A stretch of DNA of 64,000 nucleotides, taken from Deltaproteobacteria bacterium. Its GTDB lineage: Bacteria; Desulfobacterota; Desulfarculia; Desulfarculales; Desulfarculaceae. Of this stretch, positions 1 through 64,000 are shown piece by piece. The translations under genes were made by a program, and so were the position numbers. How positions within the stretch are numbered: the stretch's first letter is position 1; every line of letters starts with the position of its first letter. Below the pieces are notes generated by a model. That model had not been told where the DNA came from and searched no databases. It worked only from the letters and a program-made list of their open reading frames with translations. The stretch lies in the NCBI GenBank assembly GCA_021811275.1, contig JAJZPI010000001.1:1-64000 (forward strand), read 5' to 3'.

Positions 1-120
1 CTGATCTCAGACCTTTTCCAATATGTCATCAGGCGCGTGGTGAACATGGCGGCCGTCACCTACAAGGAAATCAGCCAGGGATCAAAGGCAACCACGGCCT
101 TACATGGCGCGTGCGTATAG
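1..120 (+). CDS. C-terminal fragment of an unidentified protein
   Basis: Frame 1 is open from the window edge to a TAG at 118-120 and encodes about 39 residues ending in TTALHGACV. It has no start inside the window, so if real it is the tail of a gene that begins upstream. I do not recognise the family. The roughly 110 bases after it carry no convincing gene, and the 65-residue ORF at 104-301 runs through the rpsU terminator and looks spurious. Confidence is low because 39 codons can be open by chance. Confidence 0.25.
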   Translation: MISDLFQYVIRRVVNMAAVTYKEISQGSKATTALHGACV

Positions 121-234
121 GCTCATGCATCCAACTGTGCCAATGGCTACATCAGTCCGTTGGCCTTCGAGTCCCAACAGGTCGCTTAACAATCTGTCCG
201 CTGTTCGTGGGCAAGATCATAATGCTTTAGGCTT

Positions 235-274
235 AAAAAGCGGGACGACCACTCTGCAAGGAGTGGCCGTCCCG
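235..274 (-). terminator. Rho-independent terminator of rpsU
   Basis: A 14-bp stem (cgggacgaccactc paired with gagtggccgtcccg, loop tgcaag) lies just downstream of the rpsU stop. Read on the minus strand it is followed by CTTTTTAAG. The single non-Watson-Crick position becomes a G-U pair in the minus-strand RNA, which supports that orientation. Confidence 0.85.
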
Positions 275-297
275 TTGATTTCGGAGGCGGTGAGGGG

Positions 298-501
298 CTA
301 GCGCGTGGAGCGGGCCCGGGCGCGGGCGATCTGGCGGCGGAGCCGGCGGCGGGCCTGGCGCTGCTTGCGCCGGCGGGCGTCGCTGGGCTTCTCGTGCCAG
401 CGCTTTTCCTTCAGCTGGCGGAAGATGCCTTCCTTGGTCAGCTTGCGCTTGAGGAGCTTGATCGCCTTCTCGACGTTGTTGTCCACGACTTGGACTTGCA
501 C
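298..501 (-). CDS. rpsU: 30S ribosomal protein S21
   Basis: This encodes a 67-residue, very basic protein with the S21 signature VDNNVEKAIKLLKRKL near the N-terminus and an arginine-rich tail. S21 belongs to the small ribosomal subunit and contributes to translation initiation near the anti-Shine-Dalgarno region. I chose the GTG at 499-501 because AGAAGGTGA lies 6 nt upstream; the GTG three codons earlier (508-510) would sit directly on that ribosome binding site. The much longer ORF in the track (to 768) is an artefact of upstream read-through. The gene is monocistronic, with its own promoter and terminator, and is divergent from the patatin-like gene. Confidence 0.93.
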   Translation of the reverse strand: MQVQVVDNNVEKAIKLLKRKLTKEGIFRQLKEKRWHEKPSDARRRKQRQARRRLRRQIARARARSTR

Positions 502-572
502 TAGAATCACCTTCTTTGCTGTAGAATGTAGTCGCCCTCCGGGAATGGTCCGCCGGGGGACGACGAAGGCTA

Positions 573-601
573 AATATAGCCAAGGGTTGGACCGGTGTAA
601 A
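573..601 (-). promoter_or_regulatory. Predicted sigma-70 promoter for rpsU
   Basis: On the minus strand TTTACA and TATATT are separated by exactly 17 nt, about 70 nt upstream of the rpsU start. The match to the vegetative consensus is 5/6 at both boxes. Its position between the divergent genes also argues against the most upstream start for the patatin-like gene. Confidence 0.6.
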
Positions 602-640
602 GTAAAAACATCCGTCAAACGTCGGAAATTGGGGGCGGGG

Positions 641-1597
641 TTGCGCTCGGCAAAGGCACATGGCCTTAGCTTGGCCCTGGGCGGGGGAGGGGCGAGAGGG
701 TTCGCCCATGTGGGCGTTCTGGAGGTGCTGCACCGCGAGGGCATCCAGGTGGAGGCCATCGTGGGCACCAGTTCCGGGGCGGTGGCCGGCGCGGGATACG
801 CCCTGGGCTACCATCCCCAGGAGATGCGCCAGCGGGTGCTGGACTTTTCACGCAGTCCTCTGGGCCAGGACGCCAAGCTACGGGCCATGCTCAAGGAATC
901 GGAGGACAACGTCTGCCGCAGCCTGGGCGACAGGGTGGGGCGGGTTTTCTGCAAGGGCAAGCTGGTCAAGGACCTTTTCATGGCCCCCTCGGTGATTAGC
1001 GGCGACTACTTCCAGCGCATGATCAGTTTTTTCCTGCCCGACGTCCTGATCGAGTCCATGCCCATTCCCTTTGCCGCGGTGGCCACCGATATCATGACCG
1101 GCGAGAGCGTGGTCTTCGACAAGGGCCCCCTACGCCAAGCCGTGCTGGCCAGCATTTCGGTGCCGGGGGTGGCTCCGCCGGTGAGGGTGAACGGCCGGCT
1201 GCTCGTGGACGGCGGGGTAGCCTCCCTGGTGCCCACCACCGAGGCCAGAGCCCGGGGCGCGCGGCGTCTGGTGGCTGTGAGCGTGGACCGCGATCTGGGC
1301 GTGGAGGACTCTCCCGACCAAGCACTGGAAGTCTATATGCGCGCCGGAGACATCCAGGCCGCGCACCTGAACGAGCTGCAACTGGGCCTGGCCGACTTGG
1401 TTCTGCGGCCGGCAGTGGGGTGCGTCCACTGGGTGGACTTCAGCAAGGCACAGCTGATCATGGATAGCGGCCGCGAAAGCGCCTTGGAGGCCTGGCCCCA
1501 ACTGGAGAGCCTGTTGCGGGAAAGCTGGCGCGAGCGCCTGGCCCTGGCCTGGCAGGCTGGGGTGCGATCCTTCCGGGGCCGGCACGGGGACAGGTGA
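641..1597 (+). CDS. Patatin-like phospholipase (RssA/NTE type)
   Basis: The protein (about 318 aa) has the three hallmarks of bacterial patatin-like serine hydrolases. These are the glycine-rich oxyanion loop GGGGARG at residues 14-20, the nucleophile elbow GTSSG with Ser near 44, and the DGG motif containing the catalytic Asp near residue 190 (LLVDGGVAS). Members hydrolyse acyl chains from phospholipids with a Ser-Asp dyad. No signal peptide is visible, so a cytosolic or membrane-peripheral location is likely. The start is uncertain: TTG 641 places the motif at the usual distance from the N-terminus, while TTG 629 and ATG 545 are in-frame alternatives. The 430-residue ORF in the track is over-extended through rpsU. 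The gene ends 3 nt before rarA, so the two may be cotranscribed. Confidence 0.85.
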   Translation: MRSAKAHGLSLALGGGGARGFAHVGVLEVLHREGIQVEAIVGTSSGAVAGAGYALGYHPQEMRQRVLDFSRSPLGQDAKLRAMLKESEDNVCRSLGDRVGRVFCKGKLVKDLFMAPSVISGDYFQRMISFFLPDVLIESMPIPFAAVATDIMTGESVVFDKGPLRQAVLASISVPGVAPPVRVNGRLLVDGGVASLVPTTEARARGARRLVAVSVDRDLGVEDSPDQALEVYMRAGDIQAAHLNELQLGLADLVLRPAVGCVHWVDFSKAQLIMDSGRESALEAWPQLESLLRESWRERLALAWQAGVRSFRGRHGDR

Positions 1598-1600
1598 GCC

Positions 1601-3013
1601 ATGGAGCTATTTGACCAGCCCCCGGCCGGGGAAGCCCCCCTGGCCCCGGACGCGCCCTTGGCCGAAAGGATCAGGCCGCGAGGCCTCGACCAGTACATGG
1701 GCCAGTCCCACCTTCTGGGGCCGGACAAACCCCTGACCAGGCTGCTGGCCGCCGGCCGGCCCGCCTCGCTGATTTTCTGGGGACCGCCGGGCACGGGCAA
1801 AACCACCTTGGCCCGGCTATTGGCCCGCTTCTGGAAGGCGGCCTTTGTAGAATTCTCGGCCGTGCTCTCGGGCGTGGCCGACATCCGCCGGGTGGTGGCC
1901 GAGGCCCGCGTCCGCCTCAAGCAGGGCCAGGGTACGGTGCTCTTCGTCGATGAGATACACCGCTTCAACAAGGCCCAACAGGATGCCTTCCTGCCCCATG
2001 TAGAGTCCGGGATCATTACCCTGCTGGGCGCCACCACCGAAAACCCCAGCTTCGAGATCATTCCGGCGCTGCTTTCGCGCTGTCGGGTCATGGTGCTCAA
2101 TCCCCTGGGCGAGTCCGAGCTGGGGGCCATCCTGGACCGGGCGCTCGGCGACCGGGACCGGGGCCTGGGCGGTCTGGAGGCCGAGCTGACCCCCGAGGCC
2201 AAGGAGCATTTGGTCGCCGCGGCCTTCGGCGATGCCCGCCGGTTGCTCACCTCCCTGGAGGTGGCGGTGAACACCGCGCCCCTGGGCCGGGGCGGACGGC
2301 GCCTGGTGGACCTCACCCTGGCCGAGCAGGCGGTCGGCAAGAAGGCCCTGCGCTATGACAAGGCCGGCGAGGAGCACTACAACCTCATCAGCGCCCTGCA
2401 CAAATGCCTGCGCGGATCCGACCCCGACGCGGCTCTCTACTGGCTGGCGCGCATGCTGGAGGCCGGCGAGGACCCCCACTACCTGCTGCGGCGTATGATG
2501 AGATTCGCTAGTGAGGACATTGGGTTGGCCGATCCCTACGCCTTGAATCAGGTGGTAGCGGCCCTGAGCGCCTTCGATCTCTTGGGCATGCCCGAAGGGG
2601 CCCTGGCCCTGGCTCAGGCCGCGGTCTATCTGGCCATGGCCCCCAAGTCCAATGCCCTCTACACGGGCTTCGGCCAGGCCCAGGCCGACGCCCGCGAACT
2701 GGGTCCGCTGGCGGTTCCCCTGCACATTCGCAACGCCCCCACCAAGCTAATGAAGGGCCTGGGCTACGGCCGGGGATACGAGTATCCCCACGACCATCAG
2801 GGCGCGGTGGTGGGCCAGGAATACCTGCCCGACAGCCTGCGCGGACGCCGGTATTATCAGCCCACCGATCGGGGCAGGGAGAAGTTCCTGCGCGAGCGTC
2901 TGCGCGAGATCATGCAGGCCAAAGCCAGGCTGCGACTGAAGCCGGCGAGCGATGGTGGTGACAATGCCGACGGCGGGCCGGAAAAATCGGGCGGAGAGGG
3001 GGGGGCTATTTGA
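1601..3013 (+). CDS. rarA: Replication-associated recombination protein A (RarA/MgsA AAA+ ATPase)
   Basis: This is a 470-residue AAA+ ATPase of the RarA/Mgs1/WRNIP1 family, which acts at stalled replication forks with SSB and the clamp loader. Walker A is GPPGTGKTT at residues 61-69, Walker B is VLFVDEIHRF near 113-122, and the sensor motif GATTENPSF follows. The C-terminal half carries the helical tetramerisation region, with the family-typical KALRYDKAGEEHYNLISA segment. The ATG is 3 nt after the patatin stop, which suggests coupling. The last 8 nt overlap the convergent small gene at 3006-3269. Confidence 0.95.
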   Translation: MELFDQPPAGEAPLAPDAPLAERIRPRGLDQYMGQSHLLGPDKPLTRLLAAGRPASLIFWGPPGTGKTTLARLLARFWKAAFVEFSAVLSGVADIRRVVAEARVRLKQGQGTVLFVDEIHRFNKAQQDAFLPHVESGIITLLGATTENPSFEIIPALLSRCRVMVLNPLGESELGAILDRALGDRDRGLGGLEAELTPEAKEHLVAAAFGDARRLLTSLEVAVNTAPLGRGGRRLVDLTLAEQAVGKKALRYDKAGEEHYNLISALHKCLRGSDPDAALYWLARMLEAGEDPHYLLRRMMRFASEDIGLADPYALNQVVAALSAFDLLGMPEGALALAQAAVYLAMAPKSNALYTGFGQAQADARELGPLAVPLHIRNAPTKLMKGLGYGRGYEYPHDHQGAVVGQEYLPDSLRGRRYYQPTDRGREKFLRERLREIMQAKARLRLKPASDGGDNADGGPEKSGGEGGAI

Positions 3014-3269
3014 CCACTGTCAGCCGCGGCGAAGCCTGATCAACGGTCCGGGCCGGACGCTGACCGCGCTGATGCAGATGGTCGCGGAAGGTCTGGGCGT
3101 TGATGATGAAGAAGGAAACCACGGCCCGGGCCCAGTCACCGCTGTCGTCTGGGGTGGCCATACGGGACTGGGTTTCCGCCAGGAGGCCTTTAAGTTCATC
3201 GGGGTCGAGCTGAAGGATTTGGTCGGCCAGCCCGTCCAGAATTTCTTTCACCGTCGGCCTCGCGCCCAT
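3006..3269 (-). CDS. Small hypothetical protein (87 aa)
   Basis: An 87-residue acidic, helix-rich protein beginning MGARPTVKEILDG. I do not recognise a family. ATG 3267-3269 is preceded by GAGGAG at about 10 nt spacing; the TTG used in the ORF track lies on top of this ribosome binding site and is less likely. There is no membrane segment and no cysteine. It converges on rarA with an 8-nt overlap of the two stop regions. The combination of a good ribosome binding site and no alternative gene in the interval makes it probably real. Confidence 0.6.
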   Translation of the reverse strand: MGARPTVKEILDGLADQILQLDPDELKGLLAETQSRMATPDDSGDWARAVVSFFIINAQTFRDHLHQRGQRPARTVDQASPRLTVVK

Positions 3270-3344
3270 AGCGGAATCACTCCTCGTCAAACACCCATTT
3301 TTTAATTATGGCCTGGAACCCTTAAGATGTCAATTTTCTCCGCC

Positions 3345-3373
3345 TTGTGTGGCCGACCGGCCCAATGTATACT
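3345..3373 (+). promoter_or_regulatory. Predicted sigma-70 promoter for pgi
   Basis: TTGTGT and TATACT are separated by 17 nt, about 38 nt upstream of the pgi ATG. The -10 box matches 5/6 of the consensus. Confidence 0.5.
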
Positions 3374-3410
3374 GGAAACCGATAGTTAACTACCAAAGGG
3401 GAGAGCGGGC

Positions 3411-4814
3411 ATGTCCGAGGGCCAGGTTCGGCTGGACTACGCGTTTTGCATGGAGCAGGTTTTGGGCCAGGGCAGGGGGATTTCCGCCCGGGCCTGGGGC
3501 GAAGACCTGGCCGGGCTGGGTCCTGTGCACGGCCTCATGGAAGAACAGCGCAAGGCCGGCAAGCTGGGCTTCTGGGATCTGCCCAGAATGCCCGAGGATG
3601 AGGTGCAGACCATCCTGGACCATGCCGATCGCCTGCGCGGGTTCGCCGACGACTTGGTGGTGCTGGGCATCGGGGGCAGCGCCCTGGGAACCACCGCCGT
3701 GGACATGGCGCTCTCCGGGGGGCTTCGCCAGGTCTGGCCCCGCCGTCAGGGGGCCATGCGTCTGTTCGTGGCCGACAACCCCGACCCGCGCGCCTTCGGG
3801 GGGCTGCTGGAGAGGCTGAACCTCAAGCGCACCGCCTTTAACGTGGTGAGCAAGAGCGGCTCGACCGCCGAAACCATGGCCCAGTTCATGGTGGTGAGGC
3901 AGCGACTGGAAGATGCCCTGGGGGAGCAGGAGGCGGTGCGCCGGCTAGTGTTCACCACCGACCCCGAAGCAGGCAACCTGCGTGCTTTGGCCCGCCGCAC
4001 GCCCTATGTCTGCCTGCCCGTGCCTTCCAACGTGGGTGGCCGCTACTCGGTGCTGTCCGCGGTGGGGCTCCTGCCGTTGGCCTGCGCGGGCTACGACGTC
4101 CGCGCCCTCCTGGCCGGGGCGGGGGAGATGGCCCGGCGCTGCCTGGAGAAGAAGCCCCAGGCCAACCCAGCCTATGCCTTCGCGGCCCTGGCCGTGGCCT
4201 TCGCGCGCCAAGGGCGCAACATTCTGGTCATGATGCCCTATGCCAGCGACCTCTTCGGCCTGGCCCAATGGTTCGCCCAACTCTGGGCCGAATCCCTGGG
4301 CAAGGCCCAGGACCTGGGCGGGGCCATGGTGAATGTTGGCCAAACTCCGGTGGCGGCGGTGGGGGCCACGGACCAGCATAGCCAGCTCCAGCTCTACATG
4401 GAAGGCCCTCAGGACAAGCTGGTCTGCTTCGTCACCTTGGGCAATTACGGCGTCGACCTGGAGGTGCCGCCCCTGTTCGGCGACATCGAGGCCCTGACCT
4501 ACTTGGGCGGGCGCACCCTGGCCGAATTGATCGAGGCCGAGGCCAAGGCCACCGCCGCGGCCTTGGCGCAGCAGGGGCGGCCGTCCTTAAACCTGCGCCT
4601 GCCGGAGATCAGCGAGCGCTCCCTGGGCCAGGTGTTGTTCCTGCTGGAGGCGGCCACCGTGGCCGCCGGCGGCCTGCTCAAGGTCAATCCCTTGGACCAG
4701 CCTGGGGTGGAGCTGGGCAAGAAGCTCACCTACGGCCTCATGGGCCGCAAGGGTTTCGAAGACTACCGCCAGCGCATTCAGGAGATGGCCGGCGGCGAAG
4801 ACTTCGTGGTCTAG
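3411..4814 (+). CDS. pgi: Glucose-6-phosphate isomerase
   Basis: The 467-residue protein interconverts glucose-6-phosphate and fructose-6-phosphate in glycolysis/gluconeogenesis. It contains the sugar-phosphate-binding SIS motifs VLGIGGSALG (about residues 79-88) and VVSKSGSTAET, plus GGRYSVLSAVGLLP. It is shorter than the E. coli enzyme (about 550 aa) and matches the compact bacterial form. The ATG is preceded by AAAGGGGAGAG. It is followed closely by the histidine kinase gene (12 nt), so transcription may continue into the two-component genes. Confidence 0.93.
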   Translation: MSEGQVRLDYAFCMEQVLGQGRGISARAWGEDLAGLGPVHGLMEEQRKAGKLGFWDLPRMPEDEVQTILDHADRLRGFADDLVVLGIGGSALGTTAVDMALSGGLRQVWPRRQGAMRLFVADNPDPRAFGGLLERLNLKRTAFNVVSKSGSTAETMAQFMVVRQRLEDALGEQEAVRRLVFTTDPEAGNLRALARRTPYVCLPVPSNVGGRYSVLSAVGLLPLACAGYDVRALLAGAGEMARRCLEKKPQANPAYAFAALAVAFARQGRNILVMMPYASDLFGLAQWFAQLWAESLGKAQDLGGAMVNVGQTPVAAVGATDQHSQLQLYMEGPQDKLVCFVTLGNYGVDLEVPPLFGDIEALTYLGGRTLAELIEAEAKATAAALAQQGRPSLNLRLPEISERSLGQVLFLLEAATVAAGGLLKVNPLDQPGVELGKKLTYGLMGRKGFEDYRQRIQEMAGGEDFVV

Positions 4815-4826
4815 GCGGGATCGGCC

Positions 4827-6284
4827 TTGGAGCAGGCGGCGGCCATGCAAATGGGGGGGGGACAGGCCGGGGGCGATCCCACCGCCCAAAGGCCCTTCCA
4901 GCTGGTCAAGCACTTCTCGGTGACCAGCCTGGTCATCATCCTTCTGTTCACCTTGGCCATATCATCCGTGGTGAGCGTGCGCGCCAGCGACCTGGTGTTG
5001 CACAAACGCGAACAGTACGCCCTGCTTCTGGCCGAGAACCTGAACCATCAGGTGATGGTGCAGTTCGTCATGCCCGCCTTGCGCGACTACGGCGGCATCA
5101 ACGTAGGGCAGCCGGCCCAGTTCAGCCTGCTCGACCTGGTGGTGAGAAACACCATCCAGTCCTTCCAGGTGAGCCAGGTCAACATCCTGGACCTTGACGG
5201 CAACATCATTTACAGCACCCAACCAGACTACATCGGCCGTTTGGGGCATTACGAAGGCCCCTTTCAGGTGGCGGCCGCCGGCGGGCACGCCAGCACTCTG
5301 GATCCTCCCTGGGATCCCTTCGAACTGGGCGCCGGTCTGCCCCGCGTCTTCAAGACTTTCATCCCCCTGCGCGACCAGCGCCGCTTGACCGCCGAGCTGG
5401 GCCCCCCCCGCGCGGTCTTCGAGATATCGCTGGACGTGAGCGACGACTTCAAGGAAATCTGGCTGAACCAGAAGATCATCATGGGCACCTTGCTGATCAT
5501 GATGGCGCTGTTGTTCATGATCCTGCGCTCCATAGTCATGCGCGGGCAGCGCATCGAGGCCCGGCGGGCGGCCCAGGAGGCGGCGCTGGAGGAACAGCTG
5601 CACCAGTCCGAGCGCCTGGCCTCTCTGGGGCGCATGATCGCCGGCGTGGCCCATGAGATCAGGAACCCCCTGGGCATCGTGCGCTCCACGGCGGAGCTGT
5701 TGGGCAGCAAGGTGGAGCCGCGGCAGAAGGCCCTGGCCGAGGTCATCGTGGAGGAATCCACACGCCTGAACCGGGTGGTTACCGAGTTCCTGGACTTCGC
5801 CCGCCCGCAGAAGGCCGAGCTGAAACCGCTCAAGGTGGAGGAGGTGTTGGAGCGCAACCTGGCCGCCCTGGCCGCCGAGACCGAGCGGGCCGGGGTGGAG
5901 GTGGTGAGGCGCTTCCCGGCCAAGCCAGCCCTGGCCATGGGAGATGCCGACTTGCTCTACCGGGCCTTCCTCAATGTTTTCAACAACGCCTTGCAGGCCA
6001 TGAGCGGCGGGCAGGGAGGCAAGCTCACCATCACCACCAGCCGGGCGCAGCAGGACGGCCAAGTCTGGATCGTGGTGACGGTGGAGGACGAGGGGCCGGG
6101 CTTCGAGCCGCAAAGTTCGGGCCAGCTCTTCGACCCCTTCTTCACCACCAAGGAACAGGGGACCGGCCTGGGCCTGTCCATCGTGCGCAGCATCATCGAC
6201 ACCCACCAGGGCAAGGTCGAGCTGGGCAACGCCCCCGGCGGCGGGGCCCGGGTGGAGATCAGGCTGCGGGCAGCCCAAGCCTGA
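4827..6284 (+). CDS. Two-component sensor histidine kinase (NtrB-like output)
   Basis: A 485-residue membrane kinase. TM1 spans about residues 32-52 and TM2 about 213-232, leaving a periplasmic sensor of roughly 160 residues whose ligand I cannot name. HisKA contains RMIAGVAHEIRNPLG with the phosphoacceptor His near 275. The HATPase_c domain shows N (NALQAM), G1 (DEGPGF), F (FFTTK) and G2 (GTGLGLSIV) boxes. No PAS domain is evident. The start is a TTG; an in-frame ATG six codons later (MQMGGG) is an alternative. The next gene encodes an NtrC-type regulator, so the pair forms a complete sigma-54-dependent signalling system. Confidence 0.9.
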   Translation: MEQAAAMQMGGGQAGGDPTAQRPFQLVKHFSVTSLVIILLFTLAISSVVSVRASDLVLHKREQYALLLAENLNHQVMVQFVMPALRDYGGINVGQPAQFSLLDLVVRNTIQSFQVSQVNILDLDGNIIYSTQPDYIGRLGHYEGPFQVAAAGGHASTLDPPWDPFELGAGLPRVFKTFIPLRDQRRLTAELGPPRAVFEISLDVSDDFKEIWLNQKIIMGTLLIMMALLFMILRSIVMRGQRIEARRAAQEAALEEQLHQSERLASLGRMIAGVAHEIRNPLGIVRSTAELLGSKVEPRQKALAEVIVEESTRLNRVVTEFLDFARPQKAELKPLKVEEVLERNLAALAAETERAGVEVVRRFPAKPALAMGDADLLYRAFLNVFNNALQAMSGGQGGKLTITTSRAQQDGQVWIVVTVEDEGPGFEPQSSGQLFDPFFTTKEQGTGLGLSIVRSIIDTHQGKVELGNAPGGGARVEIRLRAAQA

Positions 6285-6388
6285 GGCGCCGGCTCGCCCT
6301 CGGGCTGTCCGGCCAGGCCCTTGGCATGCTATTCTTGACCGGCCGCGCGCACGCGGGCCGGATCTCCTCAAGCTGACGGGAACCGCAC

Positions 6389-7744
<1,356 letters not shown>

Positions 7745-7800
7745 GAAGGAAGGAAAATCAATTCATTTACGATCCTTTCTTACTGCCTTGTGCATTAAAA

Positions 7801-9189
7801 TTACAGCAGTCCAACCCTCCTGACGTTCTTATAAGGTACTCCTGCAACATATTGAAAATCATCAATCAAACCATCAGGCAGTCCTATTTTCTTTAAGACA
7901 TAAGAGCGCATTATAACTTCTAATAATTTTGCAACGATATCTATATGCGCTGCTTGGTGGTGTGGTTTTTGAGGATGTACAGTTTTGCTCCTTAATTGAG
8001 ATATTTTTATCCCAATATCTTCGTAGGACGTTTGTCTAGTCAATTGCAGATATTTTTGTAGCATTTCCTTTATGAATATATTGGTATATTTCTCGAATAT
8101 ATTTTTTGTGGGCGAGCATTGATATTGCTTATCTAGTTGCATCATATAGTTGATCGCATCATAATTCCTTGATAAATGAAAGTGTGTAATGCGGCTATCG
8201 GCCAGATTAGACCAATAAGTATTTATTATCGGAGCTAGCACACTATATTTGCTAAACCAATTATTTATTAGGTCAGGAAGCAGGCCAACAATTTTTGGTA
8301 CGGTAGTGGGGTGCTGCGTAAAATCAAGTTCTTCTCCCGTGGTAGGAATTAGGTCTTGCCTAATTTCAGAACTTGGGGTCAATAATGAAAAACTCCTTGT
8401 TCTGCCTGTACTATCGCTTTCTTCAATTAGCAAATCAATGTTGACCGGTATAATTGGAATGCCAACCATAATAGACAGCAGTTGTCCTAGTTTTTTTGAC
8501 TCTTCAATGTAGCTTGAAAGTATATTAGCTGAGAATAGCGTATTACACTCAAACTCGATATAGCTAACCAGTGAGTCTAGCTTCTTGAGGCCAAACCATT
8601 GTTGATTATCATGGCATGATTTTGCCAACTCATTTACTATGTTTGATAATTTATTCAGAGTGTCATCGGGACCAAAAAAGTATTTGCTAGCTTCAAACGT
8701 TTCAAATATTGGCGAAAAGCTATTCGCTATACCAATAGTAATAGAATTATGTTGGGGGCGTACTATTTTTATTGGCAAACAAGAAATATCTGTATATGCA
8801 TAACCCAAAGGCATGACATAGCTATCCAGCAGATTATATTTCACTCTAATTGATTTCAAAACACTGTTTGCTGTACTTGCAAATGATGAACCAATAATAC
8901 AAAATAGATATTCCTGTATTTCATTCGTATGGAAGTGTGTGAAGCCGCCAATGCGTGATATACCGCCGAACATGCTTATGGCATGATTTTCCGAATAAGC
9001 ATACAAGTCTGTTTTTTTGTTCAGCTGCCCGGGTAGTGATGATTGTAGATTGTGATGTCCCGGGTGTATTAGATTGGCTTTAGTTAACCTAAAAGGCTCA
9101 TAGACAATATACCCTCCACAATCCTTTTCCCCATCGATTGCGAACGTTGCTGGAAGGTAATGCTTTTCAAGTAGGCTGTATTTAAACAT
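7801..9189 (-). CDS. ApeA-like HEPN-domain anti-phage (abortive infection) protein
   Basis: A 462-residue protein in DNA that is visibly AT-rich compared with the GC-rich flanks. The N-terminal part (MFKYSLLEKHYLPATF, then a beta-rich region with a GGYIVYEPF strand) resembles the ApeA N-terminal domain. The C-terminal part ends in a helical HEPN-like domain with an R-x4-H motif (LRSKTVH, near residue 401) and the downstream IVAKLLEVIMRSYVLKKIGL helix typical of ApeA-like HEPN domains. HEPN R-x4-6-H motifs are RNase active sites, and ApeA is a known single-gene phage-defence protein. The ORF track starts at a TTG (9222); ATG 9187-9189 is a better start. Codon use and base composition indicate horizontal acquisition. 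Family assignment is from memory, without a search. Confidence 0.75.
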   Translation of the reverse strand: MFKYSLLEKHYLPATFAIDGEKDCGGYIVYEPFRLTKANLIHPGHHNLQSSLPGQLNKKTDLYAYSENHAISMFGGISRIGGFTHFHTNEIQEYLFCIIGSSFASTANSVLKSIRVKYNLLDSYVMPLGYAYTDISCLPIKIVRPQHNSITIGIANSFSPIFETFEASKYFFGPDDTLNKLSNIVNELAKSCHDNQQWFGLKKLDSLVSYIEFECNTLFSANILSSYIEESKKLGQLLSIMVGIPIIPVNIDLLIEESDSTGRTRSFSLLTPSSEIRQDLIPTTGEELDFTQHPTTVPKIVGLLPDLINNWFSKYSVLAPIINTYWSNLADSRITHFHLSRNYDAINYMMQLDKQYQCSPTKNIFEKYTNIFIKEMLQKYLQLTRQTSYEDIGIKISQLRSKTVHPQKPHHQAAHIDIVAKLLEVIMRSYVLKKIGLPDGLIDDFQYVAGVPYKNVRRVGLL

Positions 9190-9316
9190 AATACTAATTT
9201 TTAGCCATGACTTAGCACGCAATAGATCGTTATGGCGTTAGATGGCTCTATAATTAGGTACCCCTTAAGCATTCATTACAGCACACAGATAATGTTTCGC
9301 AAGAGTCTAGAGTTCA

Positions 9317-9379
9317 CACCGGCACGACCACCGGTGGCCTGAGCAGCAAATCCACCGCCTCGCGGGCGCAGGCCTCCAG
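9317..9379. repeat. Direct repeat copy 1: displaced 3' end of the helicase gene
   Basis: These 63 bases match 10492-10554 at 59 positions, in the same orientation. On the minus strand the copy still encodes ACAREAVDLL...PVVVPV followed by a TGA, as in the true helicase C-terminus. Three of the four differences are silent third positions. The copy is not attached to a helicase gene. Confidence 0.85.
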
Positions 9380-9398
9380 GGTTTCTGCTGCCCCACGC

Positions 9399-10409
9399 TT
9401 ACAGCCCACTAAGATACTTCTCCACCCGGTTGGCCGCGTTTTCCTGAATATTGTAGTAGTAGAACGGGTAGTCGAAGCTGTGGTAGACGCCCCGGCCGAA
9501 GATCGCGTGGCCGGGGGCGTATTTGTCCTCATCGGCGGTGCTGCAAACCAGGACGCCCTTGGCGGTGTCAACCTGGGCATCCGCGTAGTTCATGACTTTC
9601 AGGAAGTTCCCATCGGAATCCAACACCACGCTTCTGTCCGGGTTCAACATTATGGACCCCAGATTCTGTGAGGCCGAGGCGAGGGTTTCGTCCCTGGTCC
9701 AGGTTATGGGGTTTATGGCCAGCGCGCCGCTCAACACCACGGGATTGGTTCCCGGTACGGTATCGGGGGCCTGCGTGTTGTACGAAATAATCACGCCCGT
9801 GTCGTCGGCGCCTTCGGCGAACTTCAAATGCGGATTATCGGCAAGGTACGAGGTAGTAACCGAGTATCCGATAACATAGGCGGCGATCATCCTGGCGTAC
9901 ACGTCCGGATGCGTTCCCATATAGTCGGACAACAGGTTGATCAGGACATTGGAGCCTTGCGAATGTCCGGCCAGGATAAATGGTCGACCGTTGTTGTAGT
10001 AATTGATGTAGTAGTCGAAGGCCGCCGTCACATCGGAGGTTGGCACGCCTGCCACCACGGTCGGGAGCACGTCCGCCGGCAAGGACAGGTCCACCTGCCG
10101 GTAATATGGCGCGAAAATATTGCCCACGGTTTCAAATGCCGTAGCTTGTATGTTAAATGCCAGACTTGCGCCTGTCAGCATGGACGCATTGTCGATTTCG
10201 CAAATGTCGGGATCAGATGCGTTAACCTTTTGCCAGGCGGTGGGATACACGTAAAAGACATCCACGGCCTTGTCGAGCGTCACGGGCAAGGACAACCAAT
10301 ATTGCGTTTTTGAGTAATCAATAGCGTCGTATCCCGATGCGACGCCGGCCGCCAAGGAAATAATTAACAAAATAGATATATTAACTAGCTGGATTATTTT
10401 TAAGCGCAT
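9399..10409 (-). CDS. Secreted alpha/beta hydrolase, DUF3089 family
   Basis: A 336-residue protein with an N-terminal signal peptide or anchor (hydrophobic residues about 9-25, followed by GVASGYDAIDYS). The nucleophile elbow is AGHSQGS near residue 150. The overall pattern (DVFYVYPT, then FAPYYRQ, then GHSQGS) is that of DUF3089 proteins, which are lipase/esterase-like alpha/beta hydrolases of unknown substrate. Base composition is lower in GC than the neighbours. The gene sits exactly between two direct repeats of the helicase 3' end and is the only gene there, so it looks like inserted cargo. The final residues are KYLSGL and the stop is TAA. Confidence 0.8.
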   Translation of the reverse strand: MRLKIIQLVNISILLIISLAAGVASGYDAIDYSKTQYWLSLPVTLDKAVDVFYVYPTAWQKVNASDPDICEIDNASMLTGASLAFNIQATAFETVGNIFAPYYRQVDLSLPADVLPTVVAGVPTSDVTAAFDYYINYYNNGRPFILAGHSQGSNVLINLLSDYMGTHPDVYARMIAAYVIGYSVTTSYLADNPHLKFAEGADDTGVIISYNTQAPDTVPGTNPVVLSGALAINPITWTRDETLASASQNLGSIMLNPDRSVVLDSDGNFLKVMNYADAQVDTAKGVLVCSTADEDKYAPGHAIFGRGVYHSFDYPFYYYNIQENAANRVEKYLSGL

Positions 10410-10488
10410 TTTCCCACCTCCTCTAATCGGCTTTTGTTTGTGCCAGCTGATTGAATATCAAAGTGAATCCGTCGCCGCGGGCGCCAGC

Positions 10489-13266
10489 CTACACCGGCAC
10501 CACCACCGGCGGCCTGAGCAGCAAGTCCACCGCCTCGCGGGCGCAGGCCGCCAGCGCGGGGTGGGTGTCGTGCAGGCTGATGATCTGCCTCAGGTTGTCG
10601 GCGGTGCGGTAGATGAGGTTGGCCAGGTCGCCCTCGCCCGCGCCGTAGATCATGGCCACGTCCGTAAATTCCGAGCCCAGGCCCCAGGCGAAGACCGCGC
10701 TGGCCGCGGGCTGAGGCATGACCGGGGTCTCGAAACCCCACTGGCGCAGGCGCTCCAGGATGGGGTCCAGGGTGCGCCGCAGGCTGAGCAGCCCGTCCTG
10801 CAACCGCTGGCTCAGGTACGGCGCCTCCGACTCCCGCTCGCGGTCATCCACGAACAGCGCCACCAAAGACGCCAGCAGCACCGGGTCCTGCTGGGGCAGG
10901 GCCTCCTGGCGTATGGCCTCGGCGATGAGCACCGGCTGGTCCAGACGCAGGTTGCTGGCCCAGGCTCCGTCGGCGGTGAGCCGGCCTTGCGCGTCCACGT
11001 AGCCCTCGGCGCGCAGAAACTCCAGGTGGCGCACGAAGTCGTACCAGAAGGCGTGGCTTTCCTCCTGCACCTGCATCAGCAGGGCCTCGGCCTGGTTCAG
11101 AAGCTCTGAAAGCTCCTGGCCGCCGTCCAGGCAGGCCTCGGCCAGGGGGCACTCGGTGCAGACGATGCCCGTCAGCTCCTCCTCCACCGAAGTCAGGCGG
11201 CTCTCCACCTCCGTCAACTCGCGCTGACCCAGGTCGGCCAGGTCCGGGGCGGCCAGCGGCCGGGGGGTGGCGGGAATCTGATCCAGTACCGCCTGCGCCA
11301 GGGAACGGCCGCCGCCGGCGTGGGGCAGGTCCAGCACCTCCTGAAATACCCCGGCCACCTCGTCCAGGGGCACGAAGTCCAGGCGCGGCCGGCCTTTCTG
11401 CAATCGCCGCTCGGGAGTCAGGCTCACGGCCAACACCCCCGCCTGCTCGCCCTCGCCCTCGCGCCGGAGCACGGCGCCCAGCGCGCCGAACATGTCCATG
11501 AAGACCCGCCCGCGGGTAAGCGCGGCCCAAATTCCACGGCGGCCGGCGATGGCCCCCTGTTCGCGCTCCAGCCGCCGGCGCAGGGACTCCAACTGGCGGC
11601 GGCGGCGGCGGCGGATGACGGCTTCCTCCGGGCCGGGGCAGGCCGAGCCTTTCAGGGCCCGGGCCAGGGACTTGAGCACCTTCTGCGGGCCGGCCTGGGA
11701 GCGGGGCCGGCCCTCGGCCTTCTCCAGGCGCTGGAAGGTGGCCAGGCTTTGCCCCAGGAGCTGCTTGACCTCGGCCGGGCGGTGGGAGAGCAGCAAGTTG
11801 AGCACCATGGAGAAGTTGATGGAGAGCTGGCTCTCGATGGGCTCGGGGCTGGAGGCCAGCAGGCTGGCCACCAGAGGCACGTTGTTGAAGGGCCCAGGCA
11901 CCACCAGGCAGAAGCCGATGTTGTCCATGCCCCGGCGGCCAGCGCGGCCGGTCATCTGCAACAGGTCGGTGGCGGTCAGGTCGGCGAACTCGCGGCCGTT
12001 GAAGCGGTCGCTTTGGGTGATGACCACCGTCCGCGCCGGGAAGTTCACCCCGGCGGCCACCGTGGAGGTGCTGAAGATGGCCTTCAGGAGGCCCCGCTGC
12101 ATCAGCCGCTCGACCAACAGTTTCCAGAGCGGGAGGTGCCCGGCGTGATGGGCGGCCACGTGGTGGCTGCGCAGATAGGACAACTGGGGATGGGTGGCTA
12201 GGAAGGGATAGCGCTCTACGTAGTCATCGACCAGGTCGTTCAATGCCTGCCGCTGGGCGGCCTCCACGCCCATGCGGGCCGAGGCCGCGTAGGCCAGGGC
12301 GTTGTCGCAGTCGGCGCGCGACTTCAGGAAGAAAATGGCCGGCAGCAGATCGGCGTTGTCCAGGGCGGTGAGGATGCGCCCGAAGGGCGGGACGTGCTGC
12401 AAAGGCCCGCGGTGGCGGGCCTGGCCCTCGGCCTCCAGAAAATGGGCCACCTTGGCGAATACGCCGCGGGTGGTCGTCAGGGGAGCCAGTTCGCCGTCGG
12501 GGAAGAGAAAGAGCGGGGCCAGAGGCACCGGGCGCTGGTCGCTCAGCACGGTGGCGCAGGGCTCGCCGCGCACGTACTGCAGCCAGCGGGCTATCTGCTC
12601 GGCGTTCTCCACCGTGGCCGAAAGCAGAAGCAGGCGCACCCTCACCGGCAGGTAGATGATGACTTCCTCCCAGACCACGCCCCGCTCCGGATCGCCCAGG
12701 AAGTGGGCCTCGTCCAGGACCACCAGGCCGGCGTCGATGTCCTCGCCCCGGTACATGGCGTCGTAAAGCTGGTTGCGCAGTATCTCGGTGGTGCCCACGA
12801 TGAGCTGGGCCTGGGGGTTTTCCTTGCGGTCGCCGGTTAGAATGCCCACCCGCTCCGAGCCGTAGATTTGGCCGAACTCGGCGTATTTGGAGTTGGAGAG
12901 GGCCTTCAGGGGGCTGGCGTACCAGGCCCTTTGCCCGGCAGCCAGGGCTCGGCTTATGGCCTGCTCGGCGATCCAGGTCTTGCCGCTGCCGGTCGGCGCA
13001 CTCACCACCACATCGGTCTGATCGAGGCCCCGCACCGCCTCGACCTGGAAGGGGTCGGGCACGAAGGGCTTGGCCTCGGGCACGCCGATGTGACGGAGCA
13101 CCGGCTCCAGCTTGCTGTTCACGCGAGGCATGAAGGGACGGGGGGCTTCCATGGACCTGCGTCGGCGGGCCGGGGCCTCGCGTGGCGCGCGGCGGGAGGG
13201 CTTGGAGGAACTGCGACGACTTTTTCGCGGGGGGGGCGTCAAGGGGCTCTCCTTGTTTGCCCACAT
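10489..13266 (-). CDS. Ski2-like DEAD/DEAH-box helicase
   Basis: A protein of about 925 residues with superfamily-2 helicase motifs in order: APTGSGKT (I), DEAH (II), SAT (III) and QMTGRAGRRGMD (VI). The last is characteristic of Ski2/Mtr4-like and related helicases. The N-terminal about 45 residues are very basic and probably disordered. The C-terminal third contains a cysteine group, CTECPLAEAC, which could bind metal or an Fe-S cluster (inference). ATG 13264-13266 (MWANKE) is preferred over the upstream TTG in the track. The substrate is unknown; homologues are usually annotated as RNA helicases. The 3' end is the target of the duplication described for the DUF3089 insertion. Confidence 0.85.
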   Translation of the reverse strand: MWANKESPLTPPPRKSRRSSSKPSRRAPREAPARRRRSMEAPRPFMPRVNSKLEPVLRHIGVPEAKPFVPDPFQVEAVRGLDQTDVVVSAPTGSGKTWIAEQAISRALAAGQRAWYASPLKALSNSKYAEFGQIYGSERVGILTGDRKENPQAQLIVGTTEILRNQLYDAMYRGEDIDAGLVVLDEAHFLGDPERGVVWEEVIIYLPVRVRLLLLSATVENAEQIARWLQYVRGEPCATVLSDQRPVPLAPLFLFPDGELAPLTTTRGVFAKVAHFLEAEGQARHRGPLQHVPPFGRILTALDNADLLPAIFFLKSRADCDNALAYAASARMGVEAAQRQALNDLVDDYVERYPFLATHPQLSYLRSHHVAAHHAGHLPLWKLLVERLMQRGLLKAIFSTSTVAAGVNFPARTVVITQSDRFNGREFADLTATDLLQMTGRAGRRGMDNIGFCLVVPGPFNNVPLVASLLASSPEPIESQLSINFSMVLNLLLSHRPAEVKQLLGQSLATFQRLEKAEGRPRSQAGPQKVLKSLARALKGSACPGPEEAVIRRRRRRQLESLRRRLEREQGAIAGRRGIWAALTRGRVFMDMFGALGAVLRREGEGEQAGVLAVSLTPERRLQKGRPRLDFVPLDEVAGVFQEVLDLPHAGGGRSLAQAVLDQIPATPRPLAAPDLADLGQRELTEVESRLTSVEEELTGIVCTECPLAEACLDGGQELSELLNQAEALLMQVQEESHAFWYDFVRHLEFLRAEGYVDAQGRLTADGAWASNLRLDQPVLIAEAIRQEALPQQDPVLLASLVALFVDDRERESEAPYLSQRLQDGLLSLRRTLDPILERLRQWGFETPVMPQPAASAVFAWGLGSEFTDVAMIYGAGEGDLANLIYRTADNLRQIISLHDTHPALAACAREAVDLLLRPPVVVPV
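10492..10554. repeat. Direct repeat copy 2: 3' end of the intact helicase gene
   Basis: This is the last 63 coding bases of the helicase gene, repeated at 9317-9379. The two copies bracket a 1.1-kb segment that contains only the DUF3089 gene. No integrase gene is visible in this interval. Confidence 0.85.
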
Positions 13267-13740
13267 GCTACCTGATCGTCCGGTGCCCGGCAAGTTGAAC
13301 GGCGCTGGCGGCGGGCCACGGCGTTGAGGTGAAAAGACGGAAGAAGCGGAGAAGATTCCGCGAGGGGGGGAGAACGGCCAAGCTCCATGTCTTGGCGCCG
13401 GGGGTTGGTCTCCCCCCGCCTACGTCCTCGTCGCAGGCGGGGGGACACCGGGCGTCACCGTCCCTGGCGACTGCAAGGGGAAAGACGCTTCCTTGCGTCT
13501 TTGGTGAGCCCAGGCCCCCGGAGGACCAATCCACGGGTCAAGGCTCGTCCCAGGTTAAAGCAACCCGCGTGCCATTTTTCTTTGGAGGGGAGGTTAATCT
13601 AAAATTAACAATAAAAACATAGTTTTGAGCATTATCGGAAGCAATGAGGGCTTGAGCGCCGCCGGCCACTGGCGGCAGAAACGTCCCTCGGGGCCAGGGG
13701 GTCGGCGGCAGGAAATGCCGCAGGGGCCCTCCCGGCCCGG
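13267..13740. other. Gene-free interval with two strong hairpins
   Basis: No convincing gene lies in these 474 bases. Two secondary-structure elements stand out. One is ccccccgcct paired with aggcgggggg (13411-13445), and the other is aaagacgc-ttcctt-gcgtcttt (13481-13502). The short ORFs here (13239-13622) have no supporting features. The interval may hold the helicase promoter or a structured RNA, but nothing decides this. Confidence 0.4.
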
Positions 13741-14697
13741 TTAAATAAGGCCCTGGAAATACAGCGCCCCCACCACCAGGGCCAGGGCCACGCGGTAGTA
13801 GCCGAAAAGGGCCAGGCCGTGCCGGTTCAGGTAGTTCACCATCCATTTGACCGCCGCCACCCCGGCCACGAAGGAGGTGACAAAGCCCAGCAAGGGATTG
13901 AGCCAACCATAGATGGCGATGATGTGATGCCCGTCCTTCAGGGTTTCGTAGGAAGTAGCCGCGCCCAAGGTCATTAGCCCGAGCAGGAAGCTGAACTCCA
14001 CCGCCGCCGGCAGGCTCAGGCCCACTAGTAGCCCCCCTACGATGGTGATCAGGCTGCGGCTGACCCCCGGCCACATGGCCAGGCACTGGGCGAAGCCGAT
14101 GATTAGGGCCTGTTGCCAGACCAGCTCGTCCAGGCCGTTGCGCAGCCGCCGGCTGCCGTTTTTCTTTAGCCAGGTAACAAGCAGGATGGCCACACCACCC
14201 GCCAGCCAGGCGATCAGAATGGGACCCATGCCGAACAGATAGTGCTTGATGGACTTTTCGAACAAGAGGCCGATCACCGCCGCCGGCACGAAGGCGGCCA
14301 GCAGGTTGACCAGAAGGTGGAGCCCCTCCGGGTCGCGGCCGAAAAGCCCGGCGAAGACGCTCTTCACCCGCCCGAAGTACAGCCACAACACGGCCAGAAT
14401 GGCCCCAGCCTGGATACAAATGCCGTAGGAGTCGGCCGCGTCCTTTTCCGGGCCGTTTTTGCCCAAGCCCATGAGGCGCTGGGTCAGAAGCAGGTGGGCG
14501 GTGGAACTGACCGGCAGGTACTCGGTGAGTCCCTCGACCACACCCAGGATGGCGGCTTGGCCCGCGCTCATGGCCACCCGCTCGGGCGGCGCCGGGGCGG
14601 TGGCGGCGGCCAGAGGGGCGGCCAAGAGCAGGCCGAGCAGGGCCAGCGAAAGCAAAGCCGTGGCGATCGAGGGATTGCGGTGGCGCAGGTTTTTCAT
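13741..14697 (-). CDS. uppP: Undecaprenyl-diphosphatase (UppP/BacA)
   Basis: This is an integral membrane phosphatase that recycles undecaprenyl pyrophosphate for peptidoglycan and glycan synthesis. It contains the two family motifs, EGLTEYLPVSSTAHL and PGVSRSL. Multiple hydrophobic helices follow an unusually long N-terminal extension that resembles a signal peptide (SLALLGLLLAAPLAAATA). The preferred start is ATG 14695-14697 (MKNLRHR) with AAGG 7 nt upstream; the TTG at 14760 in the track would overlap the next gene. It lies 28 nt downstream of the DUF374 acyltransferase gene and is probably cotranscribed. Confidence 0.9.
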   Translation of the reverse strand: MKNLRHRNPSIATALLSLALLGLLLAAPLAAATAPAPPERVAMSAGQAAILGVVEGLTEYLPVSSTAHLLLTQRLMGLGKNGPEKDAADSYGICIQAGAILAVLWLYFGRVKSVFAGLFGRDPEGLHLLVNLLAAFVPAAVIGLLFEKSIKHYLFGMGPILIAWLAGGVAILLVTWLKKNGSRRLRNGLDELVWQQALIIGFAQCLAMWPGVSRSLITIVGGLLVGLSLPAAVEFSFLLGLMTLGAATSYETLKDGHHIIAIYGWLNPLLGFVTSFVAGVAAVKWMVNYLNRHGLALFGYYRVALALVVGALYFQGLI

Positions 14698-14725
14698 TTT
14701 GTGCCTTGAGGAGAGGGTTGGCGGG

Positions 14726-15421
14726 TTAGTCGGGGTCGCGGTGGCCGCAGAGGGCGTCAAGCTCCTCGCGCAGGCGGTTCAACTCGCGCTCCAACTCCAG
14801 GCGGGCGGCTTCCATGCCTTCCTTGTCAAGGTCGGCGGGGAAGTATATCTCGCGGCCATAGGCCATCTTGATCGTGGCGAAGGGCTTGGGGATCATGGTG
14901 CGGTCCCAGGAGTTCCTGAAGATCCAGGCGCGGTCGGTTGACCACATCAAGGGCAAGAGAGGTAGCCCGGTACGCATGGCTAGGAGAATCATGCCGGCCT
15001 TGGCCTGGTAGCGCGGACCCCGGGGGCCATCGGCCACGGTGGCGGCCTGCGTAACCCGGCCGCTTTTGAGCATGGCCTCCATCTCCCGCAGGGCCTCGCG
15101 GCCCCCGCGGCTGGAGGAACCGCGCACCGGCACCCCCCCCATGACCTCCAGATAGCGGGCCAGCAGTTCGCCGTCCTTGCTGCGGCTGATCATGATGGCT
15201 GGTTTCAAGCGGCCGTAATAGTAGAGGAAGAACACCGCCGCGCGGTGCCAGGTGGCGCCGATGACGCCCCACTGCCCGCTCATGAGGCGGCGGTCCGCCT
15301 CGGGGGTCAGCACCTGCACCCGGCAGGTGCTGAAGATGAGCTTGATCAGCCTGGCACCCAGGTTGGCCAGCAGCCAGAATCGCGCCTTCTGCCAAGCCCT
15401 CAACTCCGGAGGCTTGGACAT
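14726..15421 (-). CDS. Lysophospholipid acyltransferase-like protein, DUF374
   Basis: A 231-residue protein of the LPLAT superfamily branch containing DUF374. The family patterns SRSKDGELLARYL, RGSSSRGG and VADGPRGPRY are visible, as is the histidine of the acyltransferase box (ATWHRAAVF). It probably transfers an acyl chain in envelope-lipid or lipid A-like metabolism; the exact acceptor is not readable from sequence. It starts immediately after the stop of the LUD-domain gene on the minus strand and precedes uppP, so these three form a likely operon. Confidence 0.8.
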   Translation of the reverse strand: MSKPPELRAWQKARFWLLANLGARLIKLIFSTCRVQVLTPEADRRLMSGQWGVIGATWHRAAVFFLYYYGRLKPAIMISRSKDGELLARYLEVMGGVPVRGSSSRGGREALREMEAMLKSGRVTQAATVADGPRGPRYQAKAGMILLAMRTGLPLLPLMWSTDRAWIFRNSWDRTMIPKPFATIKMAYGREIYFPADLDKEGMEAARLELERELNRLREELDALCGHRDPD

Positions 15422-16075
15422 CTAATACCCCAGGTCCGCGCCCACCAGGAGGACGTGCAGACGCTCGGCCCGCGCCTGCTTGTGGATGACCACCGTAGCG
15501 TTGCAGATGCGCTCGGGGCTCGCGCAGTCGGCGCACTGGCCGGTTTCGGCGCAGGGTGTTTTGCGGCCGATGCGCTTGGCGTTGGTGGGGGCCACGAAAT
15601 GCCGGATGCGCTCCTGGGCGAAGGCCAGGTTGGGCACGATCTTGTTGCAGCCGGCCACCAGGATGACCTTGGTGGGCCCGAAGAGGATCGGAGCCACCCG
15701 GTTGCAGGTGGCGTCAACAAAGACCAGCTCACCCTGTTCGGTGATGGCGTTGATGCCAGATACGATCACTTCGGCGATGAGCCCCTGGCGCAGGCGCTCC
15801 ATGACCTGCTCGGGCGCAAGCCCCGGTTCGTAGCGGTCGATGAGCTTTAGCTTGCCCTCGCGGTGGCCTTGGCGCAGGGCCTCCACCACGCCGGTTTCCG
15901 CCATGGTCACCGAGCCGCCCATGGCCACGCTCGCGCCCTCGGGGATCATGGCCATGACCGCCGAGGCCGCCTCACCGGCCTGGGCCAGGAACGTGCCGTT
16001 CATGCGGTTCTTCTTGAGGGCCTCGATGACGCTTTCGGCGCGCCTTCGGTAGAACCAGCCGATATAGGGGTCCAT
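15422..16075 (-). CDS. LUD-domain (LutC/DUF162-like) protein
   Basis: A 217-residue protein with the LUD-domain pattern MGGSVTMAETG, followed by a cysteine-containing C-terminal segment (CAETGQCADCASPERIC) that may bind metal. LUD proteins are annotated as lactate-utilisation-related, but this standalone type has no proven reaction. ATG 16073-16075 (MDPYIGW) gives the usual family N-terminus; the 429-residue ORF in the track extends falsely upstream. The stop abuts the start of the DUF374 gene, which indicates an operon. Confidence 0.82.
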   Translation of the reverse strand: MDPYIGWFYRRRAESVIEALKKNRMNGTFLAQAGEAASAVMAMIPEGASVAMGGSVTMAETGVVEALRQGHREGKLKLIDRYEPGLAPEQVMERLRQGLIAEVIVSGINAITEQGELVFVDATCNRVAPILFGPTKVILVAGCNKIVPNLAFAQERIRHFVAPTNAKRIGRKTPCAETGQCADCASPERICNATVVIHKQARAERLHVLLVGADLGY

Positions 16076-16291
16076 CACGCCTCCGCCTTGCTTGGGGTGG
16101 CCAGCCGGGTTCAGGGCTCGACATATGCTTACCATGAGAGTTCCCCGGCCGCCAAGCCGCACGCGCGAGTGTTGCCACGCGGGCTTTGCCATGGTTGACA
16201 GTTCGGGCCCAGGCTTGTTAGCTTCGCCAGACAGGGGCGCTACCGGCTTCCGCGACCCCGTCCATTCCGGCGAACAAGGAGATCGGCCTCC

Positions 16292-16687
16292 ATGGACATG
16301 CACATCGCCTTCCCCGGCGGCAAAAAGGTTGAGGTCCACTACAAGGACTTCGTCATCCCCACCGATCAGCCCTTGGAGCATGGCGGCCAGGGCAGCGCGC
16401 CCGAGCCCTACGCGCTCTTCCTGGCTTCCCTGGCGGCCTGCGCCGGCTTCTACGTTCTGGCCTTCTGCCAAATGCGCAACATTTCCACCGAAGGACTGGA
16501 ACTCATCCAGCGCACCCTGCCCGGCCCGGAGGGCAAGGGCCTGGGCAAGATCGAGATTGACGTACGCCTGCCCGCCGGCTTTCCGGAAAAATACGAGAAG
16601 GCCGTGGTGCGCGCCGCCGACCAGTGCGCGGTCAAGAAGACCATTATGAATCCCCCGCAAATGGAGGTTAGGGCCATTCGGGCCTGA
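16292..16687 (+). CDS. OsmC family peroxiredoxin-like protein
   Basis: A 131-residue OsmC/Ohr-superfamily protein. The two conserved cysteines are in LAACAGFYV and DQCAVKKT. In OsmC and Ohr the equivalent pair reduces hydroperoxides, although many short YhfA-like members lack proven peroxidase activity. The ATG has a strong ribosome binding site (AAGGAGATCGG). A weak TTGACA hexamer at 16195 may be part of its promoter. It lies divergently from the LUD operon. Confidence 0.85.
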   Translation: MDMHIAFPGGKKVEVHYKDFVIPTDQPLEHGGQGSAPEPYALFLASLAACAGFYVLAFCQMRNISTEGLELIQRTLPGPEGKGLGKIEIDVRLPAGFPEKYEKAVVRAADQCAVKKTIMNPPQMEVRAIRA

Positions 16688-16721
16688 ACTGCCGGACACC
16701 ATTTTCGCCACGAGGTGCGTT

Positions 16722-17159
16722 TTGAAAAAAAGTCATGGATCAGCCTTGATCGCCGCCTTGGCGCTTTGTCTGGGCCTCCCTCTCTTCGCCGCGTCCGGCC
16801 TGGCCGCTGGTCAGCAAAAGGCAGTCACCGCCGGGGAGATGGACGCCGATCACGACGGCAAGGTGAGCAAGGAGGAGTTCCTGAAGGCCTGGAAAGACAA
16901 GAAGGCCGGCGAAAAAGCCTTCAAGCGTCTGGACAAGGACCGCGATGGCAGCATCACCAGCTCCGACCTCATGGGTCAGTTCAAGGGACTGGACAAGAAC
17001 CACGACGGCAAAGTGAGTCTTGATGAGTGGTCGGCGGGCTGGAAGGACAAGAAGGCGGCCAAGGAAGCCTTCGACCGCCTGGACAAGAACCAGGACGGCT
17101 ACCTGACCCCGGACGAGTACAAGGGCATGTGGCCGGGGATTCCCCTGCTGACCTGGTAG
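16722..17159 (+). CDS. Secreted EF-hand calcium-binding protein
   Basis: A 145-residue exported protein. An N-terminal signal peptide (ALIAALALCLGLPLFAASGLA) is followed by four EF-hand-like loops: DADHDGKVSKEE, DKDRDGSITSSD, DKNHDGKVSLDE and DKNQDGYLTPDE. Each has the DxDxDG pattern, so calcium binding is likely. The loops are separated by a duplicated KKAGEKAF/KKAAKEAF helix, evidence of internal duplication. The start is a TTG (16722) preceded by GAGGTG. The function is not known; similar periplasmic calmodulin-like proteins occur in many proteobacteria. Confidence 0.8.
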   Translation: MKKSHGSALIAALALCLGLPLFAASGLAAGQQKAVTAGEMDADHDGKVSKEEFLKAWKDKKAGEKAFKRLDKDRDGSITSSDLMGQFKGLDKNHDGKVSLDEWSAGWKDKKAAKEAFDRLDKNQDGYLTPDEYKGMWPGIPLLTW

Positions 17160-17164
17160 CCGAC

Positions 17165-18127
17165 TTACAAACCACGCCGGGCGAGGGCAACCAGCAGGGC
17201 CAGGGCCGAGGCCAGTGCCGCGGCGGCCGCCAGCAGGTCCAGGGATGACCTTGAATCCGCGGCCTCGGGCTGGCGCCCCTGGGGATTGATCCAGGGTTTT
17301 TTTACCAGGCGGCCGTTGTAGAAGTTGGGCCCGCCCAGTTTAACGCCCAGGGCCCCGGCGGCGGCGGCCTCGGGCCAGCCGGAGTTGGGGCTCTTGTGCG
17401 CGGCGTGGTCGCTGAGCGCGGCCCGCCATGCCCTATCCGCGCTAAGACCAACCAGAGGGGAGGCCAGGGCCATGAGCAGCGCGCTGAGCCGGGCCGGGGC
17501 CCATCCGGCCAGATCGTCCAGACGGGCGGCGGCCAGTCCCAGGTCGGCGTACTTCTCGTTTTTGTAGCCCACCATGGAGTCCAGGGTATTTACCGCCTTG
17601 TAGGCCACGCCCAGGACCGGCCCGCCCAATGCCAGGTAGAACAGCGGGGCCACCACTCCGTCGTTGAAGTTCTCGGCCACGGTCTCGATCACCGCCCGCC
17701 GAACCCCGGCCTCATCCAAGGCGGCGGTGTCGCGGCCCACGATCAAGCCCAGCCGCTGGCGGGCCAAGTCGAGGTCGCCCGCCTCCAAGGGCTGGGCCAC
17801 GGACCGGGCCTCGCGCCAGAGCTGGCCGGCGGCCAGGCATTGGAAGCTTACCGCGGTGGCCAGCAGAAACCCCAGGGGCTCGAAAAAAGCCCTGGCCAGT
17901 TTGAGCGCCAGCCAGCAACCCAGCGCCCCTCCGCCCACCACGGCCGCCACCAGCAGGAAGCCGGCCAGGCGCAGGCCCTCGGGGGAGTGGAAAATACCGC
18001 GCGCCAGGCCTTCCAGCCAGGAGATCAACCGTCCCAGCCAGCGCACGAAATGGGGCCAGGTGGGCGGGTCGCCCAAGAGGGCGTCGGCCGCCACGGCGAT
18101 CAGAAGGGGGAAAAAGCCGTTGGGCAT
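17165..18127 (-). CDS. cbiB: Adenosylcobinamide-phosphate synthase (CbiB/CobD)
   Basis: A 320-residue membrane protein of cobalamin biosynthesis that attaches the aminopropanol arm to adenosylcobyric acid. Family features are DALLGDPP at the N-terminus, ENFNDGVVAPLFY, VNTLDSMVGYKNEKY and GGPNFYNG. ATG 18125-18127 (MPNGFFP) is preceded by AAGGTAG; the longer track ORF is not needed. No other cobalamin genes are nearby, so it is an orphan here. It converges on the EF-hand gene, with stops 5 nt apart. Confidence 0.9.
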   Translation of the reverse strand: MPNGFFPLLIAVAADALLGDPPTWPHFVRWLGRLISWLEGLARGIFHSPEGLRLAGFLLVAAVVGGGALGCWLALKLARAFFEPLGFLLATAVSFQCLAAGQLWREARSVAQPLEAGDLDLARQRLGLIVGRDTAALDEAGVRRAVIETVAENFNDGVVAPLFYLALGGPVLGVAYKAVNTLDSMVGYKNEKYADLGLAAARLDDLAGWAPARLSALLMALASPLVGLSADRAWRAALSDHAAHKSPNSGWPEAAAAGALGVKLGGPNFYNGRLVKKPWINPQGRQPEAADSRSSLDLLAAAAALASALALLVALARRGL

Positions 18128-18183
18128 GGGCGCTACCTTACGGCAGGGGCCGCCGGCCAAAGCAACCGGCGGCCACGATGTGA

Positions 18184-19410
18184 TCAGTTCTTATAAAGTT
18201 CCACCTGGTCCAAGGGCTTCAGAGGATCGCCGGGACGGAAGCGGTGCAGGGTGAATTCCACGCCCCGGGGACCGACCTTGGTTACCAGATAGTTGTATTC
18301 CTCAACCCGGGACTGGCCCAGCCAATAGCGCTCCTCGGGATAGCCTTCGGGGGGCGGGTTGGCCTTGAGCTTCTGGGGCGCGCCGCCGCCGCCCAGGAGC
18401 AGGTAGCGGATGCCGTCGGCGTAGTAGATCTCGGTGGAGTGCACGTGGCCATTGAACACGGCTATGTTGAGGCTCCTGGCGAAGGGCTTGAGATATGGGT
18501 GGGGATTGTCGGACATGGGCAGGGGCCCGTGGCCGGCCAGGCAGAAGGAGGGCTTGTGGTAGACCACGAAGACGTTGCGAATCTTCTTCTCGCGCGCCTC
18601 GTTGAGCCATTCGGTCAGAGTCTGCATCTGGTACTGGAAATTGGGATGATTGCTGAACCAACCCTCGCCGGTCGGACCGTAGGTGCCCGAGTCCAGGAAG
18701 ATGAAGCGGCAGCCGCCGTGGTCGAAATGGTAGATGCGTTTGTCCTTGGAAAAGCCCAGCTTGGTCAGGTAGGGCATGGTGCTCAGGACGCCGGCAAGGT
18801 CGTCATCGCCCCAGACCTCGTGATTGCCCAGCGCGGGGAAGAAGCGGCCGGGCAGGCCCAGCGCGGCGTCGGCGGGAGGCAATTTGGACAGGAATCTGTC
18901 GTTGAACTCCTGCCAGCCGGGATTATGGTCGAGGTCCTGGCCCTGATGCCCCCAGAGCATCACGTCGCCGGTGTGCAGGGCGAAGGCCGAGCCCGTTTTG
19001 ATTTCGGACAGCACCCGGCGCAAGACCCAGTTGAGTCCCTGACGGCGCAGGATCACCTGGCCATCGCGCACGCCCAGCCAGGGCCAGCCGTCGCGGTAGA
19101 AATAGGTGGTGGGCCCCTCCTTGCCCGAGGCCGGTTCCACCAGGCGCTCCAACTGCCCGGTTTGGGGGTCGAAGAACAGCTCCGGCGAGGCGGCGGGGTA
19201 GCGTTCGCCGAGCATTTGCCTGATTTGTTGCGATTGCCAGACCCCGGCGGCGATGAAGCTTTCCGAGCGGGTGTCGCCGAAGACCACGAAGGAGAATTCC
19301 TTGTCTTGGGCGGCGGCGGGAAGGGCCCAGAGGCAGACCAGGGCCAGCATGACCAGCAGAAGAAGCGCCTTGCGTCGGCGGCGCGGGTGGTGTTCGAAGG
19401 CCAACGTCAT
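18184..19410 (-). CDS. Exported calcineurin-like metallophosphoesterase
   Basis: A 408-residue secreted or membrane-anchored protein. A basic N-terminus and hydrophobic signal (LLLLVMLALVCLWALPAAAQ) precede the metal-binding motifs FGDTR, HTGDVMLWG, GNHEVWGDDD and FNGHVHSTE of the calcineurin-like phosphoesterase superfamily. The substrate is unknown. ATG 19408-19410 (MTLAFEHH) has AAGGAG upstream; the track start at 19512 would run into the pgpA leader. It is divergent from pgpA. Confidence 0.85.
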   Translation of the reverse strand: MTLAFEHHPRRRRKALLLLVMLALVCLWALPAAAQDKEFSFVVFGDTRSESFIAAGVWQSQQIRQMLGERYPAASPELFFDPQTGQLERLVEPASGKEGPTTYFYRDGWPWLGVRDGQVILRRQGLNWVLRRVLSEIKTGSAFALHTGDVMLWGHQGQDLDHNPGWQEFNDRFLSKLPPADAALGLPGRFFPALGNHEVWGDDDLAGVLSTMPYLTKLGFSKDKRIYHFDHGGCRFIFLDSGTYGPTGEGWFSNHPNFQYQMQTLTEWLNEAREKKIRNVFVVYHKPSFCLAGHGPLPMSDNPHPYLKPFARSLNIAVFNGHVHSTEIYYADGIRYLLLGGGGAPQKLKANPPPEGYPEERYWLGQSRVEEYNYLVTKVGPRGVEFTLHRFRPGDPLKPLDQVELYKN

Positions 19411-19556
19411 GTCTTTGCTCCTTAGGGGGGCTTCAGTATACCCAGCCCACGGCGGCAGGGGAAGCGCCATGCGGGGTGTGCCATGGGCGGTGCTGTCCGG
19501 GGCGGGTGTCATCCCCGCGGCTAGCGCATATAATGGCGGCAGCCCAGGGAGGGACC

Positions 19557-20060
19557 GTGAACAGGACCGATGATTTTAAGCAGGGGGCGCGGGACAGGGG
19601 CCTGCGCTTCATGGCCAGCCTGGGGGTGGGGCTTCTGCCCGGGCCCCAAGGCACCTACGCCTCGCTGGCTACCTGCGCGGCGGCCCTGGCCTGGTTGGCG
19701 GCCGGGGGCGCGCCCCTGGCCGGGCCCTGGTACGCGGCCCTGGTGCTGGCGATGAGCGCTGCTTCGGTGGCGGTGGCCCAGGCGGCGGTTAAGCGCCGGG
19801 TTTTTGGGCAGAGCGAGGACCCCGGCCAGATCGTCATCGATGAATCGGCCGGCCAGCTCCTGGCCCTTTACGGCGTGGCCCACCCGGGCTGGGAGATGTT
19901 GGCCGCCCTGGCCGCATTCCGCTTCTTCGACATAGCCAAGCCCTGGCCGGTGAACGCATCCCAGCGTTTGCCCGGCGGCTGGGGGGTCACGGCCGACGAT
20001 TTCTTGGCCGGGCTTTACGCCCTGGCCCTGGTCAGGCTTTTGGCGTCTTGGCTGGGTTAG
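19557..20060 (+). CDS. pgpA: Phosphatidylglycerophosphatase A
   Basis: A 167-residue membrane phosphatase that converts phosphatidylglycerol phosphate to phosphatidylglycerol. Family motifs are LPGPQGTYASL, DPGQIVIDESAGQ, FRFFDIAKPWPV and GVTADDFLAG. I chose GTG 19557 because GGAGGGACC precedes it and it gives the standard family length; the track start (19476) adds a non-homologous extension. A TATAAT at 19529-19534 may be the -10 box. The 3' end overlaps the convergent fur-family gene by 29 nt. Confidence 0.9.
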   Translation: MNRTDDFKQGARDRGLRFMASLGVGLLPGPQGTYASLATCAAALAWLAAGGAPLAGPWYAALVLAMSAASVAVAQAAVKRRVFGQSEDPGQIVIDESAGQLLALYGVAHPGWEMLAALAAFRFFDIAKPWPVNASQRLPGGWGVTADDFLAGLYALALVRLLASWLG

Positions 20061-20493
20061 TCACTTGGCCTTGGCAGGCCGGGCAGGTCCCCAGCACCTC
20101 CAGCTTGTGGCCGTCGACCAGATAGCCCATCTCGCGCGCCAGGCGTTCTTCCACCCCGCGCAAGGTCGGCTCGGAAAACTCCACCACCTGGCCGCAGCGC
20201 AGGCAGCGCAGATGGCAGTGGTGCTCATGACCGTAGGTGTGCTCGTAGAGGGTTTGGCCGGAGTCCTGAAAAACCTGGGCCACCAGGCCGGCGTCGATCA
20301 ACAGCGGCAGAGTGCGGTAGATGCTGGCGCGGGATATCTGGCGGCGTTTCTTGCGCAGCGCCAGGTAGAGGTCCTCCACGCTGAAATGGTCGTGGCGGGC
20401 GAATATCTCGCGCACGATTGACTCGCGTTCGGGCGTGTAGCGCATGTTGCGCCGGGCGATGTACTCCCGCAGGATCTCCAGCTCCGAGCCCAA
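20032..20493 (-). CDS. Fur-family transcriptional regulator
   Basis: A protein of about 153 residues with an N-terminal winged-helix domain (RYTPERESIVREIFAR, RASIYRTLPLL), the metal-binding cluster HEHHCHLRCLRCG and a second CPAC pair at the C-terminus. These features fit the Fur/PerR/Zur family; which metal or oxidant it senses is not decidable by eye. The TTG at 20491-20493 has GGGAGG upstream; the track start (TTG 20511) is the alternative. Its tail overlaps the convergent pgpA tail by 29 nt, so antisense interference is possible. Confidence 0.88.
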   Translation of the reverse strand: MGSELEILREYIARRNMRYTPERESIVREIFARHDHFSVEDLYLALRKKRRQISRASIYRTLPLLIDAGLVAQVFQDSGQTLYEHTYGHEHHCHLRCLRCGQVVEFSEPTLRGVEERLAREMGYLVDGHKLEVLGTCPACQGQVTNPAKTPKA

Positions 20494-20560
20494 ATTCGGC
20501 CTCCCAACCAACTAGTTCCGGTCCGGGGCGGGTAGTTGGGCTTGCTGCCCAGCCCTGAGG

Positions 20561-21952
20561 TTAGTTTTTGGCCGCCGCCCTGTCAAGCTCGCCGGCCGCG
20601 GGCCGCTCCATCAGTTCCGAGACCGGCACGATCTCCATTTCCCGGCGCAGGCGCTCGGCGAAGGCTTCGAGGGCATCCAGGGTGGCTCCGTGGGGATGGC
20701 CGATGGCGATGACCTGGCCCTGGTGCTGGGCCATCTTGAGCAGCCGCGCCAACTGCAAATCCACCGCCGCGCGGGCCGGCTCGTGATCCAGGAAGATATC
20801 GCGCTGGGCGTTGGCCAGGCCCATCCGGGCTGCCGTCTCCCGGGCCTGGGAGCGCGGGGAGGTCACGCTGTCCAGGAAAAACAGCTGCTGGTCGCGCAGC
20901 ACGGCCAGCACCGCCGACAGCGCCACGGGGTTTTCGCTGAACAGCGATCCCATGTGGTTGTTGACCCCCACCGCTCCGGGCACCGAGCGCAAGTCCTCCA
21001 GGGTGATCCGCTTGATTTCTACGGCGTTCATGCCCGTGAGCAGGGCCCCCTTGCCCAACTGGCTGGTGGAGTGGGCCTTGGCCTCCATGGGCAGGTGCAG
21101 GAGTACCTGCAAGCCCTTGGCCTTGGCCATCTCGGCGATCTGGCGGCCATGGGGCGACCTGGGCAGCACGGCCATGGTCAGGGGCAGACCCAGGCCCAGA
21201 AGCCGCTGGGCAGGCTCCAATTGATAGCCCAGGTCGTCGATGACGATGGCCACTCGCGGCTTTTGGCCTGGCGAGGATGGACGGGGACGCGTGAGTGGAG
21301 GCGCGCCGGGCAAAAGCAGGCGCAGGATGTGGGTGGGCGAGCCCTGCAAGGAGACGTTGAGCAACGCCTGCTCGTGGTTGATCTGCCAGGAACCCTGGGC
21401 CTTGGTTGCGGCCAGTTGGGCGGAGACGCTGCGCTCCACGGCTCGGAGGTTTTGTTCTGGGGTGAGCTTGGCCGCCAGTACCGCCACCTCGCCTTGGGGC
21501 GTTGTCCGGACCTTCAGGTGTACCGAGGCCGGTTCCACCCCGGCTATGCGCAGCCCCGCGAAAAGCGCCTCGTCCACGGCCTGCAACTCGCGGGCGCTGA
21601 TCTGGGCCGGCGGAGCCTCTTCATAGGGGAGCGGCATGGGCAGGGTGGTGGCCGGCGCGGTCCGGGGGGCAGACACATCCTGCGAGGCCCGCGGCCCTGC
21701 TTGCGCGGCGGTACGGGTCTGGGATGCCGGCTCCTTGAGGGCCTCCCACCACCAGGCCAGGATCAGGCCGGAAACCACCAGGGCCAGCCCCAGGCTCCAC
21801 AGCAGCCAGGAGCGCAGGCCTGAAAAACGGCCCCGGCCCGGTCGAGACCGGGGCCGGGGTTTGCGGCGGGGTTTGCCCTTGTCTGCGGCGCGGGGCCGGC
21901 TGGCGCGGGTCTTGCTGCCGCGGGGCTGCCGGGGGCGGCTGCCGGGAGCCAC
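20561..21952 (-). CDS. Divergent polysaccharide deacetylase family protein (YibQ-like)
   Basis: A 463-residue protein. A very basic N-terminus (about 45 residues) and one transmembrane helix (about 48-68) precede a low-complexity linker and a C-terminal divergent polysaccharide deacetylase domain. Domain motifs are VAIVIDDLGY, LHLPMEAK, GVNNHMGSLF, FFLDSVTS and AIGHPH. Such proteins are often found beside envC and ctpA genes. The enzymatic role of the divergent family is not well established. The GTG start overlaps the ctpA stop by 1 nt (TAGTG), indicating translational coupling. Confidence 0.85.
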   Translation of the reverse strand: MAPGSRPRQPRGSKTRASRPRAADKGKPRRKPRPRSRPGRGRFSGLRSWLLWSLGLALVVSGLILAWWWEALKEPASQTRTAAQAGPRASQDVSAPRTAPATTLPMPLPYEEAPPAQISARELQAVDEALFAGLRIAGVEPASVHLKVRTTPQGEVAVLAAKLTPEQNLRAVERSVSAQLAATKAQGSWQINHEQALLNVSLQGSPTHILRLLLPGAPPLTRPRPSSPGQKPRVAIVIDDLGYQLEPAQRLLGLGLPLTMAVLPRSPHGRQIAEMAKAKGLQVLLHLPMEAKAHSTSQLGKGALLTGMNAVEIKRITLEDLRSVPGAVGVNNHMGSLFSENPVALSAVLAVLRDQQLFFLDSVTSPRSQARETAARMGLANAQRDIFLDHEPARAAVDLQLARLLKMAQHQGQVIAIGHPHGATLDALEAFAERLRREMEIVPVSELMERPAAGELDRAAAKN

Positions 21953-23319
21953 TAGTTGGCGGGAGCCAGAGCCGCCTGGGATGGCTGTTTGGCGCCCGAG
22001 CTATTGAAGACCTGCCAGGCCTTGAGCAGGTCCAACGCCCTCCGCAGCTGGTTGTCCTGGGCCAGCTTGTCGCTTTGCATGTAGAGCTTGTTTTCGCCGG
22101 CGGCTCCCCCTTCGGCCTTCTTGCTCTGAGGCTTTTCCTCGGCGGGCATGGCCCCGGAGAGGTCCTTCTCCCGGATGGAGGCCCCGGCATCGGCGGCGTT
22201 CTTCTTGGCTTCGGGGGGCTCAAAGGCCACCACCAGGTCGGGCTCGATCCCCTTGGCCTGGATGGCCCGGCCGTTGGGGGTGTAGTAGCGGGCGGTGGTG
22301 AGCCTGAGCGCGCCCTTGTCCTCCAAGGGGATGATGGTCTGCACCGAGCCCTTGCCGAAGGTGGTGGTGCCCAGAATCATGGCCCGCTTGTGGTCCTGCA
22401 AGGCCCCGGCCACGATCTCGCTGGCGCTGGCCGAACCGTTGTTGACCAGACATATCACTGGGTAGTCCCCGGCCTTGCCTTGGCCGCTGGCCTTGAAGAC
22501 CATCTGCTGGCTGGCCTGACGCCCCTTGGTGGAAACTATGACGCCTTCCTTGACGAACTGGTCGGTGACGCTGACCGCCTCCTGCAACAGGCCGCCGGGG
22601 TCGTTGCGCAGGTCGAGCACCATACCGCGCAGGGGGATCTTCTGGGATTGCAGAACCGCCAAGGCCTTGATCAGGTCCTGGGTGGTGTCCTCCTGGAAGC
22701 TGGCGATGCGCACGTAGCCGAAGCCGTCCTCAAGCAGGTTGTAGCGCACGCTGTGCATGGGGATTACGTCGCGGGTGATGGAAATGTCGGAGAGCTTCTG
22801 AATGCCCTCGCGCAGGATGGTCAGCACAACCTTGGTGCCCTTGACCCCGCGGATGGATTTGACCGCGTCGTGGAGGCTCATGCCCTTGGTCAACTTGCCG
22901 TCGATCTTGATGATGCGGTCGCCGGCCTGGACTCCGGCCAAAAAGGCGGGGGTGCCCTCGATGGGCGAAACCACCGTGAGCACGCCGTCCTTCTGGGTTA
23001 TCTCTATGCCTATGCCGTGGAAGCTGCCCCTGGTTTCGATCTGCAGGTCCTTGAACTCGTCGGGCGTGAGATAGGCCGAGTGGGGGTCCAGGCTGCTCAC
23101 CATGCCCTTGAGGGCCTCGGTGATCAGTTCCTCGGAGGTTTTTTTCTCCACGTACTTGCTCTCGATTTCCGAGAGCACCTCGGTAAAGACCCTCATGCGC
23201 TGGTATTCGGCGTCGCCGGCGGCCTTGGCCGTTTCCGGGGAAAGTTTGGGCAAGGCGACGGCCGTCGCCAGAGCCAGGCCGAGGGCCACGATGATGGTTT
23301 TGAGAATGCCGGAGCGCAT
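21952..23319 (-). CDS. ctpA: C-terminal processing peptidase (S41, CtpA)
   Basis: A 455-residue periplasmic serine protease with an N-terminal signal/anchor (ILKTIIVALGLALATAVALP). A PDZ domain lies around GVQAGDRIIKIDG. The S41 catalytic dyad has Ser in NNGSASASE near residue 295 and Lys in FGKGSVQ near 320. CtpA-type enzymes trim or degrade periplasmic proteins, often peptidoglycan hydrolases. ATG 23317-23319 (MRSGILK) follows GGGAGG. The C-terminal about 80 residues after the catalytic core are low complexity. It is the second-to-last gene of the envelope operon and is translationally coupled to the deacetylase gene. Confidence 0.92.
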   Translation of the reverse strand: MRSGILKTIIVALGLALATAVALPKLSPETAKAAGDAEYQRMRVFTEVLSEIESKYVEKKTSEELITEALKGMVSSLDPHSAYLTPDEFKDLQIETRGSFHGIGIEITQKDGVLTVVSPIEGTPAFLAGVQAGDRIIKIDGKLTKGMSLHDAVKSIRGVKGTKVVLTILREGIQKLSDISITRDVIPMHSVRYNLLEDGFGYVRIASFQEDTTQDLIKALAVLQSQKIPLRGMVLDLRNDPGGLLQEAVSVTDQFVKEGVIVSTKGRQASQQMVFKASGQGKAGDYPVICLVNNGSASASEIVAGALQDHKRAMILGTTTFGKGSVQTIIPLEDKGALRLTTARYYTPNGRAIQAKGIEPDLVVAFEPPEAKKNAADAGASIREKDLSGAMPAEEKPQSKKAEGGAAGENKLYMQSDKLAQDNQLRRALDLLKAWQVFNSSGAKQPSQAALAPAN

Positions 23320-23380
23320 GCAAGCCTCCCACAAGGGATAAAAAACAGCTAACTAGATTATCCGCATGATCGCTTGCTAG

Positions 23381-24508
23381 TCAAGGGGAGATGCTCAGCC
23401 AATCCAGGGGGTTTTCGGGCTGGGTGCCCTTACGCAACTCCAGGTAGAGCAGCCCCGAGCCGTCCAGGGTCCCCACGGGCTCGCCGGCCTTGACATCCTG
23501 GCCCGCGACCACCGAGAGGGTGCCCAGGTTGGCCAGGACGGTATGCACCCTCTGGCCATGGTCCAGGACCACCACCCGGTCGTAGCCGGTCAGGCTGGCG
23601 GCATGGACCACGGTGCCGGCCCAGGGCGCGCGCACCGGCGCTCCTGGCCGCGCCTCGATGAGCACCCCACGCTGGCCGTGCCCCCAGCGGCCCTTGATCC
23701 GGCCCTCCACCGGCGGGGAGAGCCGTCCCCGGGCCCGGGCCACGCTCCCGTCGCCGGCATCCTGCCCCTCGCCCAGGGCGAAAGTGCGGGCCAGGCGGGC
23801 CTCGGCCTCGCTCAAGAGCGCTACGTTCTCGTCCAGGGCCTTCCGCCGCGCCGCCAGTTCGGCCATGGCCTGCTGGCGGGCCTGCTTTAGGGTCAGTAGC
23901 CGGTTCCGGTTCTCTCCCAACTGCCGTCGCAGTTCCTGAATCTCGTTCTGGCGATAGGCCAGGATGGCCCGCAAATCCGCCAGGGCGGCGCTTTGGGCCA
24001 TAAGCTCCTTGCGCGCCTTCTGCTCGTGATCCAGAAGCCGGGTCAGGGCCGCGGTGCGGGTGAGCACATCGTGGAAATCTGTGGCCGAGGCCCAGAGCGA
24101 AAGGCTCAAGTCGGGGCCGAAAAGGTAGAGGGCGCGCAGGTGGCGGTGGTAGCGGCGGCGCAGGGCTTCCACCCGAGGAGCCATTTCCTCCTGCTGTTGG
24201 CGCACCTCGGGCAGCCGATCCGAAACTTCCGCCTCCTGGCGCGTCATCTCCAGGGCGTCGCTTTCGCCGGCGGCGATTTCCCCTTCAAGGCGCTTGATCT
24301 CCTTCCTGGCCCGTTCCAACGACTCGGCTATCTGCTCGCGCTGCTCCAGGGCAGAGGTTAGGCGCTCCTTGAGCTCCTCGCCGGCCTCCTGGGGGGTCTG
24401 AGCCGCGGCCGGCGGGGCGCAAAGGCACAGGGCCAGCGAAAGGGAAACGACGCACAGGAGAGCAGGGAGGAACAAAGCCAGGCCGCGCGGCCGCACCGGT
24501 CGCCTCAC
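23381..24508 (-). CDS. envC: EnvC-like murein hydrolase activator (LytM/M23 with coiled coil)
   Basis: A 375-residue exported protein: signal peptide (residues about 10-36), a long coiled coil (about 40-240) and a C-terminal LytM domain (about 260-370). The LytM domain appears degenerate: GRWGHGQ is in place of the first Zn-binding site and LLYLELRKG replaces the HxH motif, as in EnvC, which activates amidases rather than cutting peptidoglycan itself. The start overlaps the ftsX stop by 4 nt. In the FtsEX-EnvC system the ABC transporter controls the coiled coil, and this gene order fits that model. Confidence 0.88.
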   Translation of the reverse strand: MRRPVRPRGLALFLPALLCVVSLSLALCLCAPPAAAQTPQEAGEELKERLTSALEQREQIAESLERARKEIKRLEGEIAAGESDALEMTRQEAEVSDRLPEVRQQQEEMAPRVEALRRRYHRHLRALYLFGPDLSLSLWASATDFHDVLTRTAALTRLLDHEQKARKELMAQSAALADLRAILAYRQNEIQELRRQLGENRNRLLTLKQARQQAMAELAARRKALDENVALLSEAEARLARTFALGEGQDAGDGSVARARGRLSPPVEGRIKGRWGHGQRGVLIEARPGAPVRAPWAGTVVHAASLTGYDRVVVLDHGQRVHTVLANLGTLSVVAGQDVKAGEPVGTLDGSGLLYLELRKGTQPENPLDWLSISP

Positions 24509-25431
24509 GACACGCCCTTGGGGCGCAGCGCGCGACCCACGCCCAAGAGGCCGCCCAGCACCCCGGCCGTGACGGCCAGGCCCAGGAGCGCGGCCGGGAC
24601 CGTCCAGGGGAAATCCAGCAATACTCCCAGGTCCAGGCCCAGGGGCAGTTGGCCCGGGGTTTTCAAAATTTGCATGAGTCCCCAGACCAAGGCCGAGGCC
24701 AGGGCCGAGGCCAGGCAGGCCTGGATCACCGCCTCCAGCACGAAAGGCCAGCGCACGTAGGAGGGCTTGGCCCCCACCAGGTCCAGGATTTCCAGCTGGT
24801 CGCGGCGCACGTAGATGGCCAGACGCACGGTGTTGCTGACCAGGAGCACCACCCCCAGGAACAGGAGGGTGCCCAGAGCCCAGGCAGCCTCGCCCAGGGA
24901 ACGGGAGGCATCCTCCAGCCCCGAAAGCCAGGGCCGGCTGGTGACCACCTCGGCCACCTCGGGCAGCGCTTTGAGTCTGGCGATCATCTCGGGTCCGGGT
25001 GATTTGCCCGGGGCCATGAATATCTCCACGGCGTTGGGCAGAGGGTTGTCCTCAAGGCCTTCCAGTAGGCCGGCGTGGGGCCCCAACTGCTTGCGGAAGC
25101 GGTCTAGGGCCTCCTGACGGTCGACGAAACGCACCTCGGCCGCCTCGGCCGGCCCGTGCGGGCCGGGGTTGGTCAGGCTGGCCGTCAGCTCCGCTGCCAA
25201 TTGGCGGCCCTCGTCTATGCCGGCCCCGTCGGCCATGACCACCATCAGGGCGCCCCCCGTGCGCAGCTCGCTTCCCGCCTGGCGCAGGTTCAGGCAGAGG
25301 GTGAAGTAGGCCCCCACGATGGCCAGGGCCACGGTCAGGGTGGTGATGGCCACGCCTTGCAGCCAGGGGTCCTCGCGCATCTGGACCAGGGCTCGGCTCA
25401 AGGGGCCGTGGCGGCGGGCGGGTCGGCTCAT
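24505..25431 (-). CDS. ftsX: Cell-division ABC permease FtsX
   Basis: A 308-residue FtsX-type permease with a cytoplasmic N-terminus, one TM ([19 protein letters not shown]), a large periplasmic loop and three further TM helices in the C-terminal half. The family pattern [23 protein letters not shown] is clear. It transmits FtsE ATPase activity to periplasmic amidase activators. It overlaps ftsE by 4 nt at its start and envC by 4 nt at its end, so the three genes are tightly coupled. Confidence 0.92.
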
Positions 25432-26096
25432 GGGCGCTCCTCGTGCAGATGGCCCTCGGCCAGGCGCACCACCCGCGCACCGCGCACCAGGCCCAGCAGC
25501 TTGGGGTCGTGGGTGGCCACCAGTACCGTGGCCCCCTGGGCGTGGGCCTGCACCAGAAGCCGCATGACCTCAAGGGCGGTGCCGGGGTCAAGGTTGCCGG
25601 TGGGCTCGTCGGCCAGGAGCAGGGGAGGGCGGCCCACCAGGGCGCGGGCGATGGCCACCCGCTGCTGCTCGCCGCCGCTCAAGGTGTCGGCCCTGGCTTG
25701 GGCCGCGCCGTTCAAGCCGACCTGGGCGACGACCTCTTCCACCCGGCTTACCAGATCGGGACCCCGCCCGCCGGCCACTCGCAGGGCGAGCGCCACGTTT
25801 TCGAAAACGCTCTTTGCCCCGACCAGCTTGAAGTCCTGGAAGATTACCCCCACCTTGCGCCGCAGCAGGGGAAGTTGGCTGGGTTTCAGGCGGCCCAGAT
25901 CCGCCCCGCCCACGCGCACGCTGCCGTTGGTGGGGGATTCGGCGGCGAAAAGCATTCTGAGCAGGGTAGTCTTGCCGGCGCCCGAGGGTCCGGTGAGGAA
26001 AAGGAACTGGCCCGCGGGCACCCGCAGGTCCACCTCGGAAAGGGTGGGCTGGGGACGGTCGTGATAGCGTTTGCCGACCTTGGTCAGGAGGATCAT
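25428..26096 (-). CDS. ftsE: Cell-division ATP-binding protein FtsE
   Basis: A 222-residue ABC ATPase. Walker A is [10 protein letters not shown], the signature is [15 protein letters not shown], Walker B is [12 protein letters not shown] and the switch is ATHD. The FtsE-characteristic segment [10 protein letters not shown] is present. It partners FtsX at the divisome. The ATG is the first gene start of the ftsE-ftsX-envC-ctpA-deacetylase series, 63 nt after the upstream TolC-family gene, which probably shares the transcript. Confidence 0.94.
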
Positions 26097-26159
26097 CTGC
26101 GTCCGCTTAGCCTCGGTCCGTCCCGTTTCACCAGCCGTCCCCCGGCCCCATGGCGGCTT

Positions 26160-27578
26160 CTATTTGTCCGAAGCGGCCCCGGCAGGCGGAGCTGGCTTGA
26201 GCATCTCCTCGGGGGTCGGCTTGGCGTCCAGCCCGGGGGGCAGCCCGCGGCCCATGGAGCGCAGCAGCGCGGCCTCGGCCAGGTTGTATTGGGTCAGGGC
26301 CGTATAGTAATTGTTGCGGGCCTTGGTCAAGAGGGTCTGGGCGTCGAGCACCTCGGTATTGGTGGTCAGCTGCTCCTTGAAGCGCTCCTGGGTGATGCGG
26401 AAGTTCTCCTCGGCCGAGACGATGGAGGTCCGGGCGGTGCTGATGTTCTTCTCCGAGTCCTTGAGCGAAAGCCAGGACTGCTTGATCTGCAACTCGACTT
26501 GGTCCTGGAGGTCGCGGCGGGTGGACTCGAGCTTGCGCAGGTTGGCCCGCTTCTGATTCACCTGGTGCAGGGTGCGGCCCCATTCCCAGAAGGGCCAGTT
26601 GACTGCGGTCACCACCTGCCAGTTGGTGGGGTCGTAGACGCTGGAATCGCCGAAATCCCAGTTCTCGCCGGTGAATATGTAGCTGGCTTGCAGGTTTACC
26701 TGGGGGTAATAACCGGCCTCGGCCTGACGCACGTTCTCCTGGCCCTGCTGGAGCTGAACCTCGATGGCCTTGAGTTCGGGCCGCTCCACCCGGCCGGTCT
26801 GGCGGGCCTGCTCGTAGCCGATCTTGACCTCGTGATAGTTCAGCTCGTCCTGAGTTTTCAGGTCGGCCCCCACCGGCCGGCCCAGCAGGGTGTTCAAGGT
26901 GGCGCGGGTCACGGAGACGGAGTTGTCCGCCTGGACCAGCTGCTGCTGGGCCTCGGCCAGTTCCACCTCGACCTTGAGCACGTCGTTGGTGGGCAGGATG
27001 CCCACGTCGAAGAAGTCGCGGGCGGTCTGCAGGTGGCTGGTGAGCTGCACCACCTGTTGGTTGGCCACATCCAAGGACTTTTGAGCCTTGAGGTATTCGA
27101 AGAAGGCTTTCTTGGCCGAGTAGGCCACGTCCAGGCGGGTGAGGAAGACTTGCAGTTCGCTGAAGTCCACGCCCAGGTCTGCCAGCTTGTAGGTGCTGGA
27201 AAGCTTGAAGCCGGTGAAGATGGGCTGGCTGACGGAGGTGGACCATTGGTAGGTGTTCAGGCTACCGGTGTAAAGGTCGCCGTAGCGGGTTCTGATGCGG
27301 GTTAGGTCCTGGGTTCTGTAGTAGTTGTAGTCGGTGCTCAGGGTGGGCAGAAAGCCGGTGATGGTCTCCTTGCGCCGGGAGGTCGCCGCCTCCAGGTCCT
27401 CGCGCGCGCCGGCCAGGTTGGGCGAGTAGCTCAGGGCCTGCTCAATGGCCTGGTTAAGGGTCAAGGCTGGCTGATCCTCGGCCTGGGAGGACGATGCGGC
27501 CAGGGTCAAGGCCAGGGCCAGGGCGCTGATGAGCCTAAATCTGGTCGCAAGCCGGTGTTCTGCGTGGAGCCTAGGCAT
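26160..27578 (-). CDS. TolC family outer-membrane efflux protein
   Basis: A 472-residue protein with a signal peptide (LISALALALTLAASSSQAE) followed by the two repeated TolC half-domains. The periodic alpha-barrel pattern and the start LTLNQAIEQALSYSPNL are typical of outer-membrane factor proteins. It would form a trimeric outer-membrane/periplasmic channel for a type I secretion or RND efflux system, but no inner-membrane partner is adjacent. ATG 27576-27578 has AAAGGGG upstream. It lies just upstream of ftsE in the same direction. Confidence 0.9.
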   Translation of the reverse strand: MPRLHAEHRLATRFRLISALALALTLAASSSQAEDQPALTLNQAIEQALSYSPNLAGAREDLEAATSRRKETITGFLPTLSTDYNYYRTQDLTRIRTRYGDLYTGSLNTYQWSTSVSQPIFTGFKLSSTYKLADLGVDFSELQVFLTRLDVAYSAKKAFFEYLKAQKSLDVANQQVVQLTSHLQTARDFFDVGILPTNDVLKVEVELAEAQQQLVQADNSVSVTRATLNTLLGRPVGADLKTQDELNYHEVKIGYEQARQTGRVERPELKAIEVQLQQGQENVRQAEAGYYPQVNLQASYIFTGENWDFGDSSVYDPTNWQVVTAVNWPFWEWGRTLHQVNQKRANLRKLESTRRDLQDQVELQIKQSWLSLKDSEKNISTARTSIVSAEENFRITQERFKEQLTTNTEVLDAQTLLTKARNNYYTALTQYNLAEAALLRSMGRGLPPGLDAKPTPEEMLKPAPPAGAASDK

Positions 27579-27659
27579 GTTCAACCCCTTTGAGCCCGTC
27601 CGGGGCTTGAGGAATAACGCTCTACCAGACAACGAAATATGGCACCCCGGTCATCGGTG

Positions 27660-28682
27660 TCAACCCATATTTGGTCGAGAGCCCGCGCGGCTGGGGCCGC
27701 CGCCGGCGCCCAGGCGGTCGCCCGCCGCCGCCAGCATGCCCCCCAGCCAGGCGAAGGGCCGCAGCAGGCAATAGAGCAAGGCCCTGTTCACGAGGTCCGG
27801 GTCCGATTCGCCCACCCCGCGCAGGAAGGGCCGGTTCAGGGGATAGAGCAGAAGCAGGCAGAGCAGGGTCAGGGTGAGCGCGCGATCCGGGGCCAGGGGC
27901 CAGAGGCCGGCCAGCAGGGCCGGGCTCAGCAGGGCCAGCAGGGTCTGGAGGCGCTCCCTGCCCTGGCCGGGAAGCAGGCCGGGGCCCAAGGACCGGGCCA
28001 GGCGCAAGCGCTGGAAACTCTCGCGGCCCTCGGACCAGGCCTGGCCCAGAAGCCCCCGCCAGGAACCGGGCAGGGCCGCGCGCACGAAAAGATCCTGATC
28101 CCAGTAGAGCTCCCGCCCCTCGGCCTTCAAGCGCAGCCATAGGGCCAGCAGGTCACCCTGGGGTTCGGGCAGGTTCGGGTCCAGCCCGCCGGCCCCCATC
28201 GCCGCCGCCCGGCGGAAGGCCGCGCATCCCATCTGGGGCAATCCCAGCTCTTTGGCCTGCCAGGCCAGTTCCAGGGCGGCCAGCCTTTTCAGGGGTTCGC
28301 CCTGGCCGTCGGGTTTGAGCAGCAGGCTCAAGCCAACGGCCTCGGTCTCGTCCATGATGCGCCGGATCACCCCGGGCAGGTGGGGCGGAACCTGGCAGCC
28401 TGGGCCAAGAAAGAGCGCCACCGCTCCCCGGGCCTGGGCCAGTGCGCAAGCCCGGGCCGCGGCTGGGCCCTGGGGGGGCTGGGAGACCAGCCGCCAGCCC
28501 GCCGGGCCGGCGGGAGCGGCCTGGTCCAGGGCGCGCAGCGCCGTATCTCCCTGGGCCACCACCAGGGCCTCGCACTCAGGGCCGGCCAGCGCCGCCAGGG
28601 AGGTCAGGCAGGAAGCCAGGCCGGGTTCGCCCCCCCGCACGGGCACGATCAGGCTGAGCCAGGGCTGGGAGAAATCCTTCAT
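27660..28682 (-). CDS. GT2-like glycosyltransferase lacking DxD
   Basis: A 340-residue protein with the GT-A start LSLIVPVRGGEPGLASCL and the overall GT2 layout, then a membrane-associated C-terminal region (LLALLSPALLAGLWPL and later hydrophobic stretches). The position where DxD is expected reads FLGPGCQVP, and the usual DDxS-type nucleotide-binding acids are replaced (VVAQGDTA). It may therefore be catalytically altered or use a different metal-binding arrangement. It is the last gene of a three-gene set with a TPR protein and an AP-fold-like protein. Confidence 0.65.
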   Translation of the reverse strand: MKDFSQPWLSLIVPVRGGEPGLASCLTSLAALAGPECEALVVAQGDTALRALDQAAPAGPAGWRLVSQPPQGPAAARACALAQARGAVALFLGPGCQVPPHLPGVIRRIMDETEAVGLSLLLKPDGQGEPLKRLAALELAWQAKELGLPQMGCAAFRRAAAMGAGGLDPNLPEPQGDLLALWLRLKAEGRELYWDQDLFVRAALPGSWRGLLGQAWSEGRESFQRLRLARSLGPGLLPGQGRERLQTLLALLSPALLAGLWPLAPDRALTLTLLCLLLLYPLNRPFLRGVGESDPDLVNRALLYCLLRPFAWLGGMLAAAGDRLGAGGGPSRAGSRPNMG

Positions 28683-28696
28683 GGAGAGGCTTTCAT

Positions 28697-29533
28697 CTAA
28701 AAAGAATCGAGAATCCCTGCGGGGATTGTACCATGGAGCGCGTCGGCCTGTTCCAGGCCCAAGATGAGCGGTATCAAGGCTGGAAGCATTTCGGGCTCGG
28801 CCTCGCCGCTGGCGCCAGGCCGGATCAGGCCCGGAGACCAGAGCAGGGCGCCTTTCACGCCGGCCAGGCAGATCACGGCCTCCGCCCCGGCGGCGCGGGC
28901 CAGTCCCTCGGCGTAGCCGTCCAGCTGGCTCAGCAGCATCAACTCACGTCCGCTCTCCGGCTTATTCAAGGCGCGCACCTGCGTCAACCCGCCCAGACCA
29001 GGGCAGGCCAGGCCCACGGCGACCAGCTCCGGACGGTGGACGCGAGTCAGGCGATCGGCGTGCTCGAAGGCCAGACGGGCGAAGGCGGCCTGCTGGGCCA
29101 GGGCCAGGTCGCGCTCGTGGGGCCTTGGCCGGGGCCGTCCCACGGTCCAGACCGCGCCGGCCAGGTAGTCGCCCAGGTCCAGGGCCAGTTCCCTAGGACG
29201 CAGGCGGCCGGCCAGGCCCGGGCCTGGCTCAGGCACGGCGAAGAGAGCGCCCGCTGGGAGAGGGCGGGGCAGGGGCAGGTTGAAGAGGCCCGCGCGCAAC
29301 TCCGGACGGCTTAGGGCCTTTCCCAAGCGGGCGGGGTTCCAGGGGTCAGGGCCGTTCGGGCCTTCCCCGACCCAGGCCAGCCAGGCCCCCTCCCGGCATA
29401 GCCGGCTCAGGAAGGGGAGGGCGGTCAGCCCGGACCAGGGCGCGGGGCTGAGCGGGTCCGCGCCGGGCAAGCGCAGGATCAGGGCTTGGCGCCGGGATTG
29501 TGCCTTTGGCAGGGGGGTGAAGATTTGGGCCAA
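28697..29533 (-). CDS. Hypothetical protein, possible degenerate alkaline-phosphatase fold
   Basis: A 278-residue protein without a signal peptide. The arrangement (LPFLSRLCREGAWLAWVGEG near the N-terminus, a middle helix, then ELVAVGLACPGLGGL) resembles the core of alkaline-phosphatase/phosphodiesterase-superfamily proteins. However, the metal-binding Asp and His residues are not seen. I regard this only as a weak hint. The gene lies 14 nt from both the TPR gene upstream and the GT2-like gene downstream, so all three are probably cotranscribed. Confidence 0.5.
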   Translation of the reverse strand: MAQIFTPLPKAQSRRQALILRLPGADPLSPAPWSGLTALPFLSRLCREGAWLAWVGEGPNGPDPWNPARLGKALSRPELRAGLFNLPLPRPLPAGALFAVPEPGPGLAGRLRPRELALDLGDYLAGAVWTVGRPRPRPHERDLALAQQAAFARLAFEHADRLTRVHRPELVAVGLACPGLGGLTQVRALNKPESGRELMLLSQLDGYAEGLARAAGAEAVICLAGVKGALLWSPGLIRPGASGEAEPEMLPALIPLILGLEQADALHGTIPAGILDSF

Positions 29534-29547
29534 GGTGGCGGCGTGGC

Positions 29548-29928
29548 TCAGGCTTCGGAGGACCGGCCGGCCACCCCGGCCTGGAAGGCGCGGTAATGGG
29601 CTTGAGCCCGGTCCAGATCGCCCTGGGCCTCGTATGCCTCGGAAAGGGCGCGGTGAATTCCGCGGGCCTCCAGCATATCGGGAGTCAGGGCCAGGGCGGT
29701 CTTCAAGTGGCTGGCCGCTTGCTCGGGCTGGCCCAGGGCCAGATAGACCTGGGCCAGGTCGCGGTGCACCGGGGCTTGGTCCTTACCTTTGGCTATGGCC
29801 TGGCTGAACAGCTCCGCCGCCAAATGCAGGTTGCCGGAAAGGTTGGCCCGGTGAGCTTGGGACACCAGGCGATCGGGTTCGGGCAGGCCTTTCTCGCTTT
29901 CGGCGAACAGGGCCTCGAGATCGTCCAT
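29548..29928 (-). CDS. TPR-repeat protein
   Basis: A 126-residue protein with about three tetratricopeptide-like helical pairs. Examples are ANLSGNLHLAAELFSQAIAKG, VYLALGQPEQAASHLKTALAL and AYEAQGDLDRAQAHYRAFQ. TPR proteins are protein-protein adaptors. There is no signal peptide. It heads the left-directed three-gene set and is divergent from the glycan block that starts at 30125. Confidence 0.75.
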   Translation of the reverse strand: MDDLEALFAESEKGLPEPDRLVSQAHRANLSGNLHLAAELFSQAIAKGKDQAPVHRDLAQVYLALGQPEQAASHLKTALALTPDMLEARGIHRALSEAYEAQGDLDRAQAHYRAFQAGVAGRSSEA

Positions 29929-30124
29929 GTTGGCGGCTCCTGATGGGGTGAGGATTAATCTCGAATATTAACAGCTGAGCTGGATGGTATACAAATAAAT
30001 TCCTACCAATTCACAATTACACACCAAGCGCGGCCCCCCAGCCGCAGCCGAAATGTCCTGAAATGGGGATGGATTGACACCTTGGGACTGCCGTGTAATC
30101 CTTAGCAACCCTTTCCGGGAGAGC

Positions 30125-32107
30125 ATGTTTGGCGGTAGAGGCATGACAGGATCAGTACAGAGCCCGTCCCCGCGGGCCTCCGGGGGGGAAAAGGCCTTGG
30201 TGGCCGCCCTGATGCTGGCGCTAAGCCTGGTCATGACTTGGCCGCTGGCCATGCACCCGGCCCGAGCCGTCAACGACTTCGGCGACCCTCTGCTCAATTC
30301 CTGGATCCTATGGTGGGTGGTCAAGGCCCTGGTCACTCCCGGCCTCTCCCTGTTCAACGCGCCCATCTTTTTCCCCGAGCACCTGACTCTGGCCTACTCC
30401 GAGCATCTGCTGCCCAGCGCCCTGACCGTCTCGCCGGTATTGCTACTGGGCGGCGACGGCATCCTGGCCCATAACCTGATGTTCTTGATCGCCCTGACCG
30501 TGGCCGGCCTAAGCATGTACCTGCTGGGCCTGGAACTGACCGGCTCGCGCGCGGCGGCCATGGTCATGGCCCTGGCCTTTGCCTTCAATCCCTTCCGTTT
30601 CGGCCACTTGGGCCATTTGCAGATGCAGACCAACCACTTCATGCCCCTGGTCATGCTCTACCTGCACCGCTGGGCCAGGTCGCCGCGCTGGTCCCTGGCC
30701 CTGCTCATGGGCCTGTTCTGGCTGCTCCAGATACTCTCCTGCGGCTATTACGCCCTTTTCGTTTCCCTGGCTGTGGGTCTCTTTCTGCTCTTCTACGGCC
30801 TGCGCGGTCGCTGGTGGCGCGAGCGCCGGCGGCTGGGCCAGTTGGCGGTGGTGCTGGGGGGGGTGGCCATCCTGGTGGCTCCACTCTATCTGCCCTACGC
30901 CATCGTCAAGAAGGAGATGGGCTTCAAGCGCTCGGAGTCTTTGGCCGCCGGGTTCTCGGCCCAGGCGCGCAACTACCTGGCCGCGCCGCCGGCCAGCCTG
31001 CTCTACGGCGAGGGCACCGAGGGCTTTCGGGGACCCGAGGGCGAGTTGCTACTGGGCCTTGGACTGACCACCTTGGTCATCATCGGCTTCGTGCGCCCCG
31101 CGCCCCCGGCCCTGGCTGGCCGGCAGGCCCGGCGCGGCCAAGCCCCGGCCCTGGCCAGCCTGGCGGGTTTCTGGCTGCTGACTGGGCTGGCCTTTCTCAC
31201 CGAAGGCCTCGGCTTGCCCCCGGGACCGCGATTTTGGCGCGAGTTCGCCCCCATGATATTCCTGATCCTGGCTCTTGGCTCCCTGGCGGCCTGGCGCTTG
31301 CTGGCTCTGGGCGGGCTCAAGGCCGCCCAGGCGGCGGGTTGGAGGCTGGCGGCCGGCCTGCGCCCGGCAGAGGAAGGGGGACATGCCTGGGGCCATGTCC
31401 GGACCGAGCAGTGGTTCTACCTGTTTTTGGCGACAATGGCCTTCTGGGCTTCCCTGGGCCCGGACTACGGTCTCTATTCACTTTTCTACAAGCTCGTACC
31501 GGGCTTCGACGCCCTGCGCGTGCCGGCGCGCCTGGCGGTGCTGGTCACCCTGGCCTGGGCGGTGCTTGCCGGCTATGGCTGGCAACGGCTGGCGGCCCTC
31601 TGGCCGGCGCGGCCGAAGGCGCGTTCTTTGGCGCTCGCCGGGGTATGCCTGTTCGTGCTGCTGGAGGCCTGCTCGCTGCCCCTGCCCTGGCTCCTGGTTC
31701 GCGAGGACACCCCGGCGATCTACCAGTGGCTGGCCCGCCAGCCCCGGGAAACGGTGGTGATGGAGCTGCCGGCCATGGGATTCAACGACGACCTGGCCCG
31801 CGACGCCCGCTACGTCTACTGGTCGACCAGGCACGGGCAGCCGCTTATTAACGGCTACTCCGGCTACTTCTCAAAAGCTTACAGTGAGTTGGCCAAAAAA
31901 GGCATCCGGCCCAGCCGTACCGACTTCATCGACGTCATCCGCGCTCGCGGGGCTGGGCTCCTGATCTTTCACGCCAAGGAATACCGCTCCTCGGACCGGG
32001 TTTGGCAATTGCGCAAGTTCGAGCAGGACAAGAGGCTGCGCCTGGTATACAAGGACGAGTGGGACTATGCTTTCGAGATATTCCCCCGCGAGGTGCAACA
32101 GCCTTGA
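30125..32107 (+). CDS. Polytopic membrane protein, GT-C/YfhO-like glycosyltransferase candidate
   Basis: A protein of about 660 residues with roughly 12 predicted transmembrane helices and a soluble C-terminal tail. The first extracytoplasmic loop contains FGDPLLNSWILWW, and later loops contain HLQMQTNHFMPL; this arrangement is typical of GT-C-type membrane glycosyltransferases that use polyprenyl-linked sugars. The exact reaction is not readable. ATG 30125 is preceded by GGGAGAGC; ATG 30143 is also possible. It is the first gene of a rightward surface-glycan block with gmd, a DPM1-like GT2 and a flippase-like protein. Confidence 0.7.
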   Translation: MFGGRGMTGSVQSPSPRASGGEKALVAALMLALSLVMTWPLAMHPARAVNDFGDPLLNSWILWWVVKALVTPGLSLFNAPIFFPEHLTLAYSEHLLPSALTVSPVLLLGGDGILAHNLMFLIALTVAGLSMYLLGLELTGSRAAAMVMALAFAFNPFRFGHLGHLQMQTNHFMPLVMLYLHRWARSPRWSLALLMGLFWLLQILSCGYYALFVSLAVGLFLLFYGLRGRWWRERRRLGQLAVVLGGVAILVAPLYLPYAIVKKEMGFKRSESLAAGFSAQARNYLAAPPASLLYGEGTEGFRGPEGELLLGLGLTTLVIIGFVRPAPPALAGRQARRGQAPALASLAGFWLLTGLAFLTEGLGLPPGPRFWREFAPMIFLILALGSLAAWRLLALGGLKAAQAAGWRLAAGLRPAEEGGHAWGHVRTEQWFYLFLATMAFWASLGPDYGLYSLFYKLVPGFDALRVPARLAVLVTLAWAVLAGYGWQRLAALWPARPKARSLALAGVCLFVLLEACSLPLPWLLVREDTPAIYQWLARQPRETVVMELPAMGFNDDLARDARYVYWSTRHGQPLINGYSGYFSKAYSELAKKGIRPSRTDFIDVIRARGAGLLIFHAKEYRSSDRVWQLRKFEQDKRLRLVYKDEWDYAFEIFPREVQQP

Positions 32108-32192
32108 TCGAAAGATATTTGCCCTTGACAACCCAGGGCCCGTGTACGAAATCAGAGGGGCCCGCCGCCCGGGCAGAGAGAGAGGTTCACAA

Positions 32193-33248
32193 GTGAGCCA
32201 GAAGCGCCGAGCGCTCATCACCGGCATCACCGGCCAGGACGGGGCCTACCTGGCCCGCTTCCTGCTGGAAAAGGGCTACGAGGTCTACGGGGCCTTCCGC
32301 CGCCTGTCCACCCCCAATCTGTGGCGCCTGCAGGCCTTGGACATCTTCCATCAGGTGCAGCTCATACCCATGGAACTGGTGGATTCGGCCTCCATGACCG
32401 GAGCCCTGGTGGCCAGCCGGCCTCACGAGGTCTACAACCTGGCGGCCCAGAGCTTCGTGGGGGCGAGCTTCGAGCAGCCGGTGGGCACCGGCCAGGTCAC
32501 CGGCCTGGCGGTCAGCCGCCTCCTGGAATGCATCCGCCACGTGGATCCAGGCATCCGCTTCTACCAGGCCAGCACCAGCGAGCTTTTCGGCAACAGCACC
32601 CAGGTGCCCCACAACGAACTGACGCCCTTCGAGCCGGCCTCGCCCTATGCCGCGGCCAAGCTCTACGGCTACTGGATTACCCGCATCTACCGCGAGGCCT
32701 ACGACCTCTTCGCGGTCAACGGCATCCTCTTCAACCACGAGTCTCCCCTGCGCGGCCTGGAGTTCGTCACCCGCAAGATCACCAACGCCCTGGCCAAGGT
32801 CAAGCTGGGGCTGGAGAGCAAAGTCAGCCTGGGCAACCTGGAGGCCAGCCGCGACTGGGGCTTCGCCGGCGACTACGTGGAGTCAATGTGGCTCATGCTC
32901 CAGCAGGAGGCCCCCGGCGACTATGTCATCGCCACCGGCGAGACCCACACCGTGCGCGAATTCTTCACCCTGGCCTGCGAGATCGCCGGTCTGGACCCGG
33001 CCGGCATCCTGGAGGTCAACCCCAAGTTCATGCGTCCCTTAGACGTGGACCTGCTCCTGGGCGACTCCGGCAAGGCCCAGCGCATGCTGGGCTGGCAGCC
33101 CCGGGTGACCTTCCGCGAACTGGTCAGGATCATGATGGAGACCGACCTGGCGCGCTGGCACCGCTGGCAGAAGGGCGAGCAGTTCCCCTGGGACGCCTTC
33201 AACTATCCCTCGGAGATGAACATCCTCTCCCGCGCCGTGAAGAGTTAG
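32193..33248 (+). CDS. gmd: GDP-mannose 4,6-dehydratase
   Basis: A 351-residue short-chain dehydrogenase-type enzyme making GDP-4-keto-6-deoxymannose. Visible features are the NADP-binding [19 protein letters not shown], the YxxxK motif in [12 protein letters not shown] and [16 protein letters not shown]. The GTG at 32193 follows GAGAGAGG; the 393-residue track ORF has a false extension into the preceding gene. No fcl or rmd partner gene is present in the window, so the final sugar (fucose, rhamnose or perosamine) cannot be assigned. Confidence 0.92.
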
Positions 33249-33261
33249 GGGAGGAGGCGCC

Positions 33262-33984
33262 GTGCTCCTGTCCATCGTCATGCCGGTCTTCAACGAGGAG
33301 GGCTTCCTGGAGGAGATCGTCGCCCGTGTCCAGGCCGTGGACCTGGGGCCGCTGGAGCGCGAACTGATCATCGTGGACGACTGCTCCAGCGACAAGAGCC
33401 CCCAGATCCTGGCCGCCATGGAGGGCCAGCGGGCTGTGCATCCCTCGGCCCGCCCCTTCGACCGGCCCATCAGGGTCAAGCGCCATGCCGTGAACCAGGG
33501 CAAGGGCGCTGCCCTGCGCACCGGCTTCGCCGAGGCGGCCGGCGACCTGGTGCTCATCCAGGACGCCGACCTGGAATACGACCCGGAGGACTACCCCAAG
33601 CTCCTGAACCCCGTGCTCCGGGGCAAGGCCGAGGTGGTCTACGGCAGCCGCTTCACCGGCGAGCGCCGCAACATGTTCTTCCATCATTGGGTGGGCAACA
33701 AGTTCCTAACCCTGTTCACCAATATCCTGTTCAACACCACCCTGAGCGACATGGAGACCTGCTACAAGCTCTTCACGCGCCAGACGCTGGCCGGCATTAT
33801 GATCAAGAGCGACCGCTTCAACTTCGAGCCCGAAATCACGGCCAAGATTCTCAAGAAGGGCATCCGCATCTACGAGGTGCCCATCAGCTACACCGGCCGC
33901 GAGTTCCACGAGGGCAAAAAAATCACCTGGCGCGACGGCTTGGCCGCCCTATGGGCCCTGGCCAAGTTCCGCTTCAAGGACTGA
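33262..33984 (+). CDS. GT2 glycosyltransferase, dolichol-phosphate-mannose-synthase-like
   Basis: A 240-residue GT2 enzyme. [21 protein letters not shown] opens the GT-A fold, [10 protein letters not shown] holds the nucleotide-binding acid, and [11 protein letters not shown] provides the DxD. The family-typical VYGSRFTG and CYKLFTRQ motifs follow. Such enzymes charge polyprenyl phosphate with a sugar, which GT-C enzymes then use. The GTG start follows GGGGAGGAGGC. It is 13 nt downstream of gmd and 12 nt upstream of the flippase-like gene. There is no C-terminal membrane domain. Confidence 0.88.
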
Positions 33985-33996
33985 TCCCCACATCCC

Positions 33997-35001
33997 ATGT
34001 GGAAGCATTACCTCATAGGCCTCGTGATCAGCGTGGCCGCCGGCTGGCTCTTCCTGCGCTTCGTGGACCTTGAGCAGATGGGCCGGGCCCTGGCCGCCAT
34101 GAACCCCTGGTGGCTGCTGCCCTGCTTGGCCTTCTACGTCATGTCCTACGTGTTCCGCACGCTGCGCTGGCACTACCTCATGCGCCCGGTCGCCAAGGTG
34201 CGCTTCCAACCTCTGTTCGCCGCGCTACTCATCGGCTTTCTGGGCAACAACCTCCTGCCCGCCCATCTGGGCGAGGTTGTGCGGGCCTATGTGCTGGGCC
34301 GCTCGGAGAAGGTGAGCAAGTCCTCCGTCTTCGCCACCGTGGTGCTGGAGCGGGTCTACGACGGCCTCACCGTGCTCTTTCTGCTCATGATCGTGCTGCT
34401 GTTCATGAAACTGCCCGAGGGCGGGGGCCCGACCGGCGGCGGCATCACCGTGGCCAATCTGCGCGCCGCGGGTTGGCTGGGCCTGGCCGTTTTCGCCGGG
34501 CTCATGATCGGCCTGCAGCTTTTGCGCTGGCAGCGCCAACGCATGCTCAAGCTGCTGGCCTTTTTTCTCAAACCCCTGCCCGCGCGCCTGAGCGAACGCG
34601 GGCTGAACATGGCCGGCTCCTTCGCCGACGGGCTTTCGCTCACCCGCGCCACCGACTTGCTCTGGATAGTGGCTCACTCTCTGCTGACCTGGGTTTTCCT
34701 GGGGCTCTACGCCTGGAGCCTTTTTCCGGCCTTCGGGCTCAAGCTGGGCCTAATGGCCGGCCTGCTCATGGAGGTGGTGGTGGCCCTGGCCCTGTTGATC
34801 CCCTCGGCCCCGGCCTTCCTAGGCACCTTCCACTTGGCCGCGGCCTTCACCTTGGGCTATCTGGGCGCCGACGCCGGCCAGGCCGGCAGCTACGCCATGG
34901 TGCTCTGGCTTGTGCACTTCGTCTCCACGACCGGCATCGGCCTGGCCCTGCTGTGGCGGCAGGGCCTGGGTTGGCGGGCCCTGCGGGGCCGCGAGGACTA
35001 G
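33997..35001 (+). CDS. UPF0104/AglD-like membrane protein (lysylphosphatidylglycerol-synthase TM domain)
   Basis: A 334-residue protein with about eight transmembrane helices and the family pattern GFLGNNLLPAHLGEVVRAYVLGR, plus the downstream ATVVLERVYDGLTV segment. The family includes the membrane domain of MprF and related flippase-like proteins. Next to a DPM1-like GT2 it probably helps move or use a lipid-linked sugar (inference). The ATG is 12 nt after the GT2 stop. Confidence 0.85.
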   Translation: MWKHYLIGLVISVAAGWLFLRFVDLEQMGRALAAMNPWWLLPCLAFYVMSYVFRTLRWHYLMRPVAKVRFQPLFAALLIGFLGNNLLPAHLGEVVRAYVLGRSEKVSKSSVFATVVLERVYDGLTVLFLLMIVLLFMKLPEGGGPTGGGITVANLRAAGWLGLAVFAGLMIGLQLLRWQRQRMLKLLAFFLKPLPARLSERGLNMAGSFADGLSLTRATDLLWIVAHSLLTWVFLGLYAWSLFPAFGLKLGLMAGLLMEVVVALALLIPSAPAFLGTFHLAAAFTLGYLGADAGQAGSYAMVLWLVHFVSTTGIGLALLWRQGLGWRALRGRED

Positions 35002-35103
35002 CCTCGGGGGGCGGAGCCGCCTTCAGGGTTTGCCATGCCTGGCCCCAAAGGGTATGCTTCACGGGGCGAGTCTTGCGCGTCCACCCAGCCCAGGGGAGAA
35101 ACC

Positions 35104-35367
35104 ATGCAAAAGACAGAGCTGGCCACCCGCTTCTTCGACCAATTGGCGCAAGGGGCGGGCGAATTCATCGGCAAGATGATCGAGGCGGAGATGGACGCCG
35201 ACCTGATCGAGCTGTTCAACAAGCTCGGAGGTCAACTGCAAAAGGGGGAGATGGAAGCGGAACGCTTCCAGGCCAGCCTGCTCATCATCGGCTACCTGGT
35301 GCGGGCCCACGAGCAGAACGGGCTGGGCGAGGCCACGCCCCCAGCCGCCAACCCCAACCGCCACTAG
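35104..35367 (+). CDS. Small hypothetical protein (87 aa)
   Basis: An 87-residue, mostly helical protein starting MQKTELATRFFDQ with a GGGGAGAAACC ribosome binding site. There is no signal peptide or membrane segment. The composition suggests a soluble coiled-coil-like small protein. I do not recognise a family. It is 102 nt downstream of the flippase-like gene and 5 nt upstream of the alpha/beta hydrolase gene, so it is probably cotranscribed with the latter. Confidence 0.6.
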   Translation: MQKTELATRFFDQLAQGAGEFIGKMIEAEMDADLIELFNKLGGQLQKGEMEAERFQASLLIIGYLVRAHEQNGLGEATPPAANPNRH

Positions 35368-35372
35368 GGGCC

Positions 35373-36077
35373 TTGACCAGCCGACTTGTCCTGGGCCAAG
35401 GGACCGCCACCCTGGCCGCCCTTATGCACGAGAGCCCCCGCCCGCCCTGGGCCGCCGCCGTGATCGCCCACGGCCTCTTTTCCTCCATGCAAAGCGAGAA
35501 GCTCACCCGCCTGGCCGACACCTTGGCCTGGCAGGGCTGCGCCACCCTGCGCTTCGACCATGCCGGCTGCGGGGAATCGCCAGGCGAGGTAAGGCGCGCC
35601 ACCCTGACCGGCCGCCGCGACGAATACCTGGCTGCGGCCCGCCGGATGGCCGAGGTCCACCCCGGGCTGCCCCTGGTCTATCTGGGCTCCTCGCTGGGCG
35701 GCACCGCCGCGCTCCTGGCCTCCCGAGAGCTGCCCCCGGCCTGCCTGGCGTTGTGGTCGGCGCCAATGGACATGGCTGAGCTGATGGCGGACATGAGCGC
35801 CCGCCCCGATCCGCCGGACCTTCCGGAGATGGCCGCGGACCTGGCCCGCCACGACCTGCGCGCCCTGCTGGCCCGGACCAAGGGCGCGCTGTTCGTGCAT
35901 GGCGAGAGGGACGAGGTGGTGCCCGTGGCCCAGGCGCGCCTGGGCCATCGCCTGGCCGCTACGCCCAAGGCCCTCTGCGTCCTTCCCGAGGCAGATCATC
36001 GCCTCAGCCGCATCGAACACCAGCTGCAAGCCACGGCCCGCACCCTGGAGTGGATAAGGCTCATGCTGGGCCGCTAG
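35373..36077 (+). CDS. Alpha/beta hydrolase
   Basis: A 234-residue hydrolase. Visible features are the HG oxyanion segment (VIAHGLFSS), FDHAGCGESPG, the nucleophile elbow LGSSLGG near residue 112, a late Asp (HGERDEVVP) and His (EADHRLS). This is the canonical Ser-Asp-His layout of serine esterases/acylpeptide hydrolase-like proteins; the substrate is unknown. The TTG start at 35373 with AGGGG upstream is preferred; the 655-residue track ORF joins it to an unrelated shadow of the previous gene. It converges with the DUF2461 gene. Confidence 0.78.
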   Translation: MTSRLVLGQGTATLAALMHESPRPPWAAAVIAHGLFSSMQSEKLTRLADTLAWQGCATLRFDHAGCGESPGEVRRATLTGRRDEYLAAARRMAEVHPGLPLVYLGSSLGGTAALLASRELPPACLALWSAPMDMAELMADMSARPDPPDLPEMAADLARHDLRALLARTKGALFVHGERDEVVPVAQARLGHRLAATPKALCVLPEADHRLSRIEHQLQATARTLEWIRLMLGR

Positions 36078-36090
36078 GTCCGGCCCGCTT

Positions 36091-36828
36091 TCAGAGGTCG
36101 GGCCAGGGCCCGGGTTCGATCTCCGGGAGGTGGCTCTGGCACAATTCCCGCAGCCAGCGATGCATAGGGACCATGGCCGCGTAGCGCTCGCGGCACCATT
36201 CCACCAGCGCCGGCGAGTGCAGTTCTTCAATAAACCCGCTTTCGTGGAACACATAGAGGCCGTTGTGCCTGAGCAGGTCAGCTCGGGGATGGCCGGGGTC
36301 GAGGCCCCGAGGCACGCGGGCATAATGCCGGCCGCCCAGGTCGTAGAGTCCTTGACTCAGGCCAGGCTGCAGGGCCCTGGTCAGGGCCGGGCCCAGCTTG
36401 TCGTCGGCCACGGCTTGGCGAAAGGGCCCCAGCAGGCGCCTGGGGAAGACGTACATGCCCGCGGCCACCATGATTCGGGGCGGCTCCATCTGGAAATAGA
36501 AGCCCGAGCATTCCATGCGCGGACCCTCGCCCTCCCATAGCCAGAGGCCCAGATGGGTCTTGAAGGGGCTCTTGTCCGCGCTGAAGCGGATGTCACGTTG
36601 GATGCGGAAGATGGAGCGGTTGACCTTGGGCTCGGCGTGCAACCCGGGCGCGACCTTGGCCAGGGACCGGCCCAGGTCATCCACCAGGGCCCTGGCCGGT
36701 TCCAGGACTTCCCTTTCATACACCTCCTTGTGCTCGGCAAACCACTCGCGGCGGTTGTGGCGGGCCAATTGGGCGTAGAAATCCAGGCCGGCCTGCGAGA
36801 ATCCCTTGAACTTCCCCCGAAGCGCCAT
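36091..36828 (-). CDS. DUF2461/TIGR02453 family protein
   Basis: A 245-residue protein with the family pattern GFSQAGLDFYAQLARHNRREWF, a central RDIRFSADKSPFKTH motif and SGFYFQMEP. The family is widespread but has no demonstrated activity. There is no signal peptide. It is monocistronic, and its 5' side faces the first TACCAA-type repeat at 36847. Confidence 0.85.
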   Translation of the reverse strand: MALRGKFKGFSQAGLDFYAQLARHNRREWFAEHKEVYEREVLEPARALVDDLGRSLAKVAPGLHAEPKVNRSIFRIQRDIRFSADKSPFKTHLGLWLWEGEGPRMECSGFYFQMEPPRIMVAAGMYVFPRRLLGPFRQAVADDKLGPALTRALQPGLSQGLYDLGGRHYARVPRGLDPGHPRADLLRHNGLYVFHESGFIEELHSPALVEWCRERYAAMVPMHRWLRELCQSHLPEIEPGPWPDL

Positions 36829-36846
36829 GACTGCTCCTAATCTTTA

Positions 36847-36899
36847 ATACCAAGTCGGTGCATTCATAACCGTCCATGGCTTTGAATGCTTGTTGGTAT
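36847..36899. repeat. Dispersed palindromic repeat, TACCAA...TTGGTA (copy 1)
   Basis: A 53-bp element ends in the inverted repeat ATACCAA/TTGGTAT and contains an inner GCATTCA/TGAATGC stem. Its left half (ATACCAAGTCG, CATTCA, TCCATGGC) recurs at 59777 and, more loosely, at 41052. It lies in the intergenic space between DUF2461 and the TSUP gene, as expected of a REP-like or MITE-like element. Confidence 0.65.
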
Positions 36900-37033
36900 A
36901 ATCTCTTCGCCATATGCCCGCCTGCCCGGAGGCGGCCGGCGGAACCAGCTCTGCTTGCCGATGGGTGGGAGTCAATATATTATTCATAGATTGCGTCTTG
37001 ATTATCAAAATCGTTCGCGGAGCGCGTTGAAAC

Positions 37034-37873
37034 TTGGCATTCGCTTTCGAACAGAGCTTGGGCTTCCTCGGCCTGGGGCTGGCCACCGGCGCCTACGGCA
37101 CCCTCATCGGGGCTGGCGGCGGCTTCGTGCTCATGCCCTTGCTGCTTCTGCTCTACCCCAACGAAAGCCCCGACCTGCTCACCAGCATCTCCTTGGCCGT
37201 GGTGTTCTTCAATGCCCTCTCGGGGTCCGAGGCATATGCGGTCATGGGGCGGGTGGATTACAAATCGGGGTTCCTTTTCGCCCTGGCCTCGGTGCCGGGC
37301 GCGGTGGTCGGGGCGCTGAGCACATCCTATGTCCCTCGCCGGAGCTTCGACCTTATCTTTGGCGTGTTGCTGGCGGCGGGGTCCATCCTGCTCCTGGCCC
37401 GCCCCAGGGCCCGCCAGGCCAAGACCGGGCCGGGAGGCGGACTGCGACTGGCCCGCCACCTGGTGGATCGCGACGGCCAGAGCTTCGACTATGCCTTCAA
37501 TCCGGCAATCGGATTAGCCCTGAGCCTCTTCGTAGGCTACGCCTCGAGCTTCCTGGGCATAGGCGGCGGCATCATCCATGTGCCCGCCTTGATTTTTCTT
37601 CTGAATTTTCCGGTGCACGTGGCCACGGCCACGTCGCATTTCATCCTGGCCATCATGGCCTTGAGCGGCACCATGGTGCATATCCTGACCGGCACCTTCA
37701 GCCATGGCGTACACCGGACCATTTATCTGGCCCTGGGCGCTCTCATCGGCGCCCAGGTCGGCGCGCGGCTGTCCAACCATGTCAAAGGGGTGTGGATCAT
37801 CCGCAGCCTTTCCCTGGCCCTGGGTTTGGTGGGGGTGCGTATAATCGTCGCCGCCTTCCAGGGGGGCGGCTGA
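37034..37873 (+). CDS. TSUP (TauE/SafE) family anion exporter
   Basis: A 279-residue membrane protein with about eight helices and the internal duplication typical of TSUP proteins: GTLIGAGGGFVLMPLL in the first half and SSFLGIGGGIIHVPAL in the second. Members export sulfite, sulfoacetate or related organosulfur anions. The start is a TTG without a strong ribosome binding site. The substrate here is unknown. It is followed by a DUF202-like membrane protein. Confidence 0.88.
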   Translation: MAFAFEQSLGFLGLGLATGAYGTLIGAGGGFVLMPLLLLLYPNESPDLLTSISLAVVFFNALSGSEAYAVMGRVDYKSGFLFALASVPGAVVGALSTSYVPRRSFDLIFGVLLAAGSILLLARPRARQAKTGPGGGLRLARHLVDRDGQSFDYAFNPAIGLALSLFVGYASSFLGIGGGIIHVPALIFLLNFPVHVATATSHFILAIMALSGTMVHILTGTFSHGVHRTIYLALGALIGAQVGARLSNHVKGVWIIRSLSLALGLVGVRIIVAAFQGGG

Positions 37874-37996
37874 GGGGGCGCGCCCAAAGCTGACCTTGCC
37901 AGTGCCCGCGCTCCACTTTAAAATTAAAAAAATGGGTTGGCCTCGAAGGCCGCCGAATCCGTAAACCAGGCTTGGCGCAACGAGGTAGCAGCGCGA

Positions 37997-38320
37997 ATGG
38001 CCGATGGCGACCGTCTTATTATAAACGAAGCCCAATTGGTGCTGGCGGAGAAGCGGACATCCCTGGCCGCGCTGCGCACCGGCATAGCGGTGATGGCCCT
38101 GCCCATGACCGTGATAAGCTTCCTCATCGTCGCCTCGCACTACTATCAACTTACCGAGAACGTGCTTTTTCTCCTGATTCCCCTCCTGGTCGCCTGCACA
38201 GGCTTGGGCGCGCTGGGCGCATTTCTGGTCATCCGCTCCATGGTCAGGCTGCACCGTGAAGAGGAGCTGATCCAAAAGCTCAAGCGTCAGAATTCCATCA
38301 TATCGGAATATATGGATTAA
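37997..38320 (+). CDS. DUF202/YidH-like small membrane protein
   Basis: A 107-residue protein with LAEKRTSLAALRTGIAVMALP, which resembles the LAxERTxLAxxRT motif of DUF202, followed by two transmembrane helices and a charged C-terminal tail. The function is unknown. ATG 37997 with GAGG upstream is preferred over TTG 37937. It is in the same direction as the TSUP gene, 123 nt downstream. Confidence 0.7.
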   Translation: MADGDRLIINEAQLVLAEKRTSLAALRTGIAVMALPMTVISFLIVASHYYQLTENVLFLLIPLLVACTGLGALGAFLVIRSMVRLHREEELIQKLKRQNSIISEYMD

Positions 38321-38892
38321 TCCCCAAGCCGCGCCAGCCACCCCCCGCCTCGAAAAATATTTTTCCTACCTGCGCCCGGAGTATTGCTTTTTCCTTGCAT
38401 TGGCTTTAGATTTCGCTGCAACATGAGACGCTTTGGGTGCGCCTAATTAAATACGACAGGGCAGGGGAAAAACCCAAAGATTCAGTTAAAAGAATAAAAA
38501 GGTCTGGTTTCAAGGAATAAAGATCCATCGGTTCCGTTTCGTATTATTGAATATTCATATCAAAGACTTATGATATGCACCCCATGATGGGGCTTGGCAG
38601 AGGTCAAAAATACGGAGCCATGGACAGGAACAATGAGTTCCCCGCGATACGAGCTGCTGATAAATAGGCGCTTACTTTTCAAGATGTTAGTTTTTTGCCC
38701 GGATTTTGCTAGAAGACGGACCGGATTGATTTCAACGGTCCTAACCAATAACCAGGGATAGGCAGCGCCAGACCGACGAGCCGTTATTTTTGCCAAGGCT
38801 TGGTTCTACTGCGCCAGGGGCGGGATGACGGAACGCTGGTCTGCTGCCTTGCTGCTGCAAAAAACTTCTGTTGAGGATTAGGTCTCCCGAAC
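38321..38892. other. Long AT-richer leader without a convincing gene
   Basis: The 572 bases before the GT2-LptC gene are less GC-rich than their surroundings. The only ORF of note (38560-38796, minus, 78 aa) has no ribosome binding site or recognisable motif. I saw no c-di-GMP riboswitch consensus and no clear sigma-54 element. The region is most likely regulatory for the downstream glycosyltransferase, but no element can be assigned. Confidence 0.4.
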
Positions 38893-40941
38893 ATGAAACC
38901 CGCTTTCGAGCAAAAAGATCAGGAGGCGGCCGCCGAGCCGGCGGCTAAACGCCTTTCCTTGGTTGCTCCCGGCCAGGCGACCTGCGCCCTGTCCGCCTCG
39001 CCCAAGGGCCGTGCCTTAAAGATCGGGGCGTTTCTAGGCCTGCTGGCCCTGTCCTGCCTGGCCGCCTATCTTGGTATGGCCGACGGCGGGGCCTGGTTGA
39101 CCGGCTCCCTGCCCAACTTCTGGTCGCGCATCATCGCCCAGGTCGGGCAGGTCGTGCTGGTGCTCAACGTGCTGGCTTTGTTATGGCGCATCTACCTGGT
39201 CCTGACCTACAAGCCGGTGCCCGAGTGCGCCGTGGGCGAGCTGCCCTCCTTGACCGTGGTCATCCCGGCCTACAACGAAGGCCGGCAGGTGGCTGACACC
39301 ATGTTCAGCGTGGCGGCCAGCGACTATCCGGCCGACAAGCTCCAGATCATCGCCGTCGATGACGGCTCTCAGGATGACACCTGGCTTTGGATGCAGCGGG
39401 CCAACGCCGAGATGCCCGGACGCTTCACCCTCATCCGCCAGCCCCGCAACATGGGCAAGCGCCACGCGCTCTACGAGGGTTTCCGGCAGAGCGTGGGCGA
39501 GTTCCTGGTGACCATCGACAGCGACTCCATGATCGAGCCGCCGACCCTGCGTCGCCTGGTGAGCCCCATGGTCAAGGACCAGGTGGTGGGCGGCGTGGGC
39601 GGCAACGTGCGCGTGCTCAACATGAAGGCAGGCCTCATCCCCCGCATGATGGAGGTGGCTTTCACCTTCGGCTTCGATTTCCTGCGCGCCTCGCATAGCC
39701 GGGTCAACACCGTTATGTGCACCCCCGGCGCGCTCTCGGCCTACCGCAAGAGCGCCGTGATGCCCGTGCTGGACCAGTGGCTAAACGAGACCTGGCTTGG
39801 CAAGCCCTACCGCATCGGCGAGGACCGCTACCTGACCAATCTTATCCTGCGTCAGGGCTACCATGTGCTTTTCCAGAGCAACGCCATGGTTTTCACCAAC
39901 GTGCCCGTCAAATACAAGGGCCTGGTGAAGATGCTCATGCGCTGGGCGCGCAGCGACATCCGCGAATCCATCGACATGAACGGCTTCCTGTTCAAGAAGT
40001 TCCGCCGTAGCTCGGCCCTGGGCGCGCGCATCAACCTGCTCTTGAGCTGGGTGGACATGACCGTCTGCCAGGTGCTCATGGTCAGCGGCATGATCTCGCT
40101 CTTGACCCTGCCGCCGGTGGTGGCCCTCTACACCCTTATCGGCGCGGCGGTGGTGGGCCTGGTGCCCATGACGGTCTACCTGATCCGTCATCGCAGCCCG
40201 CGGGCCCTGTGGGCCATCCCCTACAGCGTGTTCTACGTGGCGGCCCTGGCCTGGATCCCGGTGTACGCCATCGTCACCGTGCACAAGTCCGGCTGGCTCA
40301 CCCGCCAGATCAAGCCCCAAGCCAGCCGGCGGCCCTGGCTGGCCATGGCCCGCTTCGCCCCGATCTATGCCACCGCCGGCATCGTGGCCGTGTTGGTGGG
40401 TTCGGGCGCCTCGCTTTATACCGCCGGGAACAATACCCCAGCGCCCTTGACCCAGGTTGCCTCCTCCGACCAGGCCGGCCTGGGCTTCAAGCTCGCCAGC
40501 TCCGGCTCCGACTCATCGAAGGTCCAAGGCGAAGCCCCCCGTTGGAGTCTTTCCGCCGCCCGCTCCAGCCTGGACCAGGAGGCCGGACTTATCAACCTGG
40601 AGGGGGTGGAGCTGGTCCTTTATCAGAGGGACGGCAACAAGATGCGCTTCCACGGCGATCGGGCTGAGTACGACCCCAGCGACCGCTCGGTAACCCTGGA
40701 GGGCAATGTCAGGGGCGTGACCACCAACGGCATGTTCCTGACCACCAAGTCCCTTTCCTACTCCGAGGCCGACAAGCTGGTGGAAACCGACGATGACGTG
40801 GTGCTTACCGGCCAGGACTTCAAGTTCAAGGGCCGGGGCATAACCATGGACATGGCCAAGAACCGCACCGTTTTCAAGAAGGCCTCATCCTCGCGGGTGA
40901 CCGCCGTCATGGGCCAGCCAGCCCGGGCCGCCACCATGTAA
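38893..40941 (+). CDS. Fusion of processive GT2 glycosyltransferase and LptC-like domain
   Basis: A 682-residue protein. One or two N-terminal TM helices (about residues 44-100) lead into a GT2 domain with VVIPAYNEGRQV, AVDDGSQDD, TIDSDSM (DxD, about 208-212) and RWARSD near 350 in place of QxxRW. Further TM helices span about 390-520. The C-terminal about 135 residues (from about 545) are an LptC/OstA-like beta-jellyroll repeat: LINLEGVELVLYQRDG, SVTLEGNVRG and DDVVLTGQDFKFKGRGI. The GT2 part resembles hyaluronan/NodC-type synthases. The fusion suggests coupling of glycan synthesis to a periplasmic lipid-bridge or export structure (inference). It is monocistronic with its own terminator. Confidence 0.85.
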   Translation: MKPAFEQKDQEAAAEPAAKRLSLVAPGQATCALSASPKGRALKIGAFLGLLALSCLAAYLGMADGGAWLTGSLPNFWSRIIAQVGQVVLVLNVLALLWRIYLVLTYKPVPECAVGELPSLTVVIPAYNEGRQVADTMFSVAASDYPADKLQIIAVDDGSQDDTWLWMQRANAEMPGRFTLIRQPRNMGKRHALYEGFRQSVGEFLVTIDSDSMIEPPTLRRLVSPMVKDQVVGGVGGNVRVLNMKAGLIPRMMEVAFTFGFDFLRASHSRVNTVMCTPGALSAYRKSAVMPVLDQWLNETWLGKPYRIGEDRYLTNLILRQGYHVLFQSNAMVFTNVPVKYKGLVKMLMRWARSDIRESIDMNGFLFKKFRRSSALGARINLLLSWVDMTVCQVLMVSGMISLLTLPPVVALYTLIGAAVVGLVPMTVYLIRHRSPRALWAIPYSVFYVAALAWIPVYAIVTVHKSGWLTRQIKPQASRRPWLAMARFAPIYATAGIVAVLVGSGASLYTAGNNTPAPLTQVASSDQAGLGFKLASSGSDSSKVQGEAPRWSLSAARSSLDQEAGLINLEGVELVLYQRDGNKMRFHGDRAEYDPSDRSVTLEGNVRGVTTNGMFLTTKSLSYSEADKLVETDDDVVLTGQDFKFKGRGITMDMAKNRTVFKKASSSRVTAVMGQPARAATM

Positions 40942-40983
40942 CCTGACCATGGGCGCAACAGCGCCCAGCCCCAAGCATCACCA

Positions 40984-41018
40984 CCGGCCGGTCCCAATCA
41001 GGACCGGCCGTTTTTTTT
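40984..41018 (+). terminator. Rho-independent terminator of the GT2-LptC gene
   Basis: A stem ggccggtcc/ggaccggcc with loop caatca is followed directly by GTTTTTTTT. This is the strongest terminator in the window. Confidence 0.9.
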
Positions 41019-41051
41019 ACCGGGAGGTCAGGCCACCCGATCTTCGGTCTA

Positions 41052-41130
41052 ATACCAAGCGCGCAAGCGCTCGCGAGGCAGGGCACAACTACGCTTTTGC
41101 CCTGCCGATCGGTGGCTAAAGCCATGGAAG
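41052..41130. repeat. Degenerate TACCAA-type repeat (copy 3)
   Basis: The element begins ATACCAAGCGCGC and includes AAGCCATGGAAGGC, the reverse complement of the CCATGGCTT core of the other copies, but it lacks a matching TTGGTA end. It adjoins the hairpin array. Family membership is tentative. Confidence 0.35.
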
Positions 41131-41493
41131 GCTGTGATCGCATATTGAGGCCATTGCATGGTTAAATACAAATATAGCTCGTAAAATCAGACAATAATCC
41201 CTTCCAACATAATTTGACCATGCAATGGCCGATACGGGCCACGGATCCACCCTAGCCAACAAGTTGGCTAGGGACCCCGGGGAAGGCCCGCCAAATTACG
41301 AACCTGGCAAGGTAAGCAATTTGAGAGACTTGGCAAAATCACACTTTTGCCAAGACGACATTGCGCGGGGCAGGGCGCCCCGTGCAATGGTTTCATATTT
41401 TGGCGTAAAAGGTTCGGCCCGTCCGCAGACTGTTGCCAGCCTGCGGACGGGCCGAATTGGGGGAAGCAGGGACCAGCCTGGAATGGTCCCTGC
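41077..41493. other. Array of seven consecutive inverted repeats (candidate structured RNA or protein-binding region)
   Basis: Within about 420 gene-free bases I find perfect or near-perfect inverted repeats at 41077-41106 (9 bp), 41149-41230 (13 bp with an AT-rich 56-nt loop), 41250-41273 (11 bp), 41329-41354 (10 bp), 41359-41389 (13 bp, one mismatch), 41413-41456 (16 bp) and 41466-41493 (10 bp). Each stem has a different sequence. The short ORFs over this region have no support. Together with its edges this makes up most of the 829-base gap between the GT2-LptC gene and rlpA. Confidence 0.7.
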
Positions 41494-41770
41494 GCTATTT
41501 ATATGCGATTGCCATGCCAGCGAAACTCGGGCTGGCCCTGTCAGCATTCTAACTTAATAATCGCTGTAAAAACAAATAATAAGCTAGTGTGCTGGTGGGA
41601 TGCCGGAGGCTTGGGGCCAGCCTGCCGGGGCCCACGGCTTGCGAAATGCAACTTCGGGCCCGGCCAAGCCAGAAAAATGCAACTCATACCGCAGCGGACC
41701 AGTTCGTAAAAAGGGGGGGAAATGCCTTTACCACCAGGGCTGGGGTTGCTAGGATAGCGCTAACCACTAC

Positions 41771-42595
41771 ATGAGGGGAGGGCGCTGCTTGAACGGAAGA
41801 GGAGGGCGCTTTCGGCGAGGCTGGTGGACGCCCCTGGGGCTCCTGGCCCTGGCCTTGGGTCTTTGGCTGGCCGGCTGCGCCTCCAAGGCCCCCAGCCCCC
41901 CCCGCCGTGCCGAGCCCTCCAGCCCCGAAAGCAAGAAGACCAAACCCACTCAGCGCCCCTACACGGTAATGGGAAAGACCTATTACCCCATGCCCTCTGC
42001 CGACGGCTATCAGGAGAAGGGGCTGGCCTCCTGGTATGGCCCCAACTTCCATGGCAAACGGACCAGCAACGGCGAAGTCTACGACATGGAAGCCATGACC
42101 GCCGCGCACAAGACCCTGCCCCTGGACACCTGGGTGGAGATAACCAACCTGGACAGCGGGAGCAAGGCGGTGGTGCGGGTCAACGACCGCGGACCCTTTG
42201 TGGATGGACGGATCATCGACCTTTCCAAGGCCGCCGCCCGCGAACTGGGCGTGCTGGGACCAGGAACGGCCAGGGTCGAGGTGGTGGCCCTGGGCTACCG
42301 CAAGCTGGGCACCGGCGTTGCCGGGCGTCCCGCCGAATATGAGCCTCCGGCTTCCTATGACGTGGGCACCTTCACGGTGCAGGTGGGAGCCTTCACCGTA
42401 AAGTCCAACGCCGACCGCCTGGCTGCCAACCTGCGCCCGGTCTGGAAGAACGTGTTCGTGGTGCGCTATGACCGCGGAGACGCGATCTTCCACCGCGTGC
42501 GGGTGGGCAAGGTGGAAACCCTGGCTCAAGCCAAGGAGTTGGAAGGCAGGTTACGTCAGGCCGGACAGTTACAGTCCTTCACCGTGGCCTGGTAG
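41771..42595 (+). CDS. rlpA: Septal-ring lytic transglycosylase RlpA family lipoprotein
   Basis: A 274-residue lipoprotein with a lipobox (WLAGC, Cys near residue 36), a double-psi beta-barrel RlpA domain (GLASWYGPNFHGKRTSNGE, VRVNDRGPFVDGRIIDLS) and a C-terminal SPOR domain (FTVQVGAFTVKSNADRLA). RlpA proteins cut naked glycan strands at the septum, and SPOR binds denuded peptidoglycan. The conserved acid/His pair typical of active enzymes (E, D and H of the DPBB) cannot be fully verified by eye. It is convergent with the IHF/HU gene. Confidence 0.9.
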   Translation: MRGGRCLNGRGGRFRRGWWTPLGLLALALGLWLAGCASKAPSPPRRAEPSSPESKKTKPTQRPYTVMGKTYYPMPSADGYQEKGLASWYGPNFHGKRTSNGEVYDMEAMTAAHKTLPLDTWVEITNLDSGSKAVVRVNDRGPFVDGRIIDLSKAAARELGVLGPGTARVEVVALGYRKLGTGVAGRPAEYEPPASYDVGTFTVQVGAFTVKSNADRLAANLRPVWKNVFVVRYDRGDAIFHRVRVGKVETLAQAKELEGRLRQAGQLQSFTVAW

Positions 42596-42727
42596 AGGAA
42601 GGTGCGGGGCCGCGGAGCGCGCCACGGCCTATGCCCGCCGATTCGGCGGCGGATACCGGTGCCTGGAGAGGAACTGCTTGATCTGGGCGGAGGGTCGGGG
42701 CGGACCCGCCAGTACCGGGCAGGAAGT

Positions 42728-43012
42728 CTAGCCCTCGTTGACGCGCTTGCGCAACACGCCCGAGGTCTTGAAGACCACCACCTTGCGGGCGCGCAGTTGC
42801 AGGTCGGCGCGCGTCTGGGGGTTGCGGCCACGGCGGGCCTGCTTGGATTTGACCATGAACTTGCCGAAGCCGCTGACCAGAATGTCTTCGCCCTCGGCCA
42901 GGGTACCCTTCATGAGCTCCAGCAGGGTTTCCACGACGTCCCGAGCCTGGCTTTTGGGCAGTTGGGCGTTCTGGTAAACTTGATCTATTATGTTCTCCTT
43001 GGTCAGCGCCAC
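42728..43012 (-). CDS. ihfA: Integration host factor/HU-type DNA-binding protein
   Basis: A 94-residue DNA-bending protein with the family signature GFGKFMVKSKQARRGRNPQT and a helical N-terminus starting MALTKENIID. The sequence is closer to IHF-alpha than to HU, but separation by eye is not certain. The GTG start follows GGAGGGG. A good sigma-70 promoter sits at 43090-43118. It is divergent from ssrA. Confidence 0.9.
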   Translation of the reverse strand: MALTKENIIDQVYQNAQLPKSQARDVVETLLELMKGTLAEGEDILVSGFGKFMVKSKQARRGRNPQTRADLQLRARKVVVFKTSGVLRKRVNEG

Positions 43013-43089
43013 CAGATGCCCCTCCTTAGATTTTGATGTGGCAGTTTTAACGCGCCGAGCACAACGGTTCGTTAGATTGCTGGTAGGCG

Positions 43090-43118
43090 AATATGCACCA
43101 AGGTCAACCTCTTGTCAA
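43090..43118 (-). promoter_or_regulatory. Predicted sigma-70 promoter for ihfA
   Basis: On the minus strand TTGACA and CATATT are separated by 17 nt, about 78 nt upstream of the ihfA GTG. The -35 box is a perfect consensus match. Confidence 0.65.
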
Positions 43119-43151
43119 CACCTTACCCTTCTCGCCCAACAAAAATTCGCA

Positions 43152-43180
43152 TTGCGGGAAGCATGGTGAGTGCCTATAAT
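43152..43180 (+). promoter_or_regulatory. Predicted sigma-70 promoter for ssrA
   Basis: TTGCGG and a perfect TATAAT are separated by 17 nt. The -10 box ends 23 nt before the mature tmRNA 5' end. Confidence 0.65.
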
Positions 43181-43203
43181 AAAATATGAACGCATCAATT
43201 CCC

Positions 43204-43561
43204 GGGGGCGACATGGTTTCGACGGGGATGGTTGCGGTCCAAGTTGCATGTCGGGGGTCTCTCCGGCCCGTAACCCGGGGGGAAAAAAAGTAAGCGCAGA
43301 CGATTACGCTTACGCCGTAGCCGCGTAAATAGGCTACCGTCCGCCCTGCCCGCTTCCGCGGGGCAGGAGCCGGGCGCCGATTAGCGGAATAGGGAACGGA
43401 CGCCGCCTCGCAGGTCCGGGACCGAAAACAAATGGGAGGCTGGCCAGTCGGGCACCCTGTCCGTGGGGGGCGCGAAAGGCGAGATCAAAGCACGGAATAA
43501 GCATGTAGAAGCTTGGGCCAAAGATCTTCGGACGGGGGTTCGATTCCCCCCGCCTCCACCA
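43204..43561 (+). ncRNA. ssrA: Transfer-messenger RNA
   Basis: The 5' end GGGGGCGACATGGTTTCGACGGGG and the 3' end with GGGGGTTCGATTCCCCCCGCCTCCACCA form the tRNA-like domain of tmRNA. The resume frame reads GCAGACGATTACGCTTACGCCGTAGCCGCGTAA, a tag of ADDYAYAVAA followed by a stop. It rescues stalled ribosomes with SmpB and marks the product for proteolysis. The CCA is genome encoded. It has its own promoter and terminator. Confidence 0.97.
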
Positions 43562-43570
43562 GGGACCAAT

Positions 43571-43610
43571 AACCCCTCCGCTCCAGCGGGGGGGTTTCTT
43601 TTTATGCCTT
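43571..43610 (+). terminator. Rho-independent terminator of ssrA
   Basis: The stem AACCCCTCCGCT/AGCGGGGGGGTT with loop CC is followed by TTCTTTTT, immediately downstream of the tmRNA 3' end. Confidence 0.8.
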
Positions 43611-43734
43611 TGTGGAGGACGATCTAGAAGAAACCATGCCCCGCTACCCGGACAAGCGGCGTGGCTAACTCTCGCTGCTTGCCCAGGCCCTTGCCCAAGC
43701 CGGCTTCGGAAGGCCGTGCAAGGTTGGAAATGAC

Positions 43735-44100
43735 TTGAAGGGTACCGGCGGCAGTTACGGCTTCGGCGCCATCAGCGGCATCGGCCGTGCCCCGGGGCGG
43801 GGCGTCAAGGACCTGGACCCGCTGGCCGTCAGGCGCTTGGTGGAGAAGCTTACGAATTTTCTGGAAAGGATGCGCGTGGTCTTCGCCGCTACCTGTAAGG
43901 CGCTCTGGGATCGCCGCCGCGGGATTGACCAACGGCCGTAAGCCAGGACAAAGGATCGCCCGAAAAGCTTACGTATATCGATGGCAGCGAGGAAAGCCGA
44001 GTCCTGCTCGCGGCCTTGCTCAGGCGGGCGGGGTTCACTGCAGGCATGGCGTTTGACGGCCAGGAAGCCCCGCTGGCGGTGGAGTTGCATCCGCCTTGAG
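43735..44100 (+). pseudogene. Possible decayed signalling-protein remnant (receiver-like)
   Basis: The 738-base gap 43607-44344 has no intact gene. In one frame a stop-bounded segment (about 43972-44100) reads YIDGSEESRVLLAALLRRAGF and then AFDGQEAPLA. This resembles the first half of a response-regulator receiver domain (vDDsxxsRxLLxxLLxxAGFxVxxAxDGxEAL) but lacks the phosphoacceptor half. Upstream, 43735-43941 encodes an open segment with PLAVRRLVEKLTNFLERM. I infer a degenerate gene; chance similarity is possible. Confidence 0.3.
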
Positions 44101-44344
44101 CCAGCCCGGTTGCCGGGTCAAGGGCAAGAGGCCCCCGCGCACCGGAACCGGCAACCCGAGCGGCCCATCATGAGTCGCGCGGGCCAGGCAGGGATGCGCG
44201 GGAGCCACTAAAAATATAATTACAAACAGAAACCATCTGCAACAATGGCCTGGCCTTCCGGATCGGCCAATGCCGCGGGTGGCGGGGCATTCTTAACTCA
44301 AAATTTTCCCATTCGTTAGGGAGCGCAGGTCAACGGTCACCCGT

Positions 44345-46090
44345 TTAGGCGGACCCCGGTGGTCCGCCGGTCCAGTCGTCCCGCAGGGCCTCCAAAGTGC
44401 CAATGGGTAGACCCAGCTCCTTGGCCTTGAGAACCCGGCGCAGTAGCCGCCTACCGGCGTTGCGAGGTAGCTCGTCGGTGAACTCCAGCTCGTTCAAAGG
44501 TAGGTAGGGGGAAATCTCCGCCCGGGCCAGGGCCTTGAGCACCTCCTTGAGCTCCCAGCCCGGCTTGTTGCCCGGATGCAGCCGCACGAAGCCCTTGAAC
44601 CAGGGGCTCTTGTCCGTGGCGGGCTGGATAACGGCGCACTCGGCTACCGCCGGATGCCTGGCAAGGGCGCGCTCCACCTCGTAGGGGCCCACCAGGCGGC
44701 CGAATACCCTGAGCACGTCGTCCTTGCGCCCGCTCAGGTAGTAATAGCCGTCCTCGTCCACGGTAGCCAGGTCGCCGCTCAGATACCAGCCATGGCTGAC
44801 CAGGCTATCCTCGCGGCCGGCCTCCCCCCACAGCCCTGAGAACATGGAGGGCCAGCCGGGTTTGAAGGCCAGCTCCCCCAGAGTCAGGAGAGGCTGGCTC
44901 CGGCCCAGGCTGTCGATAACCTCGGCCTGCACCCCGGGCACGGGCCTTCCCGCCGAGCCCAGCTTGATGTCCTGGCCGGGGAAATTGGCCAGTGCGATCA
45001 TGCCAATTTCGGCGCTCCACCAAGTGTCGTGGATATGCCGGCCCAGGTTGTTGCGGAACCAGAAGAAATCTTTGGGCGGCAGGGGCCGGCCCACGGTGGC
45101 CACGTGCCCCAGGCCGTCGAGCCGGTAGCGCTTGGGCAGGTCCTCGCCGGCTTGCTTCAGCAGTTCGATGATGCCCGGCCTGGTGTACCAGGTGGTGGGC
45201 TGGTGGAGTTCCAGGGCCCGATACCAGTTGGAAGGGCTGAACTCGCCGCCCACCATGAGGACCGCCGAGCCGCAAAGCCAGGGGGCCAGGCCGCCGTAAA
45301 CCGTTGCCGAGAACCAGCCGGGCAGGCCGTCGGTCCAGCAGAGACTCCCTGGCCCCAGGTCCAGCACGTAACGGCCGGTCATAAGGAGGCCGGCCATGCC
45401 GCCGTGGGTGTGTACCACTCCCTGTGGCGGGCCGTCGCCGCCGGAGGTGAAAATGATGTAAAGGGGGTGCTCTGGCCCAACCCAGCGCGGCGGGCGCTCC
45501 TTGGGCTGGCCGGGCAGCAGCCGGCTGACCAGCTCTTCCCGGACATGGCGGCCGGTGGGCTTGCCCGTGGTCAGCAGCAGGGTGGTGCCGTCCGCCAGGG
45601 TCTCCCGTGGCAGTTTGCGCGCCAGGGTGGGGGTGCTGACCATGACCTTGGGGGCCATGCGGGCCACCAGCCAGTGCAGCTCATAGGGCGTGAGGTCCGG
45701 GGGCAGGGGACAGAACACGGCCCCTAGGCGGGCGGCGGCCAGGACCGCCAGATGAGTTTCCGGCCGGGCCGGCAGAAAGACGGCCAGGCGGTCGCCGGGC
45801 ATTAGACCCAAATCGGCCAGCATGTTGGCCCATTGGCAGGAGAGTTCCCTGAGCTCGCCGAAGGTGTAGGCGTTCACCTCCGCGCCGTGGTCGAAGATCA
45901 GGGCCAGTTTCCCCGCGGTCTCCGGAGAGTCGGCCCAGCGGTCGATGGCCTCGTAGGCTAGATTGTAGCGGTCGGAGCCGCGCCAGGTGAACTCGTCCAG
46001 GATGGTGTCCCACTTGAAGTTGAGATAGGCCTCCTCATACGAGCCCAGGCGGCTACGGGAGTCTTCGGCCCTGATGCGGGTGCGTATCAC
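44345..46090 (-). CDS. Acetyl-CoA-synthetase-like AMP-forming ligase with altered catalytic motifs
   Basis: A 581-residue ANL-superfamily protein resembling AcsA (DTWWSAEIGM, LGSAGRPVPGV, WYLSGDLA and GRKDDVLRVFGRLVGPYEVE). Two hallmark sites are changed. The P-loop TSGTTGxPKG reads FTSGGDGPPQG, and the C-terminal catalytic Lys of SGKxxRR is Arg (NAGRRLLRR). The usual adenylation lysine is therefore absent, so the protein may be inactive or catalyse a different half-reaction. The GTG overlaps the stop of the AcuC-like gene, indicating tight coupling. The 818-residue ORF in the track includes a false N-terminal extension. Confidence 0.78.
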   Translation of the reverse strand: MIRTRIRAEDSRSRLGSYEEAYLNFKWDTILDEFTWRGSDRYNLAYEAIDRWADSPETAGKLALIFDHGAEVNAYTFGELRELSCQWANMLADLGLMPGDRLAVFLPARPETHLAVLAAARLGAVFCPLPPDLTPYELHWLVARMAPKVMVSTPTLARKLPRETLADGTTLLLTTGKPTGRHVREELVSRLLPGQPKERPPRWVGPEHPLYIIFTSGGDGPPQGVVHTHGGMAGLLMTGRYVLDLGPGSLCWTDGLPGWFSATVYGGLAPWLCGSAVLMVGGEFSPSNWYRALELHQPTTWYTRPGIIELLKQAGEDLPKRYRLDGLGHVATVGRPLPPKDFFWFRNNLGRHIHDTWWSAEIGMIALANFPGQDIKLGSAGRPVPGVQAEVIDSLGRSQPLLTLGELAFKPGWPSMFSGLWGEAGREDSLVSHGWYLSGDLATVDEDGYYYLSGRKDDVLRVFGRLVGPYEVERALARHPAVAECAVIQPATDKSPWFKGFVRLHPGNKPGWELKEVLKALARAEISPYLPLNELEFTDELPRNAGRRLLRRVLKAKELGLPIGTLEALRDDWTGGPPGSA

Positions 46091-47136
46091 ATCATGCCTC
46101 CCATCCAAACGCCGTAGATGCCGTGCACCTGACGGGCCTTTCTGACCAGCGCGATGCCCCGCTCGCTTCTGGCTCGGGCTAATATCTCCTCGCCCTGGCC
46201 CAAACCCAGGAGTCCCAGCAGGGTTTGGCGCACCGAGGCGGCCAGGGCCTCGGGATTGTAGCCGCCCTCCAGAGCTAGCATGAGGGGCACGCCGCGCTCG
46301 GGGCCCAGACGGCGCACCAAGGCCCCCAGGCCGGCGAAGGCCTCCTCGCTGAGCTGGGTGCTGCCCAGGGGGTCTTCCTTGTGGGCGTCGAAGCCGGCCG
46401 CCACCAGGATCAACTCGGGCTCGTAGCCTTCCACCACCTGTGGCAGCACTTCTCGGTAGAGGCTGAGCACGTCGGCGTCGGAGGCGTCGTAGGGCAGGCA
46501 GACGTTCATGGTGTAGCCCGCGCCCCGGCCCATTCCCACATCCTCCCAGTCGCCGGTGTGAGGGTATGCCTGAAAATAGTGGGTGGAAAAATAGAACACC
46601 CCTGGGTCGCGGTAAAAGATGTCCTGGATGCCGTTGCCGTGGTGGACGTCCCAGTCCACGATCAGCACCCGCTTGAGTCCGAGAGCCGCCCGCGCCCAGG
46701 CCGCGGTCACGGCCAAGTTGTTGAAGATGCAGAACCCCCCCGCCTGGCCTCCCAGGGCGTGGTGGCCCGGCGGCCGCACCAGGGCGAAACAGATAGGGCA
46801 CTGGCCGGAGAGCACCGCTTCCAGCCCGCGCAGGCAGCCACCGGCGGCCAGCCAGGCGGCGTGGCAGCTATTGGCGCTGGCCGTGGTGTCGGAGGCCAGG
46901 TTGGTGAAGGCCCGCCGGGCGGTGGCCAGCACCAGTTGTACATGGGCCGGTGAATGGGCCAGCTCGATCTGCTCCAGGGTGGCCGGGGAGGGGTCGAAGA
47001 AAAAAAGCTGGCTCGAGAATTCCCTGTCCAGCATGCCGTATACCGCCGCCAGCCGCTCCGGGCTCTCCGGGTGGCTCAGGCCGGTCTTGTGGGTGAGGTA
47101 GGCGGGGTCTTTGACTATGCCCAGCTTCGGGCCCAT
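46087..47136 (-). CDS. acuC: AcuC-like class II histone deacetylase family protein
   Basis: A 349-residue Zn-dependent deacetylase with the family motifs VRPPGHHAL, FNNLAV, VDWDVHHGNG, FDAHKEDP and LEGGYN. All catalytic and Zn-ligating His/Asp positions appear intact. In Bacillus, AcuC deacetylates acetyl-CoA synthetase. Here it is translationally coupled to an AcsA-like protein, which suggests a functional link. The start is an ATG. Confidence 0.88.
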   Translation of the reverse strand: MGPKLGIVKDPAYLTHKTGLSHPESPERLAAVYGMLDREFSSQLFFFDPSPATLEQIELAHSPAHVQLVLATARRAFTNLASDTTASANSCHAAWLAAGGCLRGLEAVLSGQCPICFALVRPPGHHALGGQAGGFCIFNNLAVTAAWARAALGLKRVLIVDWDVHHGNGIQDIFYRDPGVFYFSTHYFQAYPHTGDWEDVGMGRGAGYTMNVCLPYDASDADVLSLYREVLPQVVEGYEPELILVAAGFDAHKEDPLGSTQLSEEAFAGLGALVRRLGPERGVPLMLALEGGYNPEALAASVRQTLLGLLGLGQGEEILARARSERGIALVRKARQVHGIYGVWMGGMM

Positions 47137-47432
47137 GCGGCGCTCCCCTATGTTGTCCTTGGCCTATCCTGCCGGGCGCGGAGGCGATGCTCTCCGCCAT
47201 GTCCTTGAGGCTCACATACCTGTCCCGGCCGGTCAAGAGGAAGAATGGCCAACCCCCGAGTTCCTTCTGCCTGCAAGGCGGGCTTTACCGTGGCCGCCGA
47301 GCCCCCGGCGTCTCCTACTTGCCAAGCAGGCTTTCAAGACGTAAAAAGCCTATCAGCCGCCTGCATTCTGCCGGGGCATTCGACTCCCGGCCGGAGGCGG
47401 GCAGGGCGCGGCAACGAAATCATGGACGGGGC

Positions 47433-48092
47433 GTGGAATTGAAACCCATCGGCCGCTTGCATGTGCTCACCGACCAGGAGCTGCAGGGGCGCTTCACCCA
47501 CCTGGAGCTGGCCGAACTGGCCATAGCGGGAGGCGCGGACACCATTCAGTTCAGGCAGAAAAACGGCTGCACCAGACAGCTGATCGAAACCGCCCGCCAA
47601 ATGCGGGAGACTTGCGCGCGCGCCGGGGTCGCTTTCATAGTCAACGACCGCTTGGACGTGGCCCTGGCCTGCGGAGCGGACGGAGTGCACCTGGGCCAGG
47701 ACGATTTCCCCATCGGCCTGGCCCGGACCTGGCTGGGGGAGGAAAAGATAATCGGAGGCTCGGCGGCCAACCTCGCCGAAGCCCTGGCCTGCCGCGAGCA
47801 GGGCGCGGATTACGTGGGCTTCGGACCGGTCTTTCCCACCGCCTCCAAGGACGACGCCGGACCGGTCAGCGGCCTTGAGACCCTCTCGGAAGTGGCCCGC
47901 CGGCTTGGTATGCCCGTGATCGCCATCGGCGGCATCGGAAAGAAAAACGCGGCGGAGGTCATGGGGGCCGGCGCCCACGGCATAGCGGTGATCTCGGCGG
48001 TATGTTGCCAGCCCGACCCGGCCGAGGCCACCCGCCGTCTTGTCATGGCCTGCGGGATTAAGCAAAACCCGCCTGGCCTGCGGGGATTTTGA
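47433..48092 (+). CDS. thiE: Thiamine-phosphate synthase
   Basis: A 219-residue TIM-barrel enzyme that joins HMP-PP and THZ-P to thiamine phosphate. Features are GADTIQFRQKNG, VNDRLDVALACGADGVHLGQDD, GFGPVFPTASKDDA and AIGGIG. The GTG at 47433 is preferred; the track's 47187 start includes non-homologous sequence. I saw no TPP riboswitch in the 296 bases before it, and nothing else there. It precedes thiM by 24 nt. Confidence 0.92.
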   Translation: MELKPIGRLHVLTDQELQGRFTHLELAELAIAGGADTIQFRQKNGCTRQLIETARQMRETCARAGVAFIVNDRLDVALACGADGVHLGQDDFPIGLARTWLGEEKIIGGSAANLAEALACREQGADYVGFGPVFPTASKDDAGPVSGLETLSEVARRLGMPVIAIGGIGKKNAAEVMGAGAHGIAVISAVCCQPDPAEATRRLVMACGIKQNPPGLRGF

Positions 48093-48116
48093 CAGGCATT
48101 GGACCGAGGGAGCGTC

Positions 48117-48932
48117 ATGAACGAGATATCAGGAAAAAGGGCGGCTGCCGCGCTGGCGGCCATCAGGGGAAAGAAACCGCTGGTCCACAACATAACCAAC
48201 TACGTGGTGATGAACTACACTGCCAACGCCCTACTTGCCTGCGGGGCCTCCCCGGTCATGGCCCACGCCGCGGCCGAGGTCCAGGAGATGACGGCCCTGG
48301 CCGGGGCCCTGGTGCTCAACATCGGCACCCTGAGCCCGGCTTGGATAGAGGCCATGCATCTGGCGGGGGAGCGAGCCAATCAGCTGGGCGTGCCGGTGAT
48401 CCTGGACCCGGTGGGAGCCGGCGCCACCCGCCTGCGCACCGAGACCGCCAAAGAGCTGCTCACCAGGCTCAAGGTCAGCCTGGTGCGGGGCAATGCATCG
48501 GAGATCATGGCCCTGGCCAGCGGCGAGGGCGGGACCAAGGGCGTGGACTCCATCCACGGCGTGGAGGAGGCCGCCCTGGTGGCCCCCGGCCTGGCGCGCG
48601 ACCTTCAGACCCCGGTGGCCATCACCGGGCCCCAAGACCTGATCACCGACGGCAAGCGGACCTTCATGGTCGGCAACGGGCACCCGCTCATGAGCCGCGT
48701 CACCGGCATGGGCTGCACGGCCACCGCCCTGACCGGGGCCTTTCTGGCAGTGGAGCCGGACCCGGTGGACGCCGCCACCTGGGCGCTCTCCTATCTAGGC
48801 TTGGCCGGCGAAAGGGCGGCCTTGAGCGCCAACGGGCCGGGGAGTTTCGCTGTCGCCTTGCTGGATGCGCTCTACAACCTTGACGCCCCGGCCCTGGCCG
48901 CCGGGGCGCGGGTGAGCCAAGTCCTATCCTGA
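48117..48932 (+). CDS. thiM: Hydroxyethylthiazole kinase
   Basis: A 271-residue kinase of the ribokinase-like superfamily that phosphorylates the thiazole moiety, supplying ThiE. Motifs are PLVHNITNYVVMNYTANALLA, ILDPVGAGA, VRGNASEI, GNGHPLMSRVTGMGC and the anion-hole GCTATAL. ATG 48117 follows GAGGGAGCGTC. Together with thiE it forms a thiazole-salvage pair without other thiamine genes in the window. Confidence 0.92.
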   Translation: MNEISGKRAAAALAAIRGKKPLVHNITNYVVMNYTANALLACGASPVMAHAAAEVQEMTALAGALVLNIGTLSPAWIEAMHLAGERANQLGVPVILDPVGAGATRLRTETAKELLTRLKVSLVRGNASEIMALASGEGGTKGVDSIHGVEEAALVAPGLARDLQTPVAITGPQDLITDGKRTFMVGNGHPLMSRVTGMGCTATALTGAFLAVEPDPVDAATWALSYLGLAGERAALSANGPGSFAVALLDALYNLDAPALAAGARVSQVLS

Positions 48933-49190
48933 GGCATCGACTTCACCGCTGAAGGCCGCGGGCGCTTAACTGCGACCGCGGCTGTTATTCGTGGCCCCCG
49001 CGTTTTTCTGGTCTGCCGGCGCCGGAAGGCCAGGCTGGGCCGTTCCTGGAAACCTATCAAAGACGAACTTCCGAAGCGGTAGCCCACTCCTCGGCGACGA
49101 GTTTAATCCCTCTCCAGGGGCTTTGCTCGAACCACATTGGCCGCCCAGGGCCTTTCCCTAAAAAAAGCAAATCAAGACTGAATTTCCGGA
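48933..49190. other. Intergenic region between thiM and cydA
   Basis: There is no gene in this stretch. A GCCGCGG/CCGCGGC stem (about 48955-48985) lies just after thiM and could act as a weak terminator. I saw no Rex or FNR consensus palindrome upstream of the cyd promoter. Confidence 0.35.
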
Positions 49191-49219
49191 TTGACGATCA
49201 GGTGCGATGGGTTCATAAT
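49191..49219 (+). promoter_or_regulatory. Predicted sigma-70 promoter for cydAB
   Basis: TTGACG and CATAAT are separated by 17 nt, 34 nt upstream of the cydA ATG. Both boxes match the consensus at 5 of 6 positions. Confidence 0.65.
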
Positions 49220-49252
49220 GTTATTAGGAATTATTATTAAGAGGGGGATCTT

Positions 49253-50623
49253 ATGGATGTTCTAATGCTTTCCCGGTTGCAGTTTGCCGCCGCCACCTTC
49301 TTTCATTTTCTCTTCGTTCCGCTGACCCTGGGGCTGTCGATCCTGATAGCCATCATGGAATCACGCTTTGTGAGCAGCGGAGACGAGGACTACAAACGCA
49401 TGGCCCGATTCTGGGGCAGGCTCTTCCTCATCAACTTCGCCGTTGGCATCGTCACCGGCATCACCCTGGAATTCCAGTTCGGCACCAACTGGTCGCGTTA
49501 CTCCCAATACGTGGGCGACGTTTTCGGTTCGCTGCTTGCCATCGAGGCCACCCTGGCCTTCTTCCTGGAGTCCACCTTCATCGGGGTTTGGTACTTCGGC
49601 TGGAACAGGCTCTCGCCCAAAAACCACGCCTTGAGCATCTGGTTGGTGGCCCTGGCCTCCAACATCTCGGCCTATTGGATCCTGGCAGCCAACTCCTTCA
49701 TGCAGCATCCGGTGGGCTATGTCCTGCGCAACGGCCGGGCCGAATTGAACGATTTCCTGGCCGTGGTGACCCAGAAGTGGGCAGTGCTGGAGTTCGTGCA
49801 CACCGTCAGCGGGGCCTACGTGCTTGCGGCCTTTTTCGTGCTGGGCATCAGCGCCTGGCACCTGCTGCGTAACCGCCGGGACAGCCTCTTCCAAAAGAGC
49901 TTCAAGCTGGCGGCGACCTTCGCCCTGGTCTGCTCCATCATCGTGGCCATCAGCGGCGACCTGAGCGGTAAGGAGGTGGCGGAGAAGCAGCCCAGCAAGC
50001 TGGCGGCCATGGAGTCACTCTGGGAGACCACCAAGGCCGCGCCCATGTACCTGCTGCAGGTGCCGGACGAGGCCAACGCCAAGAACTCGGTTGAACTTTT
50101 TCCGGTACCGGGGGCTTTGAGCTTCCTGGCCTTCGGCGACTTTTCGGCCGAGGTCAAGGGCCTCAAAGAGTTCGCGACCGCCGACCGGCCGCCGGTGACC
50201 CTGACCTTCATCTCCTTCCGCATCATGGTTGGCCTGGGCACCCTGTTCATCCTGCTGGCCATTTGGACCTGGCTCAAGCGCAAGGATCCTGGCGCCAGCC
50301 CGCTTTTGCTAAAGACCCTGCTTTGGGTGATACCGCTGCCCTACCTTGGCCTGGAGGCGGGATGGGCGGTGACCGAGGTGGGACGTCAGCCATGGATCGT
50401 CTGGGGGGTGATGCGCACCTCCGAGGCGGCTAGCCCCATCGCGGTCAGCCAGGTGACCACCTCGCTGGTCGCCTTCATCCTGGTTTATGGCCTCTTGGGG
50501 GCCGTGGCGGTCTACCTCATGTTCAAGTACGCGCGCAAGGGGCCCGAAACCGTTCAGGTATCTGACCCCGGCAGCGAGCCCATGGCGGCCCGGCAGGCCG
50601 CCGTGGCCGGCGGGGGGAGGTGA
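49253..50623 (+). CDS. cydA: Cytochrome bd quinol oxidase subunit I
   Basis: A 456-residue membrane subunit holding the haem groups and the quinol site. Hallmarks are the N-terminal QFAAATFFHFLFVP with the haem-ligand His near residue 18, EFVHTVSGAY, the Q-loop element GKEVAEKQPSKLAAMES and the GRQPW motif. The Q-loop is short, as in cyanide-insensitive (CIO-type) oxidases. It reduces O2 at high affinity and contributes to oxygen protection in anaerobes. The ATG follows AAGAGGGGG. Confidence 0.95.
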   Translation: MDVLMLSRLQFAAATFFHFLFVPLTLGLSILIAIMESRFVSSGDEDYKRMARFWGRLFLINFAVGIVTGITLEFQFGTNWSRYSQYVGDVFGSLLAIEATLAFFLESTFIGVWYFGWNRLSPKNHALSIWLVALASNISAYWILAANSFMQHPVGYVLRNGRAELNDFLAVVTQKWAVLEFVHTVSGAYVLAAFFVLGISAWHLLRNRRDSLFQKSFKLAATFALVCSIIVAISGDLSGKEVAEKQPSKLAAMESLWETTKAAPMYLLQVPDEANAKNSVELFPVPGALSFLAFGDFSAEVKGLKEFATADRPPVTLTFISFRIMVGLGTLFILLAIWTWLKRKDPGASPLLLKTLLWVIPLPYLGLEAGWAVTEVGRQPWIVWGVMRTSEAASPIAVSQVTTSLVAFILVYGLLGAVAVYLMFKYARKGPETVQVSDPGSEPMAARQAAVAGGGR

Positions 50624-50626
50624 GCC

Positions 50627-51652
50627 ATGCTGGAGAGCATTTGGTTTGTGCTGTGGGGCGTTCTCTGGGCTGTGTACTTCATGCTGGACGGCTTCGACCT
50701 GGGCCTGGGGGCGCTCATGCCGGTCCTGGCCAAGAGTGAAGACGACAAGCGGGTCATCTACGGCGCCATGGGGCCTTTCTGGGACGGCAACGAAGTTTGG
50801 CTGCTCACCGCCGGCGGGGTGACCTTCGCCGCCTTCCCCGGCACCTACGCGGTGATGTTCAGCTCCCTTTACTCGGCGCTCATGCTGCTTCTGTTCGCGC
50901 TTATCCTGCGCGGTGTGGCCTTCGAGTTCCGGGGCAAGGTGGACAGCCCGGTTTGGCGCGCGCTCTGGGACGGCTGCCTGTGGGTGGGAAGCTTCGCGCC
51001 GGCGCTGCTCTTGGGCGTGGCCTTCGCCAACATCTTCAAGGGCATTCCCATCGACGGCCAAGGGGTCTATCAGGGCACGCTTCTGACCTTGCTCAACCCC
51101 TACGGCCTTTTGGGCGGGGTCTTCTTCGTGCTGCTCTTCGCCCAGCACGGGGCGCTGTGGCTGGCCATCAAGGCCAGCGGCGAGCTGGAGCAGAGGGCCG
51201 GGGCCATGGCCCGCAGGCTCTGGCCCGTCTTGCTGGTTGTGGCCGTGGTATTTTTGGCCGCGACCTGGATGGCCACCAATCTCTACGCCAACTACCTGGC
51301 CCAGCCGGTGCTGTGGATACTGCCCCTCTTGGCCGTGGCTGCGCTTCTGGCCACCCGGGCGATCATGGCCAAGGGCTCCTGGGGCCGGGCCTGGATAGCC
51401 TCGGCGGTGACCATCGTGGCATGCACCTTGTTCGGGGTGGTGGGGCTGTATCCTGCCATGCTGCCTTCGAGCCTCGACGCTGCCTTCAGCCGCACCATAC
51501 ACAACTCTGCCTCCAGCCCGTTGACGCTGAAGATCATGCTGGGGGTGGCCCTGGTGATGGTGCCGGTGGTCATCGCCTACCAGCTGTGGTCCTACCTCAG
51601 ATTCAGCCACAAGCTAACCCCGGAGGAGATGGCCAGGGAGCCACACTACTAG
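50627..51652 (+). CDS. cydB: Cytochrome bd quinol oxidase subunit II
   Basis: A 341-residue membrane subunit with about eight helices and the family pattern DGFDLGLGALMP, GPFWDGNEVWL and FAAFPGTYAVMFSSLY. It pairs with CydA. The ATG is 3 nt after the cydA stop. No CydX ORF is evident after it. It is followed by a terminator. Confidence 0.95.
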   Translation: MLESIWFVLWGVLWAVYFMLDGFDLGLGALMPVLAKSEDDKRVIYGAMGPFWDGNEVWLLTAGGVTFAAFPGTYAVMFSSLYSALMLLLFALILRGVAFEFRGKVDSPVWRALWDGCLWVGSFAPALLLGVAFANIFKGIPIDGQGVYQGTLLTLLNPYGLLGGVFFVLLFAQHGALWLAIKASGELEQRAGAMARRLWPVLLVVAVVFLAATWMATNLYANYLAQPVLWILPLLAVAALLATRAIMAKGSWGRAWIASAVTIVACTLFGVVGLYPAMLPSSLDAAFSRTIHNSASSPLTLKIMLGVALVMVPVVIAYQLWSYLRFSHKLTPEEMAREPHY

Positions 51653-51659
51653 AAACCGA

Positions 51660-51706
51660 AACGGCAGGGGCGGGGGCTGGCGCCGAGCCTCCGCCCCTGC
51701 CGTTTC
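51660..51706 (+). terminator. Rho-independent terminator of cydAB
   Basis: A perfect 14-bp stem aacggcaggggcgg/ccgcccctgccgtt is followed by a short T-run (TTTCCCC). It lies directly after cydB. Confidence 0.75.
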
Positions 51707-51744
51707 CCCAGCCTTCGCCGGCTCCTAGCTATCCTGCTTACCGC

Positions 51745-51773
51745 TTGACAACCCCATTCCCCCCCGGTAGCAT
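51745..51773 (+). promoter_or_regulatory. Predicted sigma-70 promoter for the liv operon
   Basis: TTGACA and TAGCAT are separated by 17 nt. The predicted transcription start falls at about 51780, inside the adjacent palindrome. Confidence 0.6.
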
Positions 51774-51779
51774 CGACGC

Positions 51780-51792
51780 GTATACTGTATAC
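51780..51792. promoter_or_regulatory. Putative GntR-family operator GTATACTGTATAC
   Basis: A perfect palindrome of two GTATAC half-sites with a 1-nt centre lies at the predicted +1. Palindromic TGTATACA-type sites are common targets of FCD-subfamily GntR regulators. The regulator gene at 55242 is in the same operon, so autoregulation is likely (inference). Confidence 0.5.
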
Positions 51793-51859
51793 AAATATTG
51801 GTGAAATCGCGGCGGCCCGCCCCTGACAACGGGCCGCCTTCCATGTGGGGACGGGCCTG

Positions 51860-52744
51860 ATGACCGGCGGCGAGCAGCTAGCCCAATATCTCATGAGCGG
51901 TCTGACCACCGGCTCCATCTACGCTCTGGTGGCCCTGGGCTTCTGCCTAATCCACAAAGCCACCCATATCGTCAACTTCGCCCAGGGCGACTTCCTGAGC
52001 CTGGGCGGGCTCATGATGTATTCCTTGCTGCACTGGGCCGGACTGCCCGCCCCGCTGGCCTTCGTCCTGGCCGTGGCCGCCGTGGCCCTGGTGGGCGCGG
52101 CTCTGGAGAGGCTGGCCATCCGGCCGGCCAAGAGCCGCGACGCCATGGTGCTCATCTTCATCACCGTGGCGGCCAGCATGTTCATGCGAGGCATCTTCAA
52201 AGAGGTGTGGGGCAAGCAGGCCTTGGCCATGCCGCCCTTGAGCCCCGACGTGGCCCTCAAGTTCTTGGGCGCTACCTTCACCCCTCAGAACCTATGGGTG
52301 CTGGGCATCACCCTGGCGGCCATCGCGCTACTGAGCTTTTTTTTCCGCGCCACCCTCACCGGCAAGGCCATGCGCGCGGTGGCGGCCAACCCGCGGGCCG
52401 CGGCGCTTATGGGCATAGACACCGACCGCATGGTGCTCTACTCCTTTGCCCTGGCCGGGGCGCTGGGCGGACTGGCCGGGGTCATAATCACTCCCATCAC
52501 CACCTTGAATTATCAGGTGGGGGTGATGATGGGACTCAAGGGCTTCGCATCGGCGGTGCTGGGCGGCTATGGCAGCTTCACCGGCGCCATAGCGGGCGGG
52601 TTGGCCCTGGGGTTGCTGGAGTCCCTGGCCACCGGCGTCGTCTCCAGCGCCTACAAAGACCTCATAGCCTTCGTGATCCTCCTGGCCGTGCTTTTCGTGC
52701 GTCCGGGGGGTCTTCTGGGGCGGGCGCAGCAGGTGCGGGTATGA
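51860..52744 (+). CDS. livH: Branched-chain-type amino-acid ABC permease (LivH)
   Basis: A 294-residue polytopic permease of the LIV-type ABC family with the pattern GSIYALVALGFCLIHKATHIVNFAQGD. It starts at ATG 51860; the GTG at 51845 is a less likely alternative. Its stop overlaps the livM start (ATGA). In this gene neighbourhood (PaaK, GntR, OYE) the substrate may be an aromatic or aliphatic acid rather than an amino acid. Confidence 0.9.
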   Translation: MTGGEQLAQYLMSGLTTGSIYALVALGFCLIHKATHIVNFAQGDFLSLGGLMMYSLLHWAGLPAPLAFVLAVAAVALVGAALERLAIRPAKSRDAMVLIFITVAASMFMRGIFKEVWGKQALAMPPLSPDVALKFLGATFTPQNLWVLGITLAAIALLSFFFRATLTGKAMRAVAANPRAAALMGIDTDRMVLYSFALAGALGGLAGVIITPITTLNYQVGVMMGLKGFASAVLGGYGSFTGAIAGGLALGLLESLATGVVSSAYKDLIAFVILLAVLFVRPGGLLGRAQQVRV

Positions 52745-53706
52745 GCAGGGGCCAGGTCTTCTATCTCCAAATGGGCTGCCTTGGCCTGGCGGTGCTCCTG
52801 GCCCCCCTGTTCATGAGCAACCCCTATTACTTGAACGTGCTCAACGTGGTGGCCCTGAACGTCATCGCGGTCACCGGCCTGAACCTGCTCATAGGCTTCG
52901 CCGGGGCGGTGAGTCTGGGCCATGCCGCCTTCATCGGCCTGGGGGCCTATCTGAGCGGCATGCTCAGCTCCATCTGGGGTTGGCCACCTCTGGCGGCGGC
53001 CCTGGCGGCGGCGGTCTTGGCGGCGTTGGTGGCCCTGGTCATCGGCCTGCCCACCCTGCGCCTGGAGGGCAACTACCTGGTCATGGCCACCCTGGGATTC
53101 AACCTCATCGTCGGCATAATCATGCTCCAGGCCGACCAGTACACCGGCGGACCGAGCGGCCTGAGCGGCATCGAGCCCGTCAGGCTTCTGGGAATGACCT
53201 TCTCCGATGACCAAAGCTTCTACTGGCTGGCCTGGGCCGTGGCGCTACTGGGGCTGGCCCTGGCCCGCAACCTGGCAGCCTCGCGGGTGGGCCGCGGCCT
53301 GCGCGCGTTGCACGATTCGCCTCTGGCCGCGGCGGCGGTGGGGGTGCCCACCGCAAACTACAAGGTTCGGGTCTTCGTGCTCAGCGCGGTCTACGCCTCG
53401 ATCTCCGGCTCGCTCTACGCCCACTACTTCGGCATAATTACCCCGCGCACCTTCGATATCTTCCGCTCGGTGGAGCTGGTGACCATGTGTCTGGTGGGGG
53501 GCATGGGTTCACTATGGGGCGGGTTCATCGGCGCGGCCTTCCTGACCCCCTTGCCCCAGGCCCTGCATGTATTCGACCAGTATAAGGACGTGTTCTACGG
53601 CGGCCTGCTCATGGTGCTCCTGATCCGCGAACCCGAGGGACTGGTGGGAGCTTGGCGACGCCTGCGCCCCCGCTTCGGGCCCAAGGCCACCGGGAGGCCC
53701 GCTTGA
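52741..53706 (+). CDS. livM: Branched-chain-type ABC permease (LivM)
   Basis: A 321-residue permease with GLNLLIGFAGAVSLGHAAFIGLGAY and the C-terminal YFGIITPRTFDIFRSVELV pattern of LivM. The ATG overlaps the livH stop by 4 nt. The 499-residue ORF in the track begins in a shadow of livH. It forms the permease pair with LivH. Confidence 0.9.
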   Translation: MSRGQVFYLQMGCLGLAVLLAPLFMSNPYYLNVLNVVALNVIAVTGLNLLIGFAGAVSLGHAAFIGLGAYLSGMLSSIWGWPPLAAALAAAVLAALVALVIGLPTLRLEGNYLVMATLGFNLIVGIIMLQADQYTGGPSGLSGIEPVRLLGMTFSDDQSFYWLAWAVALLGLALARNLAASRVGRGLRALHDSPLAAAAVGVPTANYKVRVFVLSAVYASISGSLYAHYFGIITPRTFDIFRSVELVTMCLVGGMGSLWGGFIGAAFLTPLPQALHVFDQYKDVFYGGLLMVLLIREPEGLVGAWRRLRPRFGPKATGRPA

Positions 53707-54506
53707 TGGACGACATCTTGGCAGTGGAGAACCTGAGCCTGAGTTTCGGCGGACTTCAGGCCCTGGACGGGGTTAGCTTTAGCGCCCCGCGGGGCCTGGT
53801 CACGGCGATCATCGGGCCCAACGGCGCGGGCAAGACCTCGGCCATCAACTGCATGAGCGGGGTCTACCGGCCCCAGGGCGGCCGGGTGATGTTGGACGGC
53901 CGCCAGGCCAGCGGCGCGCCCCAGCATGTGCTGGCCCGGCGCGGGCTCACCCGCACCTTTCAGAATCTCCAGGTCTTCGCCAATTTGAGCGTGCTGGAGA
54001 ACGTCATGGTGGGCCTGCACGCCGTCACCAAGAGTGGCTTCCTGGGTGCCATGTTCCGGCTGCCCGGTCACCGGGCCGAGGAGCGCGCCATCCGCGAGCG
54101 GGCCTTGGAGATGCTTGATTTCATCGGCTTGGCCGAGTTGTCCGGCCAGCCCGCGGGCCAGCTTTCCTACGGCGACCGCAAGCGGGTGGAGCTGGCTCGT
54201 GCCCTGGTCGGCCGGCCCAAACTGGTTCTCCTGGACGAGCCGGTGGCCGGCCTGAACCCGGCCGAGACCGAGGAGATGGGAAGCATCCTGCTCAAGGTGC
54301 GCGGCACCGGGGTGAGCCTGTTGCTGGTGGAGCACGACATGGCGCTGGTCATGCGGGTCAGCGACAAGGTGGTGGTGCTGCATTTCGGCCGCAAGATCGC
54401 CGAGGGAACACCTCACGAGATACAGAATCATCCCGAGGTTATCGCCACCTATCTGGGTGGGCGCGAGGAGCCCATAAACGGCGTGGCGGAGGCGGCCCAT
54501 GCTTAG
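53706..54506 (+). CDS. livG: Branched-chain-type ABC ATP-binding protein (LivG)
   Basis: A 266-residue ABC ATPase with Walker A GPNGAGKTS, signature LSYGDRKRVELARAL and Walker B LVLLDEPVAGLNP, characteristic of LivG/Braf-type subunits. The ATG overlaps the livM TGA by 1 nt (TGATG). It partners LivF. Confidence 0.92.
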   Translation: MDDILAVENLSLSFGGLQALDGVSFSAPRGLVTAIIGPNGAGKTSAINCMSGVYRPQGGRVMLDGRQASGAPQHVLARRGLTRTFQNLQVFANLSVLENVMVGLHAVTKSGFLGAMFRLPGHRAEERAIRERALEMLDFIGLAELSGQPAGQLSYGDRKRVELARALVGRPKLVLLDEPVAGLNPAETEEMGSILLKVRGTGVSLLLVEHDMALVMRVSDKVVVLHFGRKIAEGTPHEIQNHPEVIATYLGGREEPINGVAEAAHA

Positions 54507-55245
54507 CGTGGAGGGGGTGTCCTTCAATTATGGACCGCACCCCGCCCTGCGCGAGGTCAGCCTTCGGGTGGAACCTGGAGAGATCGTCTGCCTGCTGGGG
54601 GCCAACGGCGCGGGCAAGACCACGCTCATGAACGTCATCAGCGGGCTGGCCCGGCCCCAGCAGGGCAAGGTGCTTCTGGCCGGCCGCGAGCTGAGCGGCT
54701 TGAAGCCATCGCGGGTGGTGGAGGCCGGGGTGGCCCAGGTGCCCGAGGGCCGCCAGCTCTTCGCCCCCCTTAGCGTTCGCGAAAACCTGGAGCTGGGCGC
54801 ATTTTCCCGCCGTAGCCGGGGCGAGCGCCAGGAAGTGGCGCGCGACATGGAGAGGGCGCTGGCAATGTTCCCGGTGCTGGCCCAGCGGCTGGGGCAGCCG
54901 GCGGGCACCTTGAGCGGCGGCGAGCAGCAGATGCTGGCCATGGCCCGGGCGCTCATGGCCAGACCCAAGGTGCTTTTGATGGACGAGCCCACCTTGGGCT
55001 TGGCGCCCCTGGTCACCCGCGAGATATTCGACGTCATACGCCGGCTGCCCGCCAGCGGCGCCAGCGTGCTCCTGGTGGAGCAGAACGCCCTGGGGGCGCT
55101 TTCCGTGGCCCAACGAGGCTACATTATCACCAGCGGCCAGATCCGGTTCAGCGGGACCTCGCGGGAAATTTTAGGCGATGTCCTGTTGCGCGAGGCCTTC
55201 CTGGGACCAGAGAAGGTCACGGCGGCGGGGGAGGTGAGGCGATGA
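54499..55245 (+). CDS. livF: Branched-chain-type ABC ATP-binding protein (LivF)
   Basis: A 248-residue ABC ATPase with Walker A GANGAGKTT, signature LSGGEQQMLAMARALM and Walker B VLLMDEPTLGLAP. This is the LivF subunit of the LIV-type transporter. The ATG lies 8 nt inside livG, and the stop overlaps the gntR start by 4 nt, so translation is coupled. Confidence 0.92.
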   Translation: MLSVEGVSFNYGPHPALREVSLRVEPGEIVCLLGANGAGKTTLMNVISGLARPQQGKVLLAGRELSGLKPSRVVEAGVAQVPEGRQLFAPLSVRENLELGAFSRRSRGERQEVARDMERALAMFPVLAQRLGQPAGTLSGGEQQMLAMARALMARPKVLLMDEPTLGLAPLVTREIFDVIRRLPASGASVLLVEQNALGALSVAQRGYIITSGQIRFSGTSREILGDVLLREAFLGPEKVTAAGEVRR

Positions 55246-55916
55246 AGGCGGCGGCTAATCTTACCAGGCGGCATCTTGGACAGGAGGCCTTCGTACTGCT
55301 GCGCCGCATGATCACCCACGGCGAGATGGTCAACGGCGAGCGTCTGGTAGAGGAGCGCCTAGCCGAGCAGCTGGGTTTGTCGCGCACGCCGGTGCGCGAG
55401 GCCCTGCACCGGCTGGAGCAGGAGGGGCTTCTTCTGAAGCGCCCGCGCGGGGGCTACGAGGTTCGCCCGCTCACCCCCGAGGAGGTGGCCGACGCTCTGG
55501 GGGTGCGCGGGGTGCTGGAGGCCTACGCCGGCGAATTGGCCGCGGCGCGCATCACGCCCAAGCTGCTCAAGGAGATGGAGCGCAATCTGGAGATGTTCGA
55601 GGAGGCCCTGGCCCGCACTGACGAGAAGAGACTGGTGGAGCTGAACGGCCGTTTCCACGAGCTGCTCTATCAGGCCGCGGATTCCAGGCTGCTGCATCGG
55701 CTCCTGAGCGAGTTGCAGGACGAGGTGGAGCGCATCAGCCATTTGATCATGTCCAACATGGCGGCCGGGGCCTGGTCGGTGGAGGACCACCGGGCGCTGG
55801 TGGATGCCCTGCGCGTCGGCGACGCCAAACGGGCGCGCAAGGCCGCCATGGACCATGTGCAGCGCGGGGCCAGGTGGCTGGTATCGCGCCTGCGGGACCA
55901 GGCCTCCCGGGAGTGA
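55242..55916 (+). CDS. GntR-family transcriptional regulator (FCD/FadR subfamily)
   Basis: A 224-residue regulator with an N-terminal winged helix (LAEQLGLSRTPVREALHRLEQEGLL) and a C-terminal FCD helical domain with metal-site candidates (NGRFHELLY and DHRALVDAL, H near residue 128 and 176). FCD regulators sense organic acids or acyl derivatives. It lies in the liv transcript and probably acts at the palindrome upstream of livH (inference). Confidence 0.88.
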   Translation: MKAAANLTRRHLGQEAFVLLRRMITHGEMVNGERLVEERLAEQLGLSRTPVREALHRLEQEGLLLKRPRGGYEVRPLTPEEVADALGVRGVLEAYAGELAAARITPKLLKEMERNLEMFEEALARTDEKRLVELNGRFHELLYQAADSRLLHRLLSELQDEVERISHLIMSNMAAGAWSVEDHRALVDALRVGDAKRARKAAMDHVQRGARWLVSRLRDQASRE

Positions 55917-55960
55917 GGCCGGGAGCAAAAGCCAACCAAGCAGGGGAGCGGTCGTCAATC

Positions 55961-57247
55961 ATGACCTTCATGCCCAACTTCAACCGGGCCGGAGACCTTG
56001 AGGCCCATCAATTGGCGGGGCTCAAGTGGACCGTGGCGCACGCCTATGACGGCAGCCCCTTCTATCGGGCCAGGCTCGACGCCGCCGGGGTGCGGCCGGA
56101 TGATATCAGGACCCTGGATGACATGAAGCGCCTGCCCTTCACCACCGCCGACGACCTGCGCGATGGCTATCCGTTCCCGCTGCTTTCCGTGCCCCTGACC
56201 GATGTGGTGCGCCTGCACGCCAGCAGCGGCACCACGGGCAAGCGCAAGGTCATGACCTACACCGGCAAGGACATTTCCGATTGGGCCAACATGTTCGCCC
56301 GTTGCTACGAGATGGCCGGGCTCACCCGTGAGGACCGGGTGCAAATCTGCGTGGGCTACGGCGTCTGGACCGCCGGCGTGGGCTTCCAATTGGGCTGCGA
56401 GCGTTTTGGAGCCATGGCCGTGCCGGTGGGGCCCGGGTTTCTGGACATGCAGTGCCAGTTCCTGGTCGACTTCGGCTCCACCGTCATCTGCTGCACCTCG
56501 TCGATGGCCTTGCTGGTCTCCGAGGAGGTGCGCCGCCGCGGGCTTTCGGACAAGGTGAGACTGAAAAAGGTCATCTACGGTTCGGAGCGGACCTCAGATG
56601 CCATGCGCGAGAAGATCAGCGCAGGCCTGGGCGGGGCCGAGCTTTACGACATACCAGGCATGACAGAGCTCTACGGTCCGGGCACGGGCTTGGAATGCGG
56701 CGCCCACCGGGGAATCCACTACTGGGCCGACTACTACATTCTGGAGATACTGAACCCCGAAACCCTTGAGCCGGTGGCCCCCGGTGAACTTGGCGAAATG
56801 GTGGTCACCACCTTGGCCAAGGAGGCCGCCCCCCTCATCCGCTACCGCACCCGCGACCTCACCCGGCTGTTGCCCGAGCCTTGCCCCTGCGGCAACCCCC
56901 TGCCCAGGCACGACCGCCTTTTGGGCCGCAGCGACGACATGATCAAGTTCCGGGCCGTCAACATATATCCCGGACAGATCGACGCCGTCCTGAGCTACAG
57001 CCGTGGTGTGGGCTCGGAGTACCAGATAGTGCTGGAGCACCGCCCCGACGGCAAGGACCATATGACCGTGCGCGTGGAGCGCATCGAGGGGGCCAATCTG
57101 AGCGACGACGAGCGGGTGAAGAAGGATATCGTCCGCGCCATCAAGTCGCAGATGCTGGTAAGCGCCGAGGTTGAACTGGTGGACCACGGCGAGTTGCCGC
57201 GCAGCGAGCGCAAGAGCAAGCGAGTCTTCGATCATCGTTTCGAGTAG
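55961..57247 (+). CDS. paaK: Phenylacetate-CoA ligase family protein (PaaK-like)
   Basis: A 428-residue AMP-forming aryl-CoA ligase of the PaaK type: SSGTTGKRKVMTYT (P-loop), GVWTAGVGFQLG, YDIPGMTELYGPGTG, YRTRDLTRLL and GRSDDMIKFRAVNIYP. Such enzymes activate phenylacetate or other aryl acids with CoA. The ATG at 55961 follows AGGGGAGCGG. It is 44 nt downstream of gntR and upstream of livK, which supports uptake plus activation of an aromatic acid. Confidence 0.88.
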   Translation: MTFMPNFNRAGDLEAHQLAGLKWTVAHAYDGSPFYRARLDAAGVRPDDIRTLDDMKRLPFTTADDLRDGYPFPLLSVPLTDVVRLHASSGTTGKRKVMTYTGKDISDWANMFARCYEMAGLTREDRVQICVGYGVWTAGVGFQLGCERFGAMAVPVGPGFLDMQCQFLVDFGSTVICCTSSMALLVSEEVRRRGLSDKVRLKKVIYGSERTSDAMREKISAGLGGAELYDIPGMTELYGPGTGLECGAHRGIHYWADYYILEILNPETLEPVAPGELGEMVVTTLAKEAAPLIRYRTRDLTRLLPEPCPCGNPLPRHDRLLGRSDDMIKFRAVNIYPGQIDAVLSYSRGVGSEYQIVLEHRPDGKDHMTVRVERIEGANLSDDERVKKDIVRAIKSQMLVSAEVELVDHGELPRSERKSKRVFDHRFE

Positions 57248-57306
57248 ATCCTCCGGCGAGGAGGGTTAAAAAAGTGCCTTGAAACGGGATTTCCTAGGAG
57301 GGCGAC

Positions 57307-58488
57307 ATGCGTACCATGTTCAAGACGGCGATCCTGGGCCTGGCCTTGGCCATGGCCCTTACCGGGGCGGCGGGCGCGGCCGAGCCCATCAAGATTGGGG
57401 CCTTCTTCGCTCTGAGCGGACCGGCGGCCTCCATCGGCATCCCCACCAAGCTGGTGGCGCAGATGGTGGTGGACAAGATCAACAAGGAAGGCGGGGTGAA
57501 CGGCCACCCTATCGAGCTGGTGCTGGGCGACACTGAGAGCGATCCCACCAAGGCGGTCATGGTCTTCAAGAAATTCCTGGCCGTGGACAAGGTTGTCGCA
57601 GTGATCGGGCCCACCCGCACCGACACCGGCATGGCGGTAAAGAAGCAGGCCGAGGAGGCCAAGATTCCGGTGGTGATGACCGTGGGCGGCGACCCGGTCA
57701 TCATGGAAGGCAAGATGGGCAACGTGGACTTCGGCACCGCCCGCTGGGTCTTCAAGACCCCCCAGCGCTCCTCGGTGGCGGTCAAGAAGGTTCTGGGCTA
57801 TCTCAAGGACCATGGCCTGACCAAGATCGGGCTCATCACCGCCAGTGACGGTTTCGGCCGCGACGGCGCGCGCTGGCTGGAAAAGCTGGCTCCGGAGTTC
57901 GGCGTGACCGTAGCCGGCAATGAGCAGTTCAACCCCAACGACGTGGACATGAAAAGCCAGCTCACCAAGTTGGCCGCCGCCGGGCCTCAGGCCATAGTCT
58001 GCTGGACCATCGGTGACGCCGGGGCCATCGTCAGCAAGAACCACCACGCCCTGGGGCTTTCGGCTCCTCTGGTGCAGTGTCACGGCTTGCCCGGACCGCG
58101 CTACCTGGAGCTGGCCGGGCCGGCGGCCGAAGGCGACCTCATGCCGGCCACCAAGCTCATGACCTGGCAAGCGCTGCCCGACAGCGACCCGCAGAAGAAG
58201 GTCATCGCCGAGTTCGTTCACCTCTATGACGAGGTGTACAAGTTCAACAAGGAATATCCCATCAACACCCATTCGGGCTACGCCTGGGACGCCATCTATC
58301 TTTTGGCCGACGCCATGAAGAGGGCCGGCACCGACCCCCAGAAGCTCAAGGAGGCCATCGAAGGCACCAAGGGCCACGTGGGCGTCAGCGGCGTGTTTAA
58401 CCTCTCGGCCGAGGACCACAACGGCCTGGACGTGGATTCCATGGTCATGTTGCAGGTCAAGGACGGCAAGTACGTAATGGTGAAGTAG
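57307..58488 (+). CDS. livK: LIV-type ABC substrate-binding protein
   Basis: A 393-residue periplasmic type I binding protein. Signal peptide TAILGLALAMALTGAAGAAE precedes IKIGAFFALSGPAASIG and the two-lobed Leu/Ile/Val-binding fold. It would deliver the substrate to LivHMGF. Its ligand is unknown; the PaaK context suggests an aromatic acid. The ATG follows a strong AGGAGGGCGAC ribosome binding site. Confidence 0.9.
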   Translation: MRTMFKTAILGLALAMALTGAAGAAEPIKIGAFFALSGPAASIGIPTKLVAQMVVDKINKEGGVNGHPIELVLGDTESDPTKAVMVFKKFLAVDKVVAVIGPTRTDTGMAVKKQAEEAKIPVVMTVGGDPVIMEGKMGNVDFGTARWVFKTPQRSSVAVKKVLGYLKDHGLTKIGLITASDGFGRDGARWLEKLAPEFGVTVAGNEQFNPNDVDMKSQLTKLAAAGPQAIVCWTIGDAGAIVSKNHHALGLSAPLVQCHGLPGPRYLELAGPAAEGDLMPATKLMTWQALPDSDPQKKVIAEFVHLYDEVYKFNKEYPINTHSGYAWDAIYLLADAMKRAGTDPQKLKEAIEGTKGHVGVSGVFNLSAEDHNGLDVDSMVMLQVKDGKYVMVK

Positions 58489-58496
58489 CGCTGCAA

Positions 58497-58530
58497 GGGG
58501 CGGGACGCCTGAGACCGACGCCCCGCCCCC
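58497..58530 (+). terminator. Weak terminator-like stem after livK
   Basis: A GGGGCGGGaCG...CGcCCCGCCCC stem lies just after the livK stop but lacks a T-run. It may attenuate or terminate with Rho. Confidence 0.35.
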
Positions 58531-58539
58531 GGCCTGCTA

Positions 58540-58568
58540 TTGTGCAGTCTTGGCCGCCGGGCTATATT
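58540..58568 (+). promoter_or_regulatory. Predicted sigma-70 promoter for the OYE gene
   Basis: TTGTGC and TATATT are separated by 17 nt, 32 nt upstream of the ATG. This implies separate transcription from the liv block. Confidence 0.55.
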
Positions 58569-58600
58569 GTCGGGGCAAAACCCACAACGCGAGGAAGAGC

Positions 58601-59707
58601 ATGGCCGACATCTTCACCCCCTGGCAGATGGGCGAACTGACCATCCCCAACCGCCTGGTGCGTAGCGCCACCTGGGAGGGCATGGCCCAGCCCGACGGCA
58701 CTCCCACCTTCGAGACCGTGAACTTCACAGCCGAACTGGCCGAGGGCGGTGTGGGGCTCATCATCACCGGCTACGCCTTCATCCATCCCCTGGGGCGCGG
58801 GCTGCCCCACCAGACCGGCGTGCACATCGACGCCATGATCGGCCCCATCACCCGCATCAGCGACGCGGTGCACAAGAACGGCGGACTGGTGGCCATGCAG
58901 ATCGTCCATGCCGGCGGCCAGACCAAGTCAGATTGGATCGGCGGCCAGCCCCTGGCCCCCACCGCCATGACCCACCTGGCCTTCAAGGAGGAGCTGGCCG
59001 AACTTAGCAAGGCGCAGATCAGCGACATCGCGGAGATGTTCGGCCGGGCCGCCGCCCGCGTCAAGGCAGCCGGCTTCGACGCGGTGCAGCTGCACGGCGC
59101 CCACGGCTATCTGATCAGCGAGTTCCTGAGCCCGCTGACCAACAGGCGCACCGACGAATACGGCGGCGGCATCGAGAACCGGGGCCGCTTCTGCCGCGAG
59201 GTCTACCAGGCCGTGCGGCGCGAGGTGGGGCCGCGCTACCCGGTTTTCATCAAGCTCAACACCGAGGACGGCCTGGAGGGCGGTCTCACTCCCCAGGATG
59301 CGGCCCTGGTGGCGGCCAGCCTTTCCGATCTGGGCATCGACGCCATAGAGGTCAGCGGCGGCATGGCCGCGGCGGGCAAAAAAGCCGCCGGGCGGGTGGT
59401 GACCAAACCAGAGGAGGAAGGCTACTTCTTCGACAACGCCAAGCTCGTCAAGGCGGCGGTCAAGTGCCCGGTGATCGTGGTGGGCGGCTGGCGCAGCAAA
59501 TCCAGGGTGGAGGCCGCCCTGGATCAGGTGGACGCGGTGTCCATGGCCAGACCCTTCATCCGCCAGCCCAACTTGGCCAATCTATGGAAGGCCGGCCAAA
59601 GTCTCCAGGCCGCCTGCATATCCTGCGGCCAGTGCCTGCGCGCGGGCATGAAAGGCGGCGTCCTCTGCGTACAGGAGCAGAAGGAGAAAGAGGAGGCCAA
59701 GAAATAA
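58601..59707 (+). CDS. Old Yellow Enzyme-type NADH:flavin oxidoreductase (single-domain)
   Basis: A 368-residue FMN-binding TIM-barrel enzyme with IPNRLVRSATWEGMA, MQIVHAGGQT, LHGAHGYLISEFLSPLTNRRTDEYGG and a C-terminal Fe-S motif CISCGQCLRAGMKGGVLC. The FAD/NAD domain present in full dienoyl-CoA reductase-type enzymes is missing, so reductant must come from elsewhere. The substrate is unknown; adjacency to PaaK suggests reduction of an unsaturated or aromatic CoA intermediate (inference). Confidence 0.85.
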   Translation: MADIFTPWQMGELTIPNRLVRSATWEGMAQPDGTPTFETVNFTAELAEGGVGLIITGYAFIHPLGRGLPHQTGVHIDAMIGPITRISDAVHKNGGLVAMQIVHAGGQTKSDWIGGQPLAPTAMTHLAFKEELAELSKAQISDIAEMFGRAAARVKAAGFDAVQLHGAHGYLISEFLSPLTNRRTDEYGGGIENRGRFCREVYQAVRREVGPRYPVFIKLNTEDGLEGGLTPQDAALVAASLSDLGIDAIEVSGGMAAAGKKAAGRVVTKPEEEGYFFDNAKLVKAAVKCPVIVVGGWRSKSRVEAALDQVDAVSMARPFIRQPNLANLWKAGQSLQAACISCGQCLRAGMKGGVLCVQEQKEKEEAKK

Positions 59708-59737
59708 GGGCCCCAGGCGCTCCTAGATCGATAAGCG

Positions 59738-59775
59738 CGGCCGGTTCCCCTTTTGGGAAACCGGCCGTTTCTCTT
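59738..59775 (+). terminator. Rho-independent terminator of the OYE gene
   Basis: The stem cggccggttcccc/gggaaaccggccg with loop tttt is followed by TTTCTCTT. Confidence 0.75.
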
Positions 59776-59856
59776 GATACCAAGTCGCATTCAAAGCCAT
59801 CCATGGCCTGAAACCAATTAGCGCTCAAACTACTCTCTTGAACGCTGATTGGTATC
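59776..59856. repeat. Dispersed palindromic repeat, TACCAA...TTGGTA (copy 2)
   Basis: An 81-bp element has perfect 8-bp ends GATACCAA/TTGGTATC and the CATTCA and TCCATGGC core of the copy at 36847. Its right end supplies the stop codon of the YkgJ-like gene (minus strand TGATACCAA). It sits between that gene and the OYE terminator. Confidence 0.65.
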
Positions 59857-60349
59857 AGGCCAGAAGGCCGTCCATGAAGGCCTTGACCAGTTTGCCGCGC
59901 AGCATGGCCGCCTCCTCCAAGGCGCGTTCGGTCGTGATCCGCTCGGTTGGGGCCATGGCCTCCTCCAGGCGCGCGCAGATGTAATGCAGGCAGGCGTAAG
60001 GGCGGACCCGCCAGGGCAGGGCGCAGCCCGCGTCTTCCAGAAAGGGGCATCCGCGCCGTCGGGGGCGGGGGTAGGGCAGGTCGCGCAGACCCAGGGCGGC
60101 ATAGTAGATCAGGTCGGTCTGGTCGAGCAGTCCGTGCGGGCTGACGCGCAGACAGCAGACCGTGGGACAGGTTGGGCAGAGTTCAGGGCAGAGGCGGGCG
60201 AAGGCCTGGCGGGCGGGGAGATAGCATTCCTCCAGTTCGGCGCCCAGGCTGCGGGCCTCGGCCTGGGCGGGGCCGGCCAGTTGGGCGAACAGGCGTCGCT
60301 GAGACTTGCGCCAGCGGTCCGGCGTGAATGGAAAGTCCTGGGGGCTAAT
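59855..60349 (-). CDS. Cys-rich YkgJ/UPF0153-like protein with no ordinary start codon
   Basis: A frame of about 164 residues is open immediately downstream of trpS but lacks any in-frame ATG, GTG or TTG until late in the frame, so it is absent from the ORF track. I take the ATT at 60347-60349, which overlaps the trpS TAG, as the probable start; a frameshift or sequencing error is possible. The protein has LCPELCPTCPTVCCL and later GCPFL, GCALPWRVRPYACLHYICA. This resembles the zinc/iron-chelating CxxCC...C pattern of YkgJ-like proteins. Its end lies at the copy-2 repeat. Confidence 0.65.
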   Translation of the reverse strand: MSPQDFPFTPDRWRKSQRRLFAQLAGPAQAEARSLGAELEECYLPARQAFARLCPELCPTCPTVCCLRVSPHGLLDQTDLIYYAALGLRDLPYPRPRRRGCPFLEDAGCALPWRVRPYACLHYICARLEEAMAPTERITTERALEEAAMLRGKLVKAFMDGLLA

Positions 60350-61310
60350 AGTCCAGGCCTACCCGATGGCGGACGTCGGCCAGGGTCACAGCTGCCACGC
60401 CCCGCGCCTTGGCCGCGCCCTTCTTCATGATCTCGCAGACGAACCCGCGGTCGGCGGCAAGCTGGGCGCGCTTTTCGCGGTAGGGCTTGAAGTATTCCCA
60501 CATGCGCTCGAAGAGCTCCTTTTTGACCTGGGCGTAACCCATGCCGCCGGCGCGGTAGCGGCCGGCCAGTTCCTCGCGCTCATCCTTGGTCATGAACAGA
60601 CTGATCAGCGCGTAGACGTTGCACTTGTCCGGGTCCTTGGGCTCCTCCACCGGCGTGGAGTCGGTGACGACGCTCATGATGCGTTTGCGCAGGGGCTTCT
60701 CCTCGGCGAAGATATCCAAGGTGTTGCCATAGCTCTTGGACATCTTCTGTCCGTCGATGCCCGGCACGGTGGCGGTATCCTCGTCTATGCGCGCCTCCGG
60801 CACCACAAAGGTCTCGCCGTAGGTGTTGTTGAACCTCATGGCGATGTCGCGGGTGATCTCCAGGTGTTGTTTCTGGTCTTTGCCCACGGGAACCACGTGG
60901 GCCTGGTAGAGCAGGATGTCGGCGGCCATGAGCACGGGGTAGCTGAACAGGCCGTTATGAGGTGTGAAGCCCTTGGCAAGCTTGTCCTTGTAGGAATGCG
61001 CCAGCTCCAGCCGCGCCACGGGGGCGTGGTTGTTAAGTATCCATGTCAATTCGCAGACCTCGGGCACGTCGCCTTGCACATAGAAGGTGCTCTTGTCCGG
61101 GTCCAGGCCCAAGGCCAGGAAGTCCAGGCAGGCATTCATGGTGCCCTCGCGCAGCTTGGCCGCGTCGGTGACCGTGGTGAGGGCATGGTAGTTGACGATG
61201 AAGCAGAACAGGTCGTGTTCCTGCTGGTGTCGAATCATCGGCTGCATCATGGCGAAGTAGTTGCCGATGTGCAGGGTGCCCGAAGGCTGGATGCCGGACA
61301 GCACGCGCAT
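60345..61310 (-). CDS. trpS: Tryptophanyl-tRNA synthetase
   Basis: A 321-residue class I synthetase with HIGN (HIGH) at residues 14-17 and KMSKS. QPSGTLHIGNYFAMM and LMAADILLYQAHVVPVGKDQKQHLE are diagnostic of TrpRS. It charges tRNA-Trp. The ATG is at 61308-61310. It is followed on the same strand by the YkgJ-like gene with overlapping stop/start. Confidence 0.96.
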   Translation of the reverse strand: MRVLSGIQPSGTLHIGNYFAMMQPMIRHQQEHDLFCFIVNYHALTTVTDAAKLREGTMNACLDFLALGLDPDKSTFYVQGDVPEVCELTWILNNHAPVARLELAHSYKDKLAKGFTPHNGLFSYPVLMAADILLYQAHVVPVGKDQKQHLEITRDIAMRFNNTYGETFVVPEARIDEDTATVPGIDGQKMSKSYGNTLDIFAEEKPLRKRIMSVVTDSTPVEEPKDPDKCNVYALISLFMTKDEREELAGRYRAGGMGYAQVKKELFERMWEYFKPYREKRAQLAADRGFVCEIMKKGAAKARGVAAVTLADVRHRVGLDY

Positions 61311-61427
61311 TGAAGGGACCTCCCGGGTTCTGGCGGACCAGGAGGCAATATACCCAACCGCCCCGGAGGCGTCAACGTTTGGAAGTGCCGCGTTTGGAAA
61401 TGCCGCCCAAAGGGCTTTGGTCGCGCG

Positions 61428-61646
61428 TCAAATCTTGTATTGGCGCTTGCGGGCCAAGTGCCAGCCCCAAACCAGGAGGCCCAAACCCGAACCGCCCAGC
61501 ATAAGCAGAAGGACCAGGGAGGCCAGGATGCCGCCCTGCTCCATGGCGCGTGTAAGGATTATCTCCGAAAGCGGTATGCATGAGCCCAGCATCAGGGCCC
61601 CCGCCACCATGACCAAGCCAATCACCAGCCTGGATGGCCTCGACAT
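61428..61646 (-). CDS. Small two-helix membrane protein
   Basis: A 72-residue protein with two hydrophobic segments (LVIGLVMVAGALMLG and GILASLVLLLMLGGSGLGLLVW) and a basic C-terminus. The family is unknown. It lies between the PpiC genes and trpS on the same strand. Confidence 0.55.
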   Translation of the reverse strand: MSRPSRLVIGLVMVAGALMLGSCIPLSEIILTRAMEQGGILASLVLLLMLGGSGLGLLVWGWHLARKRQYKI

Positions 61647-61682
61647 TGTGGCCGCTCCACCAGGAGGCCGGAAATGCGGGCG

Positions 61683-62663
61683 CTACTCCATGACCTTGAT
61701 GTATATCTTGGACCGCAGATCCTTGATCCACTCCTGAAAACGTTTCTCCATGGCCTCGTTTTCCAGTTTGGCCCTGACCTGCTCTTTGAGCTGGGACGAA
61801 GGCGCGGCGGCCGGGGCGGCGCCGCGTTCGATAAGCTGCATGACCACGTAGCCGGAGGGCACCCGGACGACGCCGCTGATGTCGCCGGGTTTGAGGTCCG
61901 CCAGGGCCGCGCGCATGGCGGGCAGCATGTCGGCCGAGGAAAGGGGGCCGATCTCGCCGCCCTGGGCCGCGCCCGGCCCCTGGGAATACTTTCGCGCCAG
62001 ATCGGCGAAGTCCGCGCCGCCCGCGGCCTGCTTGCGCAGATCCTCGGCGCGCTGCTTAATGGTCTGTTCCACCGCCGGGCTGGCCTCCTCGGAGACCTGA
62101 AGGAACAGGCCGCGGAAGCGCACCTGGTCGGTGCTGAAGGCCGAGCCGCCGCTGGCCTCCTGATAGGCCTTCTCCACCTGTTCGTTGCTGATGACCACCT
62201 TGCTCTTGACGTTGCGGTCCAGGAGCTTGTGCTTGATGATGTCCTTCTTGAGCTCCTCGCGGTACTCGTCCATGGTAAGGCCGCGCCGGCTGAGCTGGGC
62301 CACGAACTCATCCTCGCTCAGGTTGTTGGAGGTGCGCACCCTATCGATGAAGCGCTCCAACTCCTCTTTGCCCACGGTAATTTTCTCGCGCTGGACTTCC
62401 TGCTCGAATACCTTGTCCTCGATCAGGCGCTCCAGGGCCAGCCGCTGGAGTTGCTGGGGAGAGGGAGTCTGCTCTCCCGGACGGGTGGTGGCGGTCATCT
62501 GCTGCTCCAGGGTGCGCAGCATTTTCTCCACGTCAAGGGAGGTGATGACCTGATCGCCGACCACGGCCAGGACCCGGTTCACATCCTGGGCCCAGGAGCC
62601 GGAGGCGGTAAGAAGGATCAGGGATAAGAGCGCCGAGGTAAGGATACGGCGATGGGTTGTCAT
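61683..62663 (-). CDS. SurA-like periplasmic peptidyl-prolyl isomerase/chaperone
   Basis: A 326-residue exported protein with a signal peptide (ALLSLILLTASGSWAQ), a SurA N-terminal helical domain (VNRVLAVVGDQVITSLDVE) and one parvulin domain around DFADLARKYSQGPGAAQGGEIGPL. It would assist outer-membrane protein folding. ATG 62661 follows GAGGAGAC; the 424-residue track ORF extends falsely upstream. It follows another PpiC-type gene, as in many deltaproteobacterial mfd loci. Confidence 0.9.
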   Translation of the reverse strand: MTTHRRILTSALLSLILLTASGSWAQDVNRVLAVVGDQVITSLDVEKMLRTLEQQMTATTRPGEQTPSPQQLQRLALERLIEDKVFEQEVQREKITVGKEELERFIDRVRTSNNLSEDEFVAQLSRRGLTMDEYREELKKDIIKHKLLDRNVKSKVVISNEQVEKAYQEASGGSAFSTDQVRFRGLFLQVSEEASPAVEQTIKQRAEDLRKQAAGGADFADLARKYSQGPGAAQGGEIGPLSSADMLPAMRAALADLKPGDISGVVRVPSGYVVMQLIERGAAPAAAPSSQLKEQVRAKLENEAMEKRFQEWIKDLRSKIYIKVME

Positions 62664-62670
62664 AGTCTCC

Positions 62671-63663
62671 TCACTTGCCGAGCTTGCCGCTTTTTTCGAA
62701 GCGGGGATCAAACCAAATCTGGGCCTTGGCCCGCATCTCCTCGACCATGGAGGCGGCCATGGCCTCCTTTTTTTCGGCTGACAGACGCCGCTGAATCTCC
62801 TCCGCGGCCTGGGCCAGGTCCAGCTCCATGGCCAGCCGCTTGGCCAGGACCCGCACCACGTGAAAACCGTAGGGACTGGGCAGGGGCCCGGCCACCTTGC
62901 CCGGCTCCAGGGCGAAGACCTTGCTCTCCAACGCGGGGGGCATGTGTCCCCGCTCAAGCCAGCTGGGCTCGCCCTCGTCGGCCAGGGGAACCTCCAGCTC
63001 CGCCGCGACCAGGCTCATGTCATCGCCTTTGGCCACCCGGTCCTGGAGCTTCTGGGCCAGTTCCTTGGTGGGCATAAGCGCATGCTGGGCCAACACTTGC
63101 TCCTGCCGCTTGAACTGCGCGCGGTGCTCGTGATAGTAGGCGCGGACATCCTCGGCCGAGATATGGACCTGGGATGTCAGCAGCAGATCGAGGGTCTTCT
63201 GCACCAACAATTCCTGGGCCATCACCCGCCGCCAATCATAATATTCTATGCCCTGCGCGGCCAGGGTGCGTTCGAAGGCTTCCTCGGAGAGGCCCTTGCG
63301 CCGGGAAGCCTCCTCCCGGTCCATCTCCTCCGGTTCCAGCCGGATGCCCTTGGCCTGGGCCTCATCCAGGACCAGTTTACGCCTGACCATGGTTTCCAAC
63401 ACCGCTTGGCGCAGATGGGGAGTGAGCGCCGAGGGGTCGTTGCCCAGACCCATGAAGGCCATGCGTGACCGGAAGCTCTCCACGGTGATGGGTCCGTTGT
63501 TGACCGTGGCCACGTTGCTGCTGTGGTTGGGCTGGCCACAGGAAGACGCGGCGCAGACAACCGCCGTCAGCAGGACGCCTGCCAGCAGGCGCCGTGGGCG
63601 CGGGGTGGATCGCTGGCAACTGAGGGGGGGACGATACTCCATATAAGTAGTTTCAGTTAGCAT
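62671..63663 (-). CDS. PpiC-type peptidyl-prolyl isomerase, possible lipoprotein
   Basis: A protein of about 330 residues with an N-terminal hydrophobic segment ending in AASSCG (a weak lipobox), a SurA-like N-terminal domain (VNNGPITVESFRSRM) and a C-terminal parvulin domain (LADEGEPSWLERGHMPPALESKVFALEPG). ATG 63661-63663 overlaps the mfd stop by 11 nt; ATG 63642 is an alternative. It is in series with mfd and the SurA-like gene. Confidence 0.85.
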   Translation of the reverse strand: MLTETTYMEYRPPLSCQRSTPRPRRLLAGVLLTAVVCAASSCGQPNHSSNVATVNNGPITVESFRSRMAFMGLGNDPSALTPHLRQAVLETMVRRKLVLDEAQAKGIRLEPEEMDREEASRRKGLSEEAFERTLAAQGIEYYDWRRVMAQELLVQKTLDLLLTSQVHISAEDVRAYYHEHRAQFKRQEQVLAQHALMPTKELAQKLQDRVAKGDDMSLVAAELEVPLADEGEPSWLERGHMPPALESKVFALEPGKVAGPLPSPYGFHVVRVLAKRLAMELDLAQAAEEIQRRLSAEKKEAMAASMVEEMRAKAQIWFDPRFEKSGKLGK

Positions 63664-64000
63664 TTCCGCCCAGATATTGCAAGAAGTCCCTGGCCTGGGC
63701 CAGGGCCGGCGCTCCGGCCTTGAGCCTGAGCGAGACCCGGCCGTCGGGGTAGACCTTGACATCCTGGGGACGGCGCTCGGCCAGGCCCAGGAGCAGATCC
63801 AGGTTCAGGCGGGCCTCGTGGGTGAAGTGCACCTGCATCTGCTGGGCGTTCAGGTCCAGCCGGGTGGCCCAGAGCCGGCGCAGAAGCGACTTGAGCCCCA
63901 CCGCCGCGACGAGGTGATTGGCCGGCTCGGGCAGTGGGCCGAAACGGTCCTCCATCTCCCTGGTCACGGCCTCAAGGTCGGCCTGGGCCCGAACCAGGCT
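63653..64000 (-). CDS. mfd: Transcription-repair coupling factor Mfd, C-terminal fragment
   Basis: The C-terminal about 115 residues of Mfd (TREMEDRFGPLPEPANHLV, then a small alpha/beta fold, ending LGGNAN). The gene continues beyond the right edge on the minus strand. Mfd removes RNA polymerase stalled at lesions and recruits UvrA. The stop overlaps the next gene. Confidence 0.9.
   Translation of the reverse strand, partial: SLVRAQADLEAVTREMEDRFGPLPEPANHLVAAVGLKSLLRRLWATRLDLNAQQMQVHFTHEARLNLDLLLGLAERRPQDVKVYPDGRVSLRLKAGAPALAQARDFLQYLGGNAN

Follow-up and report, generated by a model that had tools for sequence, protein, structure and literature searches.

A putative pseudoenzyme of Desulfarculaceae: a deacetylase-linked paralogue of acetyl-CoA synthetase whose adenylation motifs have decayed

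We found that AcsA2, a paralogue of AcsA-type acetyl-CoA synthetases encoded with a Zn-dependent lysine deacetylase in a draft Desulfarculaceae genome (245 contigs), has the sequence hallmarks of a pseudoenzyme: catalytic residues are lost, the gene is maintained under purifying selection and the fold is predicted to be conserved. The reading we favour, with a probability of about 0.55, is that AcsA2 derives from AcsA and has been retained as a non-catalytic, co-translated partner of the deacetylase in a module for the reversible acetylation of Acs. Reversible lysine acetylation in bacteria has its textbook example in the A10 lysine of Acs, and AcsA2, if this reading is true, would add a new type of component, a pseudo-substrate or adaptor, to that switch. 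The gene pair lies in the window, the whole 64,000-nucleotide stretch of DNA analysed here, with the following features.

44345-46090, minus strand: AcsA2, 581 residues, a paralogue of AcsA-type (PRK04319-like) acetyl-CoA synthetases whose adenylation motifs are degraded (Pfam, NCBIfam, PDB match, AF2 model)
46087-47136, minus strand: Zn-dependent class II-type (HDAC6/HdaH-like) lysine deacetylase, 349 residues (Pfam, PDB matches, motif table)
46087-46090, minus strand: GTGA, the 4-nt overlap of the deacetylase stop and the AcsA2 start
45419-45448, minus strand: A3/P-loop of AcsA2, TSGGDGPPQG (residues 215-224), Thr to Asp219 and Lys to Gln223
45080-45094, minus strand: 'GEP' motif, VGRPL (residues 333-337) for VGEPL, Glu to Arg
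45002-45022, minus strand: A5 motif, WWSAEIG, Glu retained, Thr to Ala
44717-44782, minus strand: A7 region, GD ... GRKDD, nucleotide-binding Asp and Arg retained
44435-44467, minus strand: A10 motif, PRNAGRRLLRR (residues 542-552) for PKTRSGKIMRR, with the codon of Arg548 at 44447-44449

The start codon of AcsA2 is GTG, with GGGAGG ahead of it, and the 4-nt overlap suggests translational coupling of the two genes. The mechanical ORF list gives an 818-aa ORF beginning at 46801, which extends the frame of AcsA2 upstream into the deacetylase gene. The protein has the AMP-binding and AMP-binding_C domains (Pfam) in the order and fold of AcsA, and its best PDB sequence match is B. subtilis AcsA (9g79; PMC11910552). 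The AF2 model, which used 31 homologues (pLDDT 87, as against 34 without an alignment), predicts an intact fold, the N-terminal domain matching 9g79 with a TM score of 0.96 and an rmsd of 1.5 Å; the P-loop, with residues 217-220 at pLDDT <50, is its least certain internal part. The best-matching family model, NF003313 (PRK04319 acetate--CoA ligase), scores 483.5 bits, below its equivalog cut-off of 729 bits. Model-based annotation of AcsA2 genes points to acetate--CoA ligase, and would lead metabolic models of sulfate reducers and related bacteria astray.

A sequence-only reading of this DNA had reported TSGGDGPPQG in place of the P-loop, and NAGRRLLRR with an Arg at the lysine that is acetylated in Acs. 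Both are indeed present. The P-loop of B. subtilis AcsA is YTSGSTGTPKG and that of AcsA2 is FTSGGDGPPQG, which departs from the consensus TSG[ST]TGxPKG; Arg548 aligns with Lys549 of B. subtilis AcsA, so that the catalytic, acetylatable lysine of A10 is missing. The change of Glu to Arg in the 'GEP' motif comes in addition to these. The A5 Glu, the A7 Asp and Arg and the A8 Gly are all retained in the window protein. In this family the A10 Lys is required for adenylation, and its loss barely affects the thioester step (PMC11255334). Since ATP-dependent adenylation requires both the P-loop and the A10 lysine, AcsA2 would no longer make acetyl-CoA; with the P-loop also gone, ATP-dependent ligase activity is very unlikely.

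The same changes are found in relatives. Two congeneric species have AcsA2 at 73% identity with identical changes (the deacetylase is 72% identical in one of the two), and ten further Desulfarculaceae genomes have the pair at 41-48% identity. Arg occupies the position of B. subtilis K549, and also that of K544, in 12 out of 12 Desulfarculaceae copies. The P-loop is degraded in 11 of the 12, ranging from TSGGDGPPRG to FVNPPDGPAQG and HAENPEGPPRL, with the exception of G011 (TSGNTGPPKG). In genus g4 the decay goes further, with the A8 Gly changed to Asp in 8/8 copies, the A5 Glu to Tyr, Phe or Asp in 6/8 and the A7 Asp to Asn in 2/8. The motifs are intact in the nearest relative outside the decayed clade, G012 (TSGSTGPPKG and PKTSTGK), and in G020, which belongs to a different family of the same order (TSGSTGPPKG and PKTRSGK). 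A sequencing or assembly error could be imagined in a draft genome of 245 contigs; it is, however, ruled out for practical purposes by the two congeners, which show the same changes at 73% identity, and by the loss of the lysine in nine more genomes.

Despite the losses, AcsA2 is maintained. Its ORF is full-length in 12/12 Desulfarculaceae across deep divergence, and the deacetylase gene lies directly upstream on the same strand in 12/12 (frame-broken in one, a metagenome-assembled genome, G013), with flanking genes that vary among genera. Pairwise dN/dS of the decayed copies was 0.12-0.40, versus 0.05-0.10 in pairs retaining both lysines; AcsA2 is thus under purifying selection, with some real relaxation. 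The pseudoenzyme option of the sequence-only reading is therefore well supported: the loss is graded, affecting the P-loop, the A10 Lys and further residues of A5 (Glu), A7 (Asp) and A8 (Gly) in sister genera, and the rest of the protein is under purifying selection. Within the pseudo-clade, conservation is highest in the A10 segment (72% mean identity, versus 54% for the N-terminal domain), where it comes close to the 75% seen in copies with an intact lysine. This would fit a surface still read by a partner, either Acs or the deacetylase, which has to bind the corresponding loop of Acs. We also considered that the deacetylase might act on AcsA2 at another conserved lysine. The only invariant Lys of the AcsA2 clade is K501 (P0001 numbering), which is invariant in canonical AcsA too, leaving no sign of a site specific to the clade, and we rejected this possibility.

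We analysed the decay of the active site across 44 deacetylase-linked and 12 unlinked AcsA proteins (the latter including that of B. subtilis), scoring six core residues (K222, E360, D440, R455, G464 and K549 in B. subtilis numbering). The A10 Lys was absent from 27 of 42 linked copies with data and from 0 of 12 unlinked ones, and all six residues were present in 0 of 43 evaluable linked copies (G042, whose contig stops before A10, was left out) and in 12 of 12 unlinked ones, but the linked proteins come close to forming a single clade (support 75/90) and the sampling followed similarity to the window protein, so that linked and unlinked copies are not independent trials and Fisher-type p-values overstate independence. 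The fair measure is the number of changes on the tree, which was built carefully without the motif columns: about 5 for the A10 Lys, about 6 for the P-loop Lys and 4 for the A8 Gly (a quick tree gave equal counts for the two lysines). The A10 Lys became Arg in Desulfarculaceae; Thr, Gly, Ala, Met or Gln in family f13, where the P-loop Lys is intact; Arg in the G342/G119 pair, where the P-loop is destroyed; and Ile in G397. It was also lost in part of family f36, where the P-loop Lys is Ile, Val or Leu as well. That these residues were lost several times in relatives, while the gene pair stayed together, suggests that AcsA2 regulates rather than catalyses.

Fifteen linked copies retain the A10 Lys, and every one of them lacks either the P-loop Lys or the A8 Gly; their inactivity is less certain. 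The A8 Gly, Gly524 of Salmonella Acs, is important for the CoA step. In the linked AcsA2 proteins L121, L120 and L178-L187 this Gly is Asp, Glu, Gln or His and both lysines are still there, so in this branch the divergence of the CoA-step motif seems to have preceded the loss of the A10 Lys. Of 20 deacetylases first listed without a paired AcsA2, none on inspection lies directly beside an AcsA, and no intact linked AcsA was met. The distances of the deacetylases and of AcsA2 correlate across loci (r = 0.87), a correlation that species history alone could produce.

The deacetylase has a Hist_deacetyl domain (Pfam, 1.5e-85) and all motifs intact (RPPGHH, DWDVHHG, GFD and EGGY), that is, the RPP, HH, D-x-D-x-H, D and GGY elements of a classical, class II-like Zn-dependent deacetylase (for RPP and XGGY, see PMC11532494). 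Its best sequence matches among solved structures are HDAC6, HDAC15, HDAC10 and HdaH, by which we assign it to class II rather than to class I AcuC; B. subtilis AcuC is grouped with the class I enzymes (PMC11532494). An NCBIfam search gave it no name. The sequence-only reading was thus right that the ligase gene overlaps that of an apparently active deacetylase, by 4 nt, but the enzyme is HDAC6/HDAC10/HdaH-like by its matches to solved structures and not a class I AcuC. Similarly, the idea that the K-to-R and P-loop changes mark a clade always next to AcuC holds for the Arg and for the deacetylase neighbour (12/12 each, one deacetylase frame-broken) and for 11 of 12 P-loops, with a class II-type enzyme in place of AcuC proper. 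A second deacetylase paralogue, unlinked to AcsA2, occurs in the window genome (G000, C111:18193-19218, 42% identity), and likewise in most relatives.

The window alone made the pairing look paradoxical, as a partner that cannot be acetylated at the usual site sits next to a deacetylase. Related genomes remove the difficulty. Across the phylum a canonical Acs gene (TIGR02188 type) often precedes that of the deacetylase, and a GNAT acetyltransferase joins them in several families. The fullest operon, Acs-GNAT-HDAC-AcsA2, is found in G012, G324, G397 and G398, and also in G020, where it is split over contigs; G245 and G286 have the order GNAT-Acs-HDAC-AcsA2. Wherever both motifs are readable, the Acs of these operons has YTSGSTG-PKG and LPKTRSGKI(M/L)RR. 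Acs-family matches are present in 20 of 21 genomes of the order, and in the window genome the intact Acs lies on contig C72, apart from the pair; a GNAT of the operon family was not found in the window genus. Because related genomes pair the deacetylase gene with an intact Acs (PKTRSGKIMRR), and often with a GNAT writer, the natural target of the deacetylase is most likely Acs and not the adjacent AcsA2, and a non-acetylatable neighbour is then no paradox. In relatives, the short gene (214 aa) that separates Acs from the deacetylase resembled AcuB by its length but proved to be the GNAT (Pfam). Upstream of Acs in several families (L182, L183, L184, L185 and L187) lies the gene of a ~630-aa protein in which a GNAT domain is fused to the C-terminus of an acetyl-CoA hydrolase/transferase, which fits with acetate metabolism.

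We propose that the AcsA fold of AcsA2, chiefly the conserved A10 loop with its fixed Arg, may dock on the deacetylase. Alternatively, the partner of AcsA2 might be Acs, bound through the dimer surface of AcsA-type proteins; AcsA itself dimerises (PMC11910552). Either way, AcsA2 could direct or hold back the deacetylation of the true Acs, perhaps on binding AMP, acyl-AMP or CoA. It would then be the counterpart of AcuB, which in Bacillus inhibits AcuC, holding the deacetylase in response to AMP or Ap4A (PMC13121692, PMC13039410). The K549R variant of AcsA, which is not acetylated, still forms the complex with AcuA (PMC11255334). A wider and more tentative proposal, which we hold with clearly less than even confidence, is that a phylum-wide family of AcsA pseudoenzymes serves as the regulatory subunit of a switch made up of Acs, a GNAT as its writer, a class II-type HDAC as its eraser and pseudo-AcsA. 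The family would have been inactivated repeatedly, by different routes, because its use is to imitate the substrate of the switch without being acetylated or catalysing a reaction.

Some observations do not sit easily with the deacetylase-partner reading. The window protein could still bind nucleotide or carry out thioester chemistry, given the residues of A5, A7 and A8 that it retains. The variable A10 residue of family f13 is hard to reconcile with one way of docking shared by every lineage, decayed copies have a raised dN/dS, and the window genus has its Acs on a separate contig and no GNAT found. It is conceivable, though on balance unlikely, that AcsA2 has given up adenylation with ATP and still binds preformed acyl-AMP, or AMP and acetyl-CoA, as an acyl-AMP:CoA transferase, an enzyme of the reverse half-reaction or a ligand sensor. 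The retained residues would suit such a role, as would the thioester step kept by A10 Lys mutants in the family (PMC11255334) and family f13, in which the A10 Lys is the only residue lost. However, the g4 orthologues have also lost the A8 Gly, mostly the A5 Glu and sometimes the A7 Asp, the A8 Gly is already gone from copies with an A10 Lys in the f1/f2/f51/f58/f64 group, and free acyl-AMP has no obvious source.

Slow decay of a redundant duplicate, carried along with the deacetylase by co-transcription, is in our view rather improbable. It would account for the dN/dS above that of intact-lysine pairs, for losses that vary by lineage and for the intact Acs that almost every genome of the order has, but not for full-length ORFs in 12/12 Desulfarculaceae despite large divergence, clear purifying selection, linkage that survives rearrangement, the invariant Arg at both the K544 and K549 positions, or an A10 segment that is the most conserved. 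A CoA ligase with a new mechanism, suggested by the sequence-only reading, is unlikely because of the residues lost by AcsA2 orthologues, and we see only a slim chance that AcsA2 is an active acyl-CoA ligase in which Arg548 or another residue replaces the lysine. The basic residue is invariant in Desulfarculaceae, and the window genus retains the nucleotide-binding Asp and Arg of A7; on the other hand, the P-loop Thr and Lys are gone together with the A10 Lys, sister genera lack further active-site residues, and no conserved Lys compensates, K501 (P0001) being invariant in canonical AcsA too.

Among the closest known systems is B. subtilis AcsA with acuABC (AcuA acetyltransferase, AcuB sensor, AcuC deacetylase). 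It shares the AcsA fold and family, the grouping of acetyl-CoA synthetase, GNAT and Zn-deacetylase genes, and a protein co-encoded beside the deacetylase. In contrast to it, the grouped enzyme-like protein here has no catalytic lysines, a deacetylase of the HDAC6/HdaH kind takes the place of class I AcuC, the pair has no AcuB-like gene, and the intact Acs is of the long TIGR02188 type. AcuB, a CBS-ACT adaptor of AcuC, resembles AcsA2 in proposed role, as a non-catalytic and possibly nucleotide-responsive partner of a deacetylase, but has an unrelated fold, and its regulation was measured, whereas that by AcsA2 is inferred. The canonical unlinked AcsA proteins (PRK04319) of the phylum (L104/L170, L105/L171, L162-L165 and L168-L169) share family, domain order and 35-38% identity with the window protein; unlike it, they have all six core residues (12/12, including B. 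subtilis). The A10 lysine is also replaced in the laboratory variants S. enterica Acs K609A (PDB 2p2j) and B. subtilis AcsA K549R (PMC11255334), whereas AcsA2 carries it naturally and as a fixed change, along with loss of the P-loop. A look-alike of Acs that evolved repeatedly and cannot be acetylated at this site would offer a natural experiment for telling the catalytic role of the A10 loop apart from its recognition. A literature search, mostly without subscription papers and so weak evidence, found no report of an ANL, acyl-CoA synthetase or Acs-family pseudoenzyme, nor of the four-gene Acs-GNAT-HDAC-AcsA2 module, including in sulfate reducers. What is new is the repeatedly decayed partner; the family, the fold, the class of the deacetylase and Acs acetylation as a principle were known before.

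Several loci depart from the common arrangement. A second copy in G324 (L181:6623-7663), within an otherwise complete Acs-GNAT-HDAC-AcsA2 operon, has EGGF for EGGY in the deacetylase (the transition-state Tyr changed to Phe), possibly making it a pseudo-deacetylase. In G013 (L011:1191-2116) the deacetylase is in two overlapping frames with ~97 residues absent, through either an assembly fault or a real loss, and the AcsA2 beside it is intact, with 96% identity to its nearest relative. Family f13, where AcsA2 lacks the A10 Lys, has an ORF of ~100 aa between the deacetylase and AcsA2 (L189:6707-7036, a DUF3303 protein, the one scanned), and ORFs of similar size lie at the same place in L152-L156. 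Finally, the Desulfarculaceae genome G019 has the deacetylase (L118:3984-5458, 53% identity) without AcsA2, adjoining a 145-aa protein that, judged from its sequence, is like a low-molecular-weight phosphatase/arsenate reductase.
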